Of a DNA stretch of 64,000 bases, positions 1 to 64,000 are shown one piece after another. Source of the stretch: Marivibrio halodurans (lineage in GTDB: Bacteria > Pseudomonadota > Alphaproteobacteria > UBA8366 > Aestuariispiraceae); the NCBI RefSeq assembly GCF_017963645.1, contig NZ_JAGMWN010000006.1, positions 62,001 to 126,000 of the forward strand, read 5' to 3'. The first letter of the stretch is position 1, and the number at the start of each line of letters is the position of its first letter. The position numbers were made by a program, and so were the translations under genes. A model generated the notes under the pieces. That model saw nothing but the letters and a program-made list of their open reading frames with translations, ran no database searches and had not been told where the DNA came from.

Positions 1-1435
1 TCTGATCGAGCATAACCGGCGCAAGCTGACGACCGACCTGCTTCTGGGCATCGCGGAGCAATTCAAGCTCGACTTCGCCAGCCTGGCGGAAGACGACGAA
101 AGCCGCCTCTATAACGACGTGATGGACGCCTTCGGCGACCGTCTGTTCGAGGAGGTGGAACTGACGAACACCGACGTGCGAGAGCTGGTCACCGCCAGCC
201 CCCAGGCCGCCCGCGCGCTGCTCACCCTCTATGACGCCTATTACAAGACGCTGAACGACGCCCGCTCGCTCGCCGCCCAGATGACGGATGGGGAGGAAGA
301 CGGCGGCGGCTTCGGTATCGGTGGCTTCGCGCTGGCCGATCTGGCACCGGCGGACCTGATCTCCGACATGATTCAGGAGAACCAGAATCATTTCGCCGAT
401 CTGGAACACGAGGCCGACCGCGTGCGCCGCGAGGTGAAGATGGTGGGCGACACGGTCGGCCACGACACCGCCGCCCTGTCCTGGGAACGCATGGCGGATT
501 ATCTGCGCGAGGCCCATGGCGTGCGCACCGTCTTCGCGACACCGGAGCCGACGCCCGGCACGGGCGGCGAGGCGGGAACCGGAACGGGCGGGATCGCCAG
601 GCGCTTCGACAAGCGCGACCGGGCGCTGACCATCTCCGCACGGCTGGACGCGCAGGCGCGCGCCTTCCAACTCGCCCATCAGATCGGCCAGCTTTCCGCC
701 GATCCGGTGCTGGAAATGCTGCTGACCGAGAACCGCATCAAGCAGGAACAGGGCCGCGCGCTGGGGCGCGTCGCGCTGGCCAACTACTTCGCCGCCGCCC
801 TTCTTATGCCGTACGAGGAAGTGCTGGGCGCCGCGCGCGCCACGCGCTACGACATCGAACTGCTGCAACATCAGTTCAATGCCAGCTTCGAGCAGGTCTG
901 CCACCGGTTGACCAGCCTGACCCGGCCGGGCGATGCCGGGATTCCTCTGCACATGCTGCGCGTCGATACCGCGGGCAACATCTCCAAGCGCTTCACGCTC
1001 TCCGGCCTGCCGATCCCACGCCACGGCGGTGCCTGCGCGCGCTGGAACGTCTATTCGGCCTTCCTCAATCCCGGCGTGATCCAGGCCCAGGTCTCGAAGC
1101 TGCCGGAGGGGCAAGCCTATTTCTGCATCGCGCGCACCGTGCGCAAGGGCGGCGTGGGGCACGGCGCGCGATCCTATTTCCAGTCGATCGGCATCGGCTG
1201 CGATCTGCGCTATGCCCGCGAGATGGTCTATTCCGACGATGTCGAACTCGACCGACCCGAACGTTTCGGGGAAATCGGCGTCGCCTGCCGTATCTGCGAG
1301 CGGATGGATTGCGGCCAGCGCGCCTTCCCGCCGGTACATCTGCGCTACACGGTCGACCCGGACCTGCGCGGCGCCAGCCCCTATACCGCCCCCGGCTGGC
1401 CCTGGCATCACGAACGGCCGGGGCCGACGCGCTGA
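1..1435 (+). CDS. ScfR/RamB-type short-chain acyl-CoA-responsive transcriptional regulator (5' end outside window)
   Basis: The reading frame is open from base 2, so the gene begins upstream and its N-terminal XRE helix-turn-helix is mostly cut off. About 477 residues are visible. The middle part resembles an IrrE/ImmA domain, but the expected metal motif is degenerate (AHQIGQ where HExxH would be). The last 100 residues carry a cysteine cluster (CRICERMDCG) typical of the DUF2083 part of RamB/PrpR/ScfR regulators. Members of this family control propionate, glyoxylate or short-chain acyl-CoA metabolism, and mycobacterial PrpR binds acyl-CoA and an iron-sulfur cluster through this region. No target gene is next to it. 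The family call is firm; the ligand is inferred. Confidence 0.85.
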   Translation, partial: LIEHNRRKLTTDLLLGIAEQFKLDFASLAEDDESRLYNDVMDAFGDRLFEEVELTNTDVRELVTASPQAARALLTLYDAYYKTLNDARSLAAQMTDGEEDGGGFGIGGFALADLAPADLISDMIQENQNHFADLEHEADRVRREVKMVGDTVGHDTAALSWERMADYLREAHGVRTVFATPEPTPGTGGEAGTGTGGIARRFDKRDRALTISARLDAQARAFQLAHQIGQLSADPVLEMLLTENRIKQEQGRALGRVALANYFAAALLMPYEEVLGAARATRYDIELLQHQFNASFEQVCHRLTSLTRPGDAGIPLHMLRVDTAGNISKRFTLSGLPIPRHGGACARWNVYSAFLNPGVIQAQVSKLPEGQAYFCIARTVRKGGVGHGARSYFQSIGIGCDLRYAREMVYSDDVELDRPERFGEIGVACRICERMDCGQRAFPPVHLRYTVDPDLRGASPYTAPGWPWHHERPGPTR

Positions 1436-1624
1436 ACGTACCCGATGCCCATCGGTGGCTTGCTTACCGATTCGTCCGAAATTCGAGTGCTGTGACGAGG
1501 AACACAGCGTGGCGGCCCGTGCCGCCCTATGGTCATTCCATCATTCGATCCGGATCGGCGGGCGGCGCGCCTGTGTAGAGACTGCCGTCGCCCGCCGACC
1601 CGATGCGAGAGGGAGTGTTCGACG

Positions 1625-1729
1625 ATGCCGATCCGTTTCGATTCCCTTGGCCATCTCCCCGCCGGCAGCTACGGCGCGCTCGCCGCGCTCGCGGCCGTCG
1701 GCATCATGCTGGTCGGGCTGGTGTTCTAA
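1625..1729 (+). CDS. Single-pass membrane microprotein, 34 residues
   Basis: A short frame with ATG at 1625 follows a good ribosome site (gagggag, 9 nt upstream). The product is 34 residues: about 13 polar or neutral residues, then a continuous hydrophobic stretch of about 20 residues (YGALAALAAVGIMLVGLVF) running to the C-terminus. This is what a tail-anchored or single-span microprotein looks like. A hairpin lies about 80 bp downstream. It belongs to no family I recognise. It could be a chance frame, but the ribosome site together with a clean membrane segment makes a real gene more likely than not. Confidence 0.5.
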   Translation: MPIRFDSLGHLPAGSYGALAALAAVGIMLVGLVF

Positions 1730-1810
1730 CGCCGCCCGCCCCCCTGTGACCGGCCGTCCCACGGAGTTCCATACCGGACGGCCATCCCCTGTTCGATATG
1801 TGCCGACTTG

Positions 1811-1839
1811 ACCGGTCCGGGGTGGTTCCCCGGGCCGGT
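1811..1839. terminator. GC-rich hairpin, possible terminator of the microprotein gene
   Basis: Twelve-base arms (accggtccgggg and ccccgggccggt) surround a 5-nt loop, with one G-U type position. It lies about 80 bp after the small gene. No long T run follows, so intrinsic termination is uncertain. Confidence 0.4.
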
Positions 1840-2028
1840 TCCTTATGCCGTCTCTCGATGCCAAGTCTCGGTGCCGAGCCTCGGTAATCGTGCCCCTTCC
1901 ATCCCGCCCGCATGGCGGGGTTCGAAGGGTTCAGAATCTGAACGGCGCGCGTCCCGGCCGGGATAGTCCCCATCACCCGACACCTACCCGCTGCCCCCTC
2001 CCGTTTCGGGCATCACCCTTTGGGGGCA

Positions 2029-5000
2029 TCACCCATTAACGGTCAGGGTCCGCAATTCGCGCGTGACGACGGCCAGCATGGCGAGGTCGAGTTGCGGCAA
2101 CCGGTCGAGTTCCGCGAGGAGCCCGTCGATTCGCTCGACCGATTCGTGGCGTCCCTCGACCCAGGCGGCGATGGCGGCCTCGCCGGTTTCCGCCCCCTGC
2201 AGGATGCGCGCGGCCAGATCGCCCTGCAGCCCCCAGAGGTCGTCGATGATCGCGCCGAGCGCCATGCGGTGCCACTGATTGTCGGACGGAATCCGGTTCG
2301 CGGCCGAGCGCAGCCAATCCAGACCGAAGCGCGCGCCCACGGCGGAATAGGTCTGTCCCACCGCCTTCACCGGATGGCTGCCGCCGGCGGCGAGCTTCAC
2401 CACGTCGCAGGCCGAGGAGAGCACCTTCAATTGCGCGATCGCGGTCACCAGATCGCGCGGCGCCGCCCCCTCCTGGCCGAAGCGTTCGATGCGGGCGTCG
2501 ATATCCTGCTTCGCCCGGGTGGAAAGGATAGCGCCGAAATGCTCCTGCAGGGTCCGGACGCCGGTTTCGTAGGTGTCGATCGCGCCCTTGATATCGATCG
2601 GCGGTTTCTCGTTGCGCAGGAACCATTCGGTCATGCGCTCCACCGTGCGGCCGGTCTCGCGCAGCATCTTGTTCTGCAGGCTGGCGGAAATCTTATTGTC
2701 CAGCCCCTCGATCCGCGCCCAGATATCGCGCAGGCCGAAGACCTCGCGCACCACCGTGTAGGCCCGCGCGATCTCGGCCGAGCCGCGCCCGGTGCGCTGC
2801 TGCATCTCGTTGATAAAGCTGGGCCCCGTCCGATTGATCATCGAATTGGTGACGGAGGTCGCGATGATCTCCCGCCGCAGGCGGTGGCCCGCGATGTTCT
2901 CCGCGTAATTGTCCCGCAGCGGCTTCGGAAAATAGCGGAACAGATCCTCCTCCAGCACCGGATCGTCCGGCAGGTCGGACTCGAGCAGTTCGCGATAGGT
3001 GATGTTCTTGGCATAGGCCAGGATCACCGCCAGTTCCGGCCGGGTCAGCCCCTGGTTCTTCTGCATCCGCTCGGCGATTTCCTCGTCGTCGGGCAGGAAT
3101 TCCAAATCCCGGTCGAGGTCGCCCGCCCGCTCATAGGCCCGGATCAGGCGTTGATGCCGGTCGAGCGAGGTCGCCGCGCGCGCCTGGGTGACGGAGACGG
3201 ACTGGGTCTGCTGATAATTGTCGCGCAGGACGAGCGCGCCCACCTCGGCGGTCATCTTCTCCAGCAACTGGTTGCGCTGCTTTTCCGTCATGTCGCCGCG
3301 CGCGACCACATCGCCCAGCAGGATCTTGATATTGACCTCGTGATCGGAGCAATCGACGCCGGCGGAATTGTCGATCGCGTCCGTATTGATGCGCCCGCCG
3401 GCGCGCGCGAATTCGATGCGCCCGCGATGGGTGATGCCGAGATTGGCGCCCTCCCCGATCACCTTGACGCGCAACGCCCCGCCATCGACCCGGATCGCGT
3501 CGTTCGCGCGGTCGCCGACATCGGCGTTACTTTCCTCCGAATGCTTCACATAGGTGCCGATCCCGCCGAACCAGAGCAGATCGGCCTCCGCGCCGAGGAT
3601 GGCCTTGATCAATTGATTGGGCGTCAGCTCGTCCCGGTCGATATCGAAGCGCTGCTTGATCTCCGGCGTCAGCTTGACCGACTTCGCCTTGCGCTCGAAC
3701 ACGCCGCCGCCCTTGCTGATCAACTTGGTATCGTACTGGTCCCAGCCCTTGACCGCCTCGAACAGGCGCTTGCGCTCCTTGAAGCCGGCCGCCGCGTCCG
3801 GGTCCGGATCGATGAAGACATGCAGATGGTTGAAGGCCGCCACCAGGCGGATATGCTCGGACAGCAGCATGCCGTTGCCGAAGACGTCCCCGCCCATGTC
3901 GCCGACACCGATGACGGTGAAGTCCTCGCTCTGGGTGTCATGGCCCATCTCGCGGAAATGGCGCTTCACCGCCTCCCAGCCGCCGCGCGCGGTGATCCCC
4001 ATCTTCTTGTGATCATAGCCCGCCGACCCGCCGGAGGCGAAGGCATCCCCCAGCCAGAAACCGTAGCTCTGGGAAACCGCGTTGGCATGGTCGGAGAAGG
4101 TCGCCGTTCCCTTGTCGGCGGCCACCACCAGATAGGGGTCGTCGCCGTCCCAGCGCACCACCTTCTCCGGCGCGCGGATGTCGCCCGTCACCAGATTGTC
4201 GGTGATATCCAGCATGCCCGCGATGAAGAGCTTGTAGCAGGCGACCCCCTCGGCCAGGAACGCCTCCCGGTCGCTGGCGGGCGGCGCCTTCTTCAGCACG
4301 AACCCGCCCTTCGAGCCGACCGGCACGATGACCGCGTTCTTGACCTGCTGCGCCTTGACGAGGCCCAGGATCTCGGTGCGGAAATCCTCCCGCCGGTCGG
4401 ACCATCGCAGGCCGCCGCGCGCGACCAGCCCGAAGCGCAGATGCACCGCCTCGAAACGGGGGCTGTAGACGAAGATCTCGCGCAAGGGGGCGGGCTGCGG
4501 GATTTCCTCGATCTCCCGGCTGGCCAGCTTGAAGGACACGATCGGCTTGAAGCCGCCCTCCGCGCCCGGCTGGAAGAAATTGGTGCGCAGCGTCGACCGG
4601 ATCAGATTCAGGAACCGGCGGATGATCCGGTCCTCGTCCAGGTTGCTGACGGCGTCGAGGGCATGATGGACCTCCGCGACCAGCGCCTCCTCCCGGGTAC
4701 CGCGATCGCCGGAATAATCGGGGTCGAAGCGCACCCGGAAAAGCTCCGCCAAGGCCCGGGCGATCGCCCCGTTGGAGGCGAGCGTCTCCTCCATGTATTC
4801 CTGGCTGAAGGGGATCGCGGCCTGACGCAGATATTTCGAATAGGCGCGCAGCACCACCACGTCGCGCCAGCCCAGCCCGGCGGTCAGAACCAACCGGTTG
4901 AAGCCGTCATCCTCGATCTCGCCGTTCCACACGCGCAGGAAGCTGTCGTGGAAGACGTCGCGCACCGCGTGGAAATCGACCGGACGCCCGCCATGGGTCT

Positions 5001-6903
5001 CCAGCGCGAAATCATGCATGTAGAGCAGCGGCGCGTCCTTGGCCCGGTTGCCGTCGCGGTCGTTCACCGGGTCGGGATCGGGGCGCACCTCGAAGGGCTG
5101 CTCCTCCATCACGCGCAGCCCCATGTTCTCCAGCATCGGCATGACGGCGGACAACACCATCGGGCCGCCCGGGTGATAGACCTTGAGGCGAAGCTGATGC
5201 TTCTCCGTCTCGATCGGGTGATAGAGGCTGACGCCCAGCCCGCCGGTCTCCAGCGCGCCTTCCACCCGGTCGATATCGAAGGCGGCGGTCTGAACGTTGA
5301 AATGCTCGGTATAGGCGACGGGGAAGGCCTCCGCGTATTTCCGCAGCAGGGTCAGGCCCCGCTCCTCCCCGTGATTCTCGACCATCGCCTGGCGCAGCTT
5401 GTCCTCCCAGGTGCGCGTCTCCTCGCGCAGCTTGGCTTCCAGCGCCTTGCGGTCGTACTCCGGGACATTGCCCGGCGTCGTCTTGATGATGAACTGAACG
5501 CGGCTCAACGCCTCGTCCGACATGTGGGTGTAATTGGCGACGACGCCGCCATCGAGTTCCTTCGCCAGGATTTCCCCGATGCGCCGCCGCAGCGCGGTGG
5601 CGAAACGCTCGCGCGGGACATAGACGATGGCGGAGACATAGCGCTGGAACGGGTCCGGCCGCAGGAAGAGGGCGATGCGCTGGCGTTCCTGCAGATGCAG
5701 GATGCCCATCGCGATCTCGTAGAGCTGATCGACCTCGATCTGAAACAGCTCGTCGCGCGGATAGCTCTCCAGGATATGGGTCAGCGCCTTGGCGGAATGG
5801 CCACCCGTCTCGAAGCCGGAACGCTCGATCACCGCCTCCACCTTCTGGCGCAGCAGCGGAATCTCCCGCGGGCTCTGGTTATAGGCGACGGAGGTGAGCA
5901 GCCCGGTGAACAGCTTCTCCCCGACGGGCTTGCCCTTGGCGTCGAAGGTCTTGATCGCGATCGTGTCCATATGGACCCGTCGGTGGACGGTGGAGCGCCG
6001 GTTCGCCTTGGTGATGCGCACCAGCGTCGGCTCGAACATGGTTTCCTGAATCTCGACCGGCAGGGTGCCGAGATGGCGCAGCCCCTCGAAAACCTGACGG
6101 TCGGAATCGCGGAGCACGCCGAGCCCGCTCTCCTGATCGATGACGAGGCGCGCGCTCTCCCCACCGCCCTCGAAGGCGACTTCGCGATAGCCCATGAAGG
6201 TGAAATGGTCGTCATGCAGCCACTGCATGAATTGGGCGGTTTCCTCGACCGTGCGCTTGTCGACGCCCTTGGGCGGCTTCTTGCTCAGGGTCGCGGCGAC
6301 CTCGGCCGCGCGGTCGCGCATCGCCTGCCAATCCTCGACCGCCGCGCGCACATCGACCAGGATCTCGGCCAGCCCCTCCTCGATCGCCTCCAGCACGGCC
6401 GGGGCCGATTGCTCGTCGATCTCGACATGCATGAAGCTTTCGCGCGGCAGCTTGGCGCGGTCGACCGTCTCGCTCGGGAAGTCCCGGGCGACGCCGTTCG
6501 CGTCGCGCTCCACGCCGAAAATCGGATGGACGACCAGATGGACCGTCAGATCCTGGCGCGCGAGCTCCATCGTCACGCTATCCACCAGGAACGGCATGTT
6601 GTCGTTCACGACCTCGATCACCGTGTGGGTCGAATGCCAGCCATGTTCCTCGAAGCGGGGATTATAGACCCGGATCTTCGGGCGGCCGGGCGTGCGCTCC
6701 TGCCCGAAGGCCCACATCGAGAGCGCCGCGCCGTACAGGTCCTCCGGCTCCCGGTCCAGGATATCCTCCGGCGGGGTATGCCGATAGTAATGGTCGGTGA
6801 AGAGCTGGGCCCGCCGCGCCTTCTCGCCGGACATCCGGTTGGCGATCAAGGCATGGACCTTGTCCAAAAGCTCTTGCTTGCGCTGATCGATTGACTCGCC
6901 CAT
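2029..6903 (-). CDS. gdhB: NAD-specific glutamate dehydrogenase, large 180-kDa class
   Basis: The 1624-residue product matches the length and layout of the bacterial L_180 NAD-GDH family, which oxidises glutamate to 2-oxoglutarate and ammonia with NAD+ in the cytoplasm and feeds amino-acid carbon into the TCA cycle. The N-terminal half is the long regulatory part with ACT-like modules. The catalytic core begins near residue 825 (GGLRWSDRREDFRTEILG), includes the lysine-rich KAQQVKNAVIVPVGSKGGF, and has the nucleotide-binding GVGDMGGDVFGNG near residue 1000. I chose ATG 6903 because gggggat lies 11 nt upstream; the frame also has an ATG at 6924 with no good ribosome site. The gene is alone on its strand. 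An antisense frame covers almost the whole gene and is explained by codon bias. Confidence 0.96.
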   Translation of the reverse strand: MGESIDQRKQELLDKVHALIANRMSGEKARRAQLFTDHYYRHTPPEDILDREPEDLYGAALSMWAFGQERTPGRPKIRVYNPRFEEHGWHSTHTVIEVVNDNMPFLVDSVTMELARQDLTVHLVVHPIFGVERDANGVARDFPSETVDRAKLPRESFMHVEIDEQSAPAVLEAIEEGLAEILVDVRAAVEDWQAMRDRAAEVAATLSKKPPKGVDKRTVEETAQFMQWLHDDHFTFMGYREVAFEGGGESARLVIDQESGLGVLRDSDRQVFEGLRHLGTLPVEIQETMFEPTLVRITKANRRSTVHRRVHMDTIAIKTFDAKGKPVGEKLFTGLLTSVAYNQSPREIPLLRQKVEAVIERSGFETGGHSAKALTHILESYPRDELFQIEVDQLYEIAMGILHLQERQRIALFLRPDPFQRYVSAIVYVPRERFATALRRRIGEILAKELDGGVVANYTHMSDEALSRVQFIIKTTPGNVPEYDRKALEAKLREETRTWEDKLRQAMVENHGEERGLTLLRKYAEAFPVAYTEHFNVQTAAFDIDRVEGALETGGLGVSLYHPIETEKHQLRLKVYHPGGPMVLSAVMPMLENMGLRVMEEQPFEVRPDPDPVNDRDGNRAKDAPLLYMHDFALETHGGRPVDFHAVRDVFHDSFLRVWNGEIEDDGFNRLVLTAGLGWRDVVVLRAYSKYLRQAAIPFSQEYMEETLASNGAIARALAELFRVRFDPDYSGDRGTREEALVAEVHHALDAVSNLDEDRIIRRFLNLIRSTLRTNFFQPGAEGGFKPIVSFKLASREIEEIPQPAPLREIFVYSPRFEAVHLRFGLVARGGLRWSDRREDFRTEILGLVKAQQVKNAVIVPVGSKGGFVLKKAPPASDREAFLAEGVACYKLFIAGMLDITDNLVTGDIRAPEKVVRWDGDDPYLVVAADKGTATFSDHANAVSQSYGFWLGDAFASGGSAGYDHKKMGITARGGWEAVKRHFREMGHDTQSEDFTVIGVGDMGGDVFGNGMLLSEHIRLVAAFNHLHVFIDPDPDAAAGFKERKRLFEAVKGWDQYDTKLISKGGGVFERKAKSVKLTPEIKQRFDIDRDELTPNQLIKAILGAEADLLWFGGIGTYVKHSEESNADVGDRANDAIRVDGGALRVKVIGEGANLGITHRGRIEFARAGGRINTDAIDNSAGVDCSDHEVNIKILLGDVVARGDMTEKQRNQLLEKMTAEVGALVLRDNYQQTQSVSVTQARAATSLDRHQRLIRAYERAGDLDRDLEFLPDDEEIAERMQKNQGLTRPELAVILAYAKNITYRELLESDLPDDPVLEEDLFRYFPKPLRDNYAENIAGHRLRREIIATSVTNSMINRTGPSFINEMQQRTGRGSAEIARAYTVVREVFGLRDIWARIEGLDNKISASLQNKMLRETGRTVERMTEWFLRNEKPPIDIKGAIDTYETGVRTLQEHFGAILSTRAKQDIDARIERFGQEGAAPRDLVTAIAQLKVLSSACDVVKLAAGGSHPVKAVGQTYSAVGARFGLDWLRSAANRIPSDNQWHRMALGAIIDDLWGLQGDLAARILQGAETGEAAIAAWVEGRHESVERIDGLLAELDRLPQLDLAMLAVVTRELRTLTVNG

Positions 6904-7020
6904 CGCTTGGATAATCCCCCGCATGTCATGCCGGTCGCACGCGCCGAGAGGCGCCGCCGACTGTTTTATAGCGGAAGCCTAGCGCGAAATGATGACAGGC
7001 GAAACGGTTGCGGTCGGAAA

Positions 7021-7278
7021 TCAGGAACCGCCGCCGTCGCGCGGCGCGCGGCGGCGTACCTCGGCGGCGGCCGGCGCGTAGCGGGTCAGCGCCGCGTTAA
7101 GGTCCTTGGCGAGACCGGCGACATCCTGATCCCCGTCCCGGCCGACGCGTCGGCGCAGGGAATCGAGAATTTCGGTATAGAGACGCTCGCCCGCCTCGGC
7201 CAGCCGCCGGGTTTCCGCCAACTCGATCGTCAGGCGGCGCGCCTGCGCTTCCGGGCCGTCGTCGAAGGAATCGCTCAT
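7021..7278 (-). CDS. Small alpha-helical hypothetical protein, 85 residues
   Basis: The frame encodes 85 charged residues rich in Ala, Arg, Leu and Glu. The heptad-like spacing in residues 10-50 (EAQARRLTIELAETRRLAEA) suggests a short coiled coil. There is no signal peptide, membrane segment or cysteine. It follows the PAS gene on the same strand after 51 bp and precedes the GDH promoter region, so it may be co-transcribed with the PAS gene. The ribosome site is weak. I do not recognise a family, and a function cannot be assigned. Confidence 0.55.
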   Translation of the reverse strand: MSDSFDDGPEAQARRLTIELAETRRLAEAGERLYTEILDSLRRRVGRDGDQDVAGLAKDLNAALTRYAPAAAEVRRRAPRDGGGS

Positions 7279-7329
7279 GACGCGGGCGAGACTATCCGCG
7301 GGCGCCGGCGCGGGACAAGGGGGATCGGA

Positions 7330-7788
7330 TCACCGCCCTTCCAGGACACCGAAATCCAGCGCGCCGAGGATCGTGGTGATGTCGCCCGCCTCGTCGGCGA
7401 GCGGAAGCGTCAACCGTTCGTAGGTGACGAATTTCTTGCCGAACCTGGCGAGCGTCCCGCGATAGACCACCGGCGCGCGCGCACGCAGGCATTCGCGGTA
7501 GCTGGCGACGAGGTCCGGCACTTCGGGCAGATGCAGATTCTCGCTTAGGCGCAGGCCGGTGAATTCCCGGCCGACCGCGCGCACGACCTCCGTGCCCGCC
7601 AACCGGAATCGGAAATCCGCGCCGCCGTCGATCACATCGACCAACACGACATAGGGCAAATCCGACGAATCCAGACAATGCGGAGAGAAGGAAGCCCGGC
7701 GCGGCGTGCCGTCCGCGATCATTTCAAGACCACGCCAAACCGCCAAGACCCGCTTCAGGCGGTCCGATCGAACCTCCAGCGCTTCCAC
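7330..7788 (-). CDS. PAS_5-type single-domain PAS protein
   Basis: From the chosen GTG at 7788 the product is 152 residues. It matches the PAS_5 family frequent in Rhodospirillales: a leading helix, then a PAS core with the RFRLAGTEVVRAVGREFTG segment and the late strand VTYERLTLPLADE. No effector domain is attached, so it is a stand-alone sensor or ligand-binding module. The GTG start has aaagg 7 nt upstream and gives the usual family length; the frame runs open to 7896, but the extra 36 residues look nothing like the family. The T-rich segment ttttttt next to the start could affect expression. The signal sensed is unknown. Confidence 0.78.
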   Translation of the reverse strand: MEALEVRSDRLKRVLAVWRGLEMIADGTPRRASFSPHCLDSSDLPYVVLVDVIDGGADFRFRLAGTEVVRAVGREFTGLRLSENLHLPEVPDLVASYRECLRARAPVVYRGTLARFGKKFVTYERLTLPLADEAGDITTILGALDFGVLEGR

Positions 7789-7992
7789 CGCTCGACCTTT
7801 TTTTACCCCCGGCGAAAGGGTGCTCGGTATCCTAACCCCTGATGGCCGGAGCCGGTTTCGTGGCATTCCATGAAAAATGAATATCAAACCCGGCACGCGG
7901 GCGAAATAGATGCCCCGTCAAAAATCCGAACCACCCCGCCGCAATGTGGCTCGGGGTCGTTCGTCGTGCCCATCCTCGTGGTTTGTCGGAAG

Positions 7993-8046
7993 GAAAACTG
8001 GAGCGGGCGATGAGATTCGAACTCACGACCCCAACCTTGGCAAGGT
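7993..8046. repeat. attL: displaced 3' part of tRNA-Gly, 54-bp direct repeat
   Basis: These 54 bases are identical to 12192-12245. On the minus strand they spell the anticodon loop, variable region, T arm, acceptor 3' strand and CCA of tRNA-Gly(GCC), followed by a few flanking bases. The tRNA 5' half is missing here. This is the displaced target sequence left when an element integrates into the 3' half of a tRNA gene and brings its own replacement copy. Confidence 0.92.
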
Positions 8047-8104
8047 AGGGAAACGGTGAGCGATATCAAACTGTTGTCGGTCTCATTCACACAGGAGAGA
8101 GTGA

Positions 8105-9073
8105 ATGGCGACCATCAGAAAGCTTCCGTCAGGCCGGTTCAACGTTCAAATCCGGCGCAAGAACGCCCACCCAATCAGCCGTACCTTCGATGCGATGGAA
8201 GATGCCCAACAGTGGGCAACCGAGCACGAGCTTGCAGGCAGGGCCGCTCTCAAAGCAGGCGAGGGCCTAACGTTTCTGGAACTGGGTCAAAGATACTGCG
8301 ACACCGTTCTGAAAGGGCGACCGTCGCGGGACATTGCACTCAATCGGGTGGAACGAATCGCCCGGAACTTGCCGCGCCAGCTAACGGACATATCCCGGCA
8401 GGACGTGAATGCTTACCGCCAAATTCGCCTCCGCGCCGTGTCCACCACCACCTGTCGCGACGAACTTGTTTTCATCCATCGGCTTTATCGCTGGGCGCAC
8501 CGGGAAATGATCCTCGATAAAGCTCACCATCCCTCGCCATGCGAGGACGTATATATCCCACCGTCCAACAAACCCCGCACCAAAGTAATTGAAAGGAGCG
8601 AGCTTGATCGGCTCCTTGCCAACCTTCCAAAGACCATGCGCCCCATCATCGAACTGGCCTACGAAACAGCCATGCGACGAAGCGAGATTGTGAGACTGAC
8701 AGCCCGCCATGTGCATCTCTCAGAGCGTGTTGCATCAGTCGTCGAGGGCAAGACTGGGGATCGCGATGTGCCGCTTACTCAGCGGGCTGTAGAGCTTCTC
8801 AGAGAGGCGCTGGCGCGAGTTAAGCACCCCGACGCCCCATTGTTCCCCGTCGTCCCTCACAGTGTCACAACAGCCGTCAGAAGGGCCAGACAGAAGGCAG
8901 GCCTAAGTCCTGATATTCGCCTCCATCAGCTTCGACATACGCGGATTACTAACGTCGCGAAGAAAGGTCTTAACCAGGCGCAAATCATGATGGTGAGCGG
9001 ACACCGTGACGTGCGTAGCGTTCAGAGATACACTCACTTAAGGGTAAAGGATGTTGTCGGCCTGATTGACTAG
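8105..9073 (+). CDS. Tyrosine recombinase (integrase) of the tRNA-Gly element
   Basis: The 322-residue product has the tyrosine-recombinase layout: an N-terminal arm/SAM-like DNA-binding region (residues 1-150) and a catalytic domain (about 165-320). The catalytic residues are visible: Arg in ETAMRRSEI, His-x-x-Arg in HQLRHTR, the late His in SGHRDV and the nucleophile Tyr in VQRYTH. Such enzymes integrate and excise elements at att sites, here tRNA-Gly. ATG 8105 has ggagag 7 nt upstream. The next gene begins 14 bp after its stop with its own ggagg site, so both are probably one transcript. The family is certain; the target is inferred from position beside attL. Confidence 0.95.
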   Translation: MATIRKLPSGRFNVQIRRKNAHPISRTFDAMEDAQQWATEHELAGRAALKAGEGLTFLELGQRYCDTVLKGRPSRDIALNRVERIARNLPRQLTDISRQDVNAYRQIRLRAVSTTTCRDELVFIHRLYRWAHREMILDKAHHPSPCEDVYIPPSNKPRTKVIERSELDRLLANLPKTMRPIIELAYETAMRRSEIVRLTARHVHLSERVASVVEGKTGDRDVPLTQRAVELLREALARVKHPDAPLFPVVPHSVTTAVRRARQKAGLSPDIRLHQLRHTRITNVAKKGLNQAQIMMVSGHRDVRSVQRYTHLRVKDVVGLID

Positions 9074-9087
9074 TTTTTGGAGGACTC

Positions 9088-9753
9088 ATGTTGACATACC
9101 TCAAACGGCGATACTTCGCAGCAACCGTAGCGGCGGAAATCAGAGCTCAGACAGACGACCAAGGGCTAATTAGCACGCTTCTTTCTCGTGCTTGGGCATT
9201 TCAACATCTCGAAGCGCTGCGCACACAATCGTACTATCGAAAAGAGCCTAATGCGTCATTTTTGCACGCTTGTGGCATTCTGGAGCAGGGACTTCTTGAT
9301 CAGGGACTAAGTAACATCACGCGGCGTCAATGTTATGAGGCGCTTCATGCCCGGCTTGATAAAGCAAAATCCAATCTACCATATTGGAGTCGGCACTCAT
9401 TTATTTTTTCAGGATTGCTGGAATCCTTGGATCAGTTCAGCACTACTCAACCTGATGCGAACAAGGTTGACGCCCCCACAGAGGGTTCAGGCGCAGCCTA
9501 CAAAGCAACAGAGCCGATAGTTAGCAGCGAGTTTCCGGCGGGCCGGTATAAGTTAGTCTATAGCCTGCAAACGACAGAACGCGTACGTGGCCAAGTTATA
9601 GGCACCCCCGTAGAATACGTCTTACGCAGCAACGACCTTGAGACAATGTACAACATCGGCTTGGCGAAACAAATGGGAGGCGCTTCGGTAGAGCTCACAG
9701 ACACAGAAAAAAATCAGCTTATTCCTCTCAAACTTGATCACCTACCGAATTAA
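9088..9753 (+). CDS. Unknown element protein, co-transcribed with the integrase
   Basis: A 221-residue product starts at ATG 9088, with a strong ribosome site (ttggaggactc) and only 14 bp after the integrase stop. The first 130 residues are mostly helical (AWAFQHLEALRTQSYYRK, HACGILEQGLLDQGLS). A Ser/Thr/Ala linker follows, then a C-terminal part with alternating hydrophobic residues that may be a small beta domain (GRYKLVYSLQTTERVRGQV). There is no helix-turn-helix, no obvious enzyme motif and no signal peptide. The gene uses AT-richer codons like the rest of the element. It could be an excisionase-like or accessory factor by position only; I do not recognise it. Confidence 0.75.
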   Translation: MLTYLKRRYFAATVAAEIRAQTDDQGLISTLLSRAWAFQHLEALRTQSYYRKEPNASFLHACGILEQGLLDQGLSNITRRQCYEALHARLDKAKSNLPYWSRHSFIFSGLLESLDQFSTTQPDANKVDAPTEGSGAAYKATEPIVSSEFPAGRYKLVYSLQTTERVRGQVIGTPVEYVLRSNDLETMYNIGLAKQMGGASVELTDTEKNQLIPLKLDHLPN

Positions 9754-10106
9754 CAAGCGCCCGAACGTTCCGCCATTCTTCAAATACGGGATGCGATCGA
9801 TTCACTAGAAAGCCGCTGTTGGTTTGAAGCTAATCACGCCCGACGGCTCTGGGACATTAATGCCAACAATGGATTAATAGCAGGGACCGAGAACGCCTCC
9901 GAAAGGTTCAGCACCAACACATGGTCAAGGCCGATGTACGTATTTTCGTGGTCTAGTTTGAGGGTGGAGTGCCCTAGGTTACGAATGAGAATTGGAGGGA
10001 AATAATATATTTTAATAACTTATCCTGTATGGGCGCCGTAGCCCCAAACGGAGGCGCCCCATACGATAAGCGATGAATGGCTTAAGCGAGCGTATACCCT
10101 CATTGC
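9754..10106. other. AT-richer spacer between convergent element genes
   Basis: About 350 bases without a credible gene. The right half contains the AT-rich run aataatatattttaataa followed by the large inverted repeat at 10019-10070. The left half shows no homology or repeats that I can see. Confidence 0.5.
10019..10070 (-). terminator. Long inverted repeat, probable terminator of the polymerase-like gene
   Basis: The arms cttatcctgtatgggcgcc and ggcgccccatacgataag pair over 17-18 positions with a small bulge, around a 15-nt loop. Read on the minus strand, the hairpin is followed by ttattaaaatatatt, a T-rich tail, so it should stop transcription coming from the gene ending at 10107. It could also serve the plus-strand operon ending at 9753. 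Confidence 0.6.
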
Positions 10107-11687
10107 CTAGTCGGCAGGACCATTCATTCGTTCCCATTGAGATTCGCGACGATGATAGCGGGACTTCTCGATCAATGATCGTTTGGCCGCGTCATGGATA
10201 TCTTCGCCAAAGACAAGACCATCAGGCTCATACCCCTCTGGCCGATGGTAGACAGCCTCATCAATTCGAATATCGCACGGCACCCCAACGACCTCTTCGA
10301 ACACCTCGTGCATCGTATGAAACAAGTCCCATTCGGCACCTCGTCTCACGATGAACGAATCGTGGATCGGCAGGGCGGTGACGGGAACCTCGTTGTCGAG
10401 CAAGCGGATCAACACTCGCTCGGCGATATCGGAATCCAGCCGTTGCATTCGTCCCCATGCTTGCGAGAACAAATACTCAGATATCGGCCCGTGCAACTTC
10501 ACCATATCGTTCAGTAGGTCGGTATAGGGGCGCCCAAACCTTTCCTCGAATGCAGTGTTCTGGATACGGGCCTTTGCGTTCTTACTAAGGTTTTCCCAAT
10601 CTGCCGGAAGGGCATCTGGAAAACAGTTGGGCGCGAAGCTGCTACGCCACCGCTTCTCATTCTGCATGACTGTTTTGGCGTTGATTAACTGCATGAACGC
10701 CTTCTTGCCGATCTCTCTTACTTCATTCGGCCAGCCCTCGGGGATGTAGGCGTTCTTTGGTGCTGGCTCGCCAATCAGCCCGTACATCATGCTTGGCTGC
10801 ATCGTCGTGAAATCCATTTCGACTGTCATAAAGCCATCAATCTCGATGAACTTGCGGAACTCGGAAGGCAGCCCCTGCCACCATCCGCCATAGAACCTTC
10901 CGCCATTCTCGTAGCTCGAATTCGCGAATACTCGCTTTAGCGTACGGTTCGCAAACTCCAGTGGCTGGCGTGGCTCTCCAATCTCACTGTGCTCACCGGC
11001 ACTGGTTTGGTCGCCAGACAGTCGAGCGAGGATCTCGTCGTGCTCGGCATCTGTGACGTTGAGGTTGATGAAGCTCTGTTGGAGATTCTCGTTAATCCGC
11101 CGGAGGCTTGCGGCGGCCCCGTCGAAATCGAAGTTCACTGGCTCAGGAAGTGGGATCAGTCGCTTCCTCTCGTCCTTTACCACGATAACAGGGGCGGCAG
11201 GATCAAACGATACTGAGACCCAAGACAGTTCATGCCGTTCAAAAAATTCCGCCAGCCTAGGCGATGCTCTCATGCGGGATGAGAATTCCTTGAAGCCCGG
11301 CGTTTCAATGTGGCTTTCCACATATCCATTGGCAGCGAGAAAATCGACGAGGGTCCGATAAACGTGTTGCGAGAGCAAAGGCGTATCGGTCTCGTGGTCC
11401 CAATAACTCCCGCCCTTAATGAAGTTTTGCTTGCCTCTGCTGTAACCAATGAACTTCGTTCGATCACCTTCCCAAGCTGACAGCAGATCGAGAACGAGAA
11501 TACAGAGTTGGCGGAAATAGGTATGTCGATCGACTTCCCTTAGCCGGTTCTCGCCCTGTGCCGCTCGTTCCGCTTCATACTCACCCATCAATTCGGCGAT
11601 GGAATTTCGTGCCGCCGCATTCGCAGGAGCTAGATCAACGCGGTTTCGCCGCGAGTTCGTTAGATCAACCGCAATCTCTTCCGCCAT
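10107..11687 (-). CDS. Divergent family A DNA polymerase-like protein of the element
   Basis: Numbering is from the frame opening at 11783 (558 residues); the first ATG is codon 33 at 11687, giving 526. The N-terminal 270 residues are unrecognised. From about residue 280 the motif order follows family A polymerases: GGRF...QGLP (294-306, as in GRL...NIP), EMDFTT with Asp324 (motif A, DYS), REIGKKAF with Arg356 and Lys360 (motif B, RxxxK), MQRLDSDI with Gln447 (motif 6, QGTAADI) and PIHDSF with His474-Asp475 (motif C, VHDE). Both candidate metal-binding aspartates are present. No 3'-5' exonuclease motifs are visible. The likely role is replicating the element. The alignment was made by eye, so the fold assignment is inference. 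The start is unsure: neither the ATG nor the upstream GTG 11783 has a well-spaced ribosome site. Confidence 0.6.
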   Translation of the reverse strand: MAEEIAVDLTNSRRNRVDLAPANAAARNSIAELMGEYEAERAAQGENRLREVDRHTYFRQLCILVLDLLSAWEGDRTKFIGYSRGKQNFIKGGSYWDHETDTPLLSQHVYRTLVDFLAANGYVESHIETPGFKEFSSRMRASPRLAEFFERHELSWVSVSFDPAAPVIVVKDERKRLIPLPEPVNFDFDGAAASLRRINENLQQSFINLNVTDAEHDEILARLSGDQTSAGEHSEIGEPRQPLEFANRTLKRVFANSSYENGGRFYGGWWQGLPSEFRKFIEIDGFMTVEMDFTTMQPSMMYGLIGEPAPKNAYIPEGWPNEVREIGKKAFMQLINAKTVMQNEKRWRSSFAPNCFPDALPADWENLSKNAKARIQNTAFEERFGRPYTDLLNDMVKLHGPISEYLFSQAWGRMQRLDSDIAERVLIRLLDNEVPVTALPIHDSFIVRRGAEWDLFHTMHEVFEEVVGVPCDIRIDEAVYHRPEGYEPDGLVFGEDIHDAAKRSLIEKSRYHRRESQWERMNGPAD

Positions 11688-11783
11688 AACCTTCCGCCAG
11701 ACAGCATTTCTTTTAGAGTTAGGCTTGGTGCAGGGGAGTTCTTGCCAACCGTACACATTAAACCCCGGAGAACATGGCTTCAC

Positions 11784-12191
11784 GATGCCAGAGCAGTCAA
11801 ACGATGAGGTCGCGTATCGAGGGCGACGTTTCCTCGCGTTTCGCCCACCGCATCGAGGGCGACAATGCCCACGAAAACAGGTTCTGCAGTCGCGATCCGT
11901 GAATTTCCGCGAGAAAATTTTGAGGCCCGTTGCATATACGGAAAGCCCCCGGTTAGCCCCCTTGCCCCGGCAGCAGCCCCTGCAAACTCTCGCCTTCGGC
12001 GTTCAACGGTTACTCGCGGGCGTAGCTCAGGGGTAGAGCACCCGGAGCGACGTGAGCGCCAGCGAACAGAGCGTGCCACCTTGCCAAGCAGCTTCATTCA
12101 TATTGACGGTGTGAACGAGCGTGAATATCGTCGATCTTTCAAGGGATCGACAATCCACCTGCCCAGCTATAAGCCTCTGATTTTTTAGGAA
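11784..12191. other. Right end of the element: noncoding, with a tRNA-Gly 5'-half relic and small repeats
   Basis: About 400 bases with no credible gene. Contents are a 12-mer direct repeat atcgagggcgac at 11816-11827 and 11852-11863, the tRNA-Gly 5'-half copy at 12016-12041 on the plus strand, and a 7-bp hairpin at 12130-12151 (gtcgatc/gatcgac). The repeats could be recombinase arm sites, replication-initiation sites or neither. Confidence 0.45.
12016..12041 (+). pseudogene. tRNA-Gly 5'-half relic in inverted orientation
   Basis: Twenty-six bases on the plus strand match the 5' end of tRNA-Gly(GCC), from the acceptor strand gcgggcg through the D arm to gagcac, exactly as in the intact gene on the other strand. 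The anticodon, T arm and 3' acceptor do not follow. After 37 unrelated bases comes ccttgccaag (12079-12088), which equals the anticodon-loop core. This looks like a recombination scar, and it forms an inverted repeat with 12247-12272. Confidence 0.7.
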
Positions 12192-12245
12192 GAAAACTGG
12201 AGCGGGCGATGAGATTCGAACTCACGACCCCAACCTTGGCAAGGT
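12192..12245. repeat. attR: 54-bp direct repeat inside the intact tRNA-Gly
   Basis: Identical to 7993-8046. It forms the 3' half of the functional tRNA-Gly plus six downstream bases. By the normal logic of tRNA integration, this copy came with the element and restores the gene. Confidence 0.92.
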
Positions 12246-12272
12246 TGTGCTCTACCCCTGAGCTACGCCCGC
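12198..12272 (-). tRNA. tRNA-Gly(GCC)
   Basis: Seventy-five bases including an encoded CCA. The acceptor strands GCGGGCG and CGCCCGC pair perfectly. The D arm is gctc...gagc, the anticodon stem caacc/ggttg holds loop TTGCCAA with anticodon GCC, and the T arm contains GTTCGAATC. Its 3' half is the integration target of the neighbouring element. A T run follows on the minus strand (ttcctaaaaaatcag region), and a sigma70-like promoter lies 60-95 bp upstream. Confidence 0.97.
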
Positions 12273-12338
12273 TTAACGATCCAGTTCTCGGTCGGCACCT
12301 TGGGACACGGCAGCCACCGCGTCGCGCCGACGGCGGGT

Positions 12339-12367
12339 GATATATCGATCGGCGGCGGGCATTGCAA
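12339..12367 (-). promoter_or_regulatory. Sigma70-type promoter for tRNA-Gly
   Basis: On the minus strand TTGCAA (12362-12367) is separated by exactly 17 bp from TATATC (12339-12344). This would start transcription near 12332, about 60 bp before the tRNA. Both boxes stand out in an otherwise GC-rich stretch. Confidence 0.6.
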
Positions 12368-12450
12368 GAGGGGATTTGCGATCGATCCTCACCGCCGCTA
12401 AAAGCGGCCCGTCACGAGACGTGGAAACGGCGGAGGAGACGGACGGCATC

Positions 12451-12966
12451 ATGGCCAAGGGAGAAGCGGACCTTCTGGCGCGGCTGGACGCGCTCGGCAT
12501 CGCGCATGAGACGGTCGCGCACGAACCGGTCTTCACGGTGGAGGAGAGCCAGGCGCTGCGCGGGCAGCTCGACGGCGCGCATGTGAAGAACATGTTCCTG
12601 CGCGACAAGAAGAAGCGCCTGTGGCTCGTCACCGTGCTGGAGGACCGCGCGGTCGATCTGAAGGCGCTCAAGAAGCGTATCGGCGCGCAGGGCTCGCTCA
12701 GCTTCGGGGACGCGGACCTGCTGATGGCGGTGGTCGGCGTCTCCCCCGGGTCCGTCACGCCCTTCGGCGTCATCAATGATGCGGAGAAGCGGCTGACAGT
12801 GGTGCTCGACGCGGGCATCTTCGGGCACGGGACGGTCAACGCGCATCCGCTGCGCAACGACAAGACGACGCGCATCGCCGCCGCCGATCTGAAGCGCTTC
12901 ATCGCGGCGGAAGGCTACGAGGCCGAGATCGTCGATTTCGGTGCCCCGCTCGCCCCCGAGGAATGA
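12451..12966 (+). CDS. Prolyl-tRNA editing protein (YbaK/ProX family deacylase)
   Basis: The 171-residue product is a stand-alone YbaK/PrdX-type domain, which hydrolyses mischarged tRNA (typically Ala-tRNA-Pro) in trans to keep proline codons accurate. Family signatures are VKNMFLRDKKKRLWLVT with the catalytic-type lysine, LSFGDADLL, GVSPGSVTPFGVIND and HPLRNDKTT. Length is normal for the single-domain family. ATG 12451 has ggaggag about 13 nt upstream. The gene is the first chromosomal one right of the integrated element and points away from the tRNA. Exact substrate specificity cannot be read from the sequence. Confidence 0.9.
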   Translation: MAKGEADLLARLDALGIAHETVAHEPVFTVEESQALRGQLDGAHVKNMFLRDKKKRLWLVTVLEDRAVDLKALKKRIGAQGSLSFGDADLLMAVVGVSPGSVTPFGVINDAEKRLTVVLDAGIFGHGTVNAHPLRNDKTTRIAAADLKRFIAAEGYEAEIVDFGAPLAPEE

Positions 12967-13120
12967 ACCGCGTCGGCGCTCTCTTGTCTCGCGACCCGGC
13001 GGAAATATCTAAGAGGAGGCCGGCGCATTGGCGGCCCGGCCCGACACGACCAGATGCGAAGGCGTGACGCGCGTGGGGGGAACCGCGCCGCCACCCTCGA
13101 CCCACGAACGAGAGGACAGC

Positions 13121-14245
13121 ATGTCGGACACGTTTTTCCAGGACCCGGACGGACCCGGCAACGGCCCTAACGGTGCCGGCCAGGGCGGCAATCAGGGTGG
13201 CGGGGCGCCGATCGACACCGGCGCGGGCGGCGCGGGCCAACCGTCTCCCGACCAACTGATCGGCCTCGATATCGGCGGGGCGGGACGCGGTGCGCCCGCC
13301 GGCGGCGCGGACGGCGCGCAGTCGGCCGATGCGATGATCGTCGACGGCACGGAGGCCGGTTTCGCGCGCGATGTGATCGAGGCATCCATGCAGGTGCCCG
13401 TGATCGTCGATTTCTGGGCGCCCTGGTGCGGCCCCTGCAAGACCTTGGGCCCGGCGCTGGAAAGCGCGGTCAAGGCCGCGGGCGGCAAGGTCAAGCTGGT
13501 CAAGATCGACATCGACCAGAACCCCGGCATCGCCCAGCAGCTTCGCATCCAGTCGATTCCGACCGTCTATGCCTTCGCGGGCGGGCGGCCGGTGGACGGC
13601 TTCCAGGGTGCCTTGCCGGAAAGCCAGTTGAAGGAATTCGTCGCCAAGCTGGCGGAGGTCGCCGACCAGCTCGGCGGCGGAGCCGGCGGCGAGGGCGAGG
13701 GTCCCTCGATCGAGGAAGCGATCGAACAGGCCGACGAGGCCGCCGCGAACGGCGATCACGACCGTGCCGCCGCGATCTACGGCCAGATTCTGGAGCATTA
13801 TCCGAACAACGCCGCCGTGATGGCGAAACTGGCCGTCGCCTATGCCAAGATGGGCGAGACCGAGGCCGCGCAGGAACTGCTCGACGGTCTGCCGGACGGC
13901 ACTGCGACGAAGCCGGAAATTTCCGGCCATGTCGCCAGCGCCAAGGCGGCGATCGCGCTTGCCGGCAAGGCGGGAGAGGCCGCGGCCAAGATCGATTCCC
14001 TGAAGGCCAAGGTGGCGGCCGACCCGAAGGATCATCAGGCGCGTTTCGACCTCGCCGAGGCGGAGGCCGCGACCGGCGGTCACGAAGCGGCGATCGACCA
14101 TCTGCTCGACATCCTGACGGTCAACAAGGATTGGAACGACGGGGCGGCGCGCCAGCAACTCCTCACCATCTTCGAGGCGCTGGGCCCGACCGACCCGTTG
14201 GTGACGAGCGGTCGGCGGCGGCTTTCCTCGCTGCTGTTCAGCTAG
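13121..14245 (+). CDS. ybbN: Thioredoxin-TPR protein, CnoX/YbbN family
   Basis: The 374-residue protein has a Gly/Asn/Ala-rich N-terminal 70 residues, a thioredoxin domain with an intact WCGPCK site near residue 102 (VDFWAPWCGPCKTLGP) and a C-terminal TPR-like helical region (about 190-374, from SIEEAIEQADEAAANGD). CnoX proteins act as chaperone-redox holdases that protect substrates and hand them to GroEL or DnaK. Alphaproteobacterial members often keep both cysteines, as here. ATG 13121 follows cgagagga. Downstream, 19 bp away, is the Lon-N domain gene, and a Trm112-like gene overlaps that one; this three-gene order recurs in alphaproteobacteria and suggests an operon. Confidence 0.93.
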   Translation: MSDTFFQDPDGPGNGPNGAGQGGNQGGGAPIDTGAGGAGQPSPDQLIGLDIGGAGRGAPAGGADGAQSADAMIVDGTEAGFARDVIEASMQVPVIVDFWAPWCGPCKTLGPALESAVKAAGGKVKLVKIDIDQNPGIAQQLRIQSIPTVYAFAGGRPVDGFQGALPESQLKEFVAKLAEVADQLGGGAGGEGEGPSIEEAIEQADEAAANGDHDRAAAIYGQILEHYPNNAAVMAKLAVAYAKMGETEAAQELLDGLPDGTATKPEISGHVASAKAAIALAGKAGEAAAKIDSLKAKVAADPKDHQARFDLAEAEAATGGHEAAIDHLLDILTVNKDWNDGAARQQLLTIFEALGPTDPLVTSGRRRLSSLLFS

Positions 14246-14264
14246 GACCACGATCGGAGCCCGC

Positions 14265-14930
14265 ATGAGTCGGTACGACCCGGCCTTCGAGGATTTACCC
14301 GCCAGCATCCCGGTCTTCCCGCTTTCCGGGGTATTGCTGCTGCCGCGCGGCATGCTGCCGCTCAACATCTTCGAGCCGCGCTATCTCAACATGATCGAGG
14401 ACGCCCTCAAGGCGGACCGGATGATCGGCATGATCCAGCCCTCGGCGACGCCGGCGCGCTCGGACAAGGAGCCGCCACTCTACGCCATGGGGTGCGCCGG
14501 ACGCATCGTCGCCTTCGAGGAGACGGACGACGGGCGGTTCCTGGTTTCCCTCAAGGGGGTCGCGCGCTTCACCGTGGCGGAGGAAATGCCGACGACGCGC
14601 GGCTATCGCCGGGTGCGGCCCGACTGGACCGGGTTCGAGACGGACCTGGAGGAAGCGTCCCACGGCGCGGTCGAGCGGAAGAAGCTGTTCAAGAGCCTGA
14701 AGAGCTTCTTCAAGGCGCAGGAGATCGAGGCCAGTTGGGACGCGCTCAACGAGACGCCGGACGAGCGGCTGGTGAATTCGCTCGCCATGATCTGTCCGTT
14801 CGAGGCGTCGGAGAAGCAGGCCCTGCTCGAAGCCCCCTCGCTCAAGGAGCGTGCCGAGGTGCTGACCGCCCTGGTCGAGATGGCGGTACTTGACACCGGC
14901 GGCGGGGGTGGCGACAACGCCAAGCAATGA
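14265..14930 (+). CDS. Lon N-terminal (substrate-binding) domain protein without protease
   Basis: The 221-residue product carries only the Lon substrate-recognition domain (PF02190): [15 protein letters not shown], then [18 protein letters not shown], and the late helical bundle with [16 protein letters not shown]. No ATPase or Ser-Lys protease domain follows. Such stand-alone proteins are widespread in alphaproteobacteria; the biochemical role is unsettled, with protein-quality control inferred from the domain and from the neighbouring CnoX. It sits 19 bp after the thioredoxin-TPR gene and overlaps the Trm112-like gene at ATGA, so all three are probably co-translated. Confidence 0.92.
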
Positions 14931-14953
14931 CCACTGGCGACGGAGCCGACGCG

Positions 14954-15145
14954 ATGGCCGATCCCGCTGGCGATATCGACCCGAAGCTTCTGGAGTTCCT
15001 CGTCTGCCCGGTGACGCACGGGCCGCTGGACTATGACGCGGAACGGCAGGAGTTGATCTCCCGTCAGGCGGGCCTCGCCTATCCGATCCGCGACGGCATC
15101 CCGATCATGCTTCCCGACGAGGCGCGCGAGATAAAGGCGGACTGA
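14954..15145 (+). CDS. Trm112 family protein
   Basis: The 63-residue product is a typical short Trm112/UPF0434 protein: [17 protein letters not shown] at the start, a [19 protein letters not shown] strand pair, and IMLPDEAR at the end. Eukaryotic and archaeal Trm112 activates several methyltransferases. In bacteria the partner is not established, and only one cysteine of the zinc motif is kept here, as is common. ATG 14954 has cggag 8 nt upstream and gives the normal family length. An earlier ATG at 14927 overlaps the previous stop and would add nine residues by translational coupling. Confidence 0.9.
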
Positions 15146-15205
15146 GCGCGATCTCCTCCGCTTCATCCGTCACGCCCCGGTCCGGCCTTCCGGCCGCCCG
15201 CGCCC

Positions 15206-16801
15206 TCAATCCACCGGCGCGAAGCTTTCCGCCCGGGCGCGCGCCCAGCGGTGGCTGTAGACCTCGTCGAAATGGTCGGGGTCGTTCAGGCACCCCACCG
15301 GAATTTCTGGGAAGGCGACATCGCCGCTGACGGTCTCTCCGCTCTTAAGGCGGATATTGAAGTGCCGGGGTTCCAGATCGATCGGCGCGCGCAGACCGGC
15401 CGCCCCCACCATGTCCGCCACCGCGCGCAGCGTGTTGGCGTGAAAGCGCGTGACGCGCACCGACTTGTCGGCGGGGACCAGGGCGCGTTGGCGCACCGGG
15501 TCCTGGGTGGCGACGCCGGTGGGGCAGCGGTTGGTGTGACAGGACTGGGCCTGGATGCAGCCGACCGCGAACATGAAGCCACGCGCCGAATTGCACCAGT
15601 CCGCGCCGAGCGCGCAGATCCGCGCGATGTCGAAGGCCGTGACCAGTTTCCCCGCCGCGCCGATGCGGATGCGATCGCGCAATCCCGCGCCGCGCAGCGT
15701 GTTGTGGACGAAGGTCAGCCCCTCGACCAGCGGCGTGCCGATATGGTTGCTGAACTCCAACGGCGCGGCGCCGGTGCCGCCTTCCTTGCCGTCGACGACG
15801 ATGAAATCGGGAACGATCCCGGTTTCCACCATGGCCTTCACCATGCACATGAATTCGCGGCGATGCCCGATGCAGAGCTTGAAGCCGACCGGCTTGCCGT
15901 CCGACAGTTCCCGCAACCGGCCGAGGAACTCCATGAACTCGATCGGTGTCGTGAAGGCCGAGTGGCCGGGCGGCGAGATGCAGTCCCGGTCCATCGGCAC
16001 GCCGCGCGCCTCGGCGATCTCCGGCGTGATCTTGGCGGCGGGCAGCATGCCGCCATGGCCGGGCTTGGCCCCCTGCGACAGCTTCACCTCCACCATCTTG
16101 ATCTGGGGGGCCAGGGCCTGTTCCCGGAAACGGTCCGGATCGAACCGGCCTTGCGCGTCGCGGCAACCGAAATAGCCGGTACCGATCTCGTAGATCAGAT
16201 CGCCGCCGCCCTCCCGGTGATAACGGCTGATCCCGCCCTCGCCCGTATCATGGGCGAATCCGCCGGCCTTCGCCCCCTGATTGAGGGCCAGGATCGCGTT
16301 CGCGCTGAGCGCCCCGAAGCTCATCGCCGAGATATTGTAGAGCGATGCCTCGTAGGGTTGGCGGCAATCCGGCCCCCCGATCGTGACGCGAAAATCACTG
16401 TCCTCGATATGGCGCGCGGCGATCGAATGGGTCAGCCAGGAATAGCCGGCGTCATAGACCCGCTCGCGCGTGCCGAAAGGGCGCTTGTCCTCCTGCCCCT
16501 TGGCGCGTTGATAGACCAGGGAGCGAACCTCGCGGCTGAAGGGTTCCTCGTCCTGATCGCTTTCGATCAGATACTGCCGGATTTCCGGCCGAATCCCCTC
16601 GAACAGCCACCGCATATGGCCGATGACCGGATAGTTGCGCAGGATCGAATGGCGCGGCTGCCACAGATCCCAGATCCCCAGCAACGCGAGCGCGCCCAGG
16701 AGCAAGCCCGCGATCAGGAAGTAGATCGAAACCGCCACCGCCAGGGCCAGGCTCGCCATCGCGGCCAGCAGGACGGCCGCGAAGATGGAATAGCGCATCA
16801 T
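15206..16801 (-). CDS. FMN-binding glutamate synthase-type protein with N-terminal membrane anchor
   Basis: The 531-residue protein starts with two hydrophobic segments (residues 5-45), followed by a glutamate-synthase-like FMN barrel: SFGALSANAILALNQGA, GAKPGHGGMLP and VDGKEGGTGAAP. The cysteine motif CHTNRCPTGVATQ would hold a 3Fe-4S cluster. The glutaminase domain of GltB is absent, so ammonia-dependent glutamate synthesis or another FMN-dependent redox reaction at the membrane is possible; the physiological reaction of this family is not settled. I used ATG 16801, which has ggggaag 10 nt upstream; a TTG two codons earlier is less likely. It converges with the Trm112-like gene. Confidence 0.88.
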   Translation of the reverse strand: MMRYSIFAAVLLAAMASLALAVAVSIYFLIAGLLLGALALLGIWDLWQPRHSILRNYPVIGHMRWLFEGIRPEIRQYLIESDQDEEPFSREVRSLVYQRAKGQEDKRPFGTRERVYDAGYSWLTHSIAARHIEDSDFRVTIGGPDCRQPYEASLYNISAMSFGALSANAILALNQGAKAGGFAHDTGEGGISRYHREGGGDLIYEIGTGYFGCRDAQGRFDPDRFREQALAPQIKMVEVKLSQGAKPGHGGMLPAAKITPEIAEARGVPMDRDCISPPGHSAFTTPIEFMEFLGRLRELSDGKPVGFKLCIGHRREFMCMVKAMVETGIVPDFIVVDGKEGGTGAAPLEFSNHIGTPLVEGLTFVHNTLRGAGLRDRIRIGAAGKLVTAFDIARICALGADWCNSARGFMFAVGCIQAQSCHTNRCPTGVATQDPVRQRALVPADKSVRVTRFHANTLRAVADMVGAAGLRAPIDLEPRHFNIRLKSGETVSGDVAFPEIPVGCLNDPDHFDEVYSHRWARARAESFAPVD

Positions 16802-16893
16802 GGGCAATGGACTTCCCCCTCGTCGTCATCTCGTCGGTTGGCCCGGATTTTCCCCCACCGCAGATTGAGGGGAGTATAGGGAAGACGGAAGAC

Positions 16894-17838
16894 TTACCGA
16901 AGACAATCCCCGGGCTGGAGCCGCATGCCGCGCAGGAAGGCATCGCCCGGCACCGGCTTGCGCCCCGGCCGCTGTACCCGGCCGAGCCGGAGCGCCCCGT
17001 TCCCGCAGGCGACGGTCCCGTCGGCATCCAGGATCGTCCCGGGGGCCGGGTGCTCTCCCTGCCCTGCCGCCACCGGCATCTCCGCCGGACGGGCGTCGAT
17101 CAGCTTCAGCCGTTCGCCGCCATACTCGAAGAAACAGCCGGGCCAGGGGGTAAGCGCCCGTAATTGCCGGTCGATGTCGCGCGCCGAATGGGACCAGTCG
17201 ACGAAGCCCTCCGCCTTCTCGAGCTTGTGGGCATAGGTAATGCCCTCCCGCGATTGCGGTACCGGGTGGAGCCCCCCCCACGCCAGCCCGTCGAGCGCCT
17301 CCAGGATCAGCCGCGCGCCCAGTTCGGAGAGTTGATCGTGCAGATCGCCCGCCGTCGTGCGCGGCCCGATCGGCACCGGCTCCTCAAGGACCACCGGCCC
17401 GGTGTCGAGACCCGAGGCCATCTCCATGATGGAAATCCCCGTCTCCGCGTCGCCGGCCAGGATCGCGCGCTGGATCGGCGCCGCCCCGCGCCAGCGCGGC
17501 AGCAAGGAGGCATGAATGTTCAGGCATCCGTGACGCGGCACCGACAGATACGCCTCCGGCAGGATCAGCCCATAGGCCACCACCACCGCCGCGTCGAGGC
17601 CGAGCGCGCGGAAGGTCGCCAGTTCACGCTCGTCCTTCAGGCTGGCCGGATGGGCGACGTCCAGGCGGTGGCGTTCCGCCGCGCGGTGCACGGGGCTCGG
17701 CCGGGCCTGCTGGCCACGTCCGGCGGGGCGCGGCGGCTGGGTATAGACCCGGCGAATCCGATGCCCGGCCGCGACGAGCGCATCCAGCGCCGGAACCGAG
17801 AAATCCGGCGTTCCCATGAAGGCGATATCGAGGGTCAT
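16894..17838 (-). CDS. fmt: Methionyl-tRNA formyltransferase
   Basis: The 314-residue protein transfers the formyl group of 10-formyl-THF to initiator Met-tRNA. The N-terminal Rossmann domain has [12 protein letters not shown] and the catalytic segment [18 protein letters not shown], containing the Asn and His of the active site, followed by [14 protein letters not shown]. The C-terminal beta-barrel that binds tRNA occupies about residues 205-314. Length is normal. The gene follows def with 46 bp between them on the same strand, the classical def-fmt pair, so formylation and deformylation are expressed together. Confidence 0.97.
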
Positions 17839-17884
17839 GGGCGCGGGCCGTGGCGTGATCCGGAATATAGGCCGGTCCGCACCG

Positions 17885-18412
17885 TCATTCGGCGGCCTGC
17901 AGGCGGCCCTGCTTCTTCAGCTTCTGAAGCTTGCGCAGGATCATCGTGCGTTTTAGCTGCGAGATATGATCCACGAAGGTGATGCCGTCGAGATGATCGA
18001 TCTCATGCTGCACGCAGGTGGCCAGCAGGCCGTCGGCCTCTATCTCGTGCGCGGCCCCCGTCTCGTCGAGATAGCGCAGCGTGATCCGCGCCGGACGCCG
18101 CACCTCGGCATATTGCTCCGGGAAGCTGAGGCACCCTTCCTCGTAGGTCGCCAGATCGTCGGATGCCGCCAGGATTTCCGGATTGACGATCTTCATCGGA
18201 CGCGGCGTCTCGTCCGCGCGGGCGATATCCATCACCAGCATGCGCTTGGACACGCCGACCTGCGGCGCGGCCAGTCCGATGCCCGGCGCGTCGTACATCG
18301 TCTCCAGCATGTCGTCGAGCAGCTTGCGGTCCTCGTCCGTCACCGTCTCCACCGGGTCGGCCTTGCGCTTCAACACCGGGTGGGGGGCGACGAGGATGGG
18401 GAGAATCGCCAT
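17885..18412 (-). CDS. def: Peptide deformylase
   Basis: A 175-residue metalloenzyme that removes the N-formyl group from nascent proteins. All three class motifs are present: [17 protein letters not shown] and QHEIDHLDG, giving the metal ligands Cys, His and His and the catalytic Glu. The lysine-rich tail ([14 protein letters not shown]) is usual for proteobacterial enzymes. ATG 18412 has aagga upstream at a suitable distance. It leads the def-fmt unit and is divergent from rmuC. Confidence 0.97.
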
Positions 18413-18562
18413 GGCGGATCCGCCGTCCTTTCGTCTTGAATGCAGGGTTTAGGTAAGGCGGGCATTCCGGGAGGTCAAGCGGCCTCGCTTTCCCGCGCCG
18501 GCCGCGCGGCTATGATGACGGCGCCGGGCCGGCTGCCCGGCCGGGTATAAGGATGGACGGCG

Positions 18563-20023
18563 ATGGCCTTCGAGGTAACGATGGAGATGATGCTGGCGGG
18601 CGCGCTGCTCGCCGGCGTGGCGCTGGGCGCGGCGCTCGCGCTGCTGGCCCGGCCGCCCGGCCGCGCGCGGGCGGCGGAGGAGAATGCCCGCGCGCTCGCC
18701 GATCAGCTCCATGCCGAGCAACTGGCCCATGGCGAGACGCGCGTGCGCCTGGAGGAGACCGCGCGCGCCCGCGCCGAGGGCCAGGAGCGCCTGTCGATGC
18801 TGGAAAGCCGGGTCGAGGCGCGCGAGCGCACCATCGCCGAGAAGGATACGGCGATCGCGCGCGTCGAACAGCGCCTGAAGGACCAGGAACAGGCGATCGC
18901 GGATTTCGAGAAGCTGAAGCAGGATTTCCTCGCCATCGCGAAATCGAGCGTGACGGCCACGGCCTCCGAACTCTCGACCAAGCTGCTCAACGATCACAAG
19001 CAGGAGAACGAGCTGTCCCGGAAGCAGTCCGAGGAACGGACCCAGAAGCTGACCGCCGATCTGCTGAAGCAGGTGGACGAACTGGGCCAGCGGGTCGTGC
19101 GTATCGACGAGGTGAGCCGGCACAATGCCGACGACGTCTCGACCGTGCTGCGCGCGTTGTCCGCCCCCGGAACCTCGGGGCACGCGGCGCAGACGACGCT
19201 CGGCAACGTGCTCAAGAGCTTCGGCCTGACGGAGGGGCGGGATTATCACCTCGAATATACCGTCACCGGCACGGGCGAGGACGGTGCCGGGCGGCTGCGC
19301 CCGGACGCCGTCGTCTTCCTGCCGAGCGACACGGTGCTGGTGATCGACAGCAAATCCTCCAAATACCTGCTGGAACTGGCCGAGGCGGAGGACGAGGGGG
19401 AGGAGGCGCTGGCCGCCGCGCGCAAGCGTTTCACCGAATCCATGCGCAAGCACCTCGCCGACCTGACGCGCAAGGATTACCGCAAGGCCGTGTCGGAGGC
19501 GTTGCAGGGCGCCGGGCGCCGGGCGGAAGCGCGCCAGGTACTGACCCTGATGTGGCTGCCGAACGAGGGGGCGGTGGAAAAGCTGGGCCATGCCGATCCG
19601 ACCTTCACCGCGAAGGCGGCGCAGGCGGATATCTTCGTCACGGGACCCAGCGGCCTGTGGTCCGCCGTCGGCATCGCGACGACCCGCATCCGCCTGCAGA
19701 CCCAGCACGACAACGCGGAGGTGATCCGCGATCTGGCGACCGACCTCGTCGACCGGCTGACGACGGCGCTCTCGCACGCGGAAAAGGTCGGCAACGCCAT
19801 CACCCAGGCGGCGAAGGGCTATGACGACTTCGCCGGGTCGATGAACCGCCGGGTGCTGCCGGTGATGAAGTCCATGGGCGGCAAGGGCCTCAGCCTGCCG
19901 GCCAAGGGCCTGCCCGGCCCGCTGCCGAAGCTGGATGTGCGCAAGGACGCGATCGACGCGGAGTCGGAGCCGGTCGACGAGGCCCCCCTGCTGTTCGGGC
20001 CGGAGGACGGGGAAAAAGGGTGA
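18563..20023 (+). CDS. rmuC: DNA recombination protein RmuC
   Basis: The 486-residue protein has a hydrophobic N-terminal segment (residues 8-30, MMLAGALLAGVALGAALALL), a coiled coil over about 35-200 and the RmuC endonuclease-like core (about 200-420, including DAVVFLPSDTVLVIDSKSS). RmuC family proteins limit inversions and recombination between repeats, and the core is related to restriction-type nucleases. ATG 18563 has taagga upstream. It is transcribed convergently with phoB, separated by only 27 bp that hold a small hairpin. Confidence 0.94.
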   Translation: MAFEVTMEMMLAGALLAGVALGAALALLARPPGRARAAEENARALADQLHAEQLAHGETRVRLEETARARAEGQERLSMLESRVEARERTIAEKDTAIARVEQRLKDQEQAIADFEKLKQDFLAIAKSSVTATASELSTKLLNDHKQENELSRKQSEERTQKLTADLLKQVDELGQRVVRIDEVSRHNADDVSTVLRALSAPGTSGHAAQTTLGNVLKSFGLTEGRDYHLEYTVTGTGEDGAGRLRPDAVVFLPSDTVLVIDSKSSKYLLELAEAEDEGEEALAAARKRFTESMRKHLADLTRKDYRKAVSEALQGAGRRAEARQVLTLMWLPNEGAVEKLGHADPTFTAKAAQADIFVTGPSGLWSAVGIATTRIRLQTQHDNAEVIRDLATDLVDRLTTALSHAEKVGNAITQAAKGYDDFAGSMNRRVLPVMKSMGGKGLSLPAKGLPGPLPKLDVRKDAIDAESEPVDEAPLLFGPEDGEKG

Positions 20024-20029
20024 GCCGGC

Positions 20030-20046
20030 CGGAAGGGACGCTTCCG
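20030..20046. terminator. Small hairpin between convergent rmuC and phoB
   Basis: Arms cggaag and cttccg flank a 5-nt loop in the 27-bp convergent gap. A T-rich stretch follows some bases later on the minus strand. It may act as a bidirectional terminator. Confidence 0.35.
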
Positions 20047-20050
20047 ACGC

Positions 20051-20752
20051 TCAGTGCGCCGGCGCTTCCAGCGCATAGCCGGCGGAGCGCACGGTGCGGA
20101 TCAGGTCGTCCCCACCGCCGTCGTTCAACGCCTTGCGCAGGCGCCGGATGTGGACGTCCACGGTCCGCAGCTCCACATAGACATCCCGCCCCCAGACCGC
20201 ATCGAGCAGCTGCTCGCGGCTGAAGACCCGGCCCGGATGCTCCATGAAATGCCGCAACAGGCGGTATTCGGTCGGCCCCAGCTTGATCTCCGTCTCGCCC
20301 CGGCGCACCCGGTGCGCGGCGAGGTCCATGCGGATATCGGCGACCGTCAGTGATTCCTCCGACAGCGCCGGACGGGAACGGCGCAGCAGCGCATGCACCC
20401 GCGCCGTCAGTTCCGCCGGAGAGAAGGGCTTGGGCACGTAGTCGTCGGCCCCCGCGTCGAGGCCGCGCACGGTATCCGCCTCCTCGCCCCGGGCGGTCAG
20501 CATGATGATCGGCAGTTGCTTGGTCGCGGAGCGGCGGCGAAGCTGGCGGCAGACCTCGATGCCGGAAAGCTGCGGCAACATCCAGTCGAGCAAGACCAGA
20601 TCGGGCGGATTCTCGTCGACGGCGACCAGCGCCTCCTCCCCGTCGGAGACGGCATCCACCTCGAACCCTTCATGTTCCAGATTGTAGCGCAGAAGCGTGA
20701 CGACCGCCGTTTCGTCCTCGACGATCAGGATGCGGGGTTTCAAGCCGCTCAT
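20051..20752 (-). CDS. phoB: Phosphate regulon response regulator PhoB
   Basis: A 233-residue OmpR/PhoB-class regulator. The receiver domain (residues 1-120) has the acidic pocket and phospho-acceptor Asp in DLVLLDWMLPQLSG near position 54. The winged-helix DNA-binding domain (about 135-230) contains LLRHFMEHPGRVFSREQLLD and the recognition helix RTVDVHIRRLRKAL. When phosphorylated by PhoR it binds Pho boxes, one of which lies upstream of pstS. It is the last gene of pstSCAB-phoU-phoB and overlaps phoU by 4 bp, so it is autoregulated through the operon promoter. Confidence 0.96.
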   Translation of the reverse strand: MSGLKPRILIVEDETAVVTLLRYNLEHEGFEVDAVSDGEEALVAVDENPPDLVLLDWMLPQLSGIEVCRQLRRRSATKQLPIIMLTARGEEADTVRGLDAGADDYVPKPFSPAELTARVHALLRRSRPALSEESLTVADIRMDLAAHRVRRGETEIKLGPTEYRLLRHFMEHPGRVFSREQLLDAVWGRDVYVELRTVDVHIRRLRKALNDGGGDDLIRTVRSAGYALEAPAH

Positions 20753-21531
20753 CGATCGGCCTTTCCTTCCTCCCCGTCGAGGGAAACGTCATCGGCCCCC
20801 TCGTCGAGAACGTCCTCCGGGTCCATTACCGTGTAGTTCGAGGAATCCGCCTTGGGCCGCTTCTCCGCCAGGGCCTCGCCCTCCACGTGGAAATGGATGA
20901 TCTCGGCGATATTGGTGGCGTGGTCGCCGATCCGCTCCAGGTTCTTCGCCATGAACAGCAGATGCGTGCAGGGCGTGATGTGGCGCGGGTCCTCCATCAT
21001 GTAGGTCAGAAGCTCGCGGAACAGGCTGGTATAGAGGCTGTCGACCTCCTCGTCGGCCTCCCAGACCTCGACCGCCTTCTCCACGTCGCCCTGCAGGAAG
21101 GCGTCCATGACGTCCTTCAGCATCGCCTGGGTCAACGCGCCCATGCGCGCGACGCCCCGGGTCAGCGGCGTCACCGGCATCTGGCTGAGCGCGGTGGCGC
21201 GCTTGGCGATATTCTTGGCGTAATCGCCGATGCGCTCCAACTCCGAGGCGCAGCGCAGGACCGCCAGAATGAAGCGCAAATCGTTCGCCACCGGTTGGCG
21301 CAGCGCCAGCATGCGCACGACGAGCGTGTCGATCGAGCGTTCGAGCGCGTCGATCTCCTTATCCTGCTTCTTGACCCGCGCGGCGAGCTTGTCGTCGCGC
21401 TTCTCCACCGCCCGCAGGGCATCCTGAAGCTGGGTTTCCGCCTGACCGCCCATCTGGGTGATCAGCTTGGTGAGCTTCTGGAACTCCTCGTCATAGGCGG
21501 CGACGATGTGATGTCCCGTATCGACCGACAT
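20749..21531 (-). CDS. phoU: Phosphate signalling protein PhoU
   Basis: The 260-residue protein has two PhoU three-helix-bundle repeats (about 20-115 and 125-220), each with the metal-binding E/D-x-x-x-D pattern around ELERIGDYAKNIAKR and NLERIGDHATNIAEI. PhoU connects the Pst transporter to PhoR and keeps the regulon off when phosphate is plentiful. A charged C-terminal tail of about 35 residues (ending DGEEGKADR) is longer than in E. coli. The gene overlaps phoB at its 3' end and follows pstB after 73 bp. Confidence 0.96.
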   Translation of the reverse strand: MSVDTGHHIVAAYDEEFQKLTKLITQMGGQAETQLQDALRAVEKRDDKLAARVKKQDKEIDALERSIDTLVVRMLALRQPVANDLRFILAVLRCASELERIGDYAKNIAKRATALSQMPVTPLTRGVARMGALTQAMLKDVMDAFLQGDVEKAVEVWEADEEVDSLYTSLFRELLTYMMEDPRHITPCTHLLFMAKNLERIGDHATNIAEIIHFHVEGEALAEKRPKADSSNYTVMDPEDVLDEGADDVSLDGEEGKADR

Positions 21532-21604
21532 TTCTTGTCACTTTCCAACCAAAGGGAAGCGGGCCCGGCCAGCTTCCCGAGTCTAGCATGATTCCCGCAT
21601 GACC

Positions 21605-22471
21605 TTAGCCGAAGCGGCCGGTGATGTAGCCTTGCGTCTTCTCGTCCCGGGGGTTGGTGAAGATCGTTTCCGTCTCGCCGTACTCCACCAGGATGCCGAG
21701 ATGGAAGAAGGCCGTCTTCTGGGAGACGCGCGCGGCCTGCTGCATCGAGTGGGTGACGATCACGATCGTGTAGTTCTCGCGCAGTTCGTGGATCAGGTCC
21801 TCGATCTTGGCCGTCGCGATCGGGTCGAGGGCCGAGCAGGGCTCGTCCATCAGGATCACCTCCGGCTGCACCGCGATGGCGCGCGCGATGCACAGGCGCT
21901 GCTGCTGACCGCCGGAAAGGCCGGTGCCGGGGGCGGCGAGGCGATCCTTCACCTCTTCCCACAGGCCCGCCTTGCGCAGCGCGCTCTCGACCAGTTCGTC
22001 GGTCTCCGCCTTGCCGCGCACGATACCGTGGATCTTCGGGCCGTAGGCGATGTTCTCATAGATCGATTTGGGGAAGGGGTTCGGCTTCTGGAACACCATG
22101 CCGACACGCGCGCGCAGATGCACCACGTCGACGTCGGGGGCGTAGATATCGTCGCCCTCCATCTCGATCGCGCCGGAGACGCGGCAGATATCCACCACGT
22201 CGTTCATCCGGTTGAGACAGCGCAGGAAAGTCGACTTACCGCAACCGGAAGGGCCGATCAGCGAGGTGACCTCCTTCTCCATGATATCGATATTGACGTC
22301 GAAAAGCGCCTGCTTCTCACCGTAATGGACGCAGACATCCTTACCGCTCATCTTGACCCGGCCGGTGCCCTCGGCCTGGGGGGCGGTGGGGGTGGGAACG
22401 GTGGAGGTGTCCACCTTCCCCATCTTTTGGACCGTCGCGTTGGCTTCGCCGGTTTCGGCCTGTTCGCTCAT
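21605..22471 (-). CDS. pstB: Phosphate ABC transporter ATP-binding protein PstB
   Basis: The 288-residue ATPase has Walker A (GPSGCGKST), the signature [15 protein letters not shown], Walker B ([12 protein letters not shown]) and the switch His in [14 protein letters not shown]. Before the ATPase core there is a poorly conserved extension of about 35 residues ([19 protein letters not shown]). It energises uptake of phosphate through PstC/PstA and takes part in PhoR signalling. It lies between pstA and phoU in the operon. Confidence 0.97.
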
Positions 22472-22545
22472 GACAACTCAGCTCCCAGTTGCTCGACGTT
22501 CGGTGGACACGTCGAAAAATCCCCGTCTTCCTAGTCCCCGCCTTC

Positions 22546-24336
22546 CTACCAGCGCTTCTCGAAGCGCTTGCGCAGAAGGACCGCGGTCAGGTTCATCGTG
22601 ATCAGGAAGGCCAACAGCACCATGATGGCCGCCGACGTCCGCTCGACGAAGGCGCGCTCGGGGCTGTCGGCCCAGATGTAGATCTGCACGGGCAGCACCG
22701 TCGCCGGGTCGGTGAAGCCGCCCGGAATGTCGACGATGAAGGCCACCATGCCGATCATCAGAAGCGGCGCGGTCTCGCCCAGCGCCTGGGCCATGCCGAT
22801 GATCGTGCCGGTCAGCATGCCCGGCATGGCAAGCGGCAGGACATGGTGCGTCATGGCCTGAATACGGCTCGCCCCCATGCCCAGCGCCGCCTCCCGGATG
22901 GAGGGCGGCACCGCCTTCAGCGCCGCGCGGCCCGCGATGATGATGGTCGGCAGGGTCATCAGGGTCAGCACCAGACCGCCCACCACCGGCGCGGAACGCG
23001 GCAGGCCGAAGAAGTTGAGGAACATCGCGAGGCCCAACAGACCGAAGACGATCGAGGGCACGGCCGCGAGGTTGTTGATGTTCACCTCGATCAGGTCGGT
23101 CCATTTGTTCTTCGGCGCGAACTCCTCCAGATAGACCGCCGTCATCACGCCGATCGGGAAGCTCAGCAACAGCGTCACCACCAGCGTGTAGAAGGAGCCG
23201 ACGACCGCGCCCCAGATACCCGCCTGCTCCGGCTCGCGGCTGTCGCCGGCGGTGAAGAGGGTGGTGTTGAACTGCTTCTCGACCAGCCCACGACGCTCCA
23301 GGTCCCAGAGATAGATCACCTGCTTGTCGGTAAGCCGGCGGTCCGATTCCGCGATCGGCAGATGCAGGATTTCCCACTCGCCCCTGAGCGCGTCGTTCTG
23401 GTTGGCGAGCGGCAGGATCACCTGGCCCGCGATCTCGGCGTTGTCGACCGAGGTCGCCTTCACCACACCGCCGTTGATGCGCACGAAGAAGGACGGCATC
23501 TCGTCCGTCAGTTCCTCCGCGTTGCCGGGATTGGCGATGCGGCGGCGCAGATCCTCTATCCGCTCGCGATCCGCGCCGATATCATATTCGAGGGAGGCGA
23601 TCGTGCTCTCGATGTCGGAGCGCGCTTCCTCCGTCCCGGCGTTCGCCAGACGCTCGCGGAACAGCTCGATCCGCCGCTCGTTCCCGGCGATGGTCTCCTC
23701 CAGGTCCGCGGCCCGTTCGGCCAGCAGACCCTTCACGTCGGAGAGGACGCCGCCGAAGTCGTTGGCGGTGGACAGCACGCGGACCTCGCCCGTCGTGCCG
23801 GTCGGCGAGGCGGTGCCGTTGACCGCGATCGTCTCGACCTCGACGGTCTTGCCCTTGAAGTAAATGTCCGCGTCGTCATCCAGCTTGACCTGGATATCGA
23901 CGGTTTGGCCGACGCTGTCCGGGTTCTCCAGGACATAATCGCGGAGTTGGCTGTCGGCGGAGCCGGAGAGCATCTCCAGCAGTTCCCGCCGCTCGCTCCG
24001 CCCCTCGATCCCCTCGAAGAGACCGGCGAAGGCGCCGCGCACGAGACCCCGGTAATTGCCGGAGCGCAGCGAGTCGACGCTGCCGTCGCCTTTCGGGTCC
24101 ACCTCGGCCTTCGTCAGTTCCACGCTCAGCGTCACATGGCTCTGCAGGAAGGCCGAATGGCCCTTCGAGATGATGTCGAAGAACAGGATCGCGATGAAGC
24201 ACATGGCGAGCCCGATGGCGATCAGCCCGTAGGCGCGGAACCGTTTCTCGGCGGCGTAGCGTCGGGCCAGGGACTGGCGGACGCGTTCGGACGCCTTCTT
24301 GGGATCGTTGAGCGGCGCGGCGGTGGTGTCAGTCAT
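22546..24336 (-). CDS. pstA: Phosphate ABC transporter permease PstA with long N-terminal extension
   Basis: At 596 residues this is about twice the length of E. coli PstA. The C-terminal 290 residues are the permease with the usual loop motif (AALKAVPPSIREAALGMGAS). The N-terminal 300 residues match the DUF3333-type extension of alphaproteobacterial PstA: one membrane helix near residues 35-55 and then a soluble part, containing a strong coiled coil around 210-270 (LLAERAADLEETIAGNERRI). The extension probably faces the periplasm; its function is unknown. The start overlaps the pstC stop by 8 bp. Confidence 0.94.
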   Translation of the reverse strand: MTDTTAAPLNDPKKASERVRQSLARRYAAEKRFRAYGLIAIGLAMCFIAILFFDIISKGHSAFLQSHVTLSVELTKAEVDPKGDGSVDSLRSGNYRGLVRGAFAGLFEGIEGRSERRELLEMLSGSADSQLRDYVLENPDSVGQTVDIQVKLDDDADIYFKGKTVEVETIAVNGTASPTGTTGEVRVLSTANDFGGVLSDVKGLLAERAADLEETIAGNERRIELFRERLANAGTEEARSDIESTIASLEYDIGADRERIEDLRRRIANPGNAEELTDEMPSFFVRINGGVVKATSVDNAEIAGQVILPLANQNDALRGEWEILHLPIAESDRRLTDKQVIYLWDLERRGLVEKQFNTTLFTAGDSREPEQAGIWGAVVGSFYTLVVTLLLSFPIGVMTAVYLEEFAPKNKWTDLIEVNINNLAAVPSIVFGLLGLAMFLNFFGLPRSAPVVGGLVLTLMTLPTIIIAGRAALKAVPPSIREAALGMGASRIQAMTHHVLPLAMPGMLTGTIIGMAQALGETAPLLMIGMVAFIVDIPGGFTDPATVLPVQIYIWADSPERAFVERTSAAIMVLLAFLITMNLTAVLLRKRFEKRW

Positions 24337-25726
24337 ACTGCTCTCTGTATTTCCGGACGACGCGAAGCGCGATGATGTTGAGGCCCAGGGTGGCGACGAA
24401 CAGCACCAGACCGAGCGCGAAGGCGGCGAGCGTCTTCGGGCTGTCGAATTCCTGGTCGCCGGTCAGCAGCGTCACGATCTGCACCGTGACGGTGGTGACA
24501 GCCGCGAAGGGATTGGCGGTCAGGTTGGCCGATAGGCCCGCCGCCATGACGACGATCATGGTCTCGCCGATCGCGCGGCTGACCGCCAGAAGAAGGGCGC
24601 CGACGATACCCGGCAGGGCGGCCGGCAGGACCACGCGGCGGATCGTCTCCGACTTGGTGGCGCCCAGGCCGTAACTGCCCTCGCGCATCGCGTTGGGCAC
24701 CGCCGTGATGACGTCGTCCGACAGCGAGGAGACGAAGGGGATGATCATGATCCCCATCACCGCGCCGGCGGCCAGCGCGCTTTCCGAGGCGACGTCGAGG
24801 CCGAGCGAATTGCCCAGTTCGCGCAGGAAGGGCGCAACCGTCAGGGCCGCGAAGAAGCCGTAGACCACGGTCGGAATGCCGGCCAGGATCTCCAGCACCG
24901 GCTTGACCACCGAGCGGAAGCGGCGCGAGGCGTATTCCGACATGTAGATGGCGGAGAACAGGCCGATCGGCGCCGCGACGCACATGGCGATGAAGGAAAT
25001 AAGCAGCGTTCCCGCGAACACCGGCACCGCGCCGAAGGCCCCGGAACTGCCCACCTGATCCTCGCGGATCGCGATCTGCGGCGACCATTTCAGGCCGAAG
25101 ATGAATTCCGTGAACGGCACCTGGGCGAAGAAGCGCAGCGCCTCGAACAGCAGCGACAGGACGATGCCGATCGTCACCAGGATGGCGATCGTCGAACTCA
25201 GCATCAAAAGCGCCATGATGATCCGCTCGACCCGGTTGCGCGCCCGGAACGTCGGATTGACCCGGCGATAGGCCAGCAGCAGGCCGCCCGCGCCGATCGC
25301 GAGGCTGAGCACGAACATCGCCATCAGGCTGATGTGATGGAGATTGGCGTAACGCTGCGCCGCCGCCTTGATCAGCGGCGAGGGGTCGCCGGAGGTGATG
25401 CCGCCGGATGCGAGGTTCCGGATATCGTTCATCACCAGGCCGACCTCGTTGGCGCTGAGGCCGGTCAACTCGCTCTCGATATCGGCGAGGATCAGGCTCT
25501 CGATCAGCATGCCCTCGCCGGCCATCCAGACGAGCAGCAGGGCCGCCGCGGGCAGCGCGCACCAAAGCGCGGCATAGAACCCGTAATAGCTGGGCAGGGA
25601 GTGCAGACGCGGCCCATCCGCCGCCCGGTACCGAAGAGCCCGATTCTGGCCGAGATAATACCCAGCCGCGATCAGACCCAAGAGCGCGATCACGAAGACG
25701 ACGGACATGCTTTCAGCCTCTCGCAT
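24329..25726 (-). CDS. pstC: Phosphate ABC transporter permease PstC with N-terminal extension
   Basis: The 465-residue protein has the permease core in its C-terminal 270 residues, with the family loop VPNAMREGSYGLGATKSE. The N-terminal part adds two or three membrane helices and a soluble loop (about 65-130), the arrangement of the DUF3708-type PstC of alphaproteobacteria. It pairs with PstA to form the phosphate channel. The first ATG may be 25726 or the internal ATG at codon 7 (MSVVFVIALLG), which looks like the true start of the first helix. Confidence 0.95.
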   Translation of the reverse strand: MREAESMSVVFVIALLGLIAAGYYLGQNRALRYRAADGPRLHSLPSYYGFYAALWCALPAAALLLVWMAGEGMLIESLILADIESELTGLSANEVGLVMNDIRNLASGGITSGDPSPLIKAAAQRYANLHHISLMAMFVLSLAIGAGGLLLAYRRVNPTFRARNRVERIIMALLMLSSTIAILVTIGIVLSLLFEALRFFAQVPFTEFIFGLKWSPQIAIREDQVGSSGAFGAVPVFAGTLLISFIAMCVAAPIGLFSAIYMSEYASRRFRSVVKPVLEILAGIPTVVYGFFAALTVAPFLRELGNSLGLDVASESALAAGAVMGIMIIPFVSSLSDDVITAVPNAMREGSYGLGATKSETIRRVVLPAALPGIVGALLLAVSRAIGETMIVVMAAGLSANLTANPFAAVTTVTVQIVTLLTGDQEFDSPKTLAAFALGLVLFVATLGLNIIALRVVRKYREQYD

Positions 25727-25876
25727 GCGGGCGGTGGATCAAATGACGAGGCCGCTCGGAAGGGGGCCGGGGCACCCCTTCCCCGAACGCCACGACGAAC
25801 GCGGAAGATCAAGGAACGAACGAATTAGGCGGGGACGGTGGGCGGCCGGCCCGGACCCGGACCGACCGCCACCAAC

Positions 25877-25888
25877 CGTCGTACGACG
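25877..25888. repeat. 12-bp palindrome just after pstS
   Basis: cgtcgtacgacg lies 8 bp past the pstS stop, in the 169-bp pstS-pstC gap. Such gaps often contain an RNA stabilising or attenuating structure that leaves more pstS than pstC message; that role is inferred here. Confidence 0.35.
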
Positions 25889-25895
25889 TGCCGAC

Positions 25896-26933
25896 TTACG
25901 AACCGATCGGGGTCAGGTTCTTGGCCGCGTCGCGGTACTGGGTACGCTCGGCTTCCGGCATCGGGATCAGACCCTTGTCGATCAGATAACCGTCCGGGCC
26001 CCAGGCGTTCTCGGAGGTGAACTCGTTGAGATACTCCTCCATGCCGGGGATCGTGCCGACATGGGCGTTCTTGACGTAGAACCACAGCGACCGGCTGACC
26101 GGATAGTCGCCGCTGGCGATCGCGTCGAAGGTCGGCGCGGTACCGTCGATCGTGGCGCCCTGGATGTCGTCGGCGTTCTGCTCCAGGAAGGAATAGCCGA
26201 AGATGCCGAAGGCGGCCGGGTTGGCTTCCAGCTTCTGAACGATCAGGTTGTCGTTCTCGCCGGCTTCGATGAACTTGCCGTCCTCGCGCATGGTGCCGGC
26301 CAGCTCCTCGAAGCGGTCCTCGTCCTCCTCGGCGATCTTCGCCATCGCCGGGATGCTCTCGGCGCCCTCGAGCATGACCAGCTCGACGAAGGCGTCGCGC
26401 GTGCCGGAGGTCGGCGGGGGCCCGAGAACCTCGATCTCCGCGTCCGGCAGGGCCGGGTCGATCTCGGACCACTTGTTGTAGGGATTCTCGACCAGTTCGC
26501 CGGCGTCGTTCGGCACTTCCTTGGCAAGCGCCAGGAAGATCTGACCGCGCGTCAGGGAGACCGTCTCGCCGTCCTTGGAGTTGGCGAAGACGATGCCGTC
26601 ATAGCCGATCTTGACCTCGGTCACCTTGTCGACGCCGTTCGCGGCGCAGTTCTCGATCTCCGAGGACTTGATGCGGCGCGAGGCGTTCGTGATGTCCGGA
26701 TGCTCGACGCCGACGCCGGCGCAGAACAGCTTCAGGCCGCCGCCCGAGCCGGTCGATTCGATCACCGGCGTCTTGTAGTCGGTGGTCTTGCCGAAGGTCT
26801 CGACGACCGACGTGGCGAAGGGGAAGACCGTCGAGGAACCGACGATGCGGATCTGATCGCGCGCCTCGGCGGCGCCGGCCATCGCGACGCAGCCGAAAGC
26901 GGCGATCGCGACGGTTTTCTGGAGTGCCTTCAT
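25896..26933 (-). CDS. pstS: Periplasmic phosphate-binding protein PstS
   Basis: The 345-residue precursor begins with a Sec signal peptide (MKALQKTVAIAAFGCVAMAG, cleavage likely after AEA). The mature protein starts RDQIRIVGSSTVFPFA, whose Ser/Thr residues bind phosphate, and contains TGSGGGLKLFCAGVG and the GTRDAFVE segment. I chose ATG 26933 because agga lies 11 nt upstream and it starts directly at the signal peptide; ATGs 26945 and 26960 are also in frame. It is first in the pst operon and sits downstream of the Pho box, so it should be strongly induced by phosphate limitation. Confidence 0.96.
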   Translation of the reverse strand: MKALQKTVAIAAFGCVAMAGAAEARDQIRIVGSSTVFPFATSVVETFGKTTDYKTPVIESTGSGGGLKLFCAGVGVEHPDITNASRRIKSSEIENCAANGVDKVTEVKIGYDGIVFANSKDGETVSLTRGQIFLALAKEVPNDAGELVENPYNKWSEIDPALPDAEIEVLGPPPTSGTRDAFVELVMLEGAESIPAMAKIAEEDEDRFEELAGTMREDGKFIEAGENDNLIVQKLEANPAAFGIFGYSFLEQNADDIQGATIDGTAPTFDAIASGDYPVSRSLWFYVKNAHVGTIPGMEEYLNEFTSENAWGPDGYLIDKGLIPMPEAERTQYRDAAKNLTPIGS

Positions 26934-27111
26934 GCTGAATTCCATCCTGGTGGTGTTCATTCGATAAGCGTGTTCGCGTCCGTCGGCGGTGCCCGGCGCG
27001 GACCCGCGCGACCCCCTTGGGCGGTCGCGTGAAAGCCCGAAACATCCCTCGCGCCCCGTCGACGTTGGCGCCGGATGTACGCCCGCTGGGCTGCGCTTTT
27101 ATGATGGAAAG

Positions 27112-27129
27112 GTTACGAGTGTGTGACAC
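27112..27129 (-). promoter_or_regulatory. Pho box (PhoB-binding site) upstream of pstS
   Basis: On the minus strand two 7-mers with 4-nt spacing, gtgtcac-acac-tcgtaac, fit the alphaproteobacterial Pho box (CTGTCAC/CTGTAAC-like repeats, 11-bp period). A -10-like cataaa follows 8 nt after the box, as expected when PhoB replaces the -35 contact. The site is about 180 bp before pstS. Confidence 0.72.
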
Positions 27130-27195
27130 GGCCCTAGACCGGGCGATTCTTTCGCCGGGCGGATTGTCACATGGCGCGGGATGACGGGGGCAGGT

Positions 27196-28557
27196 CTATT
27201 CCGCCGCGCGGCCCGTTTGGCGGCCACCCGTTTGGGGGCCACTCGCCGGGGTGTCGGCGGCGCGGCCGCCGGCGGGCGTCGGCAGGGTGACGGTGAAGCA
27301 GCTTCCCTCCCCCTCGCGGCTGGTGATGGTCAACCGGCCGCGATGGCGGTTGACGATATGCTTCACGATGGCGAGGCCGAGGCCGGTGCCGCCCAACTCG
27401 CGCGAGCGCGCGGCGTCGACGCGATAGAACCGCTCCGTCAGGCGCGGGATATGGTCCGCCGGAATGCCGGCGCCGGTATCGATCACATCGACGGCGAGGC
27501 GCCGCTGGTCGCGCCGGCGCGCCACCACCTTCACCGCCGTGCCCTTGGCGCCGTACTTGATGGCGTTGTCGATCAGGTTGAGGAAGACCTGCACCAGCTG
27601 GTCCTCGTCGCCGCGCACGGCGGAGCCGCCCTCCTCCGGCAGGGAGACGTCGATCGTCATCCCCTTCCGTTCGGCCTTCAGCGCCAGCATGTTGGAAACG
27701 GTCTCGACGACGCCGGCGATCTCGACCGTCTCGGTCGGGCGGCTGTGCTCGTCGAGTTCGATGCGCGAGAGGCTGAGCAGGTCGTTGATCAGGCGGAACA
27801 TCCGCTCCGCCTGTTCCTGCATGATGGCGAGGAAGCGCTCGCGCGCCTCGGCATCGTCCTTGGCCGGGCCGCGCAGCGTCTCGATGAAGCCGGTCAGGCT
27901 GGTCAGGGGCGTGCGCAGCTCGTGGCTGACATTGGCGACGAAATCGACCCGCATCTGCTCAGAGCGGATCAGCGCCGTCACATCCTGCAGATCGACCAGC
28001 AGGGCGGGCGGCTCCTCCCCGCGCGCGGCGCGGGACCCGCCGGGCGGCGTCTCCACCCGTTCGATCCGGGCGATATAGGTCGCCGCGACCGGGCCGGGCA
28101 GCGCCACTTCCACCTGTTGCGCCGCGCCGTCGGCCAGCGCCCGGTCGATCGCCGCCAGCAGGTCGGGATGGCGCAAGCCCTCCCCCAGATCGCGGCCGGT
28201 CAGATCCTGGTCCAGCAGGCGTTCCGCCCCCCGGTTCATGCGCACCACGCGCCGCCGCCGGTCGAGAAAGAAGATCGGGTCCGGCAGGGAGGAGACGATC
28301 CGGTCGGCCGCCGCCGCCTTGTAACGCAGCGTGTCTGCCTGGGTCTGGGTCTCCTCCGACAGCCGGTTCAGCCGGTCGAGCACCGCGCGCTCCGCATGGA
28401 CGCGCCGGCGCACGGCGTAGATGCCACCCGCCAGGATGACGAGCGCCAGGACACCCGCCGGACCGGGCGTCATTTCCCCATGGATCGCGAAATAGAGGAT
28501 CAACAGGCACGCCGGTACCACCGCCACCAGCAGCGATCTCAATCCGGACGCGTTCAT
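27196..28557 (-). CDS. phoR: Phosphate regulon sensor histidine kinase PhoR
   Basis: The 453-residue kinase has two N-terminal membrane helices (about 5-45), a PAS domain (about 75-190), a dimerisation domain with the phospho-accepting His in FVANVSHELRTPLTSL (near residue 212) and an ATPase domain with N, G1 (DVIDTGAGIP) and G2 (GGTGLGLAIVKHIV) boxes. It phosphorylates PhoB under phosphate starvation and is restrained by Pst-PhoU. It lies upstream of the Pho box, not in the pst operon, and follows the malic-enzyme gene by 30 bp, so it may be read from that promoter. Confidence 0.94.
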   Translation of the reverse strand: MNASGLRSLLVAVVPACLLILYFAIHGEMTPGPAGVLALVILAGGIYAVRRRVHAERAVLDRLNRLSEETQTQADTLRYKAAAADRIVSSLPDPIFFLDRRRRVVRMNRGAERLLDQDLTGRDLGEGLRHPDLLAAIDRALADGAAQQVEVALPGPVAATYIARIERVETPPGGSRAARGEEPPALLVDLQDVTALIRSEQMRVDFVANVSHELRTPLTSLTGFIETLRGPAKDDAEARERFLAIMQEQAERMFRLINDLLSLSRIELDEHSRPTETVEIAGVVETVSNMLALKAERKGMTIDVSLPEEGGSAVRGDEDQLVQVFLNLIDNAIKYGAKGTAVKVVARRRDQRRLAVDVIDTGAGIPADHIPRLTERFYRVDAARSRELGGTGLGLAIVKHIVNRHRGRLTITSREGEGSCFTVTLPTPAGGRAADTPASGPQTGGRQTGRAAE

Positions 28558-28587
28558 CCTCTTCCCGCTCCAGTCTCCATTCAGGGT

Positions 28588-30855
<2,268 letters not shown>

Positions 30856-31001
30856 GGTCGTGACCGCTCCCTAACCCTTGTGCTTGGTTTCACTCGCGCG
30901 CCCGCCCGTTCGCGGCGCGGGCGATATAGTGACGGGGCTTCCGGGTGCTTACAACAGAAGTCGGAATCGCCCGATAGTTGGGGGGTAAACTCAGTCACCG
31001 C

Positions 31002-31035
31002 CAAAGCAAAACCCCGGGAACGATAGTCCCCGGGG
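31002..31035 (-). terminator. Rho-independent terminator after the GRDP-like gene
   Basis: On the minus strand, arms ccccggg and cccgggg around a loop of about 9 nt are followed directly by ttttgcttt. It lies about 30 bp after the stop of the gene at 31066, the right position and direction to end that transcript. Confidence 0.7.
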
Positions 31036-31065
31036 CATAAGTCCCACTCCAGGCTAAAGGCGCGG

Positions 31066-31632
31066 TTATTTGCACTTCATCGGAGCACATTGACGTCGGC
31101 AACGCGCCCTTCCCGGAAACTCTGCCCCAGCCCCGGAGTTAGCCACAATCGAATGAGAACGTACTGCGTTGAGCATTTTCTCCTCGGCATAAGGATCGAC
31201 CGTCTCTTCGCCTGTCCCATAGAGATCATAGCCAAAGCAGACTTTCCAAAGTTGTCCACTCTCGTCACCAGCATCGAGCCAGGCTAATCGATCAGCCTCG
31301 GAACGCATGCCGTAATATGGATAATGGTGGAACATCTCCCCGAACACGCGCTCACAATCACTCTTGTATTTTTCTGTATCAAGTACGTGCATATGCCAAA
31401 ACTCATCGATAACTCTATTAGGAACAATATCTATTTTAAACCCAAGGCTCTTAATTGCTACCGACAAAGAAAGAAAATCTCTATATTGCCCCTCCATTAT
31501 AGAGATTGCCTCAGGCAACCAACCCATGGTCTCGATCATTTTGCGCGACTGCAAGGTAAACTCCAGCGTATCCACCAACGCCCGTGCCTCTGCTAAAGAA
31601 CTTCTAATTGCGGCAATCTTCCTATCAGCCAT
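31066..31632 (-). CDS. GRDP-like (DEFWH motif) protein with cysteine-rich C-terminal tail
   Basis: The 188-residue product has a helical N-terminal half and the block VIDEFWHMHVLDTEKY, followed by CERVFGEMFHHYPYYGMRS. This resembles the conserved D-E-x-W-H-x-H-I-L-D / H-H-x-P-Y-F-G core of glycine-rich-domain-protein-like (GRDP-like) sequences. The many His, Asp and Cys residues could bind metal. The last 12 residues (CRRQCAPMKCK) are Cys/Lys/Arg-rich and set apart by a Gly/Ala linker, a shape also seen in peptide precursors. Composition is lower in GC than the flanks, suggesting transfer. ATG 31632 follows aaaaagag. The biochemical role is unknown. Confidence 0.75.
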   Translation of the reverse strand: MADRKIAAIRSSLAEARALVDTLEFTLQSRKMIETMGWLPEAISIMEGQYRDFLSLSVAIKSLGFKIDIVPNRVIDEFWHMHVLDTEKYKSDCERVFGEMFHHYPYYGMRSEADRLAWLDAGDESGQLWKVCFGYDLYGTGEETVDPYAEEKMLNAVRSHSIVANSGAGAEFPGRARCRRQCAPMKCK

Positions 31633-32022
31633 CTCTTTTTCATCCTTATCTCAACAATTGACCAAATTAGAGTTTTTCCGATTCCTAACCTTTATCAACA
31701 GAACTTTCGGCACATCTTTCATTTTAATCTCATTACGTGCACAGCTATCTCGACAAGCCACCTTGGGGGGCCATCTAAGTGAACCGCCAATTGACCCAAA
31801 TTTGCGACTCCCGATTCGGTGCCGCGAACGCCGTTCGCGATGCAATTGGTTAATTTCCGTATGGAGAGGCCGTCATCACGGGGGAAAACATCGATCCCAC
31901 GAGACTTTTCTCGGATCAAAATCAATGGCCTGAGAAATTTCGCATATAACCCTTTACCTTCGCAGCTCACGCATGCGCAGAATTCGGTCCGATGCCAATG
32001 GGAAACCGCTGGCGTCCCGGCG

Positions 32023-32058
32023 AACGTTGCCCGCCATTCCTACATGAATGGCAACGTT
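32023..32058 (-). terminator. Inverted repeat across the stop codon of the 39-residue gene
   Basis: Perfect 9-bp arms aacgttgcc and ggcaacgtt, extended inside by attc/gaat, overlap the stop codon of the microprotein gene (32040-32042). It could end or stabilise that message. No T run follows. Confidence 0.4.
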
Positions 32059-32159
32059 AGCTGGTTAGGTCGCGACCGCCAGTGAGCACAAACGTGCTCC
32101 TGGCGGCCGTTACGTGTACGCTCGTAAGCGCGCACGTGGACCGTTTTCGGCCCAGCCAT
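32040..32159 (-). CDS. 39-residue basic microprotein with very strong ribosome site
   Basis: ATG 32159 is preceded by aggaggtga with a 5-nt spacer, close to a perfect Shine-Dalgarno and the best in this region. The product is rich in Arg, His and aromatic residues (KTVHVRAYERTRNGRQEHV, then CAHWRSRP). The V-H-V-R-x-Y-x-R pattern and the closing A-H-W-R-S-R-P resemble short His/Arg-rich proteins often found on mobile DNA, but no function is known. Two stable hairpins precede the ribosome site, and a third repeat overlaps the stop. It could be a nucleic-acid- or metal-binding peptide; this is conjecture. Confidence 0.55.
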   Translation of the reverse strand: MAGPKTVHVRAYERTRNGRQEHVCAHWRSRPNQLTLPFM

Positions 32160-32184
32160 AGCCCTCACCTCCTTCCGGTTCATA

Positions 32185-32226
32185 CGATGGGAAGAGCCCA
32201 TCGCTCCTGACGCCTTGGCGCGTCAG
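32185..32226 (-). promoter_or_regulatory. Tandem-hairpin leader of the 39-residue gene
   Basis: On the minus strand two perfect 7-bp stems lie in a row: ctgacgc/gcgtcag (32207-32226) and cgatggg/cccatcg (32185-32203). The second ends 11 bases before the Shine-Dalgarno. This suggests a structured 5' leader that could control translation or protect the RNA. Confidence 0.45.
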
Positions 32227-32356
32227 CTGCGCGCGCCTTGGGAACCGAAAGAGGGACGCCAGCGATTTCAACAATTATGTAGCCAGATTCATGCTTGGCA
32301 GGAAACATGAAAAGCCCGAGAAAAATATCGTGTCTTTTGATAAAATTTGAATTTCC

Positions 32357-32399
32357 AAGGAAAATTAATATCTTATATCTAGTTATGTAAATTTTCCTT
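32357..32399. repeat. Perfect 10-bp inverted repeat in AT-rich spacer
   Basis: aaggaaaatt (32357-32366) and aattttcctt (32390-32399) are separated by 23 AT-rich bases. It may be a protein-binding site, a terminator stem, or the scar of an inserted element. Confidence 0.45.
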
Positions 32400-32612
32400 C
32401 TGCATTTTTAAAATATTCTTCTTCATTCACTCAATGAAACAAAGAACGTTCTAAACTACTAAGCAACCCTCTAACACATTAGCAGAAAACCTCTTCATGG
32501 CTGTCCAGCTTGACACCTTAAGATAAAGAGTCGCCTGCTTGAGTCACTTAAAGCCATTCAAGGTTCGTCTCTTACACATTAAGCTAAAGCTCATTGCCAA
32601 CTCTCTTGAAGG

Positions 32613-33104
32613 CTACCGCCGGGGCGGAATCCGGACCAGGGGTTCGCCGCCCGCGTTCAGCCATTGCTCGACATGGGTTTCGGCGTCGTCGATCGCGGCC
32701 TCGGAGACGACGCGCCCGCGCGCGGAGATGCCGGCTTCATGCACCGTTTCCGGATCGCCCGATACCAGCGGATGCCACCAGGCGAGCCCGCGCCCCTCCG
32801 CCACCCGGCGATAGCCGCAGCTTCGCGGCAGCCAATAGATCTCCGGCAGCGTCTCCGGCGTCAATCGCACGCAATCCGGCACATGGCGCTTGCGGTTGGG
32901 ATAGTCGGCGCAGCGGCAGGATTGGCAATCCAGCAACCGGCAGGCGATGTCGGTGAAGGCGACCTCGCCGGTATCGACATCCTCCAGCTTATGCAGGCAG
33001 CACAGCCCGCAGCCGTCGCACAGGCTCTCCCACTCGGCGCGGGTCATCGCGTCGAGGCGCTTGGTCTCCCAGAAGGGCTTGTCGCGGGACGGATCGTCGG
33101 TCAT
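32613..33104 (-). CDS. YcgN/YcgR-type cysteine-cluster protein (UPF0260)
   Basis: The 163-residue protein matches the UPF0260/YcgN family: [20 protein letters not shown] at the start, the cluster [14 protein letters not shown], then [17 protein letters not shown] and [20 protein letters not shown]. Eight or more cysteines probably bind zinc or an iron-sulfur centre. The function is not established. I chose ATG 33104, where the family similarity begins; the frame is open 41 codons further but with Arg/Gly-rich junk. The gene lies downstream of cobB on the same strand after 32 bp, probably by chance of operon layout. Confidence 0.93.
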
Positions 33105-33136
33105 GGGCGGCAAACTGAGCCTACCGGGGGCGCGCT

Positions 33137-34555
33137 TCAAGCCCGATCGACGATATGCAGGAACGAGCCCGCGACCGTCCCGCGCGCCAACCCCGCCGTT
33201 CCCAGGTCCGCCCCGCCCGCGTCCCACAGATGGAACAGCGGATCGCCCGGCCCCTCGTGCAGCGTGGTGGCGTAATGGAATTCATGGCCCGAAAGCCGCG
33301 CGCCCGCCGCCGCCGGCGCGCAGGGCGACAGCGCCGCCGCCCGCCGATAGCCCAGATGCAGCCGCCGCTCGGCGAAGCTGGTGACGAGCGGCAGCAGCCC
33401 CGCCATCGCGTGTCCCCGGCCGTCTCCGTCCACGATCCGCTCCCCCAGCACCATATAGCCGCCGCATTCCCCGAAGATCGCGGCCCCCCGCCCCGCCGCC
33501 GCGCGCAGCCCGTCGAGGAAGGCGGCATTGCCCGCGATCCGCGCGCCGTGCAGCTCCGGATAGCCGCCGGGCAGATAGACCGCGTCCGCGCCCGCGTCCG
33601 GCCCCTGCCCGTCGAGCGGGCTGAAGGGCAGGATTTCCGCGCCCACCGCCCTCCATTCCGCCAGCAGGTGCGGATAGACGAAGGCGAAGGCCGCGTCGCG
33701 GGCGACCGCGATGCGGCGGCCGGGCGGCGCCCCCCACGCCGCGTCCATGGAGGCGGGGGAAGACGGGGCGAGGTGCGCGGGCCGCGCGGCGTCGACCAGC
33801 CGGTCGAGATCGACCCCCGCCTCCACCGCGTCGGCCGCGCGCTCCAGGAAGGTATCGAGATCGGCCGTCTCCGAGGCCTGGACCAGCCCCAGATGGCGCG
33901 CCGGCAAGGCCAGCCCCTCATTCCGCATGAGCGCACCCAGGATGGGGGGGGAATCGGCAGGGACGCCCGGCGCCGCGCCGCGCGCGCCGGCCCCTTCGAT
34001 CAGGGCGCGATGGCGGGCACTGCCCACCCGGTTCAGCACCACGCCGGCGAAGGAGATATCCGCGCGATACCTCGCGAAGCCGTCGATCACGGCCATGGCG
34101 CTCGCCCCCTGGCCGGTGACGTCGAGGGTCAGCAGCACGGGCCAGCCCGCGCGCGCGGCCAGATCGGCGGTCGAGCCCGTGCCGTCCGCCGCCCCGTCGA
34201 ACAGGCCCATCACCCCCTCCACCAACACGATATCGCTCGGTGTTCCGTCACGTCCGCCACCAAGTTCGGCCGCCAGCCGATCCAGCGTCGCGGGCCGCAT
34301 CGCCCAGGGGTCGAGATTGACGGACGCCCGTCCGCAGGCGGCGGCGTGGAAGGCGGGATCGATATAGTCCGGACCGACCTTCGCGGGGGCGACACGCAGG
34401 CCCCGGCGCGTCAACGCGCGCATCAGGCCCAGCGTCAGGACGGTCTTGCCGCTGCCGCTTTTCGGTGCCGCGACGATCAGGCCCGGCGCTGTCGGCCGAG
34501 GGTGTGCCGGATGGGGGTGTGCCGGATGGGGGGCGGGCGGGTCGGGCGCGGTCAC
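33137..34555 (-). CDS. cobB: Cobyrinate a,c-diamide synthase
   Basis: The 472-residue enzyme amidates side chains a and c of (hydrogeno)cobyrinate with glutamine and ATP in B12 synthesis. An N-terminal dethiobiotin-synthetase-like ATP domain ([16 protein letters not shown]) is followed by a glutamine amidotransferase domain with nucleophile Cys in [10 protein letters not shown] (near residue 366) and the His of SGHEFHY. The N-terminus contains a tandem 5-residue duplication ([11 protein letters not shown]) coded by a perfect 15-nt repeat. The start overlaps the stop of cobA by 4 bp, so the two B12 genes are coupled. No cobalamin riboswitch is visible upstream. Confidence 0.94.
34501..34530. 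repeat. Perfect 15-bp tandem duplication in the cobB 5' end
   Basis: ggtgtgccggatggg occurs twice head to tail. It is in frame and adds five residues to the Pro/His-rich N-terminus of CobB. Confidence 0.85.
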
Positions 34556-35403
34556 ATCGCCTCGTCGCGCGCCTTGTGGCCCAGCGGATCGGGGACCAGC
34601 CGCCGCCCGTCGCGCGCCGCACCCAACCAGTCGAGGGCGGGACGCAGCCCGACCACCGGACCGATGGCGATGACCGCCGGCGGACTGACCCGCGCGGCGG
34701 CGGCCCCGGCCTCGCCCAGCGTGGTCTCGATCACCGATTGATCGCCCGTCGCCGCGTTGGAGACGAAGGCCACCGGCTCCGCCGGGTCGCGGCCGCCCGC
34801 GATCAGCTTATCGGCGATGCGCGCCATGTGCTTGACCGCCATGTAGAGCACGATCACCGGCGCCCCGCGCGCCAAGGCCGCCCAGTCGAGATTGTCCGGC
34901 ACCTCGCCCGTCACCGAATGGCCGGTGATGAAGGTGACGGCGGAATTCGTATCGCGATGGGTCGCCGGAATCCCGGCATAGGCCAGCCCCCCGATCCCCG
35001 CCGTGATGCCGGGGACGACGCGGAAGGGGACGGCATGCTCGACCAGCGTCAGCGCCTCCTCCCCGCCGCGTCCGAAGACGAAGGGGTCCCCGCCCTTGAG
35101 CCGCAGCACGCGCCGCCCCTCGCGCGCCAATTCGACGAGACGCAGCGAGATCGCGCGTTGCCGTGGGCTCGGCTTGCCGCCGCGCTTACCGGCATAGATC
35201 AGATCGGCTTCCGGCCGGGCCAGTTCCAGGATGCGCTCATCCACCAGCGCGTCATAGACGACGACATCGGCCTCTCCCAGCGCATGGGCGGCATTCAGCG
35301 TCAGCAACCCCGGATCGCCGGGACCCGCGCCGACCAGCCAAACCCATCCGGGCTCGAACACGGGCGGCGCGAAACTTTTCGGAAAGGCGGACCGGATGCT
35401 CAT
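34552..35403 (-). CDS. cobA: Uroporphyrinogen-III C-methyltransferase
   Basis: The 283-residue SAM-dependent enzyme makes precorrin-2, the branch point to B12 and siroheme. Motifs are VGAGPGDPGLLTL, VVYDALVDERIL, LKGGDPFVFGRGGEE and VVPGITAGIGG. It lacks the CysG dehydrogenase/ferrochelatase part. I chose ATG 35403; the frame also has a GTG at 35430, and neither has a strong ribosome site. A C-terminal extension of about 30 residues (LDWLGAARDGRRLVPDPLG) is slightly longer than usual. It overlaps cobB by 4 bp, forming a cobA-cobB unit. Confidence 0.95.
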   Translation of the reverse strand: MSIRSAFPKSFAPPVFEPGWVWLVGAGPGDPGLLTLNAAHALGEADVVVYDALVDERILELARPEADLIYAGKRGGKPSPRQRAISLRLVELAREGRRVLRLKGGDPFVFGRGGEEALTLVEHAVPFRVVPGITAGIGGLAYAGIPATHRDTNSAVTFITGHSVTGEVPDNLDWAALARGAPVIVLYMAVKHMARIADKLIAGGRDPAEPVAFVSNAATGDQSVIETTLGEAGAAAARVSPPAVIAIGPVVGLRPALDWLGAARDGRRLVPDPLGHKARDEAM

Positions 35404-35508
35404 AATGGGGCCGAGCCTATCGAAGCCCACCCGCCGCGCCTAGCCCGAAAGCGACCGGCGGGCGCGCGGACACGCCGTCGGGGACGGGAGGTTCGGCCGA
35501 AGGTCCGC

Positions 35509-36165
35509 TCACTCGGAATAACGTTCCTCGCGCCAGGGGTCGCCCTCGTTGTGATAGCCGCGCACCTCCCAGAAACCGGGCTTGTCCTCGGCCGCGAAGG
35601 TGATGCGCTTCACCCATTTCGGGCTCTTCCAGAAATACTGGCGCGGCACGACGACGCGCAGCGGGCCGCCATGCTCGCGCGTCAGCGGCTCGCCCTCCCA
35701 ATGGGTGGCCAGCATCGCGTCCTCCGTCTCGAAGAGCGAGCGGGCGAGGTTGGTCGTATAGCCGTCATGCGCCTCGAACAGGACGAAGCGGGCCTCGTCC
35801 TTCGGGCGAACCAGCTTCAGGATGCTTTCCACCGCGACCCCGTCGAAACGATTGTCGAAGCGCGACCAGGCGGTGACGCAGTGGATATCCAGCACCCGGC
35901 TGACGGCCGGCAGATCCTGAAGTCCCCGCCAATCCAGGGTCACGGGGTTCTCGACCAGCCCGTCGACGGTAAGGCGCATTTCATCCCGGCCCACCTCCGG
36001 CTGGATACCGAGGTCGAGGACCGGCCATTGCCCGACCTCCCGCTGGCCGGGCGGCAGGCGGTCGGTCGCGGGATCGCCATGCGTGCCGGTAAGCAGGCGC
36101 CCCTGCTCGGCCCATTTCTCCTTGGAACGGACCAGCTTCTCCTTGATCTCGCCGTTCTCGGCCAT
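35509..36165 (-). CDS. Cytoplasmic sulfite-oxidase-like molybdopterin protein
   Basis: The 218-residue protein belongs to the short sulfite-oxidase-like oxidoreductases related to MsrP/YedY: RLTVDGLVENPVTLDW, then DIHCVTAWSRFDNRFDG, whose Cys (near residue 96) should be the Mo ligand, and GGPLRVVVPRQYFWKS. There is no signal peptide or Tat motif, so unlike MsrP it should stay in the cytoplasm. The substrate is unknown. ATG 36165 has ggagg 9 nt upstream. It lies between cobA (same strand, 105 bp away) and the divergent acyl-CoA-synthetase-like gene. Confidence 0.9.
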   Translation of the reverse strand: MAENGEIKEKLVRSKEKWAEQGRLLTGTHGDPATDRLPPGQREVGQWPVLDLGIQPEVGRDEMRLTVDGLVENPVTLDWRGLQDLPAVSRVLDIHCVTAWSRFDNRFDGVAVESILKLVRPKDEARFVLFEAHDGYTTNLARSLFETEDAMLATHWEGEPLTREHGGPLRVVVPRQYFWKSPKWVKRITFAAEDKPGFWEVRGYHNEGDPWREERYSE

Positions 36166-36361
36166 CGTGATGATCCTCCGATATCCCTGCACTCCTACGC
36201 AGAGGCTACCATTTAGCCCGCGCGGCGCTTTTTCAAGCCGACTCCGGTGATCTACACTGGGCCCCGTCGCTTTCGATAGGGTGGCGCGCGCCGCCATGCT
36301 AGACTGATCCCGTTCCGTCGCGCGACGGAACGCATCCGACGCCGGAGAACGAGCCGAAGTG

Positions 36362-37726
36362 ATGGAGTTGAATCCCGACGGACCGACCCCGACCGCGCCG
36401 ATCGACCTGCCGGCCCCGTCCGTGCGCGTCGAATTGGTGGAGGGCACGGCGGCCACCGTCACGGGCCTGCCGGACAAGCCGCCCTCCTTCGGGTCGATCG
36501 CCGAGTGGCTCGACTGCGCGGCGGTGCGCACGCCGGACCGGCCGTTCCTGATCGCGCCGGGCCTCAGCCTCAGCTTCGACGAGGTCGCGGGCCTGACCGA
36601 CGGCATCGCGCAGGCGCTGATCGACCGCGATCTGGGCGCCGACCGGCCACTGATGATCCACGGGCCGGGGGAACCGGCGGCGGTGCTGATGCAGGCGGGC
36701 GCGGTCAAGGCGGGCGTGCCGGCGGCGATCGCGCCGCGCGCGCCGGCGCGGCTGGCGGCGGAATCCGGCCCGGGGCTGGTCTACGGCCTCGACAACCCGG
36801 CCGCCCAGGCGGTCAGCGACATCCTGGAGACCACCGGCACCGGCCGGCCGGAAACCGTGGTCGGCGTGCGCGGGGTGGAGCGAATCGCCCTTACCCGCGC
36901 GACGATCGAGATCATGGAAGCGCGCGAGCGCACGCCGCCCGACCGGCCCTATGCCCTCTATCCGGCGAGCGCGCGGGCCCCCTCCCCGCATTCCGTCATC
37001 GCCTCGCGCCGGTCGGCCGGGACGGCGACCGCCTCGCTGCTGGCCGCCTGGCCCTTCGCGGCCATGCGCCACACGGTTATCCTAACCTCCGGCGATCCGC
37101 TCGACCCCGGCGGGGCGGCGGCGGCGCTGCGCATCGCCATGGCGGTCGGCGGCACGCTGATCCTGCATGCCGGCCAATCGCGGCGGGGGGAGATCGCGGC
37201 GCTTCTCAAGGCGTCCGGCGAGACCGGGCCGACCATCATCGCGGAGCCGGCGGCCGCCCTCGGCCATCTGCTCGACGCGGCGGAGGAGGACCAGCTCCTG
37301 GCCGATCACCTCGCCTCCCGGCTGGAGGCGGTATGGCTGCTCGACGGACCGGCGGACGCGGCGCTGGCGGAACGGCTGGACCGCTTCGGCCGGCGCACCC
37401 GCGGCGAGCGGATCGCGCTGCTGGACGGGCTGTCGCTGGCGGAAACGGCGGGGATAGCGCTCTGGCGGCGCGCGGATTCGCTGGCCGACCGGCGCCCGGG
37501 CGTCGGCGTGGCGGGGCCGGGCCTCGTCCCCCTGCCGGGGCTTTCCGCGCGCGCCGCCGGGGCGGATGGCGGCGGCCTCTGCCTGCGGGGGGCGGCGGTC
37601 GGTCCCGGCTGGTTCGGCGCCTCGGAGGAGGAGAGCCTGTGGGACGGCGACGGGTTCCGGCGCACGGGTGCTGGCCTGCGTCTGGTGGAGGCCGGCGCCC
37701 CGGACCGGGGGTTCCTGCCCGCCTGA
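36362..37726 (+). CDS. Degenerate, truncated ANL-superfamily (acyl-CoA synthetase-like) protein
   Basis: The 454-residue protein follows the N-terminal domain of feruloyl-CoA-synthase-type enzymes: SIAEWLDCAAVRTPDRPFLI, LSFDEVAGLTDGIAQALI, and a late VGPGWFGASEEESLWDGDGF segment. But the P-loop for ATP (T/S-S-G-S/T-T-G-x-P-K) is replaced by YPASARAPSPHSV, the YGxTE motif reads LSLAETAGIAL, and the Asp of the YxTGD hinge is missing (FRRTGAGLRLV). The C-terminal domain of about 110 residues with the catalytic Lys is absent. The frame is intact and long, so it is probably an expressed pseudoenzyme. ATG 36362 is preceded by ggagaa. Confidence 0.72.
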   Translation: MELNPDGPTPTAPIDLPAPSVRVELVEGTAATVTGLPDKPPSFGSIAEWLDCAAVRTPDRPFLIAPGLSLSFDEVAGLTDGIAQALIDRDLGADRPLMIHGPGEPAAVLMQAGAVKAGVPAAIAPRAPARLAAESGPGLVYGLDNPAAQAVSDILETTGTGRPETVVGVRGVERIALTRATIEIMEARERTPPDRPYALYPASARAPSPHSVIASRRSAGTATASLLAAWPFAAMRHTVILTSGDPLDPGGAAAALRIAMAVGGTLILHAGQSRRGEIAALLKASGETGPTIIAEPAAALGHLLDAAEEDQLLADHLASRLEAVWLLDGPADAALAERLDRFGRRTRGERIALLDGLSLAETAGIALWRRADSLADRRPGVGVAGPGLVPLPGLSARAAGADGGGLCLRGAAVGPGWFGASEEESLWDGDGFRRTGAGLRLVEAGAPDRGFLPA

Positions 37727-37833
37727 GCGTGCGCGCGCCACCCGCGACGAACGATTTCCAACGGATCGAATTCGCCCTACAGTATCGCCCGCGGTGGGGA
37801 AGGGGTTGGCATGTGCTGTGAGGGGAGGGGCCC

Positions 37834-38319
37834 GTGAGCGAACCGGGCGCCGAGTGGAAACGTCTGGTCGAGGCGGCGTCCGATGCCCGGGCGAAGGGCG
37901 ATCACGCCGCCGCCGTGCGGCATCTGCGCGCCGCGCTCGTCGTGCAGCCGCGCGCGGCGATCGGCCATCTTATGCTGAGCCTGGCGCTGACCGAGGCCGG
38001 ATTGCTCGACGAGGCGATCGAGACGGCCCGGGAAGCCTGCCGTCTGGCACCGGATTCCGCCGCCGCGCATTACGCGCTCGGCCGCGCCCGGCGGCTCGCC
38101 GGCATGCCCGAGGCGGCGGTCGATAGCTTCGATGCGGCGCTTACCCTGAAGCCGATCCAGGCCGAGACGCATTACGAGCGCGCCTTGGCGCTCGCCGCGC
38201 TAAGGCGGCGGGAGGAGGCTCTGGAGGCGCTCAAGGCCGGGCTCGTCTGCGCGCCCCGGCACAAGGGGCTGAAGGCGCTCGCCCGACGGCTCTCGCTGTC
38301 GGGGAAAGCCACGGGCTGA
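37834..38319 (+). CDS. TPR repeat protein, 161 residues
   Basis: From GTG 37834, behind aggggagggg, the product is made of about four tetratricopeptide repeats (AKGDHAAAVRHLRAALVVQP, SAAAHYALGRARRLAGMPEA, ETHYERALALAALRRREEA). It has no signal peptide, so it is presumably a cytoplasmic protein-interaction scaffold. It follows the acyl-CoA-synthetase-like gene on the same strand after 107 bp and converges on the permease gene with only 9 bp between stops. Its partner is unknown. Confidence 0.85.
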   Translation: MSEPGAEWKRLVEAASDARAKGDHAAAVRHLRAALVVQPRAAIGHLMLSLALTEAGLLDEAIETAREACRLAPDSAAAHYALGRARRLAGMPEAAVDSFDAALTLKPIQAETHYERALALAALRRREEALEALKAGLVCAPRHKGLKALARRLSLSGKATG

Positions 38320-38328
38320 CAGCGACCT

Positions 38329-39189
38329 TCACGCGGTTCGCAGGATCTTGAGCCGGGGGTCGAGCGTGTCGCGCAGCCCGTCCCCCAACAGGTTCAACCC
38401 CAGGACGGACAGCATGATCGCGAGGCCGGGAAAGACCGCCTGCAACGGCGCGGCGAACATGAAGGTCTGGGAATCGGCCAGCATCTTGCCCCAGCTCGGC
38501 TGCGGCGGTTGGACGCCGAGGCCGAGATAGCTCAACCCCGCCTCCGCCAGGATCGCCACCGCGAACTGGATCGTCGCCTGGACGATCAGGATTCCCGCGA
38601 TATTCGGCAGCACATGCACCATCGCGGTGGAAAACCCCCGGCGCCCCATCGCGCGTGCCGCGATGACGAAGGGTTGCGCCGCCACGCCGATCGCCGCCCC
38701 GCGCGCCACCCGCGCGAAGACCGCGATGTTGAAGATGCCGACCGCGACGATGACATTGACCGCGCCGGGCCCATGGATGGCGGTGATCAAGACCGCCGAA
38801 AGCACCGCCGGAAAGGCGAAGATCAGATCGGCCAGCCGCCCAACACCGGCATCGACCAGCGGCACCCGCGTCAACGCCGCGATCAGGCCGAGCGGCACGC
38901 CGAGCCCCAGACCCAGCCCCACCGCCACCAGCCCCACCGCGACCGAGGTCCGGGCCCCGGCGAGGATCAGGCTCAACACATCCCGGCCGAAATGATCGGT
39001 GCCGAGCGGATGGGCGAGACCGGGCCCGCCGAGGCGTGCCGTCGCATCGACCCCGTCGACCGGATAGGGCGTCCAGATCATCGCCACCAGCGCCGCCAGC
39101 AAGACCAGGGCCGTCAGCCCGGCACCGATCGCCAGGCTTGGGTGCCGCCGGGCGTGCCACAGACGGCGGATCAGCGGCCCGCCGCTCAT
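38329..39189 (-). CDS. Dipeptide/oligopeptide-type ABC permease, DppC/OppC family
   Basis: The 286-residue inner-membrane protein has the DppC layout: an N-terminal helix, GTDHFGRDVLSLILAGARTS, and five further helices with the coupling loop FVIAARAMGRRGFSTAMVHV. It pairs with the DppB-like permease encoded just upstream (4-bp overlap) and the binding protein before that. No ATPase genes follow: the next gene runs the other way. The ATPases must be shared or encoded elsewhere. Confidence 0.93.
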   Translation of the reverse strand: MSGGPLIRRLWHARRHPSLAIGAGLTALVLLAALVAMIWTPYPVDGVDATARLGGPGLAHPLGTDHFGRDVLSLILAGARTSVAVGLVAVGLGLGLGVPLGLIAALTRVPLVDAGVGRLADLIFAFPAVLSAVLITAIHGPGAVNVIVAVGIFNIAVFARVARGAAIGVAAQPFVIAARAMGRRGFSTAMVHVLPNIAGILIVQATIQFAVAILAEAGLSYLGLGVQPPQPSWGKMLADSQTFMFAAPLQAVFPGLAIMLSVLGLNLLGDGLRDTLDPRLKILRTA

Positions 39190-40193
39190 GCCGCCGCCCC
39201 ATCATGGGCGAAGCCGTCATGGGCGGCCCCATGGGCGGCCCCGTCCTGCACGCCGGCGCGCGGCCGGGGATCGATCGCGGCATAGGCGAGATCGACCAGC
39301 AGATTGACCAGGATCACGAAGCCGGACAACAGCACCACCAGATCGCGCACCACCACCAGATCGCGCTGGAAGATCGATTGCAGCAGCAAACGGCCGAGCC
39401 CCGGCAGGTAGAAAACGTTCTCCACGATTACCGCGCCCATCACCAGGAAGGCGAATTGCAGCCCCAGAATGGTCGCGACCGGGATCATCGCGTTGCGCAG
39501 CGCGTGCCCGAACAGGATACGCCCGCGCGACAGCCCCTTGGCGCGCGCCGTGCGGATATAGTCCTGGCCCAGCGTCTCCAACATGGCGGATCGGGTAACG
39601 CGGGAGAGAATCGCCGCCTCCGACAGAGCAAGCGCCGCCGCCGGCAGGACCAACGCCCGAAGGGCCGGGCCGATGCCGCCCTCCCATCCCGGGAACCCGC
39701 CCGAGGCGAAGAGGCCCAGATGCACCGCGAAGACCAGGATAAGAAGGATGGCGAACCAGAAATTCGGCACCGCGAGGCCGATCTGGGCGAACCCGATCAC
39801 GGCCCAGTCGCCCGGCCCGCCCCGATGCGTCGCGGCCAGGATGCCGAGCGGAATGGCGATCGCCGTCGAAAGCGCGAAGGCGATGAGCGCGAGCGGTAGC
39901 GAGATCGCCAGCCGGTCCCCCAACATGCCCGCGATGGGCACGCCGTAGATATGGCTGGTACCGAGATCGCCGGTGGCGAACCCCGCGAGCCATTCCAGGT
40001 ATCGACCGGCCGCCGGCCGGTCGAGCCCCAACTGCTCGCGAAGTGCGGCGAGCGTATCCGCGCTCGCCTCCGTGCCGAGCAGAACCTGCGCCGCGTCCCC
40101 CGGCAGGAACTCCAGCGCCAGGAACACGACCAGCGAGGCGGCCAGAAGCGTTCCGGCGAACTGGACCAGCCGTCGAACCAGATAGCTCAACAT
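39186..40193 (-). CDS. Dipeptide/oligopeptide-type ABC permease, DppB/OppB family
   Basis: The 335-residue membrane protein starts MLSYLVRRLVQFAGTLLAAS and has the DppB core with QLGLDRPAAGRYLEWLAGFA and the coupling loop YIRTARAKGLSRGRILFGHA. The last 20 residues form an unusual low-complexity tail (DGAAHGAAHDGFAHDG) produced by short tandem repeats and not expected in the family. It lies 40 bp after the binding-protein gene and overlaps the DppC-like gene by 4 bp. Confidence 0.94.
   Translation of the reverse strand: MLSYLVRRLVQFAGTLLAASLVVFLALEFLPGDAAQVLLGTEASADTLAALREQLGLDRPAAGRYLEWLAGFATGDLGTSHIYGVPIAGMLGDRLAISLPLALIAFALSTAIAIPLGILAATHRGGPGDWAVIGFAQIGLAVPNFWFAILLILVFAVHLGLFASGGFPGWEGGIGPALRALVLPAAALALSEAAILSRVTRSAMLETLGQDYIRTARAKGLSRGRILFGHALRNAMIPVATILGLQFAFLVMGAVIVENVFYLPGLGRLLLQSIFQRDLVVVRDLVVLLSGFVILVNLLVDLAYAAIDPRPRAGVQDGAAHGAAHDGFAHDGAAA
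39219..39242. repeat. Perfect 12-bp tandem duplication at the 3' end of the DppB-like gene
   Basis: atgggcggcccc occurs twice head to tail, in frame, within a longer imperfect repeat that codes for the Gly/Ala/His/Asp tail. Confidence 0.8.
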
Positions 40194-40233
40194 CGCGCGC
40201 GCCCCGGACTGGAAGCCGCGCCGGGCGAAGCGG

Positions 40234-41775
40234 CTACTCCGCCCAGTGCACGTTCGTCATGTCGTTCGCCTGGATCGGGGCGTTCGGCCAGAGCCCTTCC
40301 AGCCCCTTGCGCTTGACGCCGATCTTGGCGAGTTGGAACAGGAAGACGCTGACCTGATCGTCGGCAACCATCTCCTGTGCCTCGACCAGAAGCTCCGCCC
40401 GGCGGTCGGGGTCGGCCTCGCGCTCCAGTTCGGCCATATGCTCCCGGAAGGCCGGGTTGTCATAGCCGAAATAATAGTCGTCGCGGGCATAGATGCCGAT
40501 ATCCAGCGGCTCGGTATGGGAGACGATGGTGAAATCGAAATCATGCGCGCCCTTGAAGACGTCGGAGAGCCATTGCGCCCATTCGACCGGCACGATCTCG
40601 ACCTCGATGCCGACCTCGCGCAACTGCGCGGCCACGACTTCGCCCCCGCGCCGGGCATAGGCCGTCGGCGGCAGCTTCATCACCGCCTTGATCGGCGTCT
40701 CGACGCCGGCGGCCTCCAGCAGCTGGCGCGCCTTCTCCGGGTCGTGCGGCACCGTGTCGGTCAGGTCGATATAGGCCGGGTTGTGCGGCGCGAAGTGGCT
40801 GCCGATCGGCGTGCCGAACCCGAACATCGCCAGATCGACGATCGCCTGACGGTCGACCGCGTGCTGGATCGCGCGGCGCACGCGCACATCGTCCCAGGGC
40901 GCGCGCCGGTGGTTGAGGGCCAGGATCGTCTCCCCCTCGGTCGTGCCGACATAGACGTCGAAACGCGGATCGGATTCGAACTGCGCCACCGTTTCCGGCG
41001 CCCCGATATTGGGAATCGCATCGACGTCGCCCGCCATCAGGGCCGCGACCTGCGCGGCCGCGTCGCCGATGAACTTGATGGTCACGCGGGCCAGCGCCGG
41101 GGCATGCCCCCAGTAATCGTCGCGCCGGACGAGCGTAATGCTGTCCCCCGGCTTGCGCTCGGCGACGCGATAGGGGCCGGTACCGACGGGATCGGTCTTA
41201 TTGGTCTCCGCGCTCGCCGGATCGACGATCACGGCATCGCCCCAGCCGAGGTTCCACAGGAACAGACCCTGCGGCTGCTTCAGGTCGATCACCACCGTAT
41301 GATCGTCCGGTGCCTCGACCGTCTCGATCCCGGAGAAAAGCTGCTTCTGCGCGTTGACCGACTCCTCGGCCATCGCCCGCTCGAAGGAGAAGACGACGTC
41401 GGACGCCTCGAAGCTGGCACCGTCATGGAAGGTAACCCCCCGGCGCAAATCGAAGCTGTAGCGCATCCCGTCCTCGGAGATCGTCCATTCCTGCGCCAAC
41501 GCGGGCTGCACCGTGCCGGTGGAATCGATGCGCGTCAGCCCCTCGAACACATTGGCGTAGACCACCTCGTCGATCGCCGCGGCCGCGCCCGCCGTCGGGT
41601 CGAGATGCGGCGGCTCCAGCGTCATGCCGATGACGACGGTATCCTTGCCCTGGCCTTGGGCCTGGGCCGTGGCAGCGCCCATGGCGAACGGCCCCACCCC
41701 GAACCCGATCAACCCCGCGACGAGCCCGGCGGCGGAGAGGGCGAGGGCGCGCGCGCGCCGGCTTCGATTGGTCAT
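40234..41775 (-). CDS. Periplasmic peptide/substrate-binding protein, SBP family 5 (DppA/OppA-like)
   Basis: The 513-residue precursor has a Sec signal peptide (residues 1-42, hydrophobic core LALSAAGLVAGLIGFGVG, cleavage near AQA). The mature part has the family-5 features EPPHLDPTAGAAAAIDEVVY, YSFDLRRGVTFHDGASFEA and SGIETVEAPDDHTVVIDLK. It captures peptides or related compounds for the two permeases encoded next. Upstream on the same strand is the gene for a NylC-like amidohydrolase, which suggests amide-bonded substrates. Confidence 0.94.
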   Translation of the reverse strand: MTNRSRRARALALSAAGLVAGLIGFGVGPFAMGAATAQAQGQGKDTVVIGMTLEPPHLDPTAGAAAAIDEVVYANVFEGLTRIDSTGTVQPALAQEWTISEDGMRYSFDLRRGVTFHDGASFEASDVVFSFERAMAEESVNAQKQLFSGIETVEAPDDHTVVIDLKQPQGLFLWNLGWGDAVIVDPASAETNKTDPVGTGPYRVAERKPGDSITLVRRDDYWGHAPALARVTIKFIGDAAAQVAALMAGDVDAIPNIGAPETVAQFESDPRFDVYVGTTEGETILALNHRRAPWDDVRVRRAIQHAVDRQAIVDLAMFGFGTPIGSHFAPHNPAYIDLTDTVPHDPEKARQLLEAAGVETPIKAVMKLPPTAYARRGGEVVAAQLREVGIEVEIVPVEWAQWLSDVFKGAHDFDFTIVSHTEPLDIGIYARDDYYFGYDNPAFREHMAELEREADPDRRAELLVEAQEMVADDQVSVFLFQLAKIGVKRKGLEGLWPNAPIQANDMTNVHWAE

Positions 41776-41860
41776 GATATCGATAATCCCTGTTTCTGGT
41801 CCGGCCGCCTCGCGCTACCCGCACGGCCCGCGGCGAACACGGCCGGTCGCTTGTTCTCTC

Positions 41861-42889
41861 TTAGGTCCCCGTCGGGGCGGAGTTTAGCAACCCCTCCGCC
41901 GATTCGTAAACGGCACGCGCGATGGCGCGCGCCACGCAGTCCGCCGCGATGGCGCCAATCCGCGCCAGCCCCAGCGCGTCCACCCGCCCCGCCGCCCCGG
42001 AAGCGAGCGTGAAGACGCTGTCCCCGTCGAAGGGCGTATGCGCCGGGCGGATCGCGCGGGCGAGCCCGTCCTGCGCCATCGCCGCCAGCCGGATCGCCTG
42101 TGAGTGGTCCAGAGCCGCATCGGTCGCCACCGCCACCAGCGTCGTGTTCCCGCGCGGCCGGGCCAGCTTGGGGAAATGCGGTTCCGGCGATTCCGGCGCG
42201 CCGGTCGGACGCCGGCCGCCGAATTCATCCCCCATCTCGAACGGCCAGGCAAGGAAGGTGCCGTCCGCCATGGTGACGGAGCCGAAGCTGTTGACCGCCG
42301 CCAGCGCGCCGACCGTTACCCCCGTTCCATCCCCTGTTTCGCCGTCTACCGTCCCGCCATCTGCCGCTCCGCCGTCCACGGCGGAGGCCGAGCCGATCCC
42401 GCCCGGCAGTCCGCCCGCGCGCGCGCCGCGCCCGGCCCCGACGCGGCCGAGCGCGAAATCCGCACCGGCCCCCTCGCAGGCCGAAAGCGCGAGCGCGCGA
42501 TAGGGCGGCTCCATCCCCCAATGCTTATCGCCCTCATTGGCGAGGTCGTAGAGAATCGCCGCCGGCACGATCGGCACGACCGCGGCGCCCGTATCGTAAC
42601 CCCGACCGCGCGCGGCGAGCCAGTTCATCACCCCGTCCGCCGCCGCCAACCCGAAGGCCGAGCCGCCGGAGAAGACGAGGGCGTCCGCGCGCGCCACCAG
42701 CCGGCCGGGGCCGAGGGCATCGGTCTCCCGCGTGCCGGGGCCACCGCCCCGGATATCGGCGGCGGCGACCCAGCCGGTTTCAGGCAGCAGCACGGTGACG
42801 CCGCTTTTCACCCGGTCGTCCTGGGCATGGCCGACCGTCAGACCGGCGACATCGCTGATCAGATTGCGGGGGCCGGGGCGCACGCTCAT
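41861..42889 (-). CDS. P1 (DmpA/NylC-type) N-terminal-nucleophile amidohydrolase
   Basis: The 342-residue proenzyme belongs to the P1/DmpA family: DVAGLTVGHAQDD, ALVFSGGSAFGLAAADGVM and VNSFGSVTMADGTFLAWPF. The sequence RGNTTLVAVATDAALD contains Asn248-Thr249, matching the autocleavage site of NylC (Asn-Thr) that frees the catalytic Thr. Family members are D-aminopeptidases, beta-aminopeptidases and nylon-oligomer hydrolases. A repetitive Asp/Gly insertion (about 171-190) sits before the cleavage site. The ATG overlaps the stop of the M81 gene (ATGA), and the binding-protein gene follows. Confidence 0.92.
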   Translation of the reverse strand: MSVRPGPRNLISDVAGLTVGHAQDDRVKSGVTVLLPETGWVAAADIRGGGPGTRETDALGPGRLVARADALVFSGGSAFGLAAADGVMNWLAARGRGYDTGAAVVPIVPAAILYDLANEGDKHWGMEPPYRALALSACEGAGADFALGRVGAGRGARAGGLPGGIGSASAVDGGAADGGTVDGETGDGTGVTVGALAAVNSFGSVTMADGTFLAWPFEMGDEFGGRRPTGAPESPEPHFPKLARPRGNTTLVAVATDAALDHSQAIRLAAMAQDGLARAIRPAHTPFDGDSVFTLASGAAGRVDALGLARIGAIAADCVARAIARAVYESAEGLLNSAPTGT

Positions 42890-44427
42890 GGCCAGGAAAC
42901 CTCCGGGTCGAGCGGATAGATCGGCCGGCGCACCTTGCGATAGGGAAGCAAGCCGTTGTCGGACGTCGCCACCCCCTCCCCGTCCAGCGTCAGGGTATGG
43001 CGCGCCAGATCGCCGAAGCCCGCGCGATAGTGGATTCGCGACTTCAGCATCAGATAACGCCGGGTGGCGGGGTCGAGCCCCATCATGCGGAAGACGCCCA
43101 GATCCCAAGGCTCGTGGTGGTGGGAGGTCACGATGATACGCACACCGTCCCCGCCTTCCCCATCCGGGGCCCCATCCGGCCCCCCATCCGGCTGGCCCAC
43201 GCGGAACAGCGCGCTCGGTCCGCAATCGACGGTGACGCCGGTATACATCGGCCCCTCCACGGTGAAACGCCCGTCGCTCAACCGCTCCACCGTGCCGGTG
43301 AGGGAAAGCGGCCGGCCCTCGAGGCCGATCGCGGGCATGTCCGTGCGCCCGCCGAGATCGAGGGTCAGCGTCGCGCCTTCCCCCGCCTGCCGCATCGCCT
43401 CGACCGCCGCCGGATCCCACAGCGTCGCGACCGCCACATCGTCCAGCCCGCCCTCGATCACCGCGCGGATCGCGGCCATCACGTCCTGCGTCGCGCCGGA
43501 CCCGCAATTGTCCGCATGATCCAATAGGATGACCGGACCGTCGTCGAGGCGCGCCGCCGCCGCCACCGCCTCCTCGATCGGGCGATGGCGATAGACGAAA
43601 TCGGCGCGCGCCGCGAAGGCGCGGGCGGCGAGGTCCCCGGCACCGGCCGCCGCCGCTTCCTCCGCGCCCGCGACCTTTCGGTCGGCGATCAGAAGCGCGG
43701 AAGTCCCCGCATCCGCGATATCGGCCAGCGCGAACCCCCCGAAGACCGTGGCGGCGAGAATACCCGGTTCCTCCGCCTCGAACCGCCGGGCCCGCGCGAT
43801 CAGATCCTTCATCGGCGCGTCGTCGGTGCCCTGGCACAGGGTCTGGGAGAGCAACGGCGGCCGCGCCCAACGCATCACCGGATCGACCCGCCCGTCGATC
43901 GCGTCGAACAGGATACGGCCGACCTGCTCCGCCACCTCGTACATATCGACATGGGGATAGGTCTTGTAACCGATCAACGCGGTGCAATTGTCGACCATCG
44001 CCGGCGTCAGATTACAATGCAGGTCGAGCGTCACCGCGATCGGCAGGTCGGGCCGCGCGGCGCGCAGCCGGCGCAGCAACTCCCCCTCCCCGTCGTCGAG
44101 ATGGGTCGCGACCATCGCGCCGTGCAGGTCGAGCAACGCGGCGTCGCAATCCGCCGCCGCCACCAGGATGGCGCCGGCCAGTTCCTCATAGGTCGCTTCC
44201 TCGACCGGGCCGGCCGGCATCGCCTCGGCGGCGAGCGGGGTGACGATCTCCGCCCCCCGCTCGCGCGCGAGTTTCATATAGGCGGCCTGGGGCATGCGCG
44301 TGCCCGCCATCGCCTCGGCCGCCGCCTCCCCGAAATGCAGCCCCCAATCGGCGAAGCGCGCGCGATCCGTCGGGATCGGCGAGAAGGTGTTGGTCTCGTG
44401 CTTGAAAGTCGCGCAAAGGATACGCAT
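42886..44427 (-). CDS. M81 family metallopeptidase (MlrC-like)
   Basis: The 513-residue protein starts with the family signature TFKHETNTFSPIPTDRARF and has DLHGAMVATHLDDGEGELL and LDLHCNLTPAMVD, whose His and Asp residues should hold the metal. The founding member MlrC cleaves the linear tetrapeptide in microcystin breakdown; most relatives have unknown peptide or amide substrates. A tandem PDGx repeat near residues 412-424 (coded by three 12-nt units) is a local oddity. It is the first gene of the run leading to the NylC-like gene and the Dpp-like transporter. Confidence 0.93.
   Translation of the reverse strand: MRILCATFKHETNTFSPIPTDRARFADWGLHFGEAAAEAMAGTRMPQAAYMKLARERGAEIVTPLAAEAMPAGPVEEATYEELAGAILVAAADCDAALLDLHGAMVATHLDDGEGELLRRLRAARPDLPIAVTLDLHCNLTPAMVDNCTALIGYKTYPHVDMYEVAEQVGRILFDAIDGRVDPVMRWARPPLLSQTLCQGTDDAPMKDLIARARRFEAEEPGILAATVFGGFALADIADAGTSALLIADRKVAGAEEAAAAGAGDLAARAFAARADFVYRHRPIEEAVAAAARLDDGPVILLDHADNCGSGATQDVMAAIRAVIEGGLDDVAVATLWDPAAVEAMRQAGEGATLTLDLGGRTDMPAIGLEGRPLSLTGTVERLSDGRFTVEGPMYTGVTVDCGPSALFRVGQPDGGPDGAPDGEGGDGVRIIVTSHHHEPWDLGVFRMMGLDPATRRYLMLKSRIHYRAGFGDLARHTLTLDGEGVATSDNGLLPYRKVRRPIYPLDPEVSWP
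43158..43191. repeat. Three 12-nt repeat units in the M81 peptidase gene
   Basis: ccccatccgg starts at 43158, 43170 and 43182. The period keeps the reading frame and codes for the PDGG-PDGA-PDGE segment. Confidence 0.8.
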
Positions 44428-44461
44428 GGCTTCGGGATCGGTCCTTATGGGTCGGGTGGAA

Positions 44462-45835
44462 TCAGGTTCCGGGAGACTGCGCCGGGGTACGGGGCAAGGT
44501 CAATCGGAACCGCGTTCCGGCGGCGCCGGTACCGCTCAAGGCCAGATCGCCGCCATTACCGCGGGCAAGTTCACGCGCGATGGCGAGGCCGAGGCCCGCA
44601 CCGCCCGCGCGGGCCGACCCCTCGAAGGGTTGGAACAGCTTCTCCAGCGCGCGCGGCGGCAGGCCCGGCCCGTCATCGAGGAAGTCGAGCGCGATCCGGT
44701 CCCGGCGCCCGGCTTCCGGCGCGCCGACGGTCACCGTCTCGGCCCCCGCCTCGGCCGCGTTGCGCAACAGGTTGTTGACGATACGGAAGAGCTGATCGCG
44801 GTCCGCATGCGCGGTAAGCCCCTCCGGCACCCGGTTGTCGAGGTGCGCGGCCCGGGCGAAGCCGACGCCGGCCTCCTCCACCAGAACGCGCAGGTCGACG
44901 GGAACCGGGTCGCGTTCCGGCATGCCGCGCCCGACATAGTCGAGCGTCTGGGAACAGAGCTTCGCCGCCCGCTCGATCGAGGCGACGAGGGTCGGCGTCA
45001 CCCGCTGCACTTCCGGATCGTCGGAGCTTTCCAGGCGGTCGGAGACCACCAGCGCGGTCGAGAGGATGCCGCGCAGATCATGCTGGATCTTGGCGACGGC
45101 CGTGCCCAGCGCCGCCAGTTTCCGCCGCTGGGCAAGCGTATCGTGCAGCGCCTTCTGCATCGTGGCGAGTTCGCGCTCCGCCACGCCCAACTCGTCGTCG
45201 CGCGCACTGGCGCGCACGATCCGGCCGGCCTCCTCCGGCGCTTCTCGGAAACGGATCATGTTGCGCGTCAATCGGCGCATCGGCCGGACGAACTGCCAGC
45301 GCAGGACGAGGAAGACGAGACCCGCCGTGATGATCGATATCACCAGGCTGAGTCCCAGGATACGCCCCGCGAAGCCCAGGATGGCGTCGCGCAGCGCGCG
45401 CTCGCGCAGCACGATCTCGATCTCGCTCGCCGGCTCCTTGGGCGAGGGGCCGAGGATGCGCGTCATCGCCTCCCCGTGACGACCCATCAGGGAAAGCGCG
45501 TTGACGATCATGTCGACCGGCCCCTCGGTCGCGAGGTCGTAAGTCGCATCGACCGCCGGCGGCATGTCGTTGAGCAGCGCGAGCCTCTCCCCCGCCCGGC
45601 GCAGCGCGATCGCGCGCACCCCGACGAAATCGAGCAACTGGCGCTCCAGCGCTTGCGAGACCATCGCGTCCGGCGCGGCCTCCAGCGTCAGGATCGCCAG
45701 ATGCGCCGCGCCCAGCCGCTCGTTCAACCAGGACACGCGGAACCGCGCGACCGACGGCAGGAAGATCAGCACCTCCGCCAACATGACGAAGACGATGGTC
45801 AGAACCAGAAGGCGGGCGGAGAGACTGCGTTGCAA
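44462..45835 (-). CDS. Orphan membrane sensor histidine kinase
   Basis: The 457-residue kinase has a helix at residues 7-28, a periplasmic sensor part of about 140 residues, a second helix near 175-197, a HAMP-like linker and a dimerisation helix with KIQHDLRGILSTALVVSD, where His near residue 251 should be phosphorylated. The ATPase domain has LLRNAAEAGAETV, FLDDGPGLPP and GGAGLGLAIARELAR. The H-box H-D-L-R is the variant of the HPK4/HisKA-like subgroup. No response-regulator gene is adjacent, so its partner is unknown. It starts 34 bp after the M81 gene's far side and is read in the same direction. Confidence 0.92.
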   Translation of the reverse strand: MQRSLSARLLVLTIVFVMLAEVLIFLPSVARFRVSWLNERLGAAHLAILTLEAAPDAMVSQALERQLLDFVGVRAIALRRAGERLALLNDMPPAVDATYDLATEGPVDMIVNALSLMGRHGEAMTRILGPSPKEPASEIEIVLRERALRDAILGFAGRILGLSLVISIITAGLVFLVLRWQFVRPMRRLTRNMIRFREAPEEAGRIVRASARDDELGVAERELATMQKALHDTLAQRRKLAALGTAVAKIQHDLRGILSTALVVSDRLESSDDPEVQRVTPTLVASIERAAKLCSQTLDYVGRGMPERDPVPVDLRVLVEEAGVGFARAAHLDNRVPEGLTAHADRDQLFRIVNNLLRNAAEAGAETVTVGAPEAGRRDRIALDFLDDGPGLPPRALEKLFQPFEGSARAGGAGLGLAIARELARGNGGDLALSGTGAAGTRFRLTLPRTPAQSPGT

Positions 45836-45944
45836 CCGGAACTCACGATCTGTCGTCGCCCTCTCGTCGTCGAGGGTCTCGGGCGGCCAGATTACGCCGA
45901 ACCGGCCGCCCGGGTCACGCGATCCGTGCCATTACGCACAAACG

Positions 45945-46787
45945 CTACGCGAAAGGATCGCGGGCGCGCCCCTTCCGGCGCGCGCGCAGCTTTCGATAGG
46001 CGACCGGCAAGAGCGCGAGCAGCCCCAGGCCGAAAAGCGCGGTCAGGATTTCCGGCGTCAGTACCGCCGACAGGCTCAACCGCTCCCCGCGGTCGAACAG
46101 CGCGCCGATTCCGGCGCCGAAACTGGCGAAGACGAAGCTGCCCGGCATGATGCCGAGCACGGTCCCGATCGTATAGGTCGCGAGCCGAACCCCCAGGAAA
46201 GCCGGCACCAGATTGACCACGAAGAAGGGGAAAATCGGAATCAGGCGCAGGAACAGCATATAGCTGAGCGCGTTCTCGTTGAAACCCGCGCGCATCCGTC
46301 CGAGCCACGGCCCGGCCCGTGCCGCGAGATGATCGCCCAGCGCCGAACGCGCCGCGAGGAATACCAGCACCGAGCCCAGGGTCGCCGAGACGACCACGAG
46401 ACCCGTGCCCAGCCACTGGCCGAAGAGGAACCCACCGGCCACCGTCATCACCGCCCCGCCCGGCAACGAGAAGGCGACCACCAGCACATAGAGCAGGCAA
46501 TAGACCAACACCGCCAGCGACCCGTTCGCCGCCACCCAGGACAACAGCGCGCCGCGATGCGCCTGCAATTGATTGAAGCTCAGATAGGCGTCGAGCCCCG
46601 CCGCCTTAGCCGCGACGAGCCCCGCCGCCAGCACCGCGAGCGGCCACAGGCGCCGCCAGTCGAAGCCGGCGCGGCCGGCGGGCGGTTCCGCCCCGGGCCG
46701 GTTCATGTCCGACCCGTCATATCCGTCCGCGCCGCTCCCGGCCTCCTCGTCGCGCATACGCATCCGCTTCGTCCCGTTTCCCGCCAT
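45945..46787 (-). CDS. TVP38/TMEM64 (DedA superfamily) membrane protein
   Basis: The 280-residue inner-membrane protein has a cytoplasmic N-terminal 40 residues and the SNARE-associated/VTT core: SLPGGAVMTVAGGFLFGQWL, LGRMRAGFNENALSYMLFLR and RLIPIFPFFVVNLVPAFLGV. About six hydrophobic segments are visible. DedA-superfamily proteins are linked to lipid (undecaprenyl or phospholipid) translocation and membrane homeostasis. Downstream (after 109 bp) is the histidine kinase; upstream is the smaller YqaA-like gene on the same strand. Confidence 0.92.
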   Translation of the reverse strand: MAGNGTKRMRMRDEEAGSGADGYDGSDMNRPGAEPPAGRAGFDWRRLWPLAVLAAGLVAAKAAGLDAYLSFNQLQAHRGALLSWVAANGSLAVLVYCLLYVLVVAFSLPGGAVMTVAGGFLFGQWLGTGLVVVSATLGSVLVFLAARSALGDHLAARAGPWLGRMRAGFNENALSYMLFLRLIPIFPFFVVNLVPAFLGVRLATYTIGTVLGIMPGSFVFASFGAGIGALFDRGERLSLSAVLTPEILTALFGLGLLALLPVAYRKLRARRKGRARDPFA

Positions 46788-46907
46788 CCAGCCCTATCAC
46801 GCGCCCGACCGCCAACGGAGTCGAGATGCGGCCAAATCCCGCCGCCCGCCAATCAAGCCTGCGTGAAACCCGCGCGAGCCCGGCCGTGATCGGGGGGGCG
46901 CCGCCTC

Positions 46908-47345
46908 TCAGAGCCACTCCGACGCCAGACCGGCGACCAGGACGTAGCGCACGACCTTGCCGATGGTGACATAGATCAGGAAGGGGACGATCGGCACCCG
47001 CAGCAAGCCCGCGACGAAGGTCAGCGGATCGCCCAGGAACGGCGTCCACGCCAGCAACAGCGAGGGTTGGCCCCAGCGGTTGAAAACCTTGCTGGCGCGT
47101 TCAAGCGAGCGCGCCTTGATCGGGAACCAGCGCTTCTCCTGCCAATGGGTCAGCCAGCCGCCGATCCACCAGTTGAGCAACGCTCCCAGCACATTGCCGA
47201 CCGTCGCGACGGCGATCAGCACCGCCAGATCGCCCGTGCTGGCCGAGGAGGAGAAACTCGCCAGCACGGCTTCCGAGGCGATCGGCAGGATCGTCGCCGC
47301 GAGAAAACCCGAGGCGAACATGAGAATGAGTTCGGCGCCTGTCAC
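46908..47345 (-). CDS. YqaA family (SNARE-associated) membrane protein
   Basis: The 145-residue protein has about four hydrophobic helices and the YqaA signatures SEAVLASFSSSASTGD, VATVGNVLGALLNWWIG and LAWTPFLGDPLTFVAGLLR. It is a short relative of the DedA/VTT superfamily. Pairing with the TVP38-like gene on the same strand suggests that both act on the same membrane process, which is inference. Length is typical. Confidence 0.92.
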   Translation of the reverse strand: MTGAELILMFASGFLAATILPIASEAVLASFSSSASTGDLAVLIAVATVGNVLGALLNWWIGGWLTHWQEKRWFPIKARSLERASKVFNRWGQPSLLLAWTPFLGDPLTFVAGLLRVPIVPFLIYVTIGKVVRYVLVAGLASEWL

Positions 47346-47389
47346 GCTGCCTTTCCGTCTTTCTTGCTATCGCGCGGGACGCGTCCTGC

Positions 47390-47992
47390 CTATCGCGCCG
47401 GCGCCAGGATCAAATTGGGGGTGGGGTCGCGCAGGGAACGGATGGTCCATTGATAAAGGGGCGGGCTGCCCTGCGTCACGCTTTCCGCGTTGTGGGTCAA
47501 CACCTCGCCCCGGGCCCAGACGCGCACGATGCCGCGCGCGTCGAAGCCCCGGGCGAGCAATTCCTCGCGATGCTGCTCCGGCAGCTTGTCGCCGAAGATC
47601 TCGATCAACCCGTCCTCCCTGACGCGCAGACCGAGGAACTTGGCGTTCCGCCGGGGAAAGCTGAATTGCCGGGTTTCCGTCAGATCGCCGCTCTGCTCGT
47701 AGCGCACGTGATACCGGGCATTGCCGAGATATTCGATCTTCTTGAACCCTGAATCCCGTTTCAGATCGCGTTCGTAGATGCCGACATACTCGGCCAGCCG
47801 CTCTCCGTCCAACTCGCCCGTGCCGATGCGCTGCAGGAACTGAAGCTGCGTCAGGTCCCCTTCATAGACGAAGGCATAGCGGCCGTCCGCCGCCACCTGC
47901 AGATCGGCCCGGAAGTTGTCGGGCAGATAGCAACCGGCCAGCGCGAGCAACGCGCACAGCGGCATGAGCAGACGGGCGGGACGCGGAAACAT
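47390..47992 (-). CDS. Predicted lipoprotein, unknown function
   Basis: The 200-residue precursor has a lipoprotein signal: basic MFPRPARLL, a hydrophobic core and the lipobox LAGC at about residue 20, so it should be anchored in the periplasm-facing membrane. The mature part is beta-rich (ADLQVAADGRYAFVYEGDL, RQFSFPRRNAKFLGLRVRE) and ends with WARGEVLTHNAESVTQG. I do not recognise a named family, although similar lipoproteins occur in Rhodospirillales. I chose ATG 47992, directly before the signal. The next gene upstream on the strand is the TetR regulator, with 10 bp between. Confidence 0.8.
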   Translation of the reverse strand: MFPRPARLLMPLCALLALAGCYLPDNFRADLQVAADGRYAFVYEGDLTQLQFLQRIGTGELDGERLAEYVGIYERDLKRDSGFKKIEYLGNARYHVRYEQSGDLTETRQFSFPRRNAKFLGLRVREDGLIEIFGDKLPEQHREELLARGFDARGIVRVWARGEVLTHNAESVTQGSPPLYQWTIRSLRDPTPNLILAPAR

Positions 47993-48002
47993 GGCTCCGA
48001 TC

Positions 48003-48632
48003 CTAGAGGGGCGGCTGGGCCGTGGCCAGCGGGTCGGCGCTGACATAGTGCGGCGCGAGCACGGATTCCAGCAACAATTCCCCCTCGCCCGGATAGAGCC
48101 CCCCCTCGCGCGTCGCCGCCTCCAGCCACAAACCGTCGAGGGCCAGCGCCGCCGCCACCGCCAGATCCGACGCCTCCTCCCCGCCGACACCCAGGCCGGA
48201 GAGCGCAGCGCGCAGCGCCGATGCCTGCCGCGCGCGCTGGGCCGCGCGGATGCGGGCATAGTCCGCGCGATAGGGGGTCAACGCCGTGAAGCCCGACCAG
48301 GCGGCCGCGCGCACCGGGGTCAGGACGGACGGGACAAGATGCGCCTCCACCGCCGCCATCAGGCGCAGACCCGCCGGCACGGCATGCCCCGGCGGCATCG
48401 CGCCGACGGCCCGGACGTAAGCCGCCGCCACCGGCTTGCGCGTCGCGCGGTAGGCGGCGGCCAGCAGATCACCCTTGTCCGAGAAATAATGATGGACGAG
48501 CCCCGGCGACATGTCGGCCGCACGCGCGATGCGGGCCACCGTAGCGGCCTCGTGTCCTTCGCGCCCGACGGTCTCGACGGCGGCGGCGACCAGTTCCTCG
48601 CGCCGAATGGTGTCCAGTGCCGTGCGCCCCAT
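48003..48632 (-). CDS. TetR family transcriptional regulator (BetI-like)
   Basis: The 209-residue repressor starts with a TetR helix-turn-helix: TIRREELVAAAVETVGREG, VARIARAADMSPGLVHHYFS, DKGDLLAAAYRAT. The ligand-binding domain is helical and poorly conserved; its start (PAGLRLMAAVEAHLVPSVL) resembles BetI-type regulators. It is divergent from the helicase gene. Between them lies an 18-bp inverted repeat (48704-48721) that may be its operator. The lipoprotein gene follows 10 bp downstream and may be co-transcribed. The effector is unknown. Confidence 0.9.
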   Translation of the reverse strand: MGRTALDTIRREELVAAAVETVGREGHEAATVARIARAADMSPGLVHHYFSDKGDLLAAAYRATRKPVAAAYVRAVGAMPPGHAVPAGLRLMAAVEAHLVPSVLTPVRAAAWSGFTALTPYRADYARIRAAQRARQASALRAALSGLGVGGEEASDLAVAAALALDGLWLEAATREGGLYPGEGELLLESVLAPHYVSADPLATAQPPL

Positions 48633-48647
48633 GCCGCCGCTCCCAGT

Positions 48648-48680
48648 CCATCGTCCAAAAGGTGCCCATCGTCCAAAAGG
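48648..48680. repeat. 15-bp direct repeat (18-bp period) upstream of the TetR gene
   Basis: ccatcgtccaaaagg appears at 48648-48662 and 48666-48680, just before the TetR start codon. It could be a duplicated binding site or a slippage product. Confidence 0.75.
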
Positions 48681-48703
48681 TTGATTGACGGACCATACAA
48701 TAA

Positions 48704-48721
48704 ATTGGTTGACTAACCAAT
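48704..48721. promoter_or_regulatory. Candidate TetR operator in the divergent promoter
   Basis: attggttgactaaccaat has perfect 7-bp arms and a 4-bp centre, in the gap between the TetR and helicase genes. On the minus strand TTGGTT-17 bp-TATGGT overlaps it and could be the TetR-gene promoter, which would fit autorepression. Confidence 0.5.
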
Positions 48722-48825
48722 CTTCGCATCGCGCGCACGCATCCCAATCGCGTCCGCCATCCCTTCGCGCCTCTCTTGCGGCCCCCTTGCGGGAAGGGAC
48801 GGAAGCGGCCACAGTCGGACCCGTC

Positions 48826-51617
<2,792 letters not shown>

Positions 51618-51621
<4 letters not shown>

Positions 51622-52058
51622 GCGGCCGCGGCGCACCCGATCCAGCCGGCGGCGCGCGCCCCGGCATGCGCCTCGACAAATGGCTGTGGCATGCGCGCTT
51701 CTTCAAGACGCGCACGCTGGCCGGCACGGCCGCCGGCGGCGGGCGGGTGCGGGTCAACCGCGTGCCGGTCGCCAAGCCGGGCCAGACCGTGCGCGTCGGC
51801 GATGTGCTGACCTTCCCCCAGGGGCACCATGTGCGGGTGATCGAGATTCGCGCGCTCTCCGACCGGCGCGGGCCCGCCAGCGAGGCGCAGGCGCTCTATC
51901 GTGATCTGGACCCGCCCCAACCGCGCGCCGACGCGGATGGAAAAGCCTCGACCCCCGCCCCGGCGGCGAAGCGCGAGCCCGGCGCGGGCCGGCCCACCAA
52001 GCGCGAGCGGCGGCAACTCGACCGGTTGAAACCGAACCCCGACGACCCAACCCTCTGA
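51618..52058 (+). CDS. S4-domain RNA-binding protein (Hsp15-like)
   Basis: The 146-residue protein has an S4 RNA-binding domain at residues 15-75 (RLDKWLWHARFFKTRTLA, then GRVRVNRVPVAKPGQTV), followed by a low-complexity, basic tail. It resembles heat-shock protein 15, which rescues stalled 50S subunits carrying nascent chains. The start overlaps the helicase stop by 4 bp, so translation is coupled and the two probably act in the same RNA process. Confidence 0.93.
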
Positions 52059-52167
52059 GTCAGAGGGAAATTAACCGGCGGGCGGGTGACAGACGGGCGA
52101 CGTCTTGCCAAACTGGCGCCGGAAACAAATCAGGATGACCGCGCCGACAGGAGGCGCGGGGAGAAAA

Positions 52168-52668
52168 ATGCTAAACCGGATCAAGCAATTCTTCAGCGAG
52201 ATGGGCGGCGAGCCCGCCGACGGCCCCACCCGGCACAGCGAGGCCGAACTGCATGTCGCGGCGGCCGCGATGCTGATCGAGGCCGCCATGATGGACGGCG
52301 CCATCGACGAGCGAGAGCGCGAGCGCATCGCGGCCCTGATCGAACGCCATTTCGGCATCCAACGCGCCGAGGTCGACCAGATCGTGGCGCGGGGCGAAAG
52401 CAAGCAGGACGCCTCGGTCGATATCTATTCCTTCCTGCGGGTGGTGAACGCCCATTTCGACTATGAGGAACGGGTGCAGTTGATCGAGATGCTATGGGAC
52501 GTCGCCTATGCCGACGGCGACCTGCATGATCACGAGGCCAACCTCGTCCGCCGGGTGGCCGGCATGCTGGGCGTCGAGGACCGGGATTCCGGCGCGGCGC
52601 GCAAGCGCGTGCTGACCCGCCTCGCCGAGGGCGGGGGCAATGGCGACGCGCTGCATCCCCACGGCTGA
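52168..52668 (+). CDS. TerB-family (tellurite-resistance-like) protein
   Basis: The 166-residue protein matches TerB-like domains: AELHVAAAAMLIEAAMMDGA, EERVQLIEMLWDVAYADGDL and HDHEANLVRRVAGMLGV. The acidic D-G-x-I/L-x-x-x-E repeats may bind metal. In most genomes such single genes have no known link to tellurite. I chose ATG 52168 after cggggag; it gives the family N-terminus MLNRIKQFFSEMGG. It follows the S4 gene by 109 bp. Function is unknown. Confidence 0.92.
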   Translation: MLNRIKQFFSEMGGEPADGPTRHSEAELHVAAAAMLIEAAMMDGAIDERERERIAALIERHFGIQRAEVDQIVARGESKQDASVDIYSFLRVVNAHFDYEERVQLIEMLWDVAYADGDLHDHEANLVRRVAGMLGVEDRDSGAARKRVLTRLAEGGGNGDALHPHG

Positions 52669-52794
52669 CCCCCGGCCCCGGCGGCGCCCCCCTTCCCGCC
52701 ACGGTGGCGCCCCCCGGCCACGGCGGCGGTCAAGGCCATGGGCCCGCGCCCGGCGGCTTGCGCGGGCACGTGTCCGGCGGATAGGATTCGCGCC

Positions 52795-53550
52795 ATGCGC
52801 GCCCTTCCGCTCCTCGCCCTGCTGATCGCGGCCCTTCTCCAGCCCCCCTTGGCGGGCGCGGCGGAGGCACCGCCCCCGAACTCGCTATCGGGCTCGCCAC
52901 CCGGCCCGCCATCGGCGCTCGCCGAAGCCATCGCGGCCTATGAGGCGGGTGCCCATGATGATGCCGCCGCGCTTCTCGAACCGCTGGCGGCGGCCGGGCA
53001 GGCGGAGGCGGAATACCGCCTCGGCCTCCTGCTGACGACCGGGCGCGGCGGCACCCTCGCCATCGGGCGGGGCCTCGACTGGCTCGACCGCGCCTATCGA
53101 CAAGGCCACAACCGCGCCGGGCTCGACCATGCCGCGACCGTCATCCGGGAAGATATCCGGGGACCCGCCGCCGACCGCGCCGAAACCATCCTCCAGGCCC
53201 TCGTCGAATGCGGCATGCCAGCGGCCATGACGACCTTGGGGAAATGGCAACTTGGCCGGGCTCCCACGGAAAGGGAACAGGGGGTCACGCTGTTGCGGGA
53301 AGCCGCCTTCCTCAACGACACGGCCGCCCAGAATCGGCTCGGAATCGCATTGTTGCGCGGCGAATCCTATCGAATGGGATTCGCTTGGCTTCTCCTCGCG
53401 CGGAACAGCGGAAGCAAGGCGGCACGGATCAACCTCGAGCGCGCGGAGAAGGATCTTCGCGATGGCGGCGTTTGGGATGAGATCGAGCGAACCGCCGAAA
53501 GCCTCGCGAAACGTCTAACTCCGAAAGAGGTCGACGGATGTGCGCGATGA
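52795..53550 (+). CDS. Secreted Sel1/TPR-like repeat protein
   Basis: The 251-residue precursor has a signal peptide (MRALPLLALLIAALLQPPL, cleavage near AGA) and then Sel1/TPR-like helical repeats (AYEAGAHDDAAALLEPLAAA, AEAEYRLGLLLTTGRGG, AQNRLGIALLRGESYR). It probably acts in the periplasm as a protein-interaction scaffold. From about 53260 on, base composition becomes less GC-rich, continuous with the unusual gene that converges on it (1 bp between stops), so the 3' end may border acquired DNA. ATG 52795 starts directly at the signal peptide. Confidence 0.85.
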   Translation: MRALPLLALLIAALLQPPLAGAAEAPPPNSLSGSPPGPPSALAEAIAAYEAGAHDDAAALLEPLAAAGQAEAEYRLGLLLTTGRGGTLAIGRGLDWLDRAYRQGHNRAGLDHAATVIREDIRGPAADRAETILQALVECGMPAAMTTLGKWQLGRAPTEREQGVTLLREAAFLNDTAAQNRLGIALLRGESYRMGFAWLLLARNSGSKAARINLERAEKDLRDGGVWDEIERTAESLAKRLTPKEVDGCAR

Positions 53551-53551
53551 A

Positions 53552-55453
53552 CTATTCCGGTTCATCCTCGAACACCGCGTTCTTGAGCACCTTCTCCGCC
53601 GCTTGAGAATATATGTGGTCACTTACACGACCGCCGCCCAACCTCTCGGAAAGCCTCCTGCCGAGCCATCCGCCGAGTTCGCCCGACACGACATCGGTGG
53701 CGAGACCGGTCAGGAGCTTTCGGCTCAGGGCGCGGCCGAGCTCCGGGCGGTCCTTGATATAAGCCGTGACGGCATCAGGATCGGCGATATCGACGCCTTC
53801 GCGTGACGCCCGCTCGAAGAGCTCATTCGACAACGCCGATTGCCGTTCGGCGGACGATCGCGCGATATCGACGGCGGTGGCGCCCAGGCCGAGCAAACCC
53901 GCCGCGCCACGGCCTAGTTTCCAGGCGGCTCCGGCCACCCCGGCACCCGTAATCGCACCAACACCTAGATCGGCAAGGGTACGACGCATCGCCAAATGTT
54001 CCTCCGCATGCAGACCGGTGGCGAAAGCCGCCGCCTCGTCTTGCTCCGGGTAAGGGGGGCGGGGCACTTCGAGAAGCGCGGAATTCACTAAGGCATAATC
54101 GTCGATCGCCGGGGCAATCCGGGCCCAGAGTTCCTCGCGCGCGGCCTCGACCCGCGCATCACGGCTCGGTGCGTCGGAAGGAATGTCTCGTATTATGTTA
54201 TCGAAGCGCACAAGTGTCCCGACGATCGACGATTGGCGAGCCCGTTTTCGTTCCGTCAAGGCGAGGCGACGTTCACCCGCATCGCGCATTTCCTTCGTGC
54301 CAAGGTGTTCGGCGAAACGTCTATTGGCGATATCCCGCCCCAGAAGGGCGGGGTCGGCGATCATTTGCGAGGCCCGTTCGAGCACCTGCTTGGCGTAAGC
54401 TCGGCTTTCAGGCCGATCGTCATCGAGAAAGCGGAGTGCTTCTTCCAGCGTGCCTCGAACCGCCGGTAGCCGAGCATAGCGGTTCGCTACTTGCTCCCGG
54501 AGTGCCTCACGATCACGAATGCCGATCGCTCCTTCGCCATCCACCCCTCGCGCCATGGCACGCACCAAATCCTGTCCTTCCTTAAGAGCACGAAAAGCGT
54601 CTTCGGTAGCGGTGGTCGGCTCCAAACCATCCGCCCGCAACCGGAGCGGCATATCATCCAATCCTACGATCACCTTGCCTGTTTCGGGATCGAGGGGGTG
54701 GAGATCGTCGGTTTTCTTGTTACGCGCGACCCAATTGTTGGGCACTGCCTTCCGGGCCCATCCGCGACGAACCGCCTCGACGGGATCGCCCGGCGCAAGC
54801 GTGCGCGATGAGTGGTCCTCCCCCTCGGTCGAAGTTGATGCGACATGCGCACGGGCCCGACCCGCCCTTCGCGGCGTGGCTGTGGGAGTCGTGTGCCGCA
54901 TTATCCGGTCCAGCATGTGATCAAGATGCGCGCGATTGCTTTCATCCGTCATCGCGGTGCGCAGGAAATCGACCTCTGAAAGGGTGGCGGATGGATCTCG
55001 ATCGACCGCCCCCTTCAGGATGGGTTCGAACCCCGAGATATCGGTCGTAGTATCAAGCGCCCTCGCCGTGCGTTCCAATGAGGCACGGTCTCCTGACGAG
55101 AAACGGATGTTAGAACCCTCGGATTGGTGCATCGACGCTTTATTTCGTTGGACCGAATGCCGCCAGGGATCCCGCCCGGAACGAGAACGAGAGATATCGG
55201 TGACCTGGGAACGTGGCTCAGGCTTGATCGTCTCTGGATCTCGGTGGGGAAGAACATGGGGCTGGGTGGGTCGATCGCGCCGGGTCCGGGTCCAATCCTC
55301 CTCCAGAAACATGTTCTCGGAACGCCGGGACTCATGTGCTGCTTCCTTCTCGGATCGACCCGGTTTCACGTTACCCTCACGATGAGCCAACTCCGTCTCC
55401 ATCCCTTGATGGGTCTTAGTGGTCTCGGCATGTGTTTCTTCGCTTCCCGCCAT
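53552..55453 (-). CDS. Unrecognised 633-residue protein with disordered N-terminus and Gly-rich membrane-like segment
   Basis: From ATG 55453, with gagaggagag just upstream, the product has three parts. Residues 1-130 are charged and Ser/Thr/His-rich, probably disordered. Residues about 130-480 are helical (LREQVANRYARLPAVRGTLE). Residues about 495-620 contain two Gly/Ala-rich hydrophobic segments (LGVGAITGAGVAGAAWKLG, GAAGLLGLGATAVDIA) and a late LLTGLATDVVSGELGGWLG stretch. There is no signal peptide. Composition is lower in GC than the flanks. A secreted effector, toxin or surface protein would fit this shape, but no family motif is visible and the function is unknown. Confidence 0.7.
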   Translation of the reverse strand: MAGSEETHAETTKTHQGMETELAHREGNVKPGRSEKEAAHESRRSENMFLEEDWTRTRRDRPTQPHVLPHRDPETIKPEPRSQVTDISRSRSGRDPWRHSVQRNKASMHQSEGSNIRFSSGDRASLERTARALDTTTDISGFEPILKGAVDRDPSATLSEVDFLRTAMTDESNRAHLDHMLDRIMRHTTPTATPRRAGRARAHVASTSTEGEDHSSRTLAPGDPVEAVRRGWARKAVPNNWVARNKKTDDLHPLDPETGKVIVGLDDMPLRLRADGLEPTTATEDAFRALKEGQDLVRAMARGVDGEGAIGIRDREALREQVANRYARLPAVRGTLEEALRFLDDDRPESRAYAKQVLERASQMIADPALLGRDIANRRFAEHLGTKEMRDAGERRLALTERKRARQSSIVGTLVRFDNIIRDIPSDAPSRDARVEAAREELWARIAPAIDDYALVNSALLEVPRPPYPEQDEAAAFATGLHAEEHLAMRRTLADLGVGAITGAGVAGAAWKLGRGAAGLLGLGATAVDIARSSAERQSALSNELFERASREGVDIADPDAVTAYIKDRPELGRALSRKLLTGLATDVVSGELGGWLGRRLSERLGGGRVSDHIYSQAAEKVLKNAVFEDEPE

Positions 55454-55510
55454 GGAACTCTCCTCTCTCGATTTTCTCGGCGGCGGATTCGGTAAGCCGC
55501 GCAATAAAGC

Positions 55511-55550
55511 AATAAAAAGGGCGGCTCCGACATAGACCGCCGGGCCGCCC
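55511..55550 (-). terminator. Rho-independent terminator/attenuator ahead of the 633-residue gene
   Basis: On the minus strand gggcggc...gccgccc (arms 55544-55550 and 55519-55525) is followed by tttttatt. It lies only about 60 bp upstream of the start of the 633-residue gene and points toward it. It would either end a short RNA made from the AT-rich region or attenuate the gene. Confidence 0.7.
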
Positions 55551-55733
55551 TGTTGGGCTACATGCCTTCGCCCTCAGATAGCGTGCATTGGTCGGTGCCT
55601 ATGCCGGACACAAGAGGGGTGCATGGATAATTTATCCAACGGGATTTTGATCCTTTTATAAAGAACAAAATGAATTTTTCATTTTCCCGATTAAAAGCTT
55701 CTCTGGATGATAATCCGCCCGCGGGAGGCCACG

Positions 55734-55762
55734 TTGACTAACCCCGCGCCAACCCCTATACA
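55734..55762 (+). promoter_or_regulatory. Sigma70 promoter of rpmH-rnpA
   Basis: TTGACT (55734-55739), a 17-bp spacer and TATACA (55757-55762) form a near-consensus promoter. The start would fall near 55770, giving an rpmH leader of about 80 nt. Such strong promoters are expected for L34. Confidence 0.8.
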
Positions 55763-55847
55763 GCGCCGGCAATTTTCCGGGGCCGCGCGGGTGCCATCAT
55801 GCGTCGCGCGTCGTGGCCCCGTTCGCTTTGTCTAGGAGACCGGGACG

Positions 55848-55982
55848 ATGAAACGTACTTTCCAGCCGAGCCGTCTGGTGCGCAAGCGCCGCCACGGGTT
55901 CCGCGCGCGCATGGCCACCAAGGCCGGCCGCCAGGTCATCAATCGCCGCCGCGCCAAGGGCCGCAAGCGCCTGTCCGCCTGA
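55848..55982 (+). CDS. rpmH: 50S ribosomal protein L34
   Basis: The 44-residue protein has the complete L34 signature: [20 protein letters not shown] at the start and the basic tail GRKRLSA. It is part of the large ribosomal subunit. ATG 55848 follows taggagaccgggacg. It starts the conserved block rpmH-rnpA-(yidD)-yidC-engB, whose L34-RnpA-YidC order is found across bacteria; here rnpA begins 50 bp later. Confidence 0.98.
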
Positions 55983-56032
55983 TCGGTTCCGATCGGCACG
56001 GACGCGCGCGTCGGCCGGATCGAGACCGTTCG

Positions 56033-56575
56033 ATGGCCGATCCCGTTCCCGATCCCGTCATGCTCCGCCTGAAGCGTCGCCGCGACTTCCTGCGCGCGAC
56101 CCGGGCGCGGAACAGCGCCGCGACGCCGGGCCTGGTGCTTCAGGCGCGCGCGCTGGACCGAAGCGAGGCCGAGCGCATCGCCCGGGAGACGGGCCGGGCG
56201 GCCGCGAGGGATACGGTGCCGGGAGATGGGACGCCCGAACACGGCGCGCCGGAGATTATCCGGGTCGGGTTCACCGCCAGCCGCAAGGTCGGCAAGGCGG
56301 TCACCCGGAACCGGGCGAAACGCAGACTGCGCGCGCTGGCCGAGGAGGTTCTGCGCGCGCAGGCATGTCCGGGGGTCGATTACGTGCTGATCGCGCGCGG
56401 ATCGACGGCGGACCGCGCCTATGGCGCCCTGCGGCGCGACCTTTTGTCCGCGCTCAAGCGGCTGCGCTGTCTGCGCGCCGCGCCTAGGGTAGCGGCGCCG
56501 ACGATGGGAGCGCCGGAGAAGCGGGCGCCGAAAAAGGAACGCGGCCCGTCCGAGGGACGGGCCGAGGGAGACTGA
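56033..56575 (+). CDS. rnpA: Ribonuclease P protein component, extended form
   Basis: RnpA binds RNase P RNA and helps it trim tRNA 5' leaders. The core motif is clear: FTASRKVGKAVTRNRAKRRL (RNR motif) with the N-terminal LKRRRDFLRATRAR. At 180 residues it is about 60 longer than usual: an insertion at about 40-75 (SEAERIARETGRAAARD) lies before the RNR region, and a charged tail of about 35 residues (APEKRAPKKERGPSEGR) follows. ATG 56033 was used; an internal ATG at 56060 (MLRLKRRRDF) would match shorter homologues. Confidence 0.93.
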   Translation: MADPVPDPVMLRLKRRRDFLRATRARNSAATPGLVLQARALDRSEAERIARETGRAAARDTVPGDGTPEHGAPEIIRVGFTASRKVGKAVTRNRAKRRLRALAEEVLRAQACPGVDYVLIARGSTADRAYGALRRDLLSALKRLRCLRAAPRVAAPTMGAPEKRAPKKERGPSEGRAEGD

Positions 56576-56629
56576 CCGCCGGCAAGAGCCGCGCGCCATA
56601 TTCGGATCGCGCGGCCCATGCGGGGCGGA

Positions 56630-56659
56630 TCACGGCAAGGCAGGTCACGGCAAGGCAGG
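56630..56659. repeat. Perfect 15-bp tandem duplication between rnpA and yidC
   Basis: tcacggcaaggcagg occurs twice head to tail just before the yidC start. The second copy ends next to aaagag, close to the ribosome site, so the duplication may affect yidC translation. Confidence 0.9.
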
Positions 56660-56672
56660 AAAGAGCCCGCGC

Positions 56673-58484
56673 ATGAATCCGGACAACCGCAATCTCTGGC
56701 TAGCGATCGTCCTCTCGGTCGCGATTCTGATCGGCTGGCAGGTCGTCTTCCCCGACCAGGCCCTGTTCTCGCCGCCCGACGAGGCGGCCCAGCAGGCGCA
56801 GACGGAACAGCAGGTCTCCCAGCAGGGCGCGCAAGGGGGCGGCGGCGCCTCCGGACAATCCGACGTGCCGACGGCCGGCAGCGCGCCGAGCGCGCCGGGC
56901 TCCGCCCCCACGGCGGCGCAGGGCGATGCGGGCCTGACCCGGGCGGAAGCGCTGGCCCAGGCGCCGCGCGTCACCATCGAGACGCCCAGCCTCTCCGGCA
57001 GCATCAATCTTGAGGGCGCGCGGTTCGACGACCTGACCCTCAAGGACTATCACGTCACGGTGGAGGAGGAGTCGCCGCTGATCGACCTGTTGCAGCCGGC
57101 GGCGGGCGCGGCCCCCTATTACGCCCAGTTCGGCTGGGCCCAAATCGGCGACGTGGCCACGCCGGACCGGCAGACGCGCTGGCAGGCCTCCTCGGACCAT
57201 CTCTCGGTCGGCGAGCCGGTGACGCTGAGTTGGTCGAACGGCCAGGGCCAGACCTTCGAGCAGGAAATCGCGATCGACGCGAATTACATGATCACGGTCA
57301 CGCAGCGCGTCGTGAACGAGTCCGACGCGGCGGTCAGCGCCGCGCCCTACGGCCTCGTCTCGCGCACGGGCACGCCGGCGGTCAGCCAGCTCTATATCCT
57401 GCATGAGGGGCTGATCGGCGTTCTCGACGGCGGGTTGGAGGAGATCGACTATGACGATCTCCGCGACGCCGAGGGCGCGCGCCGGAGCTTCAAGACCACC
57501 GGCGGCTGGATGGGCATCACCGACAAATACTGGCTGGTCAGCCTGATCCCGGATCAGGGCCAGCCGGTCGACGCGCGCTATACCGCCACCAAGGCGGGCG
57601 TGCAGGACCGCTATCAGGTCGATTTCCTGAGCCCGACCCAGGCGATCCAGCCGGGCGAGAGCGTGGAGCGGACGAGCCGCCTTTTCGCCGGGGCGAAGCG
57701 CACGCTGCTACTCGACGAGTACGAGGCCGAGCTCGGTATTCCCAATTTCGACCTCGCGGTCGATTTCGGCTGGTTCTATTTCCTGACCAAGCCGATCTTC
57801 TTCGCCATCCACTGGTTGAACGGCATCCTGGGCAATTTCGGGCTGGCGATCCTGGCGCTGACGCTGGTGATCAAGCTCGCCTTCTTCCCGCTCGCCAACA
57901 AATCCTATCGCTCGATGAGCAAGATGAAGCTCCTCCAGCCGAAGATGCAGGAGCTCAAGGAGAAGTACGGCGACGACCGGCAGAAGATGAACCAGGAGCT
58001 GATGGGGCTCTATAAGAAGGAACAGGTGAACCCGATGTCCGGGTGCCTGCCCATCCTGGTGCAGATTCCGGTCTTCTTCTCGCTCTACAAGGTGCTCTAC
58101 GTCACCATCGAGATGCGCCACGCGCCCTTCTTCGGTTGGATCGAGGATCTGTCGGCGCCCGACCCGCTCGGCCTGCTGACGGCGTTCGGGCTGTTCGACT
58201 ATGCGGTGCCGGAGTTCCTGCAGGTCGTGAATATCGGCGTCTGGCCGGTCATCATGGGCCTGTCGATGTTCCTGCAGCAGAAGCTGAACCCGACCCCCTC
58301 CGACCCGATCCAGCAGAAGGTCTTCACCTTCATGCCGCTGATCTTCACCTTCCTGCTGGCGCATTTCCCGGCCGGGCTGGTGATCTACTGGGCCTGGAAC
58401 AACACGCTGTCCATCGCCCAGCAGTACGTCATCATGCGCCGCATGGGCGTCGCCGTCGGCGGCGGCAAGTCGAAGTCCAGCTGA
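56673..58484 (+). CDS. yidC: Membrane protein insertase YidC
   Basis: The 603-residue insertase follows the gram-negative layout: an N-terminal helix (LWLAIVLSVAILIGWQVVF), a Gln/Ala/Gly-rich linker, a large periplasmic beta domain (about 95-355) and the five-helix core (about 360-590) with GLYKKEQVNPMSGCLPILVQ and NPTPSDPIQQKVFTFMPLI. It inserts and folds inner-membrane proteins with or without SecYEG. The yidD gene that usually stands between rnpA and yidC is absent; only 97 bp separate them, and they contain the 15-bp duplication. Confidence 0.97.
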   Translation: MNPDNRNLWLAIVLSVAILIGWQVVFPDQALFSPPDEAAQQAQTEQQVSQQGAQGGGGASGQSDVPTAGSAPSAPGSAPTAAQGDAGLTRAEALAQAPRVTIETPSLSGSINLEGARFDDLTLKDYHVTVEEESPLIDLLQPAAGAAPYYAQFGWAQIGDVATPDRQTRWQASSDHLSVGEPVTLSWSNGQGQTFEQEIAIDANYMITVTQRVVNESDAAVSAAPYGLVSRTGTPAVSQLYILHEGLIGVLDGGLEEIDYDDLRDAEGARRSFKTTGGWMGITDKYWLVSLIPDQGQPVDARYTATKAGVQDRYQVDFLSPTQAIQPGESVERTSRLFAGAKRTLLLDEYEAELGIPNFDLAVDFGWFYFLTKPIFFAIHWLNGILGNFGLAILALTLVIKLAFFPLANKSYRSMSKMKLLQPKMQELKEKYGDDRQKMNQELMGLYKKEQVNPMSGCLPILVQIPVFFSLYKVLYVTIEMRHAPFFGWIEDLSAPDPLGLLTAFGLFDYAVPEFLQVVNIGVWPVIMGLSMFLQQKLNPTPSDPIQQKVFTFMPLIFTFLLAHFPAGLVIYWAWNNTLSIAQQYVIMRRMGVAVGGGKSKSS

Positions 58485-58518
58485 CGCGGGCGGACGAACG
58501 AACGAACGGATTGCGACG

Positions 58519-59178
58519 GTGGCCGACGCCCTTCCCCCAGCCTACGCCCCGGAGGCGGACGCGATCGAGGCGGGCCGTCGACTGTTCGCGCATGAGGCGC
58601 GGTTCATGCTGGGCTGCGTCTCGATCGCCCAGTTGCCGCCGCCCGACGTGCCGGAGATCGCCTTCGCCGGCCGTTCCAATGTCGGGAAGTCGAGCCTCGT
58701 CAACGCGCTGACCGGACGCAAGACGCTGGCCCGCACCTCCAACACGCCGGGGCGGACCCAGGAGATCAATTTCTTCGAGTTGGACGAGCGGCTGCGCCTC
58801 GTCGACATGCCGGGCTACGGCTTCGCCAAGGCGCCCAGGACGGCGGTCGAGGGCTGGACCGAGCTGATCCGCGACTATATCCGCGGCCGCGCCATGCTGC
58901 GCCTGGTCTGCCTGTTGATCGACGCCCGCCACGGGCCGAAGGAATCCGACCGCGCGCTGATGGAATTGATGGATCAGGCGGGCGTGGCCTATCAAACCGT
59001 CCTGACCAAGTCGGACAAGCCGAAGGCGAGGGAGCTGGACCGCATCGACGCGATGCTGGCCCAGGCGGTCGCCAAGCGCGCCGCCGCCGCCCCGCGCGCC
59101 ATCCGCACCAGCGCGGTGAAGGGCCAGGGCCTCGACATCCTGCGCGCCCGGCTGGCGGATATCGCCCTGCCGGGATAG
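58519..59178 (+). CDS. engB: Ribosome biogenesis GTPase YihA/YsxC (EngB)
   Basis: The 219-residue GTPase has G1 (GRSNVGKSSLVNAL), G3 (DMPGYGFAKAP) and G4 (TKSDK), and the helper segment TSNTPGRTQEINFFEL. EngB is needed for late assembly of the 50S subunit. The start is GTG 58519, after a weak site; no better in-frame codon exists nearby. It follows yidC by 34 bp, as in many alphaproteobacteria, so the ribosome-related block is co-transcribed. Confidence 0.96.
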   Translation: MADALPPAYAPEADAIEAGRRLFAHEARFMLGCVSIAQLPPPDVPEIAFAGRSNVGKSSLVNALTGRKTLARTSNTPGRTQEINFFELDERLRLVDMPGYGFAKAPRTAVEGWTELIRDYIRGRAMLRLVCLLIDARHGPKESDRALMELMDQAGVAYQTVLTKSDKPKARELDRIDAMLAQAVAKRAAAAPRAIRTSAVKGQGLDILRARLADIALPG

Positions 59179-59215
59179 CCAGCCGCTTCTTCCTTTTCAG
59201 GGGTCGGGGCGCCTG

Positions 59216-60265
59216 TCACCCGCGCGCGGCGATCACCGCCCGGGCCAGCGCCCGGCCGCCGCGCCACGCATCCTCCGCCCTGCCCGCGCCCCGCCCGTCC
59301 GGCGGCGCCCAATCGCCCGCGAAACCGGCGTCGGCCCCCTCGTCGAAACAGGCGGCGGCGAAGGAGACGGCCCGGGCATGGCGCCACCGATGCGCCGCGA
59401 AATAGGCGGGCGTCCCCGGCAGGTCGAGACCGAGCGCATCGCCGGCCAGCGCGCGGAACCGGCGCAGCAGCGCATGCTTGGCGACATCCTTGTCGGTGTC
59501 GAGGTGCGCGGCGCTCCATTCCGCCGTGCCGTGCAGGGTGAGGCAGGTCGTCCCCGACGGCCGTCCCGGCTTGCCGCCATTCACCCCGACCCAGGCGAGC
59601 ACCCCGTCCGGGTCCTCCACGAAGAACCCGGCGGCGGGCAGGTCGATCCCCCCCTGGAAGCCGACCATCGCGGCGATGCAGGGCGCGAAACGGGCCGCGT
59701 CCGTCCGCGCGGCGAGGTCCGGGGCGGCGGCCAGCAGGTCGCGTGCCTGGGCCGCCGGCGCGGTGACGAGGAAAAGGTCGGCCGCGCCATAGGCGCCCAG
59801 ATCCCAGCCACCGTCCGCCATCCGGTCCGGCGGCGGCATCTCCGCCTCCAGCGCGAGGTCGAGGTCGAAGGCCAGTTGCCCCGGAATCTGCGTCATCCCC
59901 GGCACGCCGACATAGCGCGGCGGCGGGTCCGCCTCCGGCGCCGTCCCGTCGGGACGCAGGGTCAGGAACCGCCCGTCCCACCGCGCGGCCGAGCCGCCCG
60001 CGACCAGCCGGTCGAGCGCCTGCCGGAAATCATCGTCGCGGGCGGTGACATATTGCGCGCCGTGATCGAAGCGCCAGGGCGCGTCCTGCCCCATGCCGGA
60101 CGGGCTGCCGCCGGTCGCGCTGGTGGCGAGACGGCCGCCGGGAGCCCGCCCCTTATCGACCAGCCGCACTCGGAAACCGGCCGCGTCGAGCGCGAGGCCG
60201 CAGGCAACCCCCGCCAGCCCCGCGCCGACGATCAGGACGGAAGGGCCGTCGCGCGGTTCAGCCAT
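59216..60265 (-). CDS. FAD-dependent amine-oxidase/renalase-like oxidoreductase
   Basis: The 349-residue protein has an N-terminal FAD-binding Rossmann fold (VLIVGAGLAGVACGLALDAA, then DKGRAPGGRLATS) and, near the C-terminus, a GDW motif (AGFAGDWAPPDG) that closes around FAD. The central region matches renalase-like/NAD(P)-binding amine oxidase proteins common in proteobacteria. The GGRLAT segment is the typical pyrophosphate-binding stretch. The substrate is unknown. It is next to the hydroxyacyl-CoA dehydrogenase gene on the same strand (39 bp), though the biochemical link is unclear. Confidence 0.88.
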   Translation of the reverse strand: MAEPRDGPSVLIVGAGLAGVACGLALDAAGFRVRLVDKGRAPGGRLATSATGGSPSGMGQDAPWRFDHGAQYVTARDDDFRQALDRLVAGGSAARWDGRFLTLRPDGTAPEADPPPRYVGVPGMTQIPGQLAFDLDLALEAEMPPPDRMADGGWDLGAYGAADLFLVTAPAAQARDLLAAAPDLAARTDAARFAPCIAAMVGFQGGIDLPAAGFFVEDPDGVLAWVGVNGGKPGRPSGTTCLTLHGTAEWSAAHLDTDKDVAKHALLRRFRALAGDALGLDLPGTPAYFAAHRWRHARAVSFAAACFDEGADAGFAGDWAPPDGRGAGRAEDAWRGGRALARAVIAARG

Positions 60266-60304
60266 CGCCCAATTCCCGCCCGGTCATGGACCGCGCCCCC
60301 GCAT

Positions 60305-61402
60305 TTACGCGCGCAGACCGCCGACGCGCTCCAGGCTCCTCGGCATGGCGTGGCCGTACTTGTCGGTGACGAGGCCGACGATGCGCGCCACCTCGTCCCG
60401 GCCAAGCTCGTCCATCAGGCGGCAGGGCTCCTTACCGAAACGCAGCGCCAGCGCCGCGCCCATGTCGATATCGGCGGCGGAGGCCACGTCCTCGTCCAGC
60501 TCCTGCAGGATCGGGAAGAAGGCGGCGGCGCGCAACCAGTCGGCGATCGGCTCGTCATTGGCACCGTCGCCGGCGGCAGCCTCGTCGATCTCGAACTCGT
60601 AATCGCTGTCGCCCTTCGCGGCCAGGCTGTCGGCGATGGCATAGAAGGCGCCGTGCGGCTTCAGATTGTTCTGGGCATGATACATGATCTTCGGCTTCAC
60701 CAGGTTCATCACCTGGAACGGGCCGGCGGCGACGCCCAGGCAATCCTTGGCGACGCGGTCGATCTGTGCCGGGGTGCCGACCCCCTCGTCCATCAGGCGC
60801 ACCGCCTCGTTGCCGTAGGGCACGAAGAAGCGGTTGATGGCGAAGCCGTAATGATCCTTGCAGGCGATCGGCTTCTTCGCCGTCGCCTCGCAGAAGGCGA
60901 GCGCCGCATCGAACAGCGCGGGGTCCGTCTTCTCGCCGCGCACGACCTCGACGATCGGGTTGATCGCGGCCGGGTTGAAGTAATGCAGGCCGAGGAACCG
61001 CGACGGGTCCTTATAGGCCTCCGCCAGTTCGGAGACCTTCAGGGCGGAGGTGTTGGTCGCCAGCACCGCCGTATCGGGCAGCACGTCGTTCAGCTTCTTG
61101 TAGAGGGTCTCCTTGACGGAGAATTCCTCGAACACCGCCTCGATCACCAGATCGCAGCCGGCGATGTGGGACAGGTCGGTCCCGCCCTCGACCCGGGCGA
61201 TCGCGGCCTGCGCCGCGTCGGCGCCGATCTTGCCCTTCTCGGCCGCGCGGTCATAGAACTTCCGCACCGCGCCCAGCCCGCGCTCCAGCGCCGCCTCGGT
61301 GGTATCGACCAGCTTCACCGCCACGTCCTGCCCCGCGAGGCTCGTCGCGATGCCCGATCCCATGGTGCCCGCGCCGATGATTCCGACCGTCTTGAACGTC
61401 AT
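60305..61402 (-). CDS. 3-hydroxyacyl-CoA dehydrogenase (3-hydroxybutyryl-CoA type), extended
   Basis: The 365-residue enzyme starts with an NAD-binding fold (VGIIGAGTMGSGIATSLAG). It has the catalytic helix region FLGLHYFNPAAINPIVEVV, with the active-site His, and the partner segment KDHYGFAINRFFVPYGNEAV. The last 70 residues extend beyond the usual 280-residue form (AAAFFPILQELDEDVASAAD) and resemble the second C-terminal helical unit of longer homologues. It oxidises 3-hydroxyacyl-CoA in beta-oxidation or related acyl-CoA pathways, which would fit the ScfR-type regulator far to the left, but that link is only suggestive. Confidence 0.93.
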   Translation of the reverse strand: MTFKTVGIIGAGTMGSGIATSLAGQDVAVKLVDTTEAALERGLGAVRKFYDRAAEKGKIGADAAQAAIARVEGGTDLSHIAGCDLVIEAVFEEFSVKETLYKKLNDVLPDTAVLATNTSALKVSELAEAYKDPSRFLGLHYFNPAAINPIVEVVRGEKTDPALFDAALAFCEATAKKPIACKDHYGFAINRFFVPYGNEAVRLMDEGVGTPAQIDRVAKDCLGVAAGPFQVMNLVKPKIMYHAQNNLKPHGAFYAIADSLAAKGDSDYEFEIDEAAAGDGANDEPIADWLRAAAFFPILQELDEDVASAADIDMGAALALRFGKEPCRLMDELGRDEVARIVGLVTDKYGHAMPRSLERVGGLRA

Positions 61403-61552
61403 GCCGCTGCTCCTCGCTGACTATAGGAAAATGCCGGAAAACCGGCGCGACCATAGGCGGGGCGGCGCCCCTTGTCGAGACGGCGCGGGACGCCCGCCCT
61501 CACGTGCATTTTCCGCCTGACACCAGCGCGCGGCTGGGCCATAAAGACCCTC

Positions 61553-63076
61553 ATGGTTGCACGCGTTTCCACCGTTTCCTTCCTCGGTATCGACACCCTG
61601 CCGATCGACGTGCAGGTCCAGATGTCGTCCGGCATGCCGGCCTTCGCCATCGTCGGCCTGCCGGACAAGGCGGTGGCCGAGTCGAAGGAGCGGGTGCGCG
61701 GCGCGCTTACCGCCATCGGCCTCGCCTTCCCGCCGAAGCGGATCACCATCAACCTCTCCCCCGCCGACGTGCCGAAGGAAGGCAGCCATTTCGACCTGCC
61801 CATCGCGCTGGGCCTGCTGGCGGCGATGGAAATCCTGCCGGCGGAGCGGCTGGCCGACTATGTGGTGCTGGGGGAACTGGCGCTCGACGGGACGGTGACG
61901 GGGGTCGCGGGCGTCCTGCCGGCGGCGATGGCGGCGAATGGTACGGACCGGGGGTTGATCTGCCCGGCCGCGCAGGGCGGGGAGGCCGCCTGGGCGGGCG
62001 ATCTGGAGATCCTGGCCGCGCCGTCGCTGATCGCGCTGGTCAATCATTTCAAGGGAAGCTCCGTCCTGCCGGCGCCGGAGGCGAAGCTGGCCCCGCCGGG
62101 GGCGGAGCCGCCCGACCTCTCCGACATCAAGGGTCAGGAAAGCGCGAAGCGCGCGCTGGAGGTCGCGGCCAGCGGGGGACATAATCTGCTGATGGTCGGG
62201 CCGCCCGGGGCGGGGAAATCCATGCTGGCCGCACGCCTGCCCGGCATTTTGCCGGAAATGGGCGCGCGGGAGGCGCTGGAAGTCTCCATGATCCAGTCGG
62301 TCGCGGGGCTTCTGGAGGATGGGCGGTTGAGCCGCGCGCGCCCCTTCCGCGACCCGCATCATTCCGCCTCCACCCCGGCCTTGGTCGGCGGCGGCGGTCG
62401 GGCCCGGCCGGGGGAAATCAGCCTTGCGCATAACGGCGTGCTGTTCCTCGACGAACTGCCGGAGTTCCAGCGGCAGGCGCTGGAAAGCCTGCGTCAACCG
62501 CTGGAGACGGGCCGCGCCGTGGTGGCCCGCGTCAACGCCCATGTCACCTATCCGGCGCGGGTACAGTTGATCGCGGCGATGAACCCCTGCCGCTGCGGCT
62601 ATCTGGACGATCCGGAGCGGGCCTGCACCCGCGCGCCGCGCTGCGCGATGGATTACCAATCGAAGATCTCCGGTCCGCTGTTCGACCGCATCGATCTGCA
62701 TGTGGATGTACCGGCGGTCTCGGCCGCCGATCTGGCGCTGCCCCCGCCGGCGGAGGGATCGCGGCAGGTGGCCGCCCGCGTCGCCGAGGCACGCGCCATC
62801 CAGGATGCCCGCTTCGCCGCCCTGCCGGAAGAGAAACGCGTCGCCACCAACGCCCAGGCCGACGGGCGCCTGCTGGAGGAGATCGCCGCCCCGGACGAGG
62901 CCGGACGGCGTCTGTTGTCGGAGGCGGCGGAGCGTCTTCGCCTTTCCGCGCGGGGCTATCACCGGGTGTTGCGGGTCGCGCGCACGCTGGCCGACATGGA
63001 AGGCGCCGCCGATGTCCGCCGCCCGCATATCGCGGAGGCGTTGAGCTATCGCCGCCTGGCGCTCAATGCCGGGTAG
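61553..63076 (+). CDS. comM: YifB/ComM family AAA+ Mg-chelatase-like ATPase
   Basis: The 507-residue protein has an N-terminal Lon-like domain (residues 1-170, from VSTVSFLGIDTLPIDVQ), an AAA+ domain with Walker A GPPGAGKSMLAARLPG and Walker B VLFLDELPEF, and a C-terminal ChlI-type helical domain ending EALSYRRLALNAG. ComM acts as a helicase that extends heteroduplex DNA during natural transformation. I chose ATG 61553, where the conserved N-terminus begins; the open frame runs 27 codons further upstream. Its 3' end overlaps the convergent MATE gene by 14 bp. Confidence 0.96.
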   Translation: MVARVSTVSFLGIDTLPIDVQVQMSSGMPAFAIVGLPDKAVAESKERVRGALTAIGLAFPPKRITINLSPADVPKEGSHFDLPIALGLLAAMEILPAERLADYVVLGELALDGTVTGVAGVLPAAMAANGTDRGLICPAAQGGEAAWAGDLEILAAPSLIALVNHFKGSSVLPAPEAKLAPPGAEPPDLSDIKGQESAKRALEVAASGGHNLLMVGPPGAGKSMLAARLPGILPEMGAREALEVSMIQSVAGLLEDGRLSRARPFRDPHHSASTPALVGGGGRARPGEISLAHNGVLFLDELPEFQRQALESLRQPLETGRAVVARVNAHVTYPARVQLIAAMNPCRCGYLDDPERACTRAPRCAMDYQSKISGPLFDRIDLHVDVPAVSAADLALPPPAEGSRQVAARVAEARAIQDARFAALPEEKRVATNAQADGRLLEEIAAPDEAGRRLLSEAAERLRLSARGYHRVLRVARTLADMEGAADVRRPHIAEALSYRRLALNAG

Positions 63077-64000
63077 GGGGGCCGCCGGTTAGCGGCGGCG
63101 GCGCGGCGCGCACGCCGCGCAGGCTGATCCAGCCCCAGCGCAGGGTCAGGATCGCGGCATTGATCACGCTGGCGATCAGGATGCCCTCATACAGCCCTTC
63201 CACCCCGCGCTCCAGGCGGATGCCCAGATACCAGCCGAGCGGAATCATCACCACGAAATAGCTGAAGAAGGCCATGATGCTGGGAACCCACGGGTCGTCC
63301 GCCGCGCGCAACGCATTGGCGACCAGCACCTGCCCGCCATCGGCGCAGACCAGCCAGCCGACCAGCAGGATCGCCGGTACCGAGGCAACCGCCAGGAAGG
63401 GGTCGTTGGTATAGATCGCCGCGACCTCCCCCGGCAGAACGTGAAGGATCACCGCGAAGAGACCCATCGCCAGCATGGTCCAGGCGAAACCGACCCATCC
63501 GGCCAATGCGCGGTCCGGCCCGTCCCCCCGGCCGTGGGCGACGCCGACGCGCACGCCCGTCGCGGTGGCGATACCGAGCGCCGCCATGAACAGCATCGCC
63601 AGCAGCGCATTGGCGATGCCGTAGACCGCCAGCGCCTGCGGCCCCAGCCATCCGGCGAAAAGCGCCAGCACCCCGAAGGCCCCGGTCTCGAAGCCGAGCG
63701 AGAGGCCCGCCGCATAGCCATAGCGCCGGTCCCGGCGCCCGCCGCTGAACCACCCCGGATTCGGCCGCAACCGCACGCCGAGCGCCCCATGATCCGAAAG
63801 CCGCCAGACATAGAGGATCAAGGCCCCGGCCATCGCCGCGCGCGCCACGGTCGTGGCGATCGCCGCGCCGTCCGCGCCCAGGGCCGGCAGGCCGAGCCCG
63901 CCCTCGATCAGCCAAAGATTGAGAACCAAATTCAGCAGATTCGCGCCCCAGATCGCGACCAGCACCGGCACCGGCCGGCCCAGCCCCTCCAGGAAGAAGG
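63063..64000 (-). CDS. MATE family efflux transporter (5' end outside window)
   Basis: The visible C-terminal 312 residues contain about nine hydrophobic helices and MATE features: a helix pair with NLLNLVLNLWLIEGGLGLPA, the central ANALLAMLFMAALGIATATGVR and the loop NALRAADDPWVPSIM. The frame stays open to the right edge (residues FFLEGLGRP precede the first possible start), so about 150 residues are missing. MATE proteins export cationic drugs or metabolites in exchange for Na+ or H+. The stop lies within the 3' end of comM. Confidence 0.93.
   Translation of the reverse strand, partial: FFLEGLGRPVPVLVAIWGANLLNLVLNLWLIEGGLGLPALGADGAAIATTVARAAMAGALILYVWRLSDHGALGVRLRPNPGWFSGGRRDRRYGYAAGLSLGFETGAFGVLALFAGWLGPQALAVYGIANALLAMLFMAALGIATATGVRVGVAHGRGDGPDRALAGWVGFAWTMLAMGLFAVILHVLPGEVAAIYTNDPFLAVASVPAILLVGWLVCADGGQVLVANALRAADDPWVPSIMAFFSYFVVMIPLGWYLGIRLERGVEGLYEGILIASVINAAILTLRWGWISLRGVRAAPPPLTGGPPTRH

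Follow-up and report, generated by a model that had tools for sequence, protein, structure and literature searches.

Within the window, the 64,000-nucleotide stretch of Marivibrio halodurans DNA analysed here, 4.2 kb of mobile DNA is integrated in a tRNA-Gly(GCC) gene and bounded by perfect 54-bp copies of the tRNA 3' half (Table 1). The bases immediately beyond the repeats differ on both sides, and the intact tRNA gene scored 68.5 bits with the Rfam tRNA model. A chance origin of the repeats is ruled out by 54 bp without a mismatch and by the restoration of the target tRNA. Three long frames were taken as genes, encoding an integrase, a 221-aa orphan protein and a polymerase-like protein. The initial annotation had described this arrangement, with tRNA-Gly 3'-half repeats, a tyrosine recombinase adjoining one of them and just two further genes, one polymerase-like, and all of it was borne out. 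It had also looked to close relatives for an empty site. In a genome of the same genus (G001), a single copy of the same tRNA-Gly was found with no element at that place. The DNA on the 5' side of this tRNA is syntenic with the window, whereas the DNA downstream of it (MurJ-like by eye) differs from the left flank of the window, so that synteny supports the empty site on just one of its sides.

Table 1. Features of the integrated element and its target tRNA gene (positions in the window)
Feature	Position	Strand	Basis
Distal attachment repeat (tRNA-Gly 3' half + 6 bp)	7993..8046	-	All 54 bp shared with 12192-12245
Tyrosine recombinase (integrase), 322 aa	8105..9073	+	PF00589 (Phage_integrase), E 8.6e-28; aligned with clade relatives
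Orphan protein, 221 aa	9088..9753	+	Long frame without family match
Divergent family A polymerase, putatively of divPolA2/TV-Pol type	10107..11783	-	558 codons from GTG; profile, model, residues
N-terminal domain of the polymerase (codons 36-215), winged-helix-like in the model	11139..11678	-	Best Z 7.1, weak
Inverted copy of tRNA-Gly 5' half (tRNA positions 1-26), perfect, 26 nt	12016..12041	+	Sequence comparison
Insert, 36 nt	12042..12077	+	Hairpin in four relatives; here folds no better than shuffles
Anticodon-loop core copy, 11 nt, inverted relative to the tRNA	12078..12088	+	Sequence comparison
Presumed P' arm	12089..12191	.	TGTGAAC and GTGAAT motifs, resembling those by the integrase start (8085-8106)
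Proximal attachment repeat, overlapping the 3' part of the intact tRNA gene	12192..12245	-	Repeat comparison
Intact tRNA-Gly(GCC), integration target	12198..12272	-	Rfam

The TGTGAAC and GTGAAT motifs may represent arm sites of the integrase, and a promoter-like site at 12103-12131 was no better than chance (4 found vs. 2.4 expected). Searches of Pfam, PHROGs and NCBIfam (E ≤ 10) and of PADLOC (0.001) with the orphan protein were all negative. At a threshold of 0.001 no relative was seen in phages, plasmids or 58 related genomes, and among the collected polymerase loci the protein matched nothing but itself. No helicase family was matched in any of the three frames (Pfam), and the element contained no recognisable helicase or further replication gene.

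The polymerase frame matched PHROG 4756 ("unknown function") with an E value of 3.3e-44. Its translation likely starts at the ATG at 11687, giving 526 aa, since residues 1-32 are modelled with low pLDDT and a relative at locus L080 agrees with this start. The initial annotation had recognised in it the motif series of a family A polymerase palm. The Pfam model DNA_pol_A (PF00476) gave no match at E ≤ 10 and its gathering score was not reached, and a direct PDB sequence search with the single protein and with an alignment of relatives (A3, 78 rows picked by length and score) returned nothing at E ≤ 10. Profile-profile comparison of the palm with 30 cellular PolA sequences gave a local score of 39.6 (probability 63.7%), above all of 60 column shuffles (mean 15.3, maximum 26.0), and a global score of 35.4 against a shuffle maximum of 7.4; uncut profiles reached a score of just 31.6 (E 0.0096, probability 4.3%). 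The AlphaFold model (pLDDT 85.3, pTM 0.85) found family A enzymes in all 50 PDB matches listed by Foldseek, including Pol I, apPol, Pol nu and mitochondrial RNA polymerase, with low TM-scores of 0.2-0.3. Structural alignment gave Z 13.1 to T7 RNA polymerase (267 residues, 4.8 Å) and Z 12.6 to apPol (259 residues, 3.9 Å). The palm comparison, the Foldseek matches and the structural Z scores together rule out an unrelated fold, and the annotated family A palm was supported by profile comparison and predicted fold.

Alignment A3 showed that R296, R310, D324, K360, N368, H474 and D475 were kept in all 78 rows and R356 in 77, and R296, D324, R356/K360 and H474-D475 are the predicted catalytic residues. 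No nuclease family was matched in the protein (Pfam). Profile, model and residues together show what would be a minimal family A polymerase with palm and fingers and no exonuclease. The N-terminal domain, modelled separately, resembles a winged helix only weakly, with its best Z to ribosomal-protein and regulator rows and no Foldseek match under 0.001.

At the sugar-gate Glu position of Pol I, His occurs in 75 of the 78 rows and Gln in the window protein, while the O-helix Tyr position holds Asn in every row (equivalence by motif spacing). With both residues replaced, the product may be either DNA or RNA. A single-subunit RNA polymerase that serves to transcribe the genes of the element, or solely to make RNA primers, would fit these replacements and the best structural Z, which belongs to T7 RNA polymerase and is tied with those to DNA polymerases; Yutin et al. 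(2024, PMC11348598) raised the same option for divPolA2. We nevertheless regard it as unlikely, considering that DNA polymerases fill the best 18 of the 50 PDB matches listed and that CCPol, placed in TV-Pol, is described as synthesising DNA (PMC7581432).

Recurrence of the gene set was evident once an alignment was used. A single-sequence scan of genome contigs gave 17 stretches and no relative, whereas alignment A2 yielded 363 relatives among 399 stretches, from which 79 loci were retained. At the 34 polymerase loci with wide flanks, a tyrosine recombinase was present in 31, as counted with an integrase profile trained on the same loci, and a tRNA-end direct repeat in 23, compared with 1 and 0 of 20 arbitrary, hand-picked control regions. 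The expectation that integrase and polymerase would recur together with tRNA repeats thus proved correct. Forty elements (39 distinct), all containing the polymerase by selection, could be bounded: the integrase cluster occurred in 36 and a serine-resolvase cluster (named from sequence by eye) in 10, with every other cluster in at most 4. The common core of the bounded elements consists of integrase and polymerase alone, and this pair is present in many bacteria.

These counts bear on three further readings. If the polymerase were repair or defence cargo without any part in the movement or copying of the element, it would be expected on varied platforms; against this idea, most of the elements found through the polymerase have the integrase, and only the integrase, in common. 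An integrase-clade relative apparently without polymerase (G195) and the description of a barbavirus divPolA2 that accompanies another DNA polymerase (PMC11348598) speak for cargo, which we judge quite improbable. Copying mainly during infection by a helper phage, as in a phage satellite, would suit small tRNA-integrated elements with variable cargo, two of them (L080 and L090) with defence-like genes by PADLOC, and the occurrence of divPolA2 in large phages too. Five gene clusters are common to at least three elements, none of them recognised as capsid, terminase or packaging genes, and no helper is known; a satellite therefore also seems unlikely. Finally, the element is the second smallest of the 40, its left flank is unlike G001 and its 221-aa gene is an orphan, as might befit a decayed, immobile remnant. 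Both attachment repeats are perfect, the integrase and polymerase frames are open and the polymerase residues are retained, which makes decay very improbable.

Beside the proximal attachment site, the tRNA 5' half is repeated in inverted orientation and with an interruption; the 26-nt part of this copy was absent from the initial annotation. Six other elements carry the inverted half clearly and one degenerately, in each case corresponding to the element's own target tRNA, and it mostly accompanies one integrase clade. A broader search for this clade at E ≤ 1e-60 returned known members only (2 of 398 and 3 of 385 genomes); at 1e-35 a similar integrase was found in 8 genomes, two of which (G195 and G327) lie outside the polymerase-genome set. 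G195 carries the inverted half and gave no polymerase at E ≤ 1, which rules out the copy as a feature of the polymerase. No copy was detected by D-arm motif scan in L240 and L241 (integrases 50-51% identical to that of the window), whose far ends may lie off the contig, or in L243 and L244 (35-38% identical), and a constant association of the inverted half with related integrases is therefore not established. A requirement for perfect complementarity appears weakened by L242, whose copy is degenerate when compared with a 5' half deduced from the 3' half that could be seen. The insert of the window folds worse than its shuffles (z +2.07). Covariation in the hairpin (1 of 8 pairs compensatory in three sequences) is not significant, because 162 of 500 shuffles reach the same value. 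A further pattern-scan candidate, L268, was discarded because it is a viral-contig tRNA cluster, and the tRNA-Val version of the pattern gave no match. No report of an inverted tRNA half at attachment sites was recognised in the literature searched, which is not proof of absence.

A tentative and rather doubtful joint reading is that one integrase clade, including that of the window, gives its elements this structure as a switch. Only upon integration in the right tRNA could a branched structure form on that strand, in read-through RNA or in single-stranded DNA, and tie up the host tRNA 5' half; this would tell the integrated from the circular state and control the integrase or excision. The polymerase would be a separate partner, and the unusual residues of its sugar-selection site (His or Gln, together with Asn) might allow a primer-free strand start.

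For the element as a whole, we consider it probable that a tRNA-Gly-targeting integrase is combined with a family A polymerase most likely acting as a primase-polymerase on the excised element. The tyrosine integrase would exchange strands at the tRNA-Gly anticodon region; the tRNA is restored by the 3' half that the element itself supplies. On excision, the element would form a circle closed at the 54-bp repeat, and on this circle the polymerase would most likely start and carry out DNA synthesis and so replicate the element, with its N-terminal domain possibly holding the origin. The primase-polymerase role is proposed because of the two-gene core and of CCPol-MP, a family A primase that belongs to a different element. 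The three-gene, 4.2-kb example makes the function of the polymerase testable by circle copying and priming. For divPolA2, defined from phages, it adds a second context as one of only two common core genes in small integrated elements; the inverted tRNA 5' half seen in several of them is a definite, as yet unexplained arrangement accessible to mutagenesis.

Pipolins employ a tRNA-targeting tyrosine recombinase, and the window element is likewise tRNA-integrated with such an enzyme. Both are integrative elements with their own polymerase, that of pipolins being described as the unrelated family B piPolB (PMC7385651), whereas motif order and fold indicate family A here. The pipolin parallel with another polymerase class, drawn in the initial annotation, was right in outline (family A, tRNA repeats, integrase) and is not new, because TV-Pol with a priming and replication role was proposed in 2008 and its phage relatives were named divPolA2 in 2024.

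Judged from its sequence, the window polymerase belongs to divPolA2, a name given by Yutin et al. (PMC11348598) to phage proteins. An HMM built from 73 A3 rows (five of the 78, from the viral-contig loci L072 and L076-L079, being excluded) matched the representative AUR84708.1 with E 5.5e-31 over residues 21-423, giving homology over nearly the full length, N-terminal domain included. The predicted protein shares the family A palm residues, the lack of a 3'-5' exonuclease family, an N-terminal globular domain of its own and mixed structural matches to DNA and RNA polymerases. The phage proteins are presented there as an extra polymerase of tailed phages, in contrast to the core gene of integrated elements found here.

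The polymerase is also most likely a member of TV-Pol, the mobile-element family for which Iyer, Abhiman and Aravind (2008, PMC2579912) proposed a prim-pol role in priming and replication. Like these minimal family-A-type enzymes of 400-600 residues, it has the hairpin Arg (R296), the two palm Asp (D324 and D475), RxxxK (R356/K360) and no nuclease match. TV-Pol elements carry a lambda-type integrase, a gamma-delta resolvase or a transposase, the first two paralleled by the integrase and serine-resolvase clusters, and their listed hosts include alphaproteobacteria and Geobacter. Unlike in TV-Pol, the D5 helicase was not recognised in the window element, and the element sits in a tRNA, a word absent from the main text of that paper. 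No TV-Pol sequence match was found in the first 50 kb of the 162-kb genome of Microcystis phage Ma-LMM01; its gp030 shows polymerase-like motifs by eye.

CCPol-MP of SCCmec, reported to prime DNA de novo in vitro with its partner (Bebel 2020, PMC7581432), likewise places a family A polymerase on a mobile element (Rice 2023, PMC10061031). As these reports describe it, CCPol is close to Pol I, retains the E710 and F762 equivalents and is accompanied by the SSB-like MP, a helicase and mostly serine recombinases, none of which was recognised in the window element. Overall, the element adds a further case to a largely familiar kind, its one oddity being the flipped copy of half its target tRNA.

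The 3′ half of tRNA-Gly(GCC) is present in the window as two perfect 54-bp copies (7993-8046 and 12192-12245), and the bases directly outside the two copies differ on both sides. The element between them is bounded and leaves a restored tRNA gene. Its repeats, its recombinase and its two further genes were re-found within the span given in the initial annotation, which had proposed a small tRNA-Gly element that may carry a family A-like polymerase. The orphan protein matched only itself across 59 genomes at 0.001 and matched no plasmid or phage at the same threshold. An empty site is supported on one side in G001, a genome of the same genus, where a single tRNA-Gly stands at the corresponding position without the element; the tRNA 5′ side is syntenic with the window (72% over 2 kb), but the opposite side is not.

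Features of the integrated element in the window
Feature	Coordinates	Strand	Remark
Tyrosine recombinase	8105-9073		inside the 54-bp copies
Orphan protein, 221 aa	9088-9753		inside the 54-bp copies
Polymerase frame, 558 codons	10107-11783	minus	inside the 54-bp copies
Inverted copy of tRNA positions 1-26, perfect	12016-12041		157-182 nt past the tRNA 3′ end
Insert, 36 nt			between 12016-12041 and 12078-12088
Anticodon-loop core copy, 11 nt	12078-12088
Intact tRNA-Gly(GCC) gene	12198-12272	minus

Pfam, NCBIfam and PDB sequence searches assigned the polymerase protein to no family, the one Pfam match being a sub-threshold peptidase (E 0.089). It matches PHROGs family 4756, "unknown function" (E 3.3e-44), whose profile also reaches a genuine Pol I gene (L010, a PF00476 match at 5.5e-149) at E 3.7e-4. 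The motifs of Pol I run TGR, R, DYSQIELR, RxxxK, QGTAAD and HDE, and the relatives of the polymerase carry GGR, R, DyS.lH, RxxxK, DS.IA and HDSF in the same order. When palm-region profiles were compared, 35 relatives against 30 cellular PolA sequences, the local score was 39.6 (E 6.7e-5, probability 63.7%), where 60 column shuffles peaked at 26.0 and reversed PolA gave 15.3; the global score was 35.4 against 7.4 and 3.0, respectively. The uncut profiles reached just 31.6 locally (E 0.0096, probability 4.3%). An AlphaFold2 model built on 78 sequences (pLDDT 85.3, pTM 0.85) retrieved only family A DNA or RNA polymerases among the 50 Foldseek PDB matches listed, with low TM-scores of 0.2-0.3 and a best E of 1.4e-4. 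With VIA-align, in which Z differences below 1 count as ties, T7 RNA polymerase scored Z 13.1 (267 residues, 4.8 Å), apPol 12.6 (259 residues, 3.9 Å), Bst Pol I 12.1 and T7 DNA polymerase 11.9. The palm scores above all shuffles and the family A fold matches bear out the family A-like polymerase first proposed.

In an alignment of 78 polymerases picked by length and score, with Pol I equivalences taken from motif spacing, R296, R310, D324, K360, N368, H474 and D475 are identical in every row and R356 in 77. The position equivalent to the Pol I Glu gate is His in 75 rows, Leu in two and Gln in the window, and Gln also in the related locus L080. Three distant members (L033, L102, L104) keep both catalytic Asp and lack the GGR Arg, motif-B Lys and motif-C His, and given these absences may perhaps be inactive or altered relatives. 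Codons 1-32 were poorly modelled, and the relative in L080 points to a start close to ATG 11687. Modelled on its own, the N-terminal domain gave a good model (pLDDT 92.1) that appears only weakly winged-helix-like (best Z 7.1). The window's genome holds, besides Pol I and on a different contig, an extra Pfam DNA_pol_A gene (L002, G000:C11:370459-371550; frame of 639 aa, E 8.2e-35). A 21-kb contig of genome G005 (L032, G005:C14) carries the polymerase gene in two near-identical copies plus a fragment of a third.

A profile built from six polymerase sequences, including that of the window, had hits at E<=1e-5 in 30 genomes out of 385 from the window's class; four of the 30 had themselves supplied sequences to the profile. 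Scanning of genome contigs gave 399 pattern matches, of which 363 were relatives and 79 loci were kept, mostly from Alphaproteobacteria, with Desulfovibrio, Geomonas, Nitrosomonas and others. Recombinase, polymerase and tRNA repeats recur together, a check put forward in the initial annotation: among the 34 of the 79 loci in which the polymerase has flanks of 8 kb or more on both sides, a tyrosine recombinase was present in 31, a tRNA gene in 29 and a second copy of a tRNA end in 23, against 1, 5 and 0 of 20 arbitrary 20-kb regions from nine genomes, recombinase recall being favoured in these loci because its profile was trained on them. Forty elements could be delimited through their tRNA repeats, 39 of them distinct because L031 and L201 are one locus. 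They span 3.3 to 17.3 kb, that of the window being the second smallest. All contain the polymerase by selection, 36 share an integrase cluster and 10 a serine-resolvase cluster, and any other cluster occurs in at most four, so integrase and polymerase are the core of these elements. In the reverse search, integrases like that of the window (1e-35) were found in 8 of the 385 genomes; six belong to the 30 polymerase genomes (one, G191, having the two genes on separate contigs), and G195 and G327 lie outside them. Defence-like cargo genes were seen in related elements with PADLOC (L080:3528-5948, L090:11226-13325, L090:15047-16312), namely PDC-S60 over the first 188 residues, an LmuB-like ATPase and a type II methyltransferase.

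The inverted tRNA half was surveyed within 350 nt downstream of 86 tRNA genes (78 distinct) in and around polymerase loci, from a set of 112 loci of which 40 have no tRNA gene and one, L234, was included for its integrase. The inverted 5′ half scored 17-27 in six tRNA genes, those of the window, L080 (Gly), L090 (Val), L154 (Thr), L185 (Gly) and L198 (Gln, Geomonas), against at most 9 in the remaining 80 and at most 13 in shuffles. Each inverted copy fits its own tRNA best (Val 19 vs at most 9 for others, Thr 27 vs 14, Gln 17 vs 7, and the Gly copies 23-27 vs at most 16 for non-Gly tRNAs). The core copy measures 10-11 nt in four cases (window, L080, L185 and genome G195) and 8 nt in L090, is imperfect as aligned in L154 and was not found in L198.

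One clade (support 1.000) unites the integrases of the window, L080, L090 and L154 with those of G195 and L158, the tRNA side of the latter lying off its contig; the L198 integrase differs and that of L185 is off the contig. The G195 element, examined as a test, showed the matching arrangement with a 23-nt inverted match, and a polymerase search of its genome gave no match at E<=1, an empty answer that alone shows little. With integrases found by the clade profile, a viral-collection contig (L242) showed a degenerate inverted arrangement by eye, and none was seen in L240 and L241. The clade pattern together with G195 indicates that the inverted arrangement tracks mainly the integrase type rather than the polymerase.

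Folded in silico, the tRNA and downstream RNA joined into one branched structure whose stability exceeded that of the separate parts in 7/7 exact cases (window, -134.6 vs -30.2 and -62.7 kcal/mol), an outcome to be expected of any long inverted repeat. A clean three-way junction was limited to L080, L185 and G195. The insert folded better than shuffles in L080, L090, L185 and G195 (z -2.0 to -2.9) and no better in L154 (z -0.5) or the window (z +2.07), while L198 could not be scored; hairpin covariation, one pair in three sequences, was not significant.

A second kind of inverted repeat, comprising the tRNA 3′ end and roughly 44-475 bp of neighbouring element sequence, was observed in ten loci (alignments of 71-492 bp, 87-100% identity), flanking the integrase in L086, L148, L152 and L212 and the polymerase in L163, L181 and L208; the others are L175, L179 and L187. 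In L171, L189, L213 and L233 the element repeats positions 1-40 of the tRNA, its 5′ half, instead of the 3′ half, judged by eye in L233, whose intact tRNA lies outside its contig, and from this repeat these elements appear to restore the tRNA from the opposite side.

The window element would be excised as a circle, which its own polymerase may prime and copy, and the inverted tRNA half may play some part. TV-Pol comprises minimal family-A-type polymerases of mobile elements in several bacterial groups, neighboured by a lambda-type integrase, resolvase or transposase, for which priming and replication were proposed (Iyer et al. 2008, PMC2579912). An HMM search for the polymerase family across the first 50 kb of Ma-LMM01 came back empty, so that no sequence match ties the window protein directly to a named TV-Pol. 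The Ma-LMM01 protein gp030 (L237:22746-24266), a 506-aa phage protein adjoining transposase genes and without such a match, has motifs GGLQG, YDVVKCH and HDG that look palm-like by eye. divPolA2 was named from phages, with AUR84708 in MG592441.1 as representative (Yutin et al. 2024, PMC11348598); this is the gene at the first phage match among those listed for the window polymerase, and the polymerase profile without viral-contig rows matched it at 5.5e-31 (residues 21-423). DNA priming has been demonstrated for CCPol together with its partner MP (Bebel et al. 2020, PMC7581432), and CCPol-MP-like pairs have been surveyed (Rice 2023, PMC10061031). The parallel to pipolins drawn in the initial annotation is therefore sound but already in print. 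No report of an inverted tRNA half at attachment sites was recognised in the literature searched, and the window element is well supported as a real element whose kind is mostly known and whose attachment-site architecture is distinct.
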